33,752 nucleotides of DNA from positions 1 to 33,752 of the forward strand of contig CATJCJ010000307.1 of assembly GCA_949738935.1 (NCBI GenBank), given 5' to 3'. The stretch comes from an uncultured Eubacteriales bacterium (lineage in GTDB: Bacteria > Bacillota > Clostridia > Lachnospirales > CAG-274). This document shows, in pieces, positions 1 to 33,752 of this stretch. Positions within the stretch are counted from its first letter, which is position 1. Each line of letters starts with the position of its first letter. The notes below the pieces were generated by a model. The model did no database searches. It saw only the letters and a list, made by a program, of their open reading frames with translations, and was not told the DNA's origin. Position numbers and translations under genes: made by a program.

Positions 1-663
1 AAAATATTTATTATAGATAATGCCGATTCTATGACTCCTCAGGCTCAAAACGCTTTGCTGAAGACTATTGAGGAGCCTCCTGTTTATGGAATTTTTATTT
101 TTTTATCGGAAAATTACAATAATTTCTTGCCTACAGTTTTGTCAAGGTGTGTCGTTTTTAAACTGAAACCTTTGAGGCTTGAAATTGTTTTGAACTATAT
201 TAAAAGAAAATTTGGACTGACTGACGAGGAAGCTTATATTTACGCTTCTTATGCTCAGGGCAATATTGGAAAAGCTGTTGAAATGGCGGACTCTGAAAGA
301 TTTAATGAGATTAGAAGTATGGTCTTGCGGTTTGTTGAGAATTTTTACGCGAAAGATTTTATTGATATTTTTTCGGAAGCTTCTCTTTTTGAGGAATTTA
401 AGGATGATATAAATACTGTTCTTGATATTTTGTATCTTTGCTACAGAGATATGATTGTCTTGAAGTGTCTTTTTGATAAAAGTGATTTTGTTATTCAAAA
501 GGATAAAAAAGATATGTTTGAAAGAGTTTTAAAAAATTATTCTTTGGAAAGTCTTTTTTTTGGCGCGAAAGCTATTTTCTCCGCGAAAAGACAGCTTTCT
601 CTCTATTCTAATTTTCAAATGACTATTGAGAATTTACTTTTAAAATTAAAGGAGAAAAGATAA
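1..663 (+). CDS. holB: DNA polymerase III delta' subunit (5' truncated)
   Basis: This is the C-terminal part of the clamp-loader delta' subunit, which helps load the sliding clamp at the replication fork. The reading frame is open from base 1, so the start and the N-terminal ATP-binding region lie outside the window. The visible part begins KIFIIDNADSMT and continues with the AQNALLKTIEEPP motif, then LSRC, which are typical of the DnaX/HolB AAA+ sensor region. The rest is a helical C-terminal collar domain ending at a TAA. The next gene, ricT, begins a few bases later, and holB next to yaaT/ricT is a conserved Firmicutes arrangement. That context favours holB over dnaX; a dnaX would also be much longer at its C-terminus. 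Confidence 0.93.
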   Translation, partial: KIFIIDNADSMTPQAQNALLKTIEEPPVYGIFIFLSENYNNFLPTVLSRCVVFKLKPLRLEIVLNYIKRKFGLTDEEAYIYASYAQGNIGKAVEMADSERFNEIRSMVLRFVENFYAKDFIDIFSEASLFEEFKDDINTVLDILYLCYRDMIVLKCLFDKSDFVIQKDKKDMFERVLKNYSLESLFFGAKAIFSAKRQLSLYSNFQMTIENLLLKLKEKR

Positions 664-664
664 T

Positions 665-1558
665 ATGGTTGAGGTTATCGGTGTCAGATTTAAAAAAGTT
701 GGTAAAATATATTATTTTGACCCTTGCGGCGTATGTGTGGAAAGAGGTACTAAAGTTATTGTTGAGACGGCAAGAGGTGTTGAGTATGGTACTGTTGAGA
801 TTGGAAATAGATTTGTTGAGGATGAAGGGGTTATTCAACCTTTGAAAAAAGTTATTCGTGCCGCTACAGAAGAAGACGCTTTTATAAATTTGGAAAATAA
901 AGAAAAGGAAAAAGAGGCTTTTGGGATTTGTATTGAAAAGATTAAAAAACATGGGCTTGGAATGAAGCTTATTGATGTTGAGCTTACGTTTGATTTGAAT
1001 AAAATAATTTTTTATTTTACGGCGGACGGAAGAGTTGATTTTCGGGAGCTTGTAAAAGAGCTTGCTTCTATATTTAGGACAAGAATTGAGCTTAGGCAGA
1101 TTGGTGTTCGTGATGAGGCCAAAATTCTTAATGGGATTGGTGTATGCGGAAGAACTTTATGCTGTGCCACTTTTTTGGGTGACTTTACTCCTGTTTCCAT
1201 AAAAATGGCTAAAGACCAAAATTTATCTCTTAATCCAACAAAAATTTCTGGAATATGCGGCAGACTTATGTGTTGTCTTAAGTATGAGGAAGACACTTAT
1301 GAGGCGCTTAATAAAAATTTGCCGGGAGAGGGTGATATTATTCATACTAACGCCGGCGACGGAGAAGTTTTGTCTGTTAATATTTTGAGACAAACTGTTA
1401 AGGCGGCTGTGAGAAAAACGCCTCAGGATACGCCGACGGTCGCTGTGTTTGCTGTTGATGAGGTTGAAATTATAAGTAAAAGAATTATAAAAGATGATAA
1501 ATATGATGAGGTTTGTCAAGATGATAAAGATAATGAGCTAAAGGATATTTTGGATTGA
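665..1558 (+). CDS. ricT: RicT/YaaT family PSP1-domain protein
   Basis: A 297-residue PSP1-domain protein of the YaaT/RicT family. In Bacillus subtilis RicT works with RicA and RicF in an iron-sulfur complex that promotes RNase Y-dependent mRNA maturation and affects sporulation and biofilm formation. The sequence opens with VIGVRFKKVGKIYYFDP and carries the cysteine motifs CGRTLCC (near residues 160-166) and CGRLMCC (near 199-205) that mark the family. The ATG follows a GGAGAAAAG ribosome site that lies at the end of holB, and its stop overlaps the next gene by one base. The yabA gene that follows yaaT in Bacillus is absent here. Family assignment is firm; the RNase Y role is transferred from Bacillus. 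Confidence 0.93.
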   Translation: MVEVIGVRFKKVGKIYYFDPCGVCVERGTKVIVETARGVEYGTVEIGNRFVEDEGVIQPLKKVIRAATEEDAFINLENKEKEKEAFGICIEKIKKHGLGMKLIDVELTFDLNKIIFYFTADGRVDFRELVKELASIFRTRIELRQIGVRDEAKILNGIGVCGRTLCCATFLGDFTPVSIKMAKDQNLSLNPTKISGICGRLMCCLKYEEDTYEALNKNLPGEGDIIHTNAGDGEVLSVNILRQTVKAAVRKTPQDTPTVAVFAVDEVEIISKRIIKDDKYDEVCQDDKDNELKDILD

Positions 1559-2304
1559 TGAGGTTGAATAATATTTTTATAAAAGAAAATGAACGTATTG
1601 ATGATTTGCACAGGAACGGGTATTTGATTATTCAAGACCCTGAGAAGTTTTGTTTTGGTGTTGACGCTGTTTTACTTTCAGGATTCGCTAAAGTTAAAAA
1701 AGGTGAAAAAGTTATTGACCTTGGAACAGGTACAGGGGTAATTCCTATTCTTCTTGAGGGCAGATATGGCGGTGACGACTATTTTGGCATTGATATTCAG
1801 GCTGAAAGTGTTGAGATGGCAAAAAGAAGTGTTGAGCTTAATTCTCTTGGTGATAAAATTGAAATTATGGAATGTGATATTAAAAATGTTTTTCAATATT
1901 TTAAGCCGTCTGATTTTGACGTTGTTGTTTCAAATCCGCCGTATATGACTGCCGGCGGAGCCATTATTAATAAATTTGACTCAAAAGCTATCGCCAGGCA
2001 TGAGATTTTGTGCAATCTTGAGGATGTTATTTCAGCATCCTCAAAACTGCTTAAGTTTGGAGGACGGTTTTATATGATTCATCGACCATATAGACTTGTT
2101 GACATTTTTGTTTTGTTTAGAAAGTATAATATTGAACCGAAAGTTGTAAGATTTGTCCATTCTTATTTTGACAGAGAGCCCACAATGGTTTTGATTGAGG
2201 GAAGCAGGGGCGGAAAGGCTATGCTTAAGGTTTTGCCTCCCCTTGTGATTTATGATGAGTCTGGAAATTATACGGATGAGATTTTTAATATTTATTATGA
2301 TTAA
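1558..2304 (+). CDS. trmN6: tRNA1(Val) A37 N6-methyltransferase family protein
   Basis: A Rossmann-fold SAM-dependent methyltransferase of the TrmN6/YabB type, predicted to methylate adenine 37 in a valine tRNA. The SAM-binding motif I reads VIDLGTGTGVIPILL and the catalytic N6-adenine motif is NPPYM (VVSNPPYMTAGG). The family-typical opening ERIDDL..NGYLIIQDPE, in which the protein recognises itself before motif I, is present. I start it at the ATG that overlaps the ricT stop by one base; a TTG one codon upstream is also open. About 248 residues is normal for the family. Its place between ricT and rsmI matches other Firmicutes. The exact tRNA target is inferred. Confidence 0.88.
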   Translation: MRLNNIFIKENERIDDLHRNGYLIIQDPEKFCFGVDAVLLSGFAKVKKGEKVIDLGTGTGVIPILLEGRYGGDDYFGIDIQAESVEMAKRSVELNSLGDKIEIMECDIKNVFQYFKPSDFDVVVSNPPYMTAGGAIINKFDSKAIARHEILCNLEDVISASSKLLKFGGRFYMIHRPYRLVDIFVLFRKYNIEPKVVRFVHSYFDREPTMVLIEGSRGGKAMLKVLPPLVIYDESGNYTDEIFNIYYD

Positions 2305-2333
2305 ATTTGTATTTTTATAAGTGATTGGATTTG

Positions 2334-3185
2334 ATGTTTATGAAAGGCACACTTTTTGTATGCGGAACGCCAATAGGCAATTTGAAAGATGTTACTTTCA
2401 GATGTATAGATACATTAAAAAATGTTGATTTGATAGCGGCTGAGGATACAAGGCAGACTGTTAAACTATTAAATCATTATGATATAAAAACTCCTCTTAC
2501 AAGTTATCACGAACACAACAAGACTGTTAAGGGACCCAAGATTGTTCGTGAGCTAAATGAGGGAAAAAATGTCGCTGTTGTGAGTGACGCGGGTATGCCG
2601 GGAATCTCTGACCCGGGGGAAGACCTTATTAAGTTATGCTATGATGAGGGTATTTCTGTTACTGTGGTTCCCGGACCTACAGCCGGGGTTTCCGCTGTGG
2701 TTCTTTCCGGAATTGGCTCAAGAAGTTATTGTTTTGAGGGATTTCTTCCAAGCGGTAAAAAACAGAGAAAAGATGTTCTTGAGAGACTGTCAAAAGAGAC
2801 GAGGACTATTGTTTTATATGAGGCGCCTCATCATCTTAAAAATACTCTGTCTGAGATGTATTCTATTTTGGGAAATCGAGATATCGCTGTTGTTAAGGAA
2901 CTTACAAAAAAATATGAAAGTGTTAAAAGGGGAACTTTTGAGAATATAATTAAATATTATGAGAAAGTTGAGCCTAAAGGTGAGTTTGTTATTATTATAA
3001 AAGGTCTTGGGTTAAATTCTGTGGTTGAGGAACGAAAATTATATTTTGAGGGACTTTCTATTGAGGAACATTTTCAGTTTTATATTGAAAAGGGGCTTGA
3101 CCATAAAAGCGCTACTAAACAGGTCGCTAAAGACAGAGGTCTTGGAAAAAGAGAGATTTACGCTTATTTAAATAAAGGAGATTGA
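2334..3185 (+). CDS. rsmI: 16S rRNA (cytidine-1402-2'-O)-methyltransferase
   Basis: RsmI (YraL family) adds the 2'-O-methyl group to C1402 of 16S rRNA in the decoding centre. Key marks are GTLFVCGTPIGNLKD at the N-terminus, AAEDTRQT, YHEHN, VSDAGMPGISDPG and VPGPTA, all conserved SAM-binding and dimer residues of the tetrapyrrole-methylase fold. The C-terminal helix region (ATKQVAKDRGLGKREIYAYL) is the usual family ending. Starts are possible at a TTG (2325), an ATG (2334) or an ATG (2340). A weak AAGTGAT site eight bases before 2334 makes that the best choice, but none has a strong ribosome site. The gene ends four bases before feoA, so it is in the same operon. Confidence 0.93.
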   Translation: MFMKGTLFVCGTPIGNLKDVTFRCIDTLKNVDLIAAEDTRQTVKLLNHYDIKTPLTSYHEHNKTVKGPKIVRELNEGKNVAVVSDAGMPGISDPGEDLIKLCYDEGISVTVVPGPTAGVSAVVLSGIGSRSYCFEGFLPSGKKQRKDVLERLSKETRTIVLYEAPHHLKNTLSEMYSILGNRDIAVVKELTKKYESVKRGTFENIIKYYEKVEPKGEFVIIIKGLGLNSVVEERKLYFEGLSIEEHFQFYIEKGLDHKSATKQVAKDRGLGKREIYAYLNKGD

Positions 3186-3189
3186 AAAA

Positions 3190-3417
3190 TTGAGGTTGAT
3201 TGATGGGGTAAAAGGACATATTTATAAGGTTAAAAATATAAATCTTGAGCGTGTTGTTAAAAGACGGCTTGAAATGCTTGGTATGACGGAGTATTCTGAT
3301 GTGACGCTTCTTAATAAAAAAAAGAGCGGTGCTGTTATTGTTAAAGTGAGAGGTACAAGATTTGCCCTCGGCAAAGAGTTCGCTGAGGGAATTGAAATTG
3401 GAGGTGACTGTCTATGA
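3190..3417 (+). CDS. feoA: Ferrous iron transport protein A
   Basis: A 75-residue SH3-like FeoA domain protein that accompanies the FeoB iron permease in the cytoplasm and is thought to modulate it. Visible family marks are RRLEMLGMTEYSDVTLL (the L..LG.. helix and strand) and the ending FALGKEFAEGIEI. The start is a TTG, chosen because an AAAGGAG ribosome site ends eight bases upstream, inside the end of rsmI; no ATG is available nearby. The ATGA overlap with feoB indicates translational coupling. Its presence directly behind rsmI, with a four-base gap, puts iron uptake into a housekeeping operon. Confidence 0.93.
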   Translation: MRLIDGVKGHIYKVKNINLERVVKRRLEMLGMTEYSDVTLLNKKKSGAVIVKVRGTRFALGKEFAEGIEIGGDCL

Positions 3418-5456
3418 GAGAAGCGGAGGGAGATTTGAATGTCGCTTTTATAGGTAATCCTAATTGTGGAAAGACAACTCTTTTTAATGCTTATACAGGA
3501 GCTAATCTTAAAGTCGCTAACTGGCCCGGGGTTACTGTTGAAAAAAAAGAGGGTAGGTTTAACTTTCATGATAATGAGTTTCATCTTGTTGATTTGCCAG
3601 GATTGTATTCACTTACCTCATATACTATGGAAGAAAAACTCTCCAGAAAGTATATTCTTGAAGATGATGTTGATGTTATTGTTGATGTCGCTGACGCATC
3701 TTCTCTTGAGAGAAATTTATATTTAACTTTGCAGCTCGTTGAACTTGGCAAGCCGGTTGTTCTCGCTCTTAATATGATGGATATTGTTGAAGAAAGGGGT
3801 ATGGAAATTGATTTTCACAGATTGCCGGAAATGCTTGGCATACCTGTTATTCCTATATCGGCGAGAAAAGGCACAGGACTTAATATACTTATGCACGCTG
3901 TTGAACACCATAAGGATAAGGCTTTTGACAAGGTTGAGCATCATCATGAGGGAGGTAAGCACATACATAATCATCACGATGAGTTTGCTGTTGTTTACAG
4001 CGATGATATTGAGGATAAAATTGACCTTATTATCGGCAGGCTTGAGGTAAAATATCCTGATATGAAAAATTATAGATGGCATGCTATTAAATTTTTGGAG
4101 CGGGATGATGAAATTATTAATTTATATCCGGTCGGTCTTGATGATATTGTTGACAAAAACTATGAGACGGAAATTATAAAACAGAAATATGATTTTATTG
4201 AGGAAGTTATTTCTGAGGTTCTGGTGAATAAAGACGCTAAAAGCGCCGCTACTGATAAAATAGATTCTTTCTTTACGCATGAGTTTTGGGGCATTCCTAT
4301 TTTTCTTGGTATTATGGCTATTGTATTCTTTTTTACATTTACTGTCGGAGATTACTTGAAAGGATATATTGAGGAGGGATTGACTGTATTTTCGGATTTG
4401 GTTCTTAATTTGCTTCAGGGGATTGGAACCGGGGATTTTGTTTGCTCTCTTGTTGTCGACGGAATTATTTCTGGCGTCGGAGGAGTTATTACTTTTTTGC
4501 CGAATATTTTTATATTGTTTCTCGCTCTGGCTTTTCTTGAGGACAGCGGATATATGTCTAGAGTCGCTTATGTTATGGATGGTATTATGGGTAAAATAGG
4601 ATTATCCGGCAGGGCTTTTATTCCTATGCTTTTGGGATTTGGGTGTACTGTTCCTGCCGTTATGGCTTCAAGAGCTCTGGAAAATAAAAAGGACAGGCTT
4701 AGGACTATACTTGTTACTCCTTTTATGTCGTGCAGCGCGAGACTTCCGATTTATGTACTTTTGTCTGAGGTCTTTTTTGGAGATTACGCTATGCTCGCCG
4801 CTTATTCTATGTATATTATAGGTCTTATTGTCGCTGTTGTTATAGCCCTTGTTTTAAGCAAATTTGGAGAAAAAAAAGAGACAAATACGCTGCTTATTGA
4901 ATTGCCTGAGTATAAAGCGCCGAATGCCAGAACTATTTTTATATATGTTTGGGAAAAAGTTAAAGATTATCTTACTAAGGCCGGTACAACTATTTTTGCC
5001 GCTTCTGTTGTTTTATGGATACTTCTTAATTTTGGCCCAAATGGATTTATCGGAGGTATGGAAAATAGTTTTGGAGAAAGTATCGGAAAAGCTCTTGTTC
5101 CTATTATGGCGCCTCTTGGACTTGGATATTGGCAGGTTGTTGTTTCTCTTATATCGGGGATTGCCGCTAAAGAGGTTGTTGTGTCAAGTATGAGCGTCCT
5201 TTTTAATATTGACAATATTTCTTCAGCTGAAGGTATGGGAAAATTTTCTGCGGCTATGGCTGAAAGTGGATTTACCGCTATTAACGCTTATTCTTTGATG
5301 TTGTTTTGCCTTTTATATGTACCCTGTGCCGCTTCAATCGCTACTATCAAAAAGGAAACAGGTTCTGTTAAATGGACTGTTTCATCAATTATTTTACAGC
5401 TTGCCGTCGCTTGGACAGTTTCTTGCTTGTTTTATCAGATTATGTCGGCTATATGA
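3414..5456 (+). CDS. feoB: Ferrous iron transport protein B (GTPase-permease)
   Basis: FeoB is the inner-membrane Fe2+ permease with an N-terminal G-protein domain. G1 is GNPNCGKT (residues 14-21), G2 lies in WPGVTVE (Thr41), G3 is DLPG (60-63), G4 is NMMD (120-123) and the G5 region is ISARKGTG (148-155). After the helical GDI-like region come two Gate-type membrane blocks, starting at GIPIFLGIMAIVFFF and including the conserved MLGFGCTVPA and CSARLPIY motifs, and a C-terminal membrane segment. At 680 residues it is of normal size for a Firmicutes FeoB. An odd feature is a histidine-rich insert at residues 161-188 holding ten histidines, between the G domain and the linker. The start overlaps the feoA stop and has GGAGGTG upstream. 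No separate feoC is seen. Confidence 0.97.
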   Translation: MREAEGDLNVAFIGNPNCGKTTLFNAYTGANLKVANWPGVTVEKKEGRFNFHDNEFHLVDLPGLYSLTSYTMEEKLSRKYILEDDVDVIVDVADASSLERNLYLTLQLVELGKPVVLALNMMDIVEERGMEIDFHRLPEMLGIPVIPISARKGTGLNILMHAVEHHKDKAFDKVEHHHEGGKHIHNHHDEFAVVYSDDIEDKIDLIIGRLEVKYPDMKNYRWHAIKFLERDDEIINLYPVGLDDIVDKNYETEIIKQKYDFIEEVISEVLVNKDAKSAATDKIDSFFTHEFWGIPIFLGIMAIVFFFTFTVGDYLKGYIEEGLTVFSDLVLNLLQGIGTGDFVCSLVVDGIISGVGGVITFLPNIFILFLALAFLEDSGYMSRVAYVMDGIMGKIGLSGRAFIPMLLGFGCTVPAVMASRALENKKDRLRTILVTPFMSCSARLPIYVLLSEVFFGDYAMLAAYSMYIIGLIVAVVIALVLSKFGEKKETNTLLIELPEYKAPNARTIFIYVWEKVKDYLTKAGTTIFAASVVLWILLNFGPNGFIGGMENSFGESIGKALVPIMAPLGLGYWQVVVSLISGIAAKEVVVSSMSVLFNIDNISSAEGMGKFSAAMAESGFTAINAYSLMLFCLLYVPCAASIATIKKETGSVKWTVSSIILQLAVAWTVSCLFYQIMSAI

Positions 5457-5494
5457 TTGAGAGACTTTATATTAAATATGCTTTATGGATAAAT

Positions 5495-5540
5495 AAAAAC
5501 TCTTGGTACAAGCTAAACTTGTATTAAGAGTTTTTATTTT
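5495..5540. terminator. Bidirectional rho-independent terminator between feoB and polC
   Basis: The arms AAAAACTCTT (5495-5504) and AAGAGTTTTT (5526-5535) are perfect inverted repeats, extended inward by TACAAG/CTTGTA around a CTAAA loop. T-rich tracts follow on the plus strand, and the same is true on the minus strand. It sits between convergent feoB (plus) and polC (minus), so it can end both transcripts. Confidence 0.9.
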
Positions 5541-5578
5541 TTCAGAGGTTTTTTAGAGGGAATATAGTAATTTGTTTT

Positions 5579-8500
5579 TTAAAATAATGTAAGTTGATTT
5601 GTGTCGGGGATACCTTTTAGAATTCCACTGGCCTTTAAAAGAGAAATGACAGTTTTACTGACTTTCGTTCTCTCTCTGAATTCTTGAATTGTAAAAAATT
5701 CGCCGTTTTTTCTTTCTTTAACTATATTTAGGGCGGCGTTTTTTCCAAGTCCCTGAATTGTGCATAGGGGCGGGAGAAGACCGTCTTCTGTAATTTTAAA
5801 TTTAATCGCGTCGGATTTATATAAATCCATTTCAACAAATTTAAATCCGCGCATGTACATTTCATAAACTAATTCTAACATTGTTAAAGTACTTTTTTCT
5901 TTTGAGGAAGCCTCGTTTCCGAGAGCGATGATTTGGTCCATATTTTCTTTTACTTTTTCAATTCCGTTACACATCATAATATAATCAAAATCATCAGTTT
6001 TGACGGAAAAACTGGCGGCGTAGAAAGCGTAGGGAAAATGTACCTTAAAATAGCCGATTCTGAAAGAATTTGTGACATAAGCCACAGCGTGGCCTTTTGG
6101 AAACATATATTTAATTTTTTTGCAAGAATCAATATACCACTCAGGCACGGAAGCTTTTCTCATAACTTCCTCATCTTCCGCTGAAAGACCTTTTCCTTTT
6201 CTGACTTTTTCCATAATTGTAAAGGCTGTTTTATTTTCAACGCCTTTAATAATTAAATATACCATAATGTCATCACGGGTGGGAATAACCTCTTTTAATG
6301 TTGCTGTGCCTGATTTTATCAATTCCTGAGCGTTGTCAAGCCAAACTCCCGTTCCATGGGAAAGTCCTGAAATTCGTACAAGCTCTGAAAATGTATGGGG
6401 ATTGGTATCCATAAGCATTTGTCTTGTAAATTTTGTTCCAAATTCGGGAATTCCTAAAGTCCCAGTTTTACATTTTATTTCTTCTTCTGTTACATTTAAC
6501 GCTTTTGGAGAAGTAAACAGCGACATTGTATCTTTGTCGTCAAGAGGTACATCTAAAGGGTCAAAACCTGTTGTATCTTTAAACATACGCAGAATAGTTG
6601 GTACGTCGTGTCCAAGCAAATCTAGCTTTAAAAGTCTGCCGCTTATTGAGTGATAATCAAAATGAGTTGTTGTGACGGTTGATTCCTGGTCGTTAGCCGG
6701 TCTTTGTATTGGACAAAACTCATAAATACTGTTATCTTTTGGAACAACCATAAGACCGCCCGGGTGCTGACCTGTTGTTCTTTTTATTCCAACACAGCCG
6801 AGTTTTAATCTGTTTACTTCAGCTTTTCGTATTTTTAAATTTCTCTCGTCAGCGTATTTTTTTACATAGCCATAGGCTGTTTTTTCAGCCATGGTACCAA
6901 TAGTTCCGGCTTTAAATACGTGTCCTTTGCCAAATAGTTTTTCTGTATAGGCGTGAGCTTGCTGTTGGTATTCTCCTGAAAAATTCAAGTCGATATCGGG
7001 TTCTTTGTCTCCATTAAAACCAAGAAAAGTTTCAAACGGGATATCGTGACCGTCTTTGTGTAAAAGGGTACCGCATTTTGGACATGCTTTGTCAGGCAGG
7101 TCACAGCCGGAATTTCCAAGATTTGCTGTAACCTCTGGAGAGTCAAAATCAGAGTATTTACAGTTTGGACAGATATAGTGCGGTGAGAGAGGATTGACTT
7201 CAGTAATTCCCGCCATAGTCGCTACAAATGAGGAACCTACGGAACCTCTTGAGCCGACTATATATCCATGGTCATTTGAATCCCAAACCAGCTTTTGCGC
7301 TATTATGTATAAAACGGCAAAGCCATTTTTAATAATAGAGTTTAACTCTTTTTCAAGTCTTTTTGCAACAACTTCCGGCAGTGGGTCTCCGTATATTGAT
7401 TTTGCTTTTGTTGTTGTTATTTCTGTAAGCTGTTCCTCAGCGCCGTCAATTTTTGGCGGGAAAGTCTCGTCGGGAATAGGTTTTACATTATCTATCATAT
7501 CGCAAATCAGATTTGTGTTTTTTACAACAACCTCAAAAGCCTTTTTTTCTCCGAGATAATTAAATTCTGAAAGCATTTCCTCGGTTGTTCTATAAAATAA
7601 AGGCGGTTGATTATCAACTTCTTTGAATCCTTCTCCAGCTTGTATAATTCTTCTGTAAAATTCTTCCTCGGGGTCAATAAAGTGAGCGTCGCAGGTGGCT
7701 ACAACAGGTTTATTGTATTTTTCTCCTAAAGCCACAATTTTTTTATTAATTTCAATCAGCTCATTTTTTGAGCCTACCATTCCATCACGCAGCATAAACT
7801 CATTATTTCCTATGGGCTGGATTTCAAAGTAATCATAAAAGTCGGCAAGTTCTTTGATAATTTCTTCTGGCTTGTTCTCAAAGACAGCTTTAAAAAATTC
7901 ACCGGCTTCACACGCTGTTCCTATTATAAGACCATCATTATATTTTAAATATTCGCTTTTTGGGATTCTTGGAAATCTGAAAAAATAGTTAATATGAGCT
8001 TTTGATATAAGTTCATACAAATTTCTAAGTCCTTTTTGATTTTTTACAAGTATGATAGCGTGATAAGTTTTTAGTTTTTTTATATTGATATTTTTGCTGG
8101 CTAGAATGTTAATGCTATCTATGTTAAAAATATCTTCTTTTTTTAAAATTTCGGAACATTTTATAAAAATTTCAGCTGTGCATCCGGCATCGTCGACAGC
8201 TCTATGATGATTTTCAAGAGAAAGCCCAAGATGCTTTGCCACGATATCTAATTTATATTTTGAGAGATTTGGAAATAAAAGTTTGGAAAGCTCAACTGTG
8301 TCAATAACAGTGTTATTTATTTGAATATTTTTGAATTTTGCCCACTGCCTTATAAATCCAATATCAAAATTGGCGTTATGAGCTACTAAAACAGCGTTTC
8401 CAAAAAATTTAAGAAACTTGGGCAATATTATGTCTTCATCAGGTTCATTTTCGAGCATATCATCTGTAATATTTGTTAACTCAATAATTTTTTCACTGAG

Positions 8501-9922
8501 TTTTATTTTTGGATTTACAAACGCTGAAAATTTATCAATAATTTTGCCGTTTTTAACTTTTACCGCTCCGATTTCGATAATTTTATCTGTTTCTTTCATA
8601 AGTCCTGTTGTCTCAAGGTCAAAAATAACATATTCATCATCAAGGGATTGCCCTTTGCTTGACTGAACAACAGCTCCTAAGTCATCAACAAGATATGCTT
8701 CAACACCATACAAAATTTTAACACCATACTTTTTAGCCGCGTCCATAGCCTCCGGATATGCCTGAACAACGCCGTGGTCTGTAATCGCAATCGCTTTATG
8801 TCCCCAAAACGCGGCTCTTTCAATATATTCTTTTGCTGAGTTAATTCCGTCCATCATACTCATTTGTGTATGTAAGTGTAATTCAACTCTTTTTTCCGGC
8901 GCGTTGTCAATTTTAGGTTCTGGAGATGTTCCCTCACAAATATTGATTGCCATAATATTTATTTCATTCGAGAATGTGTCAAATTGAACTTTACCTTTTA
9001 CATTTATATAATTTTTAACTTTAAGAAGAGCTTTGACATCATCGGTATATTCATCGGGTTTTAAAAAGAATTTTACAGAAACAGAATCTGTAAAATCCGT
9101 AATGTCAATATTTATAATATATTTGCCATTTTTTGTCTCCCTTTCCTCAAAAAATAATATTTTTCCGGAAATGATAATAGTTTCTCCCTCAATGACAGAA
9201 TCTTTTATTTTTGTAATATTTCCGTTAAATTTTGAGAATTTGACATTAATTCTTTTTGTTTTGAATTTTTGATTTTCCAATGTGTTTTTTTGATTATTTT
9301 CAGTAAATCTTGTGTTATCAGTGTTATTTGATAATTTTTCCTCTTGATTTTTTTCAAAAATAGTTTTATTGACAATACTTTTCAATTCTTGTCTTTTTTC
9401 GGAAATAGATTTCTTTTTAACAGGGTTATTTTTGAATATAACATTTACAACTAAATCAAATCTATTTTTAAAAGTATTTTTTATTTCAACATCAATATTT
9501 TTTGCCCTAAACAAAAAGGCGCTTTTACAATCAACGCCAATAATAATAGTATTTTGTTCTATCTCCCGTTTCGCGTTTTTTAAGAGGTTATAGCACATAG
9601 GACTTTTTCTTTTTACGAAGTTTAAAATATTAACCCAATATTTTTCAATTTTATCTTTTAAAGTATTTTCAACATTATAAAAAATATTTATATTTACATT
9701 TGAAACAAAAGGAAAGTTATTTTTGATATCATTCTCAAAATCAGGAAGGCAAGATTCATTAAGAATACTATCACATATAAGCGCTATATCCATTGAGTTT
9801 GTTTTTTTAAACATTTTGATTTTATCAACTCTTGTTTTTTTTAGAACATTTGAAACGTTAGCCGATAATTTTAATTTACTGAATACATATTCGAAGTCTT
9901 TTAAAGCAACTGAATTGTCCAA
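5579..9922 (-). CDS. polC: DNA polymerase III alpha subunit, PolC type
   Basis: The main replicative polymerase of low-GC Gram-positives, with built-in 3'-5' proofreading. In order: an N-terminal domain with a low-complexity linker (about 170-225), an OB-fold (about 230-330), a PHP domain starting at VELHLHTQMSMMDG (near 347) and interrupted by a DEDD exonuclease (VIFDLETTG near 430, later HNANFDIGF and HHRAVDDA), then the C-family polymerase core with a cysteine cluster (CPNC ... CPKCG, about 905-955) and the catalytic PDIDLNFSG (near 977). The 1447 residues match the family's usual 1430-1450. The start is TTG, fixed by AGGTGAG a few bases upstream; that site overlaps the ispG stop. It is the last gene of the pyrH-polC operon. 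Confidence 0.98.
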   Translation of the reverse strand: MDNSVALKDFEYVFSKLKLSANVSNVLKKTRVDKIKMFKKTNSMDIALICDSILNESCLPDFENDIKNNFPFVSNVNINIFYNVENTLKDKIEKYWVNILNFVKRKSPMCYNLLKNAKREIEQNTIIIGVDCKSAFLFRAKNIDVEIKNTFKNRFDLVVNVIFKNNPVKKKSISEKRQELKSIVNKTIFEKNQEEKLSNNTDNTRFTENNQKNTLENQKFKTKRINVKFSKFNGNITKIKDSVIEGETIIISGKILFFEERETKNGKYIINIDITDFTDSVSVKFFLKPDEYTDDVKALLKVKNYINVKGKVQFDTFSNEINIMAINICEGTSPEPKIDNAPEKRVELHLHTQMSMMDGINSAKEYIERAAFWGHKAIAITDHGVVQAYPEAMDAAKKYGVKILYGVEAYLVDDLGAVVQSSKGQSLDDEYVIFDLETTGLMKETDKIIEIGAVKVKNGKIIDKFSAFVNPKIKLSEKIIELTNITDDMLENEPDEDIILPKFLKFFGNAVLVAHNANFDIGFIRQWAKFKNIQINNTVIDTVELSKLLFPNLSKYKLDIVAKHLGLSLENHHRAVDDAGCTAEIFIKCSEILKKEDIFNIDSINILASKNINIKKLKTYHAIILVKNQKGLRNLYELISKAHINYFFRFPRIPKSEYLKYNDGLIIGTACEAGEFFKAVFENKPEEIIKELADFYDYFEIQPIGNNEFMLRDGMVGSKNELIEINKKIVALGEKYNKPVVATCDAHFIDPEEEFYRRIIQAGEGFKEVDNQPPLFYRTTEEMLSEFNYLGEKKAFEVVVKNTNLICDMIDNVKPIPDETFPPKIDGAEEQLTEITTTKAKSIYGDPLPEVVAKRLEKELNSIIKNGFAVLYIIAQKLVWDSNDHGYIVGSRGSVGSSFVATMAGITEVNPLSPHYICPNCKYSDFDSPEVTANLGNSGCDLPDKACPKCGTLLHKDGHDIPFETFLGFNGDKEPDIDLNFSGEYQQQAHAYTEKLFGKGHVFKAGTIGTMAEKTAYGYVKKYADERNLKIRKAEVNRLKLGCVGIKRTTGQHPGGLMVVPKDNSIYEFCPIQRPANDQESTVTTTHFDYHSISGRLLKLDLLGHDVPTILRMFKDTTGFDPLDVPLDDKDTMSLFTSPKALNVTEEEIKCKTGTLGIPEFGTKFTRQMLMDTNPHTFSELVRISGLSHGTGVWLDNAQELIKSGTATLKEVIPTRDDIMVYLIIKGVENKTAFTIMEKVRKGKGLSAEDEEVMRKASVPEWYIDSCKKIKYMFPKGHAVAYVTNSFRIGYFKVHFPYAFYAASFSVKTDDFDYIMMCNGIEKVKENMDQIIALGNEASSKEKSTLTMLELVYEMYMRGFKFVEMDLYKSDAIKFKITEDGLLPPLCTIQGLGKNAALNIVKERKNGEFFTIQEFRERTKVSKTVISLLKASGILKGIPDTNQLTLF

Positions 9923-9930
9923 AAGCTCAC

Positions 9931-10989
9931 CTACTTAATTTTCTTTATCTCATTAATGAGTTCATCAATAAGACGACTTTCATCAACTTTTTTTAGAATT
10001 TGACCTTTTTTAAATATAAGACCGACTCCTTTTCCTCCGGCTATTCCTATGTCAGCTTCTTTTGCCTCTCCGGGGCCATTTACAACACAGCCCATAACAG
10101 CGACTTTTATGTTTTTGTCGATGTTTAAACATTTCTTTTCAACTTCATTGGCGATGGATATTAAATCAATTTCGGTTCTGCCACAGGTTGGACAAGAAAT
10201 AAACTCAATTCCAAATTTTCTTAGTCCTAAAGATTTTAAAATTGCTTTTCCGACTTTGATTTCTTCAATAGGGTCTCCTGTAAGAGAAACTCTTATTGTA
10301 TCTCCAATTCCTATGCCAAGAATTAATCCAATTCCTACGGAGGATTTTATTGAGCCTCCCCAAATGGTTCCGGCTTCGGTAATTCCTATATGTAAAGGAT
10401 AGTCTATTTTTTCCGATAATATAGAATAGGCCTCGGCTGTGAATAAAACATCAGAGGCTTTAATTGATACAGCGATATCATAAAAATTATTTTTTTCTAA
10501 AATTTCTATGTGTCTTAAAGCGCTTTCAACAAGACCTTCGGGAGTAACTTGTCCGTGTTTTTCAAGAATATCCTTCTCAAGGGAACCTGAATTTACACCA
10601 ACACGAATTGGAATTCCTCTTTCTTTGCAAGCGGACGCTACGGTTTTGACATTTTCTTCTCCTCCAATATTTCCGGGATTTATTCTTAGCTTGTCAACTC
10701 CGTTTTCAATCGCTTTAAGAGCGAGCTTATAGTCAAAATGAATATCGGCTACAAGAGGGATATTAATATTTTTTTTAATATCCCTCAAGGCTTCAGCCGC
10801 TTCCATATCAGGAACGGCGACACGAATAATCTCACATCCGGCGTTTTCGAGTTTTTTTATTTGATTTATAGTATCAGAAATATTTCTTGTGTCGGTATTG
10901 CACATGGATTGAATAGCGATGGGATTTTCTCCGCCTATCTTAACTCCGCCTATGTTTAAAACTTTAGTTTTTTTTCTTTTAAAAAACAT
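9931..10989 (-). CDS. ispG: 4-hydroxy-3-methylbut-2-en-1-yl diphosphate synthase
   Basis: IspG (GcpE) is the [4Fe-4S] enzyme of the MEP pathway that converts methylerythritol cyclodiphosphate to HMBPP. The N-terminal barrel shows [16 protein letters not shown] and [12 protein letters not shown]; the C-terminal iron-sulfur part shows [11 protein letters not shown] and [16 protein letters not shown], which supply the three cluster cysteines. At 352 residues it is the short bacterial form. The ATG has AGAGGTGG six bases upstream. It lies between rseP (14 bases upstream) and polC and completes, with dxr, two MEP steps in one operon. Electrons would come from ferredoxin or flavodoxin not seen here. 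Confidence 0.97.
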
Positions 10990-11003
10990 AAAAAACCACC
11001 TCT

Positions 11004-12059
11004 CTAAAGCAACTTGAAAATATCGTTAAAAGCGATTAAAATACCAAATGCCATTAGAACGGCAAAACCGGCAAAATGAATCATACCTTCTTTTTCCGGC
11101 GGTAAAGGCTTTCTTCTTATAGCCTCAATGAGAAGAAAAATAAATCTTCCGCCGTCAAGAGCCGGAATGGGCAAAAGATTCATAACACCAAGATTGGCGC
11201 TTAATAATGCCGCTATGCCTGCCATACTTCCTATCATGTCCCAAACGCTTTCTTTAATGGTTTCCTCATAAACCTCATTTACAACTGTGGTAAGACCTAT
11301 CGGACCGGCAACATCATCAAGAGAAACTTGCATTGTAAAAAGCTGGGAAAGCCCATAAAAGGTTATTTTAACCATGTAAATACATTTCCAAAAACCTATT
11401 TTGATTGCCTCAAAAAAGCCGACTTTTTCAAATCCTTCTATATTCTCTCCGAATAATGGTGTTTTTGCGCCAAAAGCGACTCCTAATTTCTCACCCTTTT
11501 TTACATTTACAGTTGTTTCAAAATATTCTCCGTTTCGTTCATATCCAATTAAAATGTTCTCGCTTGTTCTTTGAGAAAGCTTGAAGTTTATATCATCGAA
11601 TAAATGAATTCCTGAATTGTCAATATTTACGATTTTGTCGCCGTTAGTAATTCCGGCTATGTTCGCGGGGCTGTTTTCACTTACCCGAGAAATGATATTC
11701 TCACCATATCCAGTAAACATAACCATAACAGTACTTATAAGTATTGCCAGAACAAAGTTCATAAATACGCCGGCAAGAATAATAATCATTCTCTTCCAAA
11801 CAGAAATACTGTTAAAACCTTTGCTGGAAGAAGTTTCAGTATCTTCATCAGCCATTTTGCAGTAACCGCCTATTGGAAAAATTCTGATAGAATAAAGAGT
11901 TTCTCCCTTTTGTTTTCCCCAAAGTTTAGGCCCCATTCCTATAGCGAATTCCTCAACGATAACGCCGCATTTTTTCGCGGCGATAAAATGCCCCCATTCA
12001 TGAATCATAACGATTATTCCGAAAATTAAAATTGTGATAATTATAGACAATATGCTCAC
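11004..12059 (-). CDS. rseP: RIP-family zinc metalloprotease RseP/RasP
   Basis: A membrane-embedded site-2 protease that cuts transmembrane anti-sigma factors and leftover signal peptides. The zinc motif HEWGH is at residues 20-24 in the first membrane segment, followed by a PDZ domain (about 120-190, including [15 protein letters not shown]) and the second metal motif LPIPALDGG near 295, then terminal membrane helices. At 351 residues it is slightly shorter than Bacillus RasP, with one PDZ domain. The GTG start gives exactly the same spacing to HExxH as in RasP; a TTG three codons later has better distance to GGGGTGAG, so the true start may be nine bases shorter. Its position between dxr and ispG is conserved in Firmicutes. 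Confidence 0.95.
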
Positions 12060-12095
12060 CCCATTGAATTTAATAGTTATTTGCGATGAAATATA

Positions 12096-13235
12096 TTAAA
12101 TGTTCAGCGCTTTTTCAACAAAATTTCTTGCCCATAAATCAGCCTCAAATATGTCGTCGAAACTGTAATTATATTTTATAGTATATGCGCCCATAGCTTT
12201 TTCTATTAGTTTTGGAATATCTGAAAACTTAATTTTTTTGTGAAGAAACGCGTTAACAGCGATTTCGTTTGCGGCATTCATTACGGTTGGCAGTGTTCCG
12301 CCTGCTTTAATTGCCTCAAAGGCAAGAGAAAGACATTTGAAAAGCTTAAAATCCGGTTTTTGGAAAGTAAGTTCTCCACAGTCAAAAAAGTTTATTTTAG
12401 GAAAATTATTTTTTAATCGTTTGGGGTGGGTTAGAGCGTATTGAATTGGAATTCTCATATCTGGTTTACCAAGCTGAGCTATAACAGCACCGTCCTCAAA
12501 CTCAACCATAGAGTGAATTACACTTTGAGGATGCACAACAACGTTAATATTATCAATATCGACATTAAAAAGCCATTTTGCCTCAATAACCTCAAGACCT
12601 TTATTCATCATTGTGGCAGAGTCTATGGTAATTTTTTTTCCCATACTCCAATTTGGATGGTTTAAAGCATCTTCAACAGTAATATCATTAAAATTTTTAT
12701 AGTCCTTAAAAGGCCCGCCGGACGCTGTTAGGTGGATTTTTGAGATTTTATTTTGAGAATTTCCTTGAATGCATTGAAAAATAGCTGAATGCTCACTATC
12801 AATAGGGTAGATTTTGACAGCAAAATTTTTGGCTTCTCTCATAACAAGCTCTCCAGCGGTGACAAGTGTCTCTTTATTTGCCAAAGCGATATTTTTTTTG
12901 TTATGAATAGCGTTTAATGTTGGCTCAAGACCGATGTTTCCTACAAGCGAGTTGAGGATAACAGAGGATTTTTCAAAACTAGCGGCTTCGTTAATTCCGT
13001 CAATTCCTGATAATATTTCTGTTTTTTTCCCAGATAATCTTTTTTTCAGCTCGTATGCTTTTTGTTTGTTCATAACAGCGGCAATTTCAGGTTCGAATTT
13101 ATAAATTTGTTTTTCAAGCAAATCAATGTTGTTATTGGCGGTAAGAGCGAAAACTTTAAGGTCAAGGTTTTCGCACACCTCCAAAGCCTGTGTTCCGATA
13201 GAGCCTGTGGAGCCTAAAATAGAAATTCCTTTCAA
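12096..13235 (-). CDS. dxr: 1-deoxy-D-xylulose 5-phosphate reductoisomerase
   Basis: DXR makes methylerythritol 4-phosphate with NADPH, the committed step of the MEP isoprenoid pathway. The NADPH motif GSTGSIGTQALEV is at the N-terminus, LANKETLVTAG and the metal-site PIDSEHSAIFQ follow, then LTASGGPF, HPNWSMGKKITIDSATMMNKGLE, and the substrate-loop residues. Length 379 is normal. The start is TTG: AAAGGAAG lies eight bases upstream, and the TTGA sequence overlaps the cdsA stop, giving translational coupling. It is in the pyrH-polC operon with uppS and cdsA, which use isoprenoid and phosphatidate precursors. Confidence 0.97.
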   Translation of the reverse strand: MKGISILGSTGSIGTQALEVCENLDLKVFALTANNNIDLLEKQIYKFEPEIAAVMNKQKAYELKKRLSGKKTEILSGIDGINEAASFEKSSVILNSLVGNIGLEPTLNAIHNKKNIALANKETLVTAGELVMREAKNFAVKIYPIDSEHSAIFQCIQGNSQNKISKIHLTASGGPFKDYKNFNDITVEDALNHPNWSMGKKITIDSATMMNKGLEVIEAKWLFNVDIDNINVVVHPQSVIHSMVEFEDGAVIAQLGKPDMRIPIQYALTHPKRLKNNFPKINFFDCGELTFQKPDFKLFKCLSLAFEAIKAGGTLPTVMNAANEIAVNAFLHKKIKFSDIPKLIEKAMGAYTIKYNYSFDDIFEADLWARNFVEKALNI

Positions 13236-14047
13236 AAGATAACTTCCTTTCCGATAGAGATAAAAATAAAAATAAGGGGTGAGGTAAATAATACGCTGTC
13301 AAACCTGTCAAGAACGCCTCCGTGCCCTGGCATAATTTTACCATAGTCTTTAATGTTAACAAACCTTTTTATGCTTGATGCCACTAAATCTCCTATTTGA
13401 GCCGTCACAGAACCAATAACTCCTAAAACGGCATAAAGTAAAAACATATTTTCTTTTCCAATATGCCAGAACTCATATATACAATATCCATAAAATCCAC
13501 ATACAATAGCTGTAAATAAAATTCCGCCTATGGCTCCCTCATAGGTTTTTTTGGGACTTAAAACAGGCGTTAGTTTATGTTTTCCTATTGCTGAGCCTGT
13601 AAAATAAGCTCCGGTGTCGCTGCAAAAAGCGCAAATAAAAATAAGCCATACCATATAAATTCCATTTTCACTTTCTCTTATAAGGTATATATTTCCAAGC
13701 ATAAAAGCTATGTAAAAAACACCCATAATTGTTGAACACACATCGTGAATGTTTATTTTTTGATACATAAACACTGTAAAAGATAATACACATAATGTAA
13801 AAATCATAATACTAATCTCATAATATTGTAATTCAATTTTAATGTCAAGAAAAACAATGTATAAAATTGCCGCCAAAAATCCAAAGAAATGAACAGGCAT
13901 TATTTTTTTTGAAATGGCCTTATAAAACTCAAACATACCAACCATTGACAAAAATAAAATTCCTGATTTGAGCCAAGGACCGCCAAGAATAAGAAATAAA
14001 GCCAATATAGGCAGCCCCACAATACCTGATATAGTTCGAATAATCAA
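13232..14047 (-). CDS. cdsA: Phosphatidate cytidylyltransferase
   Basis: CdsA makes CDP-diacylglycerol from phosphatidic acid and CTP at the membrane, feeding phospholipid synthesis. It is almost entirely hydrophobic, with about seven to eight predicted membrane helices. The family signature at the C-terminus includes KLTPVLSPKKTYEGAIGG and the metal-binding run from GDLVASSIKR through KDYGKIMPGHGGVLDRFDS. Three TTG codons are possible starts (14056, 14053, 14047). AGGAG at 14057-14061 abuts the first, so the third TTG, nine bases away, is the best-spaced start; I used that. Its stop overlaps the dxr start. About 271 residues is typical. Confidence 0.95.
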   Translation of the reverse strand: MIIRTISGIVGLPILALFLILGGPWLKSGILFLSMVGMFEFYKAISKKIMPVHFFGFLAAILYIVFLDIKIELQYYEISIMIFTLCVLSFTVFMYQKINIHDVCSTIMGVFYIAFMLGNIYLIRESENGIYMVWLIFICAFCSDTGAYFTGSAIGKHKLTPVLSPKKTYEGAIGGILFTAIVCGFYGYCIYEFWHIGKENMFLLYAVLGVIGSVTAQIGDLVASSIKRFVNIKDYGKIMPGHGGVLDRFDSVLFTSPLIFIFISIGKEVIF

Positions 14048-14059
14048 AAACAACAACTC

Positions 14060-14764
14060 CTATCTTCCGCCAAAACGTCTATCTCTGTTTTTAAATTGTT
14101 CAATGGCTTTAATTAGCTCTTTAATATCAAAATCAGGCCATAGTTTATCAGTGAAATAAAATTCAGAATAAACTGATTGCCAAGGTAAAAAATTGCTTAA
14201 TCTTTGTTCGCCGCTTGTTCTTATAACAAGTTCAGGGTCGGGAATATTTTTTGTATCCAGATAAGATGAGAAAAGTTTTTCGTCAATATTATTCTCAGAG
14301 ATAATATCGTTTTTTACATTGAGGCATAATTTTTTTACCGCTCTTATAATTTCGTCTCTTCCCCCATAGTTTAAACCTATGTGTAAATTTAGACCTTTTT
14401 TATGGGATGAGATTTCTTCAAGTTTTTTGATTTTACTTTGTAATTCTTTATCAAGACGTGATAAATCTCCTATAGCGTCTATTTTAATATTACTATTTTT
14501 ATTGTCTTTTATATAATCGTCAATATATTCCCTAAGTAAATTCATAAGAGCGGAAACTTCATCTTCGGAACGAGACCAGTTTTCTGTTGAGAAAGCGTAA
14601 ACCGTAATATGTTTAATTCCGATTTTATCCGCTTCTTTGAGAAGTTTATTGAGAGATTGAGCACCGGCTCTATGTCCGAAACTTCTTGGCATAAATCTTT
14701 TTTTTGCCCATCTTCCGTTTCCGTCCATAATAATAGCGATATGTTCTGGCAAGGAATTTTCCAT
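14060..14764 (-). CDS. uppS: Isoprenyl transferase (undecaprenyl diphosphate synthase)
   Basis: A cis-prenyltransferase that builds the C55 carrier lipid for peptidoglycan. The catalytic motif is IAIIMDGNGRWAKKR, with the Asp in MDGN; further family motifs are HRAGAQSL, YAFSTENWSRS, LNYGGRDEI, and near the C-terminus RTSGEQRLSNFLPWQ and SEFYFTDKLWPDF. Length 234 is on the short side but normal. The ATG follows AAAGGAG with good spacing. It lies 141 bases after frr and just before cdsA in the operon. It is unlikely to be a trans-prenyltransferase, since the DDxxD motif is absent. Confidence 0.97.
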   Translation of the reverse strand: MENSLPEHIAIIMDGNGRWAKKRFMPRSFGHRAGAQSLNKLLKEADKIGIKHITVYAFSTENWSRSEDEVSALMNLLREYIDDYIKDNKNSNIKIDAIGDLSRLDKELQSKIKKLEEISSHKKGLNLHIGLNYGGRDEIIRAVKKLCLNVKNDIISENNIDEKLFSSYLDTKNIPDPELVIRTSGEQRLSNFLPWQSVYSEFYFTDKLWPDFDIKELIKAIEQFKNRDRRFGGR

Positions 14765-14905
14765 GATTGTCTCCTTTCGTTTTTGAAAGCGAAAATATTG
14801 AGCGACAGTTTCAAATAAGGGTTTTGTTCTGAGAAATTTGGTTGCATAAGTTATCTAAATTTGTCAGAATTAGGAAAAACATTTTTTTGACAGTTTCTAA
14901 AAATA

Positions 14906-15460
14906 TTAAATCGCCATAATATCTTTGTTTTTTGCCTCAACAAGTTTATCAATTTCAGCGACGTTTTTGTCTGTTATTTTCTGCATTTCATCCTCAAGGG
15001 TTTTAAGCTCATCTTCAGTAATTTCATTGTCTTTTTCCAATTTTTTTAAAGCGTCCATGCCGTCTCGTCTGATGTTTCTTACCGCGACTTTTGTATCCTC
15101 GCCTTTTTTCTTAACGTCTTTTGTAAGAGCTTTTCTTCTTTCCTCAGTAAGTTCCGGAAAAACAAGACGAATTACTTTTCCGTCGTTTGTTGGGTTGATT
15201 CCCAAATCAGAAGCGTTAATCGCTTTTTCAATTTCTTTCATAATTGAAATATCCCAAGGTTGAATTTGAATAAGTCTTGCCTCAGGAATGCTTATATTTC
15301 CAACTTGGTTTAATGGAGTTGGAGCTCCATAGTAGTCAACTGTTATTTTATCCAGTACATGAGGATTTGCTCTGCCGGCGCGAATTGTGTTGAGTTCGGT
15401 TTCAAGATTTTTAACAGATTTGTTCATTTTTTCCTCAAAAGTGTTTGTATGTTTAGACAT
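14906..15460 (-). CDS. frr: Ribosome recycling factor
   Basis: RRF splits the post-termination ribosome together with EF-G. The 184-residue length is standard. Recognisable sequence includes [67 protein letters not shown] and the coiled-coil C-terminal arm. ATG start with AGGAGG seven bases upstream. It lies 27 bases after pyrH, the usual order. A 141-base gap follows before uppS in which I see no convincing terminator, so I treat frr and uppS as one unit. Confidence 0.98.
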
Positions 15461-15487
15461 AATAAACCTCCTAAAAAATATAATAAA

Positions 15488-16189
15488 TTATATAGTAACA
15501 ATTGTACCTATTTTTTCTCCCATAGCTGCTCTTACAATACCATTTTTTTCTAACAGTCCAAAGATTACGACAGGTATTGATTGTTCATAACAAAGACCAG
15601 CAGCGGATATGTCAATAACTTTAAGATTTTTTTCAATTATTTCTTTGCATTTTATATAGTCGTATTTAACAGCGTTTGGATTCTTCGCGGGGTCATCGTT
15701 ATAGACACCGTCTATACTTTTAGCATACAGTATGGCATCGGCTTTAAGTTCACACGCTCTCAAAGCTGTAACAGTATCTGTGGAAAAAAACGGATGACCT
15801 ATTCCGCCGGCGAAAATAATTATTTTGTTTTGAGAAAGATATTCAAGAGCTAAATCTTTTGAAAATATTTCTGTCATAGCTCCAACGGCAAAAGGGGTCA
15901 TAACAACAGCGGAAAGACCTTTTTGTTTTAAAAAATCAGCCACGTAAACAGCGTTCATAATTGTTGCCAGCATACCGATTTGGTCGGCTTTGCATCTATC
16001 CATTTCGGAATCAGCGCTTCTTCCTCTCCAAAAGTTGCCGCCGCCTATAACTAATGATACTTGAATGCCTTTATGAACGACAGATTTAATTTGTGAGACT
16101 ATTTTATTGATTATATCATTATCAAAAGGTTGACTTGATTCACTTGCCAGGGCTTCGCCGCTAAGTTTTAAAAGAACTCTTTTATACAA
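15488..16189 (-). CDS. pyrH: UMP kinase
   Basis: PyrH phosphorylates UMP to UDP in pyrimidine synthesis; it is the hexameric bacterial type of the amino-acid-kinase fold. Seen are YKRVLLKLSGEALAS, VIGGGNFWRG, DQIGMLATIMNAVY and GGIGHPFFSTDTVTALRA, ending near IGTIVTI. A GTG at 16198 opens the frame, but AAGGAG overlaps that codon. A TTG three codons later (16189) stands eight bases after AAGGAG and is the better start, giving a 233-residue protein. It heads the operon: the ribosomal genes rpsB and tsf, which usually precede it, are not in front. Confidence 0.96.
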   Translation of the reverse strand: MYKRVLLKLSGEALASESSQPFDNDIINKIVSQIKSVVHKGIQVSLVIGGGNFWRGRSADSEMDRCKADQIGMLATIMNAVYVADFLKQKGLSAVVMTPFAVGAMTEIFSKDLALEYLSQNKIIIFAGGIGHPFFSTDTVTALRACELKADAILYAKSIDGVYNDDPAKNPNAVKYDYIKCKEIIEKNLKVIDISAAGLCYEQSIPVVIFGLLEKNGIVRAAMGEKIGTIVTI

Positions 16190-16223
16190 AGCTTTCACTC
16201 CTTACACAAAATATATTTATATC

Positions 16224-16252
16224 ATTTTATCATATCTTTCTAAAAAAGAAAA
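16224..16252 (-). promoter_or_regulatory. Possible promoter of the pyrH-polC operon
   Basis: On the minus strand a TTTTCT element (-35-like) stands 17 bases before TAAAAT (-10-like), about 30 bases ahead of the pyrH start. The -35 match is weak. A promoter is expected here because the upstream mcp gene is separated by some 300 bases that include a strong palindrome. Confidence 0.35.
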
Positions 16253-16344
16253 CATTTTATTTAAATTTTTCACAGAAATTTAAGAAGCTTTAAAAAATTA
16301 AAAATTATATATACGTAATTAAGAACCTGTCTAAAATCTAAAAA

Positions 16345-16450
16345 AGCCTGTCTAAAAACAAAATATACACAAAAAATCAGCGAAAATAAAATTATTTTGG
16401 AGCGTAATGATTTTATTTTTTTGGATATTTTAACAGTTTTTAGACAGACT
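16345..16450. repeat. 106-bp nested inverted repeat (MITE-like or structured RNA)
   Basis: Outer arms of 15 bases at 16345-16359 and 16436-16450 match at 14 of 15 positions as an inverted repeat (AGYCTGTCTAAAAAC). Inner arms AAAATAAAAT (16383-16392) and ATTTTATTTT (16410-16419) are perfect, around a 17-base loop. The segments between also pair in part (AAAATAT blocks). A direct partial copy of the outer arm, CCTGTCTAAAA, sits at 16326-16336. The element fills most of the 305-base gap between mcp and pyrH and could stop mcp transcription, although no long T-run follows on the minus strand. No coding sequence lies in it. Confidence 0.75.
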
Positions 16451-16503
16451 CTAAAGGAATTCTTTTTAAATGTTATATGGTTTGCGAAGAATCCATTTTG
16501 GAC

Positions 16504-18774
16504 TTATTGATTTTTTAAATTAAATTCGGATATAAAACCTTTGAGCACAGAAACCATACTTGTAAGTTCCTCAGCGGCTGAGGCGGCTTCCTCAGACATT
16601 GATGAATTATTTGTGACAACTTTGTTAATTTGAGTGACTTCTGTTTTAATATCGGTGAGTGAGTGATATTGCTGTTGGCTTGAGTTATTTACATTATTTA
16701 TGATTTCAGCTACATTGTCAACAATGCCGGAAATTTCTTTTAGTTGTTTGGCAGCGTTATTGGCTATTTGCGTACCTTCATCAACTTTTTCTATGGTTGT
16801 GTTAATAAGTTCCGCTGTTTCTTTTACAGCCTTATTGCTTCTTAAAGCGAGGCTTCTGACCTCATCGGCGACAACGCTGAAACCTTTTCCGAAAGAACCA
16901 GCTCTTGCCGCCTCAATAGCCGCGTTAAGAGCGAGAAGATTGGTTTGAAAGGCGATTTCCTCAATAACACTTATAATGTTTTCAATATTTAAAGATGCTT
17001 CGTTTATTGAGGACATTGCCTCAACCATATTGTCCATATCGTTATTTTCAGTTTCAATTTTGTTCTTTACAACATTTGTCATTTGATTTGCCTCAACAGT
17101 GCTTGTTGATGTATATTTTGACTGTTCGGAAATTTTTTCAAAGTTATGGACAATTGTATTAAGTGACGCGGATTGCGTTGACGCTCCAATAGCGAGAGAG
17201 TTGCTTGTGTCAGCGATGCTGTTGGCGCCGGCTGATACTTGTTCAGCGGAATTATCAATTTGCTCAATAAGTATGTTAAAATTGTTTATTATAAGAGTGA
17301 GAGCCGATTTTATTTCGTTAAAGTCGCCTTTATACTCAATATCAATAGAAACGTTAAGGTCTTTTTCCGCCATTTTTGTAAGTATTTCGGAAATATTTTT
17401 AATGTAAATTTTTAAACTTTGTATGGTGGAGTTGATAGCGTTTTGCATAACTTGGAAGTTTCCTTTGAAATCACCGTCAAGGTAAACATTGAAGTTGGCG
17501 TTTTCAACTTCTTTGAGTATTTTGCACGTTTTATTGATAGGTTCTTCTACAGTCGAGACAAGTTTATTTAGATTTTCGATTATATCTCTCCAGTCTCCGG
17601 TATATATACTTGAATCGGCTCGTACGGTAAGATTTCCGGAAATGACTTCTGTAATAAGTCTTAATAAATCCGAGTTAATACTTTTTAGAGTATTTTTAAA
17701 TATATCAAGCTGAACTTGAAATTCAGCTTTTTCGCCTTGAAACTCAGGAGTTTTATATTTAAAATTGCCGCCGGCGTACTCTTTTATACTGTTTAAAATA
17801 GACCAAGTGTCTGACTCAAAAATATTAAGCATTTGATTTATCGCCTCAACAGTGTCTTTGTAAGCTCCTTTATAATTGTCAGTGTTAATTCGGTCGGAAA
17901 GAGAACCTTTTTCTATGTTTGAGTATATATTTGACACTTCGTTTGTAATATCTTTAAAACCATATATTACGGATATAATATTATCGGAAAGTTTCCCTAT
18001 CTCATCGGTTGTGTTAATGTTAAAATCAATATCAAAGTTTCCTTCCGCGGCATTTGTGGAGAGACTTGTAATTCGTTTAATAGGTTTGACAATAAATGAT
18101 GATATTATAAGCCCTAAAACTATTGCCATAAAACATACAACAGTGCCTAAAACAATCATAATTAAAGAGCTTGTTACAGACATATCGTATGCGTCACTTG
18201 TACTTTTTTTTGATTCCTCATAAGATATGTACATAAGTTCGTCAATATATCCGTCGATTTCCTCTTGAACGGCGGCAATAGTCATATCTGTTTTTATTAA
18301 AGCCTCCAAATCGTTGTTATGACAATGTTTTATAATCAAGTCAATTATCTCGGAGTATTTATCATAAGTCTCGACTATATCGTCGGTTATCGCTGTTTGA
18401 ATAATATAATCATCATCGGGGGAAGCGTAAACCCCTCTTGAGCTTTTTCTGTATAGCTCGACGGAAATAATAATATCATCAAGATTATTGTAAATATTTT
18501 CTTCAGCTATGTTCAAAGCGCTGCTATTTTTGTAATTGTATCTTGCCGCTGTAATTTCTTTGTTTGTATCGGATATTAGGGCGTTAATATCGCTTGCCAC
18601 ACTATATCTGTATTCAGCTCCGCTGATTGCTTGTTCGTATTTTTCCGAAACGGTTTTTGAGATAAAACTGTTTATAATAAGCAAGAGCATAAATAAAATG
18701 ACAGTTATACCTATGGAACAAAGAATTTTTATACGTATGGGTAAGTTTAAGCAGAAATTTTTAAATCCTCTCAT
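16504..18774 (-). CDS. Methyl-accepting chemotaxis protein with tandem HAMP-like repeats
   Basis: A 756-residue membrane chemoreceptor. Membrane segment 1 is at about residues 16-37, an extracellular helical sensor region follows (about 38-197), and membrane segment 2 is at about 198-226. A HAMP domain ([11 protein letters not shown]...) comes next. Then at least five HAMP-like units follow between about 285 and 500, each with a pattern like G.L...I....Y.GD, for example [17 protein letters not shown] and [16 protein letters not shown]. The signalling domain holds the conserved hairpin tip [23 protein letters not shown] near 598-640, which binds CheA/CheW. ATG with AAGGAGG upstream. The gene starts 27 bases after an orphan TRAP-type binding protein, suggesting one transcript. 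The ligand is unknown. No CheR/CheB-tethering pentapeptide is seen at the C-terminus. Confidence 0.95.
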
Positions 18775-18801
18775 AAATTTTGCCTCCTTAAATACGATAA
18801 A

Positions 18802-19914
18802 TTAAGCCATATCTTTAATTTGCTGTATAATGTCTTTATAATCAGCTCCAAATTCATCATATAAAGGCTCGCACGCTTTTTTTATTTCTTCCATTGCCGT
18901 ATCGCTAAGTTCAATAAATTTGGCTCCTTGTTTTTCAACCTTTTCTTTTGATTCGATTTCGCGTTTTTTCCATTGTTCGATTTCAAATTCTTGAGTCTGC
19001 TTCGCGCAATCTTTTATAATTTTTTGGTCGTCAGAAGAAAGATTGCTGAAAGTTTTCTCACTTCCGGCTAAAATTTCCGGAATTCTTGAATGAGAATCAA
19101 AAATATAGTAGGGCGCGTAATTGACATGTCCTAAGCTTTCGTATGTTGGAATATTGTTTTCGGCGCCGTCTAAAATGCCTTGCTCAATAGCGTTATTGAT
19201 ATCACCCATAGGCATATCTTTTGGTTCTCCACCTAAAGCTTTCGCGAGCCCAAACATAAGGTCGTTATTTTGCATTCTGAAACGTAAACCCTTTATGTCA
19301 TTTAAAGATTTGATTTCTTTGTTCGCGAAAAAGTTTCTCGCTCCGCCGTCATACCAGGCAAGGCCTACAAGCTGAGCGTTTGAGACGCTTTCAAGCATTT
19401 GCTGTCCAAGGTCGCTGTTTAAAACTTTCCACATATGTTCTGAGTTTTCATATAAATACGGCAATGATAAAGCGTTTAAGTTTGGAGATGTTTTTGCCAT
19501 TGGTGAAACGCTTACTCGGGCGAAATCAATAGTACCGTTTTGCATACCTTCTATAACAGCGTTCTCATCTCCAAGTTTTCCATCAGAATAGACTTCAATA
19601 GTTATTTTTCCGTTCGTTTTTTGGTTGACAAGCTCAGCGAATTTTTTGTCCGCTAAGGTGGTTGGATAACCCTCAGCGTGAACTTCGGCAAGTCTTAATG
19701 TTACTTTATCATCAGTATTTATTGTTTTTTCATCTGATGCTGATACGGAAGTATCACCGTTTATAGCTAAAAGTTTTTTTCTGTCTCGAACCCTTGATTC
19801 TGCCACACTGCCTTGGTATCTTGAGTCTCTGCTGTCGGTTCTGTCAGTTGAGCCGCAGCCGGTTATGCCCAAAATTAATGTTAATAAAAGAAAAATTCCT
19901 AAAAGTTTTTTCAT
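18802..19914 (-). CDS. TRAP-type solute-binding lipoprotein, DctP family
   Basis: A 370-residue extracytoplasmic binding protein. It has a signal peptide with lipobox ITGC, so Cys20 should be lipidated and anchor it to the outer face of the membrane. An unusually polar linker of about 50 residues rich in Ser, Arg and Asp follows before the DctP domain (from about residue 73: VTLRLAEVHAEGYP). Family marks are GKITIEVYSDGKLGDE, IEGMQNGTIDFARVS, the ligand-carboxylate arginine region GLRFRMQNN and NAIEQGILDGAENN. TRAP systems normally have DctQ and DctM membrane subunits; none is found beside it. Its partner in the operon is a chemoreceptor, hinting at a sensory role. The ligand is probably an organic acid but cannot be stated. 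Confidence 0.93.
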   Translation of the reverse strand: MKKLLGIFLLLTLILGITGCGSTDRTDSRDSRYQGSVAESRVRDRKKLLAINGDTSVSASDEKTINTDDKVTLRLAEVHAEGYPTTLADKKFAELVNQKTNGKITIEVYSDGKLGDENAVIEGMQNGTIDFARVSVSPMAKTSPNLNALSLPYLYENSEHMWKVLNSDLGQQMLESVSNAQLVGLAWYDGGARNFFANKEIKSLNDIKGLRFRMQNNDLMFGLAKALGGEPKDMPMGDINNAIEQGILDGAENNIPTYESLGHVNYAPYYIFDSHSRIPEILAGSEKTFSNLSSDDQKIIKDCAKQTQEFEIEQWKKREIESKEKVEKQGAKFIELSDTAMEEIKKACEPLYDEFGADYKDIIQQIKDMA

Positions 19915-19947
19915 AAATTATACACCCTCTTAAAAAGTAGATTTGTA

Positions 19948-20037
19948 TTAGACCTGTTCGATAATTTCCGCAATACCGCTTGGAAGACCTTTTCCGGTTA
20001 TACTTCTTCTGACAAAAGATTTTTTGCCGATAGCCAT
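19948..20037 (-). CDS. Possible 29-residue small protein or gene relic
   Basis: A short ATG-TAA frame in the gap between the HD-GYP gene and the binding-protein gene. It reads MAIGKKSFVRRSITGKGL... and ends EIIEQV. The codon choice looks like the neighbouring real genes, which is why I list it. There is no clear ribosome site before the ATG and an in-frame stop lies two codons upstream. It could be a genuine small protein or the remnant of a longer gene. I do not recognise it and assign no function. Confidence 0.25.
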   Translation of the reverse strand: MAIGKKSFVRRSITGKGLPSGIAEIIEQV

Positions 20038-20062
20038 CGCTTAGTTTACAGAACAATTCTAT

Positions 20063-21151
20063 TTAAATTAATTTTTCAATATATAAGTCTGGCGCACTGC
20101 ATAAGTCAATGAATTTTTGACCGATTTTAACAATAGGCTTTGACAAACTGTTTTGATTGATAAAAACAACTTCTCCTTCTTCTTGATTTGATAACATAAC
20201 TTTGCTTCCAATATAAGAAGACGCTATATGCTGTGAAAATATTTTGACATTTCCAACATCAAGAGCTCCATAGTAATTTTGCTCAAATTGTTTTAAGACT
20301 TCAAATGGGCATTTTCCTTGATGATATGCTCTGTTTGAAATCATCGCGTCATAAATATCGCAGACAGAAACGATTTTAGCGAATTTGTCTATTTTTTTTT
20401 CTTTTATCCCAAAAGGATATCCTGTACCATCAAGCTTTTCGTGGTGCATAAGAGCGGAAAGCTTAATTTGGTCGGGAATATCTTGGTCTATTAAAAGCAT
20501 ATAACCATAACTTGTGTGTTTTTGAATTTCATAAAACTCAGATTGAGTAAGTTTCCCTTTTTTGTTTAAGATATTGTCATCTACCATAGTTTTGCCAACA
20601 TCATGAAGAATGCCGGCTATCGTAATATCTCGTTTTTCTTCATAAGGCATATTAGTCCACTCAGCAAATAAATAACATAATATGGAAACATTTATTGAAT
20701 GTCTGTAAGTGTAGTTGTCAGACTCATAAAGATTATAAATATAATTGACCACATCGCTTTTGCAACTGACTTCGCTTAAAATATTGGTCGCGCTGCTGTA
20801 TAGATTTGAGACGGATATTTTTTTACCATCCAATATCTCTCCAAAATTATCTTTTATTTGGTCAACGCAGCTATTGTAATTTTTAACGAATTTTTTAAAT
20901 TCCTTTTTCTCAGTGAGAGCTTTTTCACGCTCTTTCTCAAAATCATAATCATCGTCAATATCAAAAGGAGTGGCGTTTATTTGTTCGTAAACATATATAT
21001 ACTCAATAAAATTTTTTTTTAACTTATCAATGTCTTTATCAGATAATAAGTGTCCCTTAACAAAAATAATCACTCCGCTTTTTGAGACAATATTTTTCGC
21101 GAGAATCATATTGGTTGTGACATCTTTTATAAGAACTTTTTTAAAATCCAT
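20063..21151 (-). CDS. HD-GYP domain phosphohydrolase (putative c-di-GMP phosphodiesterase)
   Basis: A 362-residue cytoplasmic protein. The N-terminal 120 residues resemble the small domains preceding HD-GYP modules, including VTTNMILAKNIVSKSG. The HD-GYP core (about 150-300) has RHSINVSILCYLFAEW, the metal-binding HDVGK, then QKHTSYGYMLL, HHEKLDGTGYPFG and CDIYDAMISNRAYH. Such domains usually break down cyclic di-GMP; the GYP triad is intact, so activity is plausible. A short C-terminal domain (GSKVMLSNQEEGEVV...) resembles a small beta-fold seen in related proteins. ATG with AAAGGTGAT seven bases upstream. It lies on the same strand as the binding protein and chemoreceptor, 148 bases before them, and may share a motility-related role. 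Confidence 0.93.
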   Translation of the reverse strand: MDFKKVLIKDVTTNMILAKNIVSKSGVIIFVKGHLLSDKDIDKLKKNFIEYIYVYEQINATPFDIDDDYDFEKEREKALTEKKEFKKFVKNYNSCVDQIKDNFGEILDGKKISVSNLYSSATNILSEVSCKSDVVNYIYNLYESDNYTYRHSINVSILCYLFAEWTNMPYEEKRDITIAGILHDVGKTMVDDNILNKKGKLTQSEFYEIQKHTSYGYMLLIDQDIPDQIKLSALMHHEKLDGTGYPFGIKEKKIDKFAKIVSVCDIYDAMISNRAYHQGKCPFEVLKQFEQNYYGALDVGNVKIFSQHIASSYIGSKVMLSNQEEGEVVFINQNSLSKPIVKIGQKFIDLCSAPDLYIEKLI

Positions 21152-21180
21152 TAAAAATCACCTTTGTAATATGTTAGAGG

Positions 21181-21365
21181 AATACCGACAAATTAAAATT
21201 ACGAGGATTTAATCAGAGTGTATCTGAAAACCTTATGCCAGCAGTTAAAAATATATAAAACCCTGTTTTTCAAGGGTTATTTTTGTTCTATCAAAAATAA
21301 AATATCCAAAAAATTATTATAAATTGAAACGCTTTAATTTTGTTTTACCTGAATTTGCCGGTATT
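21181..21365. repeat. Pair of AATACCG-type inverted repeats flanking the 185-base gap
   Basis: AATACCGACAAATT (21181-21194) and its inverse AATTTGCCGGTATT (21352-21365) match at 13 of 14 positions. One lies just ahead of the HD-GYP ribosome site, the other directly after the aminotransferase stop codon. A separate terminator hairpin lies between them. The same motif recurs near 22654-22702 and 24676-24717. Confidence 0.6.
21247..21280 (-). terminator. Rho-independent terminator after the aminotransferase gene
   Basis: On the minus strand AACCCTTG, a five-A loop and CAGGGTT form a 7-8 base-pair stem followed by TTATATATTTTT. It lies about 90 bases after the aminotransferase stop and before the HD-GYP gene. 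On the plus strand a T-rich run also follows, but no plus gene needs it. Confidence 0.75.
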
Positions 21366-21368
21366 TCT

Positions 21369-22565
21369 TTAAAAGTTTTCTTTGACAAATTTTTCTATTC
21401 TATCAATACCTTTAACAATATGTTCCATTGAAATGGCGTAGGATAATCGTATATAATTTTCAAAACCAAAAGAATCGCAGGGAACTACCGCTACTTTATA
21501 TCTGTCTAACAAAATTTTCGCTACATCGCTGGCATTGTTGATTTTTATTCCAAAGACTTCTTTTCCGCACATTTTTGAAGTGTCAACAAAAAGATAAAAA
21601 GCGCCTTTTGGAAGCAGAGAGCTTAAAAAAGGAATATCTGAAACTCTTTGCGCGGCGTAATCTCTTCGACGTTTGAATTCATTAACCATTTCTAAAACGG
21701 TGTCTTGATTGCCTAACAACGCCTCAACAGCCGCTTTTTGAGCAATGGAATTTATGTTTGAGGTACTGTGGCTTTGTATATTTGCCATAATTTTTGCTAT
21801 TTCTTTTGACGACGCGGTATAGCCGACTCTCCAGCCTGTCATGGCGTAGCTTTTTGAAAGTCCGTTGACAACTATTGTTCGGTCATAAGTGGTTTTTCCT
21901 AAAGAAGCGATACTTGTGTGATTTAATTTACCGCTGTATGTAAATTTCTCATATATTTCATCAGAAATTATAAATATATCGCGTTCATCGGCAAAATCAG
22001 CTATTACTTGAAGCTCAGGGGGAGAATATACCATTCCTGACGGATTGCAGGGAGAGTTTAAAATAATCGCTTTTGTTTTATCGGAAAAATTGTTTTCAAG
22101 AAGTTTTTTTGTAACTTTAAAGCAATTTTCTTTTTCGGTTTTTACAATGATGGGAGTACCGCCGGCAAGTTTGACAATTTCTGGATAACTTACCCAGTAC
22201 GGTGAGGGAATGATAACTTCATCTTCGGGATTTAATATAGCTATAAAGGCGTTTAGCAGTGCTTGTTTGCTCCCGTTTGAAATAACAATTTGCTCATAAT
22301 CATAATAAAGATTATTATCTCTTTTTAACTTATCACAAACAGCTTTTCTTAGTTCCTCAATACCGGCTCCTGGTGTATACCTTGTAAAATTATCGTTTAT
22401 GGCTTTAATCGCCGCTTCTTTGACAGACTCAGAAGTATTAAAGTCAGGCTCTCCAGCGCCGAAAATAATAATATCATTTCCATCAGCGTTCATTTTGTTG
22501 GCGATTTCAAGTATGTTTAATGTTTCTGATGGTTTAATCTGTAAAGCTCTTTTTGATAAATTCAT
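21369..22565 (-). CDS. Pyridoxal-phosphate aminotransferase, class I/II (aspartate aminotransferase-like)
   Basis: A 398-residue fold-type I aminotransferase of the AspB subgroup. It opens MNLSKRALQIKPSETL, and shows FGAGEPDFNT, SNGSKQALLNA, the active-site tyrosine stretch SPYWVSYPEI, NSPCNPSGMVY, SDEIYEKFTY, and the PLP lysine in NGLSKSYAMTGWRVGY; the C-terminal substrate arginine region is ENYIRLSYA. It probably transfers amino groups between aspartate and 2-oxoglutarate, but the subgroup also includes aromatic and prephenate aminotransferases, so specificity is uncertain. A GTG at 22574 opens the frame, but the GGCGGTGAT ribosome site overlaps it and sits properly before the ATG at 22565. 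It follows two palindromes and is probably transcribed alone. Confidence 0.93.
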   Translation of the reverse strand: MNLSKRALQIKPSETLNILEIANKMNADGNDIIIFGAGEPDFNTSESVKEAAIKAINDNFTRYTPGAGIEELRKAVCDKLKRDNNLYYDYEQIVISNGSKQALLNAFIAILNPEDEVIIPSPYWVSYPEIVKLAGGTPIIVKTEKENCFKVTKKLLENNFSDKTKAIILNSPCNPSGMVYSPPELQVIADFADERDIFIISDEIYEKFTYSGKLNHTSIASLGKTTYDRTIVVNGLSKSYAMTGWRVGYTASSKEIAKIMANIQSHSTSNINSIAQKAAVEALLGNQDTVLEMVNEFKRRRDYAAQRVSDIPFLSSLLPKGAFYLFVDTSKMCGKEVFGIKINNASDVAKILLDRYKVAVVPCDSFGFENYIRLSYAISMEHIVKGIDRIEKFVKENF

Positions 22566-22604
22566 TTCAATCACCGCCTTAGATATTATTTATAATTATA
22601 TTAT

Positions 22605-22702
22605 TATATCGGTAAATAGTTTTATGTAGTTTTATGGCGATACCGATATATGAGCAATACCGCACAATTATAATTTTATGGATTTAAATTGCGCGGTATT
22701 GC
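22605..22702. repeat. Two adjacent palindromes upstream of the aminotransferase gene
   Basis: First: TATATCGGTA (22605-22614) and TACCGATATA (22641-22650), perfect 10-base arms. Second: GCAATACCGCACAATT (22654-22669) and AATTGCGCGGTATTGC (22687-22702), 15 of 16 matching. Both lie in the 198-base gap between the dipeptidase 3' end and the aminotransferase start. Neither is followed by a proper T-run on the minus strand, so a simple terminator is unlikely. The second shares its AATACCG core with repeats at 21181-21365 and 24676-24717. Confidence 0.7.
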
Positions 22703-22763
22703 CTATAATATAATTTTATAACATTTTGAAAACATTTGCAAGGTGAAAATCACTTTTTTGCAG

Positions 22764-23693
22764 TCAAAGCAAATTATTTTTAAAGAATTGTAAAAAATTC
22801 TCTCTTATTATTTTATCCGCGATAATTTTGTTGAAACTGAGTTTTAGTTTTTTATATAGTTTGTTTATGTCTGAGATTTCCGAAATATCAGAGGGGAGTA
22901 TGTCAATGCCGTCAAAATCGCATCCTATGCCTAGAACGTCTTCACCCGCGATATTGATAATATAATTTATATGTTTAATTATTGAGTCAAAATTGGCTTT
23001 TCCATTATTTTCCAAGAAATACGGATACAGGTTTATTCCTATTATGCCTTTTCTTCTTGAGATTTCTTTTATTTGTTCATCGGATAGATTTCTTAAGTTG
23101 CCGCAAATATTTTTTGAGTTGGAATGACTTGCTATAAAAGGTTTGTCTGATATATCACATATATCCCAGAATCCTTTTTCATTAAGATGCGAAACGTCAA
23201 TAATTCCATTTAGTTTATTTAATATATGAACAGTTTCTTTTCCAAAAGGCTTTAAACCTTTGTCAATTTTTGTTGCGGCTCCATATCCGATATCATTCTC
23301 ATAATTCCATGTAAGAGTAAATATTCTCACACCTTGTTTAAAAAGATTATATATATTTTCAGGATTTCCCTCGAAAGCTTCTCCTCCCTCAATTCCTAAG
23401 ATACCGCTTATTTTTTTGTTTTTTATGTTTTCGGATATATCTGAAAATGTTTTCGCTATTTTAATGTAATTATTGTTTTTGTTTATTTCATCTTTAAAAA
23501 AATGTATTGCCTCTAAAGTATAGGAATATGCTTTTTTTAACTTTTCTTTTTCCAGCCAGACTGAAAAAACCTCAATCGGAGATTTAAACTTTTTTAATCT
23601 TTTTATATCAATATGACAGTTATTCTCAAAAAGATTTTCTTTCCTTTTTAAAGCTGTTGTTATTGTATCACAATGTCCGTCTACAAAAAACAT
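22764..23693 (-). CDS. Membrane dipeptidase family (peptidase M19)
   Basis: A 309-residue zinc dipeptidase of the renal dipeptidase type, a metal-dependent TIM-barrel amidohydrolase. The metal-binding marks are VDGHCDT at the N-terminus, the bridging glutamate in GIEGGEAFEG, DVSHLNEKGFWD, the histidine in IASHSNS, and GIGCDFDGID near the end. Despite the family name, no signal peptide is seen, so it should be cytoplasmic; it likely cleaves dipeptides, possibly with D-residues. ATG with AGGAGGG upstream. It is divergent from the DUF1540 gene, and I find no clear promoter. It is somewhat shorter than many M19 members (about 310-400). Confidence 0.92.
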   Translation of the reverse strand: MFFVDGHCDTITTALKRKENLFENNCHIDIKRLKKFKSPIEVFSVWLEKEKLKKAYSYTLEAIHFFKDEINKNNNYIKIAKTFSDISENIKNKKISGILGIEGGEAFEGNPENIYNLFKQGVRIFTLTWNYENDIGYGAATKIDKGLKPFGKETVHILNKLNGIIDVSHLNEKGFWDICDISDKPFIASHSNSKNICGNLRNLSDEQIKEISRRKGIIGINLYPYFLENNGKANFDSIIKHINYIINIAGEDVLGIGCDFDGIDILPSDISEISDINKLYKKLKLSFNKIIADKIIRENFLQFFKNNLL

Positions 23694-23812
23694 TATATCC
23701 CTCCTATTTGATTTTTTAAAAATTGAAATTATTTCTTTAATGAGCAGTGAATAAAAATTTTACGTTTAGGTAATAATTAAAACATAAGATTTAAAGAAAC
23801 AATGATTAGACA

Positions 23813-23860
23813 CCAATCGGCGTTTCATTACTTCTTATATCGAAAGGAAACGCTGATTGG
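23813..23860. repeat. 14-bp-stem hairpin between divergent dipeptidase and DUF1540 genes
   Basis: CCAATCGGCGTTTC (23813-23826) and GAAACGCTGATTGG (23847-23860) pair along all 14 positions if one G-U pair is allowed, with a 20-base loop. Partial pairing extends outward (ATTA blocks). It lies about 80 bases ahead of the DUF1540 start. The rest of the 245-base intergenic region shows no other strong feature. Confidence 0.7.
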
Positions 23861-23938
23861 TTTAATGAAGTCTTACTATGACGAGTTTTGCCTTTTGGTA
23901 TTTCCATATAATTACTTTATTATACAGGAGGTGGTAAT

Positions 23939-24109
23939 ATGTCATGTGCCGGAAGTCAGGCGATAAAATGCCGCGTTGAGTCTTGTAAGCATCACGACAA
24001 CTCTGATTATTGTAAATTAACCGATATTGTGGTTGGCTGTGATAAGAGAGAGGCGAAAGACGCTTGTGAAACCGAGTGTAAAAGCTTTGAGTGTGATTGT
24101 GGTTGTTAA
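23939..24109 (+). CDS. DUF1540 small cysteine-rich protein
   Basis: A 56-residue protein with ten cysteines, beginning MSCAGSQAIKCRVESCKHHD. The pattern C.V.SC.......YC.L..I.VGC near the start and the later EC.SFEC matches the DUF1540 family, common in Clostridia and of unknown function. The cysteine spacing suggests metal binding. The ATG follows a strong AGGAGGTGG site. It is a single-gene unit: a hairpin lies upstream and a strong terminator 80 bases downstream. The C-terminal CDCGC is an added cysteine cluster. Confidence 0.9.
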   Translation: MSCAGSQAIKCRVESCKHHDNSDYCKLTDIVVGCDKREAKDACETECKSFECDCGC

Positions 24110-24188
24110 TGAGCTTAACCCAACAGTGATTTCTTAGATTTTAAATTCAAAAATTCCCCTATACTTTATTCATATTTTCAAAATAAAG

Positions 24189-24227
24189 GACGCTTTAAAA
24201 TTTTAAGTGATTTTAAGGCGTCTTTTT
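24189..24227 (+). terminator. Rho-independent terminator after the DUF1540 gene
   Basis: GACGCTTTAAAA (24189-24200) pairs with TTTTAAGGCGTC (24211-24222) over 12 positions with one G-U pair, and TTTTT follows. It separates the DUF1540 gene from the trp promoter that starts 13 bases later. Confidence 0.9.
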
Positions 24228-24239
24228 CTAAAAAAACTC

Positions 24240-24268
24240 TTTACAAATAAAAATTTAAGTGGTATAAT
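24240..24268 (+). promoter_or_regulatory. Sigma-A type promoter of the trp operon
   Basis: TTTACA (24240-24245), a 17-base spacer, and TATAAT (24263-24268) with an extended TG one base before it. Transcription should start near 24275. A perfect inverted repeat, ATTCAATTT (24271-24279) and AAATTGAAT (24295-24303), lies right at the expected start and could be an operator or a 5'-end hairpin. Confidence 0.88.
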
Positions 24269-24360
24269 ATATTCAATTTAAAAATAATGCCGATAAATTG
24301 AATATGCTGATTCGAGTTGATTGGCTTGGATAAGCAGGTTTGTCAGTGTTTTTATAAATA

Positions 24361-24615
24361 AATTAAAGTCTTTGATTGAAAAGAGTACCTTTTTGCGGAT
24401 GTTACAGAGAGTCGGCGGTGGTGTAAGCCGATACGGAAGCTTTTTGGGAATGGGTTCATGAGATGTCGGGCGAAAAATTTTTTTGAGTAGCTTTGAACGT
24501 GTCCTCGCGTTATAGAGGTAAGGTATGTTTGTATCTGATTTTTTTGATGCTTTTTTTGCATTGGGTGGCTTATAACAAGGTATCTTGTCCCAATTGGGGT
24601 GAGGTGCTTTTTTTT
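24361..24615 (+). promoter_or_regulatory. T-box leader, tRNA-Trp specific
   Basis: A T-box riboswitch that should let transcription into trpE proceed when uncharged tRNA-Trp binds. Stem I shows the AGTA box in AAGAGTACC (near 24380), the AGAGAGT element (24406-24412) paired through GTCGGC and GCCGAT around the GGTGGTG loop, and GGAA on the return strand. The specifier loop has GAA followed by TGG at 24451-24453, the tryptophan codon, and then a purine. A CCTC/GAGG hairpin follows near 24503-24518. The T-box core is GGGTGGC (24563-24569); its TGGC can pair with the GCCA end of tRNA-Trp. The canonical ACCGCG is replaced by ATAACAAGG, matched by CTTGT downstream. The leader begins about 85 bases after the predicted transcription start. 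Confidence 0.93.
24580..24615 (+). terminator. Regulated terminator of the trp T-box
   Basis: GTATCTTGTCCC pairs with GGGGTGAGGTGC through Watson-Crick and several G-U pairs, and is followed by eight T. The 5' arm ends in CTTGTCCC, which overlaps the antiterminator partner of GGGTGGC as in standard T-box switches. Confidence 0.9.
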
Positions 24616-24675
24616 ATGCGTATGCTTAAGAGTAAAGAGAAAATCAAGGGAAGTTTGCCCTAGATGTCTAAGGAA

Positions 24676-24717
24676 GCACCGCACAAAAGAAAATAAAAAT
24701 AATTATGCGGTATTTCT
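24676..24717. repeat. AATACCG-type imperfect palindrome ahead of trpE
   Basis: AGCACCGCACAA (from about 24675) faces AATTATGCGGTATTTC (24701-24716); 11 of 14 core positions match, with one further G-U pair. It lies between the T-box terminator and the trpE ribosome site, so it is present only in readthrough mRNA. A similar inverse motif AATGCCGATAAATT is at 24286-24299, upstream of the T-box. Confidence 0.5.
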
Positions 24718-24744
24718 CTAAGTTAATATAAAAGGAGTGGTTTT

Positions 24745-26139
24745 ATGAGAGAGCTAAAAGCTTATATAAGAAAATTTTCCGGTGATACCGAAACACCTAT
24801 AACTTTGTTCTATAAATATGTGGGAAAGGAAAAAGGATTTATTCTTGAAAGCCGAGGTGAGGGAAAGACTAATTTTTCTTTTTTGGGAAAAAATCCATCA
24901 GCTGTTTTAAAAGGAACAGATAAACTTACTATTGAGGAAAATGGTGAGGTCAGAGAGTTTAGTGGAAGACTTCTTGACGGGGTTAGAGATTACATACAGA
25001 ATTTCAATGTAGAGTGTGAGCTTGATGTGACTTTTCAAGGCGGTGCCGTGGGGGTTGTTGGATATGATATCATTAAACAATATGAGAAAATTCCTGACAT
25101 AAATCCTGATGTCATAAATACACCTATAGTGCACCTTATGGTGTTTACAGAGTTTATAATTTATGACCATTTGCACGATACTATAAATCTTGTTGTTTTG
25201 GAGGAAAAAAATGATAGCGGGAAAAAACGGGCTGTAGGGATTCTTGATAGAATGGAAGAGGAGGTAAAATCTAAAATTCCTCCAGAACATTATGATATTC
25301 CCCAAGCAAAAGAGGTCAAAGTTACCTCAAATATGACAAAAGAAGAATATATGGGAATTGTTGAGAAAGCGAAAAAATATATTTATGACGGAGATATTTT
25401 TCAGGTTGTTCTTTCTCAGAGGCTTACGGCGAAAACAGACCAAGAACCGCTTAATCTCTACAGAAAACTCAGAGCGATTAATCCTTCTCCTTATTTATAT
25501 TATTTTAATTTTGATGATTATCAGGTTGTCGGAAGTTCTCCCGAAATGCTTGTTGAGGTGAATAAGGACAGAGTTTACACTTGTCCTATCGCCGGCGCGA
25601 GAAAAAGGGGTAAGGATTTTGATGATGATATGCGTTTGGCTCAGGAGCTGAGAAATGACCCTAAGGAAAAAGCGGAGCACGTTATGCTTGTTGACCTCGC
25701 CAGAAATGATATGGGTCGTATTGCTAAAGTCGGAAGTGTTAAAGTTGAAAAGTTTATGAAAGTTCAGTATTATTCTCATGTTATGCATTTGGTTTCCCTT
25801 GTTGAGGGAATTAAAAGGGATGAGTATGACGCTTTCTCTATTTTATCTTCATTTCTGCCGGCGGGTACTCTTTCCGGAGCTCCGAAAATTCGGGCTATGG
25901 AGATAATTGAGGAGCTTGAAAACGAGAAAAGGGGAATTTATGGAGGAGCGGCTGGATATTTCAGCTTTAATGGAAATATGGACATGTGTATCGCTATCAG
26001 AACGATGATTGTTAAAGATGGAAATGTATATATGCAGGCGGGCGCTGGTATTGTCGCTGATTCTATTCCGCAGATGGAGTATGAGGAAAGTCATAACAAG
26101 GTTAGAGCGTTGGTTAAAGCTATTGGGGGTGACGTATAA
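24745..26139 (+). CDS. trpE: Anthranilate synthase component I
   Basis: TrpE converts chorismate to anthranilate with ammonia supplied by TrpG, the first tryptophan step. The N-terminal part has FILESRGEG, a variant of the LLES feedback-site motif, so inhibition by tryptophan is plausible. The chorismate-binding domain shows IFQVVLSQRL, GSSPEMLV, PIAGARKRG (usual PIAGTRxRG, so an Ala for Thr change), HVMLVDLARND, FLPAGTLSGAPK and IRTMIVKDGNVYMQAGAG. PIAG rather than PIKGT favours TrpE over PabB. At 464 residues it is a bit shorter than common TrpE (about 490-515). ATG with AAAGGAG seven bases upstream. It overlaps trpG by one base. Confidence 0.96.
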   Translation: MRELKAYIRKFSGDTETPITLFYKYVGKEKGFILESRGEGKTNFSFLGKNPSAVLKGTDKLTIEENGEVREFSGRLLDGVRDYIQNFNVECELDVTFQGGAVGVVGYDIIKQYEKIPDINPDVINTPIVHLMVFTEFIIYDHLHDTINLVVLEEKNDSGKKRAVGILDRMEEEVKSKIPPEHYDIPQAKEVKVTSNMTKEEYMGIVEKAKKYIYDGDIFQVVLSQRLTAKTDQEPLNLYRKLRAINPSPYLYYFNFDDYQVVGSSPEMLVEVNKDRVYTCPIAGARKRGKDFDDDMRLAQELRNDPKEKAEHVMLVDLARNDMGRIAKVGSVKVEKFMKVQYYSHVMHLVSLVEGIKRDEYDAFSILSSFLPAGTLSGAPKIRAMEIIEELENEKRGIYGGAAGYFSFNGNMDMCIAIRTMIVKDGNVYMQAGAGIVADSIPQMEYEESHNKVRALVKAIGGDV

Positions 26140-26705
26140 TGATAGTTCTTATTGATAATTATGATTCATTTACTTTTAATTTGTACCAATATATCGCCGA
26201 GTTTGATAGGGATGTTAGAGTTTTTAGAAATGACAGTATAACGTCGAAAGAAATTATTGATATGAGTCCTGACAGAGTGGTTATTTCTCCGGGACCTAAA
26301 ACTCCTTTTGAGGCGGGAAATTCTATTGAGATTATTAAAAATGTCGCCGGAAAAATTCCTTTGCTTGGAGTTTGTCTTGGACATCAATCTATTTGTGTCG
26401 CTTTTGGCGGTGTAGTATCGAACGCTAAAAAATTGTTTCATGGGAAATCCTCTATGATTTCTCATAATGAAAAAGGTATTTTTGAGGGGGTAAGCAATCC
26501 TTTGCAGGCGGCGAGATATCATTCTCTTTCAGCTGTTCCTGAGAAAATGCCGGAGTGTTTGGAGGTTACAGCTGAGGTCGATGGAGAGATTATGGCGGTT
26601 AAACATAAAAAATTTGATGTTGTTGGTCTCCAGTTTCATCCTGAGTCTATATATACCCCGGAGGGGATGAAACTTATTGAGAATTTTATTGGAGGGAAAT
26701 TCTGA
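26139..26705 (+). CDS. trpG: Anthranilate synthase component II (glutamine amidotransferase)
   Basis: TrpG releases ammonia from glutamine for TrpE. The class I amidotransferase triad is visible: Cys79 in LLGVCLGHQS, with His167 and Glu169 in LQFHPESI. The oxyanion loop reads SPGPKTP instead of the usual SPGPGTP. The opening VLIDNYDSFTFNL is typical. Its 188 residues are the stand-alone length; trpD is not fused to it. The ATG overlaps the trpE stop and the TGA overlaps the next start, so all three are translationally coupled. It may also serve folate synthesis as PabA, since no second copy is seen in the window. Confidence 0.96.
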   Translation: MIVLIDNYDSFTFNLYQYIAEFDRDVRVFRNDSITSKEIIDMSPDRVVISPGPKTPFEAGNSIEIIKNVAGKIPLLGVCLGHQSICVAFGGVVSNAKKLFHGKSSMISHNEKGIFEGVSNPLQAARYHSLSAVPEKMPECLEVTAEVDGEIMAVKHKKFDVVGLQFHPESIYTPEGMKLIENFIGGKF

Positions 26706-27484
26706 TGATTCTTGATGATATCGCTGAAAGAAAAAAAATTACTCTTGAGGAAAGTAATTATTGTTTTGATATTTTGAGGCTATTTGAATGTGTTAAAAAT
26801 GATTATATTCCAAGTTTTTATGACGCTTTGGCGAAAAAAGGACTTTCCATTATTGGAGAGGTCAAAAAAGCGTCCCCGTCAAGAGGTGTTATTAAAGAGG
26901 ATTTTAATCCCGTTGAAATCGCTGAGGAATATGAAAAGGCCGTTGACGCTATTTCTGTTTTGACAGAGGAATACTTCTTTATGGGCAGTCCTGAGTATCT
27001 TAAAAATATTCATAATAAAGTTTCTCTCCCTGTTTTGAGAAAAGACTTTATTATTAGTCCTTTGCAGATTTTTGAGGCGAGAGAACTTGGAGCGAGCGCT
27101 GTTTTATTAATTGTTGCTCTTTTAAAAGACAAAAGAGTTTTAAAAGAGTTTATTGATATCGCTCATGGAATTAATATTGACGCTCTTGTTGAGGTTCATA
27201 ATGAAAATGAGCTTGAGACAGCTCTTTGCGCCGGAGCGAAAATTATTGGCATAAATAATAGAAATTTATTTGATTTTTCGGAGGATATTAATACTACGGT
27301 GAGACTTTCAAAGCTGATTCCAAGCGGTGTGCTGACTGTGAGTGAAAGCAGTATTCATACTCCTGAGGATATTAAAATTATAAGTGAGGCGGGTGTTTCC
27401 GCTGTTCTTGTCGGGGAGAGTTTTATGAGATGCGACAATATTGTCAAAAAGGCGGAGGTGTTTAAAAAAGCCTATGAACACTAA
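26705..27484 (+). CDS. trpC: Indole-3-glycerol phosphate synthase
   Basis: A TIM-barrel enzyme that closes the indole ring from CdRP. Family marks are IIGEVKKASPSRGVIKEDF, ISVLTEEYFFMGS, LPVLRKDFIISPLQI, GASAVLLIVALL, GINNRNL and VSESSIHTPEDI; the general acid and base lysines in EVKKASPS and LRKDF are intact. Length 259 is normal. It starts one base into the trpG stop and ends 11 bases inside trpF. In most operons trpD would sit between trpG and this gene, but here they are joined without room for it. Confidence 0.96.
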   Translation: MILDDIAERKKITLEESNYCFDILRLFECVKNDYIPSFYDALAKKGLSIIGEVKKASPSRGVIKEDFNPVEIAEEYEKAVDAISVLTEEYFFMGSPEYLKNIHNKVSLPVLRKDFIISPLQIFEARELGASAVLLIVALLKDKRVLKEFIDIAHGINIDALVEVHNENELETALCAGAKIIGINNRNLFDFSEDINTTVRLSKLIPSGVLTVSESSIHTPEDIKIISEAGVSAVLVGESFMRCDNIVKKAEVFKKAYEH

Positions 27485-28106
27485 AATAAACGCTGAAATT
27501 AAAATTTGTGGACTTAAAACTGTCGATGATGTTTACAAAATTAATGATTTTCCTATAGATTATGTTGGATTTGTCTTCGCTGAAAGTAAAAGGAAAATTT
27601 CTAAAGAGACAGCTGTTGAAATGAAAAAGGCTCTCAGAGATGATATTAAAGTTGTTGGTGTTTTCGCGGATATGAGATTTTCAGAGGTTAGGGAAATTTC
27701 TGATTATGTCGATTTAGATGTTATTCAGCTTCATTCGGATGAGAACGATAGTTTTTGTGGAAAATTTAAAAATAAGATTGTATGGAAAAGTATTTCTGTT
27801 TGTGAGGAAAATCCTGAAATTATCGCTGAAAAATATACTAACGCTGACGGATTTATTCTGGACGCGTATACCAAAGATTTGAGGGGTGGAAGCGGAAAAA
27901 TTTTTAAATGGAAACTTGCTGAGAATTTTAGTAAAAAATATTTTACCGTTTTGGCTGGAGGGCTTTGCGAGGAAAATATTTTCGCGGCATATGAGGAGGT
28001 TAAACCGAATGTTTTGGATTTAAGTTCTTCTGTTGAGACGAACGGAATTAAAGATTATAATAAGATAAAAAATCTTATGAGGAGGATTAAAAATGAGTAT
28101 AAATAA
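27474..28106 (+). CDS. trpF: Phosphoribosylanthranilate isomerase
   Basis: TrpF isomerises phosphoribosylanthranilate to CdRP. The catalytic cysteine is in [13 protein letters not shown] (Cys12), followed by [35 protein letters not shown] and the catalytic aspartate region [18 protein letters not shown]. About 210 residues, normal. I chose the ATG at 27474, which overlaps trpC by 11 bases; a GGAGGTG lies 14 bases upstream, rather far, so coupling to trpC probably helps. It overlaps trpB by 14 bases. Its substrate is the product of TrpD, which is not encoded nearby. Confidence 0.95.
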
Positions 28107-29274
28107 AGATTTTGGTGAGTATGGGGGACAATTTGTCCCTGAGACTCTTATGAATACTTTAAAAAAACTTGAAAAGGAATATGTTGATTATTGTTCAACT
28201 GATGAGTTTAAAAATGATTATATTTATTATATGAAAAAATATGTCGGCAGACCATCTGTTCTTTATTACGCGGAGAGACTGACTAAAATGTGCGGCGGAG
28301 CGAAAATATATTTGAAAAGAGAAGATTTGAACCATACCGGCGCTCATAAAATAAATAACGCTATAGGTCAAGCGCTTTTGGCTAAACACATGGGTAAAAC
28401 TAAAGTTATCGCTGAGACGGGAGCGGGTCAGCATGGTGTGGCGACAGCGACAGCGGCAGCTTTGTTTGATATGGAATGTGAGGTCTATATGGGAGTTGAG
28501 GATATTGAGCGACAAAAACTTAACGTTTTTCGAATGGAACTTTTGGGGGCAAAAGTGACGCCTGTCTCAAGCGGCACGGGAACTCTTAAAGACGCTACAA
28601 ACGAGGCTATCAGAACTTGGGCAGCAAGAGCAGAGGATACTTTTTACATTATAGGTTCGGCTGTCGGCCCGCATCCCTATCCAACAATGGTCAGAGATTT
28701 TCAGAGAATTATCGGTGATGAGACAAAAAAACAGATTATGGAGGAAGAGGGAAGATTGCCTGACAAAGTTTTCGCTTGTGTTGGCGGCGGAAGTAACTCT
28801 ATTGGTATGTTTTATCCGTTTGTTGAGGATAAAAATGTTGAGCTTATTGGAGTTGAGGCTGCCGGACATGGTATTGAGACGGGAGAACACGCCTCGGCTT
28901 TCGCTGAGGGCAGAACGGGTATTCTTCACGGAATGAAAACTTATATTCTTCAAGATGATGACGGACTTGTTAAAACGGCTTATTCTATCTCAGCCGGTCT
29001 TGATTATCCCGGAGTCGGACCTGAGCATTCTTATTTGAGAGACAGTGGCCGGGTTTTGTATACTTCCGTTACGGATGATGAATCTATTGAGGCTTTTAAA
29101 ACTCTTTGCCGATATGAGGGAATTATGCCGGCGATTGAAAGCGCTCACGCCTTGGCTCACGCTTTGAAAGAAGCTCCTAAAATGGATAAAGATAAAATTA
29201 TTGTTGTCAATCTTTCGGGCAGAGGAGACAAAGATGTTCATACGGTCGCTAAATATCTTGGAAAAGAATTTTAA
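28093..29274 (+). CDS. trpB: Tryptophan synthase beta chain
   Basis: TrpB joins indole and serine to form tryptophan with PLP. It begins with the classic [15 protein letters not shown]. The PLP lysine is in [11 protein letters not shown], with [17 protein letters not shown] and the phosphate loop [10 protein letters not shown], then [12 protein letters not shown] and [11 protein letters not shown]. Its 393 residues make it the standard TrpB1 type that pairs with TrpA. ATG with AGGAGG upstream, overlapping the trpF end. The next gene, trpA, follows after 15 bases. Confidence 0.98.
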
Positions 29275-29289
29275 GGAGGGGTATTTGTT

Positions 29290-30060
29290 ATGAATAGAAT
29301 TGATGAAAAGTTTAAAATGTTGAGAGAAAAAAATAATAAAGCTTTTATAGCCTATATATGTGGCGGTGACCCGTCGCTTGAGGATACGGAAAAAATTGTT
29401 TATGCTCTTGAGGAGGCGGGCTGCGATGTTATTGAGCTTGGAATTCCTTTTTCGGACCCCCTCGCTGATGGCCCTGTTATTCAGGACGCGTCGTTAAGGT
29501 CTATTACAAATGGATTTAAAATTGATAAATTTTTTGAGACTGTTAGAGATATAAGAAAAAAATCTCAAATGCCTTTGGTTACTATGGTTTATTACAGTAC
29601 AATTTTTGGATATGGAAAGGAAAAGTTTATTGAAAAATGTATTTCGTTAGGGCTTGATGGGTTGATTGTTCCTGATTTGCCATATGAGGAATATGATGAG
29701 ATTTATTATTTGATTGAAAATACAGAGCTGTATCTTATTCCGCTTATCGCTATTACATCAAAAGAACGTACTCCTATGCTTGTTGAAAAAGCGAAAGGTT
29801 TTATTTATTGTGTCTCATCTCTTGGGGTTACAGGTGAAAGGAAAGCTTTTGACCAAAGAATTTATGATTATATAAACTATGTTAAAGAAAAAACAGATGT
29901 TCCTGTTTGTATAGGTTTTGGAATATCTAAAAAGGAAGATGTTGATAAATTTGAGAAGTATGCTGATGGTGTAATTGTTGGGTCGGCTATTGTGAGGAAG
30001 ATTTTTGAGAGTAAAGGCGATTTGGAAAAGGTTAAATTATTTGTTAAGGAGATTAAATGA
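29290..30060 (+). CDS. trpA: Tryptophan synthase alpha chain
   Basis: TrpA splits indole-3-glycerol phosphate and channels indole to TrpB. The TIM barrel has AYICGGDPSLEDTE, the catalytic glutamate in VIELGIPFSDPLADGPVIQ with the catalytic aspartate in PLADG, then YYSTIFGYG, GLIVPDLPYEE and CVSSLGVTGER. Length 256 is normal. ATG with AAGGAGG upstream. Its stop overlaps the start region of topB, so topB is likely read from the same mRNA. Confidence 0.97.
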   Translation: MNRIDEKFKMLREKNNKAFIAYICGGDPSLEDTEKIVYALEEAGCDVIELGIPFSDPLADGPVIQDASLRSITNGFKIDKFFETVRDIRKKSQMPLVTMVYYSTIFGYGKEKFIEKCISLGLDGLIVPDLPYEEYDEIYYLIENTELYLIPLIAITSKERTPMLVEKAKGFIYCVSSLGVTGERKAFDQRIYDYINYVKEKTDVPVCIGFGISKKEDVDKFEKYADGVIVGSAIVRKIFESKGDLEKVKLFVKEIK

Positions 30061-32225
30061 TGAAAACTCTTGTTATTGCTGAAAAACCGTCTGTTGGAAG
30101 AGATATTGCCAGAGTTTTAGGCTGTAAAAATGGAGGAGGGGGATTTATTGAGGGAGGAAGGTATGTTGTGACTTGGGCTATGGGACATCTTGTTACTCTC
30201 GCTGACCCTGAAAAATATGATGATAAGTATAAGGTGTGGAATCTTAATGATTTGCCTATTATGCCTAAAAAAACAGAGCTTGTTGTTATTAAGCAAACGT
30301 CGAGACAATTTGGCACGGTTAAAGGTCTTATTAATAGAAAAGATATTTCTGAAATTGTTATCGCTACAGACGCGGGAAGAGAGGGGGAGCTTGTCGCCAG
30401 ATGGTGTCTTGTTAAGGCGGGGAATAAAAAACCTCTTAAAAGACTTTGGATTTCATCTGTCACGGATAAAGCTATAAAAGAAGGCTTTTCTAAACTTAAA
30501 AATGGAAAGGAATATGATAATCTTTATTTTTCCGCTGTTTCAAGGGCGGAAGCGGATTGGCTTGTCGGAATTAACGCCACAAGAGCCTTGACGTCTAAAT
30601 TTAATGCTCAGCTCTCTTGCGGAAGAGTTCAAACCCCAACTCTTGCTATCATTTTGAAAAGAGAAGATGATATCAGAAATTTTCAGCCGAAACAGTTTTT
30701 TGGATTTGATGTTATATGCGAAGGGGTAAAGTTTTCTTGGATTGACTCTAAAAGCGGGGATGTTAAAACTTTTAACAGGGAAAAGAGAGATTTAGCTGTT
30801 TCAAATATTAAAAATAAAAAGGGAAAAATTGTTTCTGTTGAGAAAAACGTTAAAAAGTCTTATTCGCCGTTGTTATATGATTTGACTGAGTTGCAAAGGG
30901 ACGCTAATAAACGATTTGGATTTTCAGCCAAAGAAACACTTTCTGTTATGCAGAGTCTTTATGAGAGGCATAAAGTTTTAACATATCCTAGAACAGATTC
31001 AAGATATTTGACAGACGATATTGTTGAGACTATTCCTGAAAGACTTTCTGCTTTGCCAAAAGAATATTTTAAATTTAAAAATGTTCTTTTGAAGACAAAA
31101 ATTAAGGGAAACTCAAATTTTGTAAACAATAAAAAAGTTTCTGACCATCACGCTATTATTCCTACAGAACAGGCTGTTTATTATGATGAGTTTACAGACA
31201 GGGAAAAGAAAATTTATGATATGGTTGTTAAACGGTTTTTATGTGTTTTATATCCTCCTTTTGAGTATGAGCAGGTTAGCGTTAAATGTGAAATTGGAGG
31301 AGACATCTTTTTCGCTAAGGGCAGAAAAGTATTGAAAAAAGGATATAAGGAAGTTTATGACTATGAGGATGAGGATAATTCTGAGATTAAAGTTCAGAAT
31401 TTACCTGATTTCGTTAAGGGTCAGGAAATTTTTGCCGATAAAACTAATTTGACGGGCGGAAACACAAAACCTCCGGCAAGATTTACAGAAGCGACTTTGC
31501 TTTCCGCCATGGAAAATCCGGCGAAATATATGGAAAACAATGACAAGGTTTTGAGTAAGACTCTTGGTGAGACGGGTGGTCTTGGAACGGTTGCGACAAG
31601 AGCGGATATTATAGAAAAACTTTTTAATTCTTTCTTTATTGAAAAAAGAGGAAATGATATTTTTATTACATCAAAAGGAAAACAACTTTTAAAACTTGTC
31701 CCAAAAGAACTTAAATCTCCCGAAATGACCGCCGCGTGGGAGCTTAAACTTGGTAAAATCGCTAAGGGAACCCTTGATAAAAATTTATTTTTGAGGGAAA
31801 TTAAAGATTATACTAAAAGTGTTATTAATGAAATTAAAATCAGTGACGCTGTTTTTAAACACGATAACCTTTCAACGACCAAATGTCCTGAGTGCGGAAA
31901 ATTTATGCTTGAGGTTAAAGGGAAGAAAGGAAAAATGCTTGTTTGCCAAGACAGAGAGTGTGGATATAAAAAATCGGTTTCTATTTTGACAAACGCTCGC
32001 TGCCCTGAGTGTCACAAAAAACTTGAGCTTGTTGGTGAGGGTGAGAGTAAAAAATTTGTTTGTTCTTGTGGATACAGAGAAAGATATTCTGTTTTCCAAG
32101 AACGAAAAAAGAAAGAAAATAATAAAATGGACAAGAGAGATGTTCAGAAATTCTTGAAAAAACTTAATAATGATACCGAAATTAACAATCCTATGAAAGA
32201 TATTTTGAGCCAGCTTAAGTTTTAA
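30060..32225 (+). CDS. topB: DNA topoisomerase III
   Basis: A type IA topoisomerase that relaxes and decatenates DNA. The Toprim domain starts KTLVIAEKPSVGRDIARVLG and includes the metal-binding ATDAGREGELVARW. The catalytic tyrosine lies in LTYPRTDSRYLTDD near residue 308. Other marks are LSCGRVQTPTLAII, SDHHAIIPTEQ, PPARFTEATLLSAME and GLGTVATRADIIEKLF. The C-terminus carries cysteine motifs CPECGKF..CQDRECGY and CPECHKK..FVCSCGY, zinc-ribbon-like. Around 721 residues fits Firmicutes TopB. Two ATGs in tandem (30057, 30060); AAGGAG spacing favours the second. It is an odd member of a trp operon, with trpA overlapping its start. Confidence 0.96.
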   Translation: MKTLVIAEKPSVGRDIARVLGCKNGGGGFIEGGRYVVTWAMGHLVTLADPEKYDDKYKVWNLNDLPIMPKKTELVVIKQTSRQFGTVKGLINRKDISEIVIATDAGREGELVARWCLVKAGNKKPLKRLWISSVTDKAIKEGFSKLKNGKEYDNLYFSAVSRAEADWLVGINATRALTSKFNAQLSCGRVQTPTLAIILKREDDIRNFQPKQFFGFDVICEGVKFSWIDSKSGDVKTFNREKRDLAVSNIKNKKGKIVSVEKNVKKSYSPLLYDLTELQRDANKRFGFSAKETLSVMQSLYERHKVLTYPRTDSRYLTDDIVETIPERLSALPKEYFKFKNVLLKTKIKGNSNFVNNKKVSDHHAIIPTEQAVYYDEFTDREKKIYDMVVKRFLCVLYPPFEYEQVSVKCEIGGDIFFAKGRKVLKKGYKEVYDYEDEDNSEIKVQNLPDFVKGQEIFADKTNLTGGNTKPPARFTEATLLSAMENPAKYMENNDKVLSKTLGETGGLGTVATRADIIEKLFNSFFIEKRGNDIFITSKGKQLLKLVPKELKSPEMTAAWELKLGKIAKGTLDKNLFLREIKDYTKSVINEIKISDAVFKHDNLSTTKCPECGKFMLEVKGKKGKMLVCQDRECGYKKSVSILTNARCPECHKKLELVGEGESKKFVCSCGYRERYSVFQERKKKENNKMDKRDVQKFLKKLNNDTEINNPMKDILSQLKF

Positions 32226-32260
32226 AGCTTTCTTATAGTCAATGCGCTTGAAAAAGAACA

Positions 32261-32270
32261 AAAGGAGGTG
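32261..32270 (+). promoter_or_regulatory. Orphan strong ribosome binding site
   Basis: AAAGGAGGTG is an almost perfect anti-SD match 36 bases after the topB stop, yet no start codon with an open frame follows at a useful distance. The best frames are under 12 codons. It may be the remnant of a gene lost when the palindrome downstream arose, or chance. Confidence 0.4.
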
Positions 32271-32310
32271 AAAGTAAATTTTAGTCTCTAACTTGTTTGT
32301 TTTTTATTAG

Positions 32311-32476
32311 ATTTCTTTCGAAACTTTATTATTGATACAAATATTGTCTGAAAAAAATATTTAATTCAATGCTTTTTAACGCTTTCGGCGTTTAAAAAAC
32401 AAAACGCCTTTCACTAAAACATTGAATCAAATATTTTTTTGCTGGATTGGCATAATTTTGCGGTTTCGAAAGAAGT
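32311..32476. repeat. 166-bp nested palindrome between topB and thiD
   Basis: Outer arms ATTTCTTTCGAAAC (32311-32324) and GTTTCGAAAGAAGT (32463-32476) match at 13 of 14 positions. A second pair, 32351-32371 and 32420-32440, matches at 20 of 21 positions and its right arm ends in seven T, so it can terminate topB transcripts. Inside are two mutually exclusive small hairpins: TTTTTAACGC with GCGTTTAAAAA, and GGCGTTT (32387-32393) with AAACGCC (32402-32408). It fills most of the 302-base gap. No coding sequence is seen, and no THI-box. Confidence 0.8.
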
Positions 32477-32527
32477 CTGTTGCTTTGCTCATTTATTGAC
32501 GATATTATTATTGGAGGGTGATTTATT

Positions 32528-33313
32528 TTGAAAAAGGTTTTGACTATAGCTGGCTCGGATTGCAGCGGAGGAGCGGGCATTCAGGCGGATATTAAAACAT
32601 TTTCGGCTCACGGTGTGTTTGGTATGAGCGTTATTACTTCGGTTGTCGCGGAAAATACAAGCCGTGTTATCGATATTCAGGATGTCAGACCAGATATAAT
32701 TCAAAAACAGATTGACGCTGTTTTTGAGGATATCGGCACTGACGGGGTTAAGATTGGAATGCTTTCTGTTCCTGAATGTATTATTGCTGTTTCGGAAAAA
32801 CTTAGAGAATATAAACCACAGAATATTGTTGTTGACCCTGTTATGTATGCCAAAGGCGGCGCTCCATTGATGAAACCGGAGTCTATGGAAACTTTTATAA
32901 GAGAAATGATTCCTCTTTCATATGTACTTACACCGAATATTCCTGAGGCGGAAGGGATTTCCGGAATTGACATAAATTCTATAGAGGATATGAAAAAAGC
33001 TTGTGGTATTATATTTGATATGGGAGCTGAAAATGTTCTTATTAAAGGCGGGCATTCTTCTGGTGACGTTGAGGATATTTTGTTTGACGGCAGTGAGTTT
33101 TTCAGTTTTAAATCAAAGAGAATTGACACAAAAAATACTCATGGCACAGGGTGTACGTTGTCATCCGCTATAGCCGCAAATCTCGCTAAAAACAAAAATG
33201 TTCCTGAGGCTGTATCCCTCGCTAAAGAATATGTCACGGGCGCTATTGAGCATTCTCTTGAAATTGGAAAGGGTCACGGTCCCACTAATCATTTTTTTGC
33301 TTTTTTCAATTGA
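32528..33313 (+). CDS. thiD: Hydroxymethylpyrimidine/phosphomethylpyrimidine kinase
   Basis: ThiD phosphorylates HMP and HMP-phosphate in thiamine synthesis. The ribokinase-fold marks are TIAGSDCSGGAGIQADIKTF at the start, VDPVMYAKGGAPL, TPNIPEAEGISG, LIKGGH and the ATP/anion-hole THGTGCTLSSAIAANL. Length 261 is normal. The start is TTG, with GGAGGGTG seven bases upstream. It is followed after 33 bases by thiE. A related pyridoxine kinase (PdxK) role is less likely given thiE next door. No TPP riboswitch was found upstream. Confidence 0.95.
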   Translation: MKKVLTIAGSDCSGGAGIQADIKTFSAHGVFGMSVITSVVAENTSRVIDIQDVRPDIIQKQIDAVFEDIGTDGVKIGMLSVPECIIAVSEKLREYKPQNIVVDPVMYAKGGAPLMKPESMETFIREMIPLSYVLTPNIPEAEGISGIDINSIEDMKKACGIIFDMGAENVLIKGGHSSGDVEDILFDGSEFFSFKSKRIDTKNTHGTGCTLSSAIAANLAKNKNVPEAVSLAKEYVTGAIEHSLEIGKGHGPTNHFFAFFN

Positions 33314-33346
33314 TTTTATTTTTTTATTTGGAGGATTCTGATTTTT

Positions 33347-33752
33347 ATGGATAAAAATAGTATTGATTACAGCCTGTATCTTGTTACGGACAGAGAACTT
33401 ATGACGGCAAAAACATTGGAGGAGGCTGTCATACAAGCGATTTTGGGAGGATGCGGCGTTGTTCAGCTTAGAGAGAAAAATTGTTCCGCAAGAGAATTTT
33501 TTCAGCTGGCTATTAAAGTCAAAGATGTTTGCCGAAAGTTTGATGTTCCTCTTATTATAAATGATAGGGCTGATATCGCTTTGGCCGCTGATTGTGACGG
33601 TGTGCACGTTGGACAGAGTGATTTGCCGGCTGATTATGTCAGAAAAGTTATCGGAGAGAATAAAATTCTTGGTGTGTCGGTATCGAGCGTTGATAAGGCT
33701 GTCGAGGCGAAAAAAAACGGCGCTGATTATATTGGGGTTGGCGCTCTGTTTC
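33347..33752 (+). CDS. thiE: Thiamine phosphate synthase (3' truncated by window edge)
   Basis: ThiE couples HMP-diphosphate and thiazole phosphate to thiamine phosphate. About 135 codons are visible and the frame remains open at the end of the window. Marks are [61 protein letters not shown] and [11 protein letters not shown], the standard TIM-barrel sequence. ATG at 33347 with GGAGG ten bases upstream. It sits in one unit with thiD; the C-terminal quarter and any further thi genes lie outside. Confidence 0.95.

Follow-up and report, generated by a model that had tools for sequence, protein, structure and literature searches.

The nested palindrome between topB and thiD is almost certainly a MITE. 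Dispersed copies, TIRs, target duplications, empty sites and an insertion sequence (IS) with matching ends are all found, bearing out the original prediction's suggestion of a MITE-type insertion. It represents a new family within an established class of elements, apparently chimeric in make-up and conserved in its interior. We consider the full account, in which this is a chimeric MITE copy with IS5-type ends and an IS630-type interior, to be very probable, although its chimeric history is less certain than its identity as a MITE. This settles the nature of the palindrome and cautions against interpreting it as a regulator of thiamine genes. The element probably sits between topB and thiD by chance, and no special role there is implied.

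A dispersed element between topB and thiD

The palindrome lies in a window of 33,752 nt, the whole stretch of DNA analysed, on contig C307 of a 4.8-Mb genome assembled in 885 contigs. Sequence inspection confirms that the nested palindrome, previously placed at 32311-32476, exists between the two reading frames and that both arm pairs are present. By aligning dispersed copies with unrelated flanks, we set its ends 2 bp further out on each side, giving an element of 170 bp (32309-32478). The outer arms (32309-32324 and 32463-32478) are 16 nt long and complementary at 15 of 16 positions, and the inner arms (32351-32375 and 32416-32440) are 25 nt long and complementary at 23 of 25 (92%). The seven T reported at the end of the large inner stem are present at 32434-32440. 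Its folding is much stronger than that of shuffled sequence on both strands, with z-scores of -6.3 (plus) and -7.7 (minus) and none of 200 shuffled sequences folding as well in either case. The element begins 84 bp past the stop codon of topB, carries no transposase gene and is followed by thiD and a thiE-like gene. Its features, in window coordinates, are:

32306-32308, unstranded: left copy of the target site, ATT, from the sequence and the ATT/AAT rule given by 58 copies and two empty sites
32309-32478, plus: complete MITE copy, 170 bp, delimited by alignment of dispersed copies
32309-32324, plus: left TIR AGATTTCTTTCGAAAC, one change from the family consensus AGACTTCTTTCGAAAC
32325-32350, plus: left spacer, the least conserved part of the element (mean column identity 0.72)
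32339-32345, plus: direct repeat AAATATT, left copy, at which the 80-bp deletion forms are joined
32351-32371, plus: large inner stem, left arm (folding and covariation)
32378-32392, plus: hairpin H1 (AACGC/GCGTT) of the original prediction; can form, no covariation support
32387-32408, plus: apical hairpin H2, GGCGTTT-AAAAAACA-AAACGCC, supported by covariation
32420-32440, plus: large inner stem, right arm, ending in seven T (folding and covariation)
32429-32435, plus: direct repeat AAATATT, right copy
32437-32454, minus: look-alike of an IS630-type transposon end (at most 3 mismatches), inside the IS5-type ends, in the right spacer
32463-32478, minus: right TIR, exact family consensus
32479-32481, unstranded: right copy of the target site, GTT, one change from ATT, from the sequence

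Just 3' of topB, the sequence at 32234-32262 (TATAGTCAAT...) is like the start of a repeat that follows topB in a sister species (G001; TATAGTCAATCAATTTAAAAATTGAAC ... GTTGATTGACTATA), and is probably an older repeat remnant.

Copies of the element are dispersed throughout its own genome. Besides one perfect match, which is the topB-thiD copy itself, there are at least 39 others at 75-99% identity; these rank above weak reverse-strand self-matches, and a few of them belong to two other families, B and C. At least 40 core-bearing places were scored, many of them at contig ends. TIR-like sites number 95, versus 8 for a reversed control pattern. Aligned copies are alike between the family TIRs (AGACTTCTTTCGAAAC/GTTTCGAAAGAAGTCT), and their flanks are unrelated. 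Short forms of about 80 bp are also present, and sister species hold dozens more copies. A further copy lies just beyond the window end (G000:C307:34669-34838), from a subfamily whose AGACCTCTTGCGAAAT ends are those of an IS in a sister species. Copies are also found at the ends of contigs C390, C506, C86, C372, C234, C489, C481, C150 and C430. The repeat therefore probably helps to break the assembly into its 885 contigs, and the element probably contributes to fragmented genome assemblies across the genus.

Across 97 genomes, the own genome included, five have clear full copies: all four from the genus and one from another genus of the family. The other 92 have no clear copy, and six of these gave weak, short matches only. 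Weak core-like matches in G022, G028 and G025 lack an enclosing hairpin, look unrelated and are probably coding, and were left out of the counts. The named records with copies are MAGs of uncultured Eubacteriaceae. A search of plasmids, phages and viral contigs matched no copy.

Target sites are consistent across the family. A perfect 3-bp target duplication flanks 47 of 58 distinct elements, and is ATT or AAT in all but one of these 47. We also identified two empty sites. At the first, one copy (L014: ...GTTCC-ATT-[element]-ATT-AGTTATAAAA...) is matched by a sister-species sequence with a single target (L244: ...GGTTCC-ATT-AGTTATAAAA...). At the second, a filled site (L013) is matched by an empty one in the same genome (L112), where GTT is single. 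The target of the topB-thiD copy is imperfect, with ATT at its left end and GTT at its right end. No empty site for this copy was found among the relatives compared, because topB and thiD are not adjacent in them.

Probable transposase partner and proposed chimeric make-up

An insertion sequence with matching ends is present in a sister species. This IS (G001:C85, 1086-1968; L120) is 883 bp long, with TIRs that agree at 16 of 16 positions (AGACCTCTTGCGAAAT) and an ATT target duplication. Its transposase is split over two overlapping frames. The profile search used these frames joined, and in this form they match the IS5-family model NF033581 (191 bits; cut-off 140) as well as PF13359, PF13613 and PF01609. 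One MITE copy in the own genome (L028) matches the IS exactly at both ends (16/16), and two copies cut by contig ends (L029 and L030) have the same right end. The consensus of the topB-thiD copy's family agrees with the IS ends at 13 of 16 positions and differs at 3. A search of the own assembly revealed no intact IS with such ends, although its 885 contigs are broken at repeats of this kind.

Within the IS5 family, the ISL2 group has a 3-bp ANT target. A mobilising transposase of the IS5 family, probably ISL2-group-like, would recognise the outer ends in trans and insert the element at ANT sites, duplicating 3 bp. The L120-type transposase, or a close relative, may have moved the topB-thiD copy.

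The interior of the element is shared with a second kind of MITE. Family B (AGACTTCCTCAGAAAC ends) is a close sister of the topB-thiD copy's family (family A) and has the same target. The same 90-bp core hairpin also occurs at about 30 further places within a second MITE family, C, whose members mostly measure 130-137 bp between GCAATTCC-type ends. Family C ends (CAGCAATTCC) are TA-flanked in most copies and are unrelated to those of family A. They are similar, not identical, to the ends of an IS630-type element in the own genome (G000:C479; TATAGCAATCCAA/TTGGATTGCTATA).

IS630-type ends are also found inside IS5-type ends. The right spacer of the topB-thiD element (32437-32454) resembles an IS630-type end, a short match with at most 3 mismatches. 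Two elements (L079 and L232) have A-type, that is IS5-type, ends around short MITEs with IS630-type ends, and in another (L062) IS5-type ends enclose one IS630-type end. Short matches are the basis for assigning the interior to IS630. It is reasonably likely that the topB-thiD element is a chimera, an IS5-type MITE that formed around one of IS630 type. Its interior would be the remains of an older IS630/Tc1-mariner-type MITE with the 90-bp structured hairpin, and the family would have arisen when this core-bearing MITE was captured inside IS5-type ends. With one structured core present in two transposon systems, it becomes possible to ask if the interiors of MITEs are under selection or simply inherited.

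Other nested and neighbouring elements were observed. An 80-bp short element of family A is inserted in a family C MITE (L047); therefore, the families nest in both directions. Larger inserts lie in or beside the core at a similar point in both families (L175, L176, L186, L094, L035 and L063), and some hold further GC-rich hairpins, e.g., GACGGCAAAGCCGGC. A repeat with ends AGAGCGTATCTGAAAACT ... AGTTTTCAGATACGCTCT is present in L057 and L056, and in L057 it sits inside an element copy. Elsewhere in the window, 16323-16451 is a probable second MITE type with ends GAACCTGTCTAAAATC ... GTTTTTAGACAGACTC; an 869-bp element from a sister species (L105) bears a transposase, GAACCTGTCTAAAATC ends and a TTA target duplication.

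Conservation and possible roles of the interior

Mean column identity across 39 long copies is 0.95-0.96 in the TIRs, 0.92-0.96 in the inner stem, 0.93 in the core and 0.72-0.78 in the spacers. Large-stem pairs also covary. RNAalifold recovered only the apical hairpin from a joint alignment of families A and C, missing the big stem because indels misalign it; we therefore counted pairs per family. The copies are related and non-independent, so that shuffles overstate the significance of the following counts: in family A, nine pairs of the large stem are changed on both sides and there are 35 double-change cells (shuffle means 4.25 and 12.8; neither value reached in 500 shuffles); in H2 (32387-32393/32402-32408; 85 sequences) there are 16 double-change cells (shuffle mean 3.6; 0/500), e.g., GGCATTT/AAATGCC and GGTGTTT/AAACACC; and in H1 (32378-32382/32388-32392) there is a single one (shuffle mean 0.9; reached by 315 of 500). 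The original prediction had placed two mutually exclusive hairpins at the centre of the palindrome. Both can be drawn; however, since only H2 and the large stem covary, the idea of competing hairpins fails, and the main fold of large stem plus H2 stands.

Instead of selection, this covariation could reflect hairpin-templated repair. Such templated (quasipalindrome) correction is known for long imperfect palindromes, and the arms here are simple AT-rich sequence. Were the inner stem to covary only by this route, both stem and core would be functionless, which is compatible with the chimeric MITE account. However, H2 double changes recur across different backgrounds, and conservation extends to the unpaired sequence on either side of H2. 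We give such repair, as the sole source of covariation, appreciable weight but less than an even chance.

Short forms of about 80 bp have the same ends without the core. In three subfamilies, their junction lies exactly at the two AAATATT direct repeats that flank the hairpin; in other short forms, it lies at AATATT within the stem. These forms would be explained by deletion, with slippage between AATATT repeats skipping the hairpin; alternatively, long forms could have gained the core at AATATT. The target duplications of short forms are good, suggesting that movement does not require the core.

It is unlikely, in our judgement, that the 90-bp core is an independent module, that is, a self-mobile hairpin or RNA cargo present in both IS5- and IS630-type MITEs. 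Such a core would function as a structured RNA (or as single-stranded DNA), be selected for itself and spread within MITEs that depend on two unrelated transposase systems. Consistent with this, the same core and stem occur in families with unrelated ends, the core is conserved as highly as the TIRs, coreless forms of several subfamilies are joined exactly at AATATT, and the structure covaries. However, among the approximately 99 core places found, none is clearly outside a MITE, and one capture followed by deletion between short direct repeats fits the same data.

Co-option of the MITE copy as the topB terminator, with transcription stopping at the seven T of the large stem, is similarly improbable. 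The element does lie close behind topB with a stem that ends in seven T, and some known MITEs affect flanking transcripts (PMC10969869). However, a terminator consensus scan of the element returned no site, there being no GC-rich hairpin followed by an unpaired T tract; instead, the T tract pairs with the A tract of the stem. All 44 copies with enough flank sit between ORFs, although this absence of ORF overlap is partly by construction, because an insertion splits the ORF hit. Orientation relative to co-directional genes shows no bias in the 42 copies with both neighbours called: 17 are ++, 18 are -- and 7 lie in convergent or divergent gaps (2 of the 44 are undetermined). Furthermore, topB orthologues end without the element: in sister species, topB is followed by a different gene (G001 and G003) or by a different MITE remnant (G002).

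We attach almost no credence to a cis-acting two-state, riboswitch-like RNA preceding the thiamine genes: the centre can be drawn as two exclusive hairpins and thiD and the thiE-like gene lie downstream, but no Rfam family, the TPP riboswitch included, matched anywhere in the window at the gathering score, the same sequence lies beside many unrelated genes, thiD has other neighbours in sister species and no element upstream, and H1 does not covary. If the chimeric MITE were transcribed in an operon, its hairpin would probably serve only as a structured spacer with a passive role, or as a substrate for RNase III.

Comparison with known elements

We found no description of a MITE of this type in Clostridia in a literature search, and a 2024 review of prokaryotic MITEs (PMC10969869) does not mention nested or chimeric elements under those words. 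The ISL2 relatives ISCaa2 (916 bp) and ISCaa3 (914 bp) have two frames with a -1 frameshift (PMC3196728). The sister-species partner IS is similar, with a two-frame transposase, a length of about 0.9 kb and a match to NF033581, and the family shares the ANT target. The topB-thiD element differs in being a non-autonomous passenger with no transposase; assignment to the ISL2 subgroup is tentative.

RUP of Streptococcus pneumoniae is a MITE that was assigned to IS630-Spn1 by a common TIR and target site (PMC2229807). Like family C, it uses TA. However, one end type is described for RUP, whereas the topB-thiD element has IS5-type ends around an apparent IS630-type remnant.

The Correia/NEMIS elements, MITEs of Neisseria, occur in two size classes of 107 and 155 bp that differ by an internal segment (PMC2229807). 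They resemble the topB-thiD family as short intergenic elements with TIRs, two sizes set by an internal segment, and a long stem in transcripts. Their TIRs, target and hosts are different. Unlike Correia/NEMIS, the topB-thiD family has IS5-type ends, ANT targets and an internal covarying hairpin that is common to another MITE family.

Mosaic small non-autonomous elements, the TIMEs, have already been reported (PMC4133298). TIMEs are Tn3-derived, whereas the topB-thiD element appears to combine two unrelated IS types.
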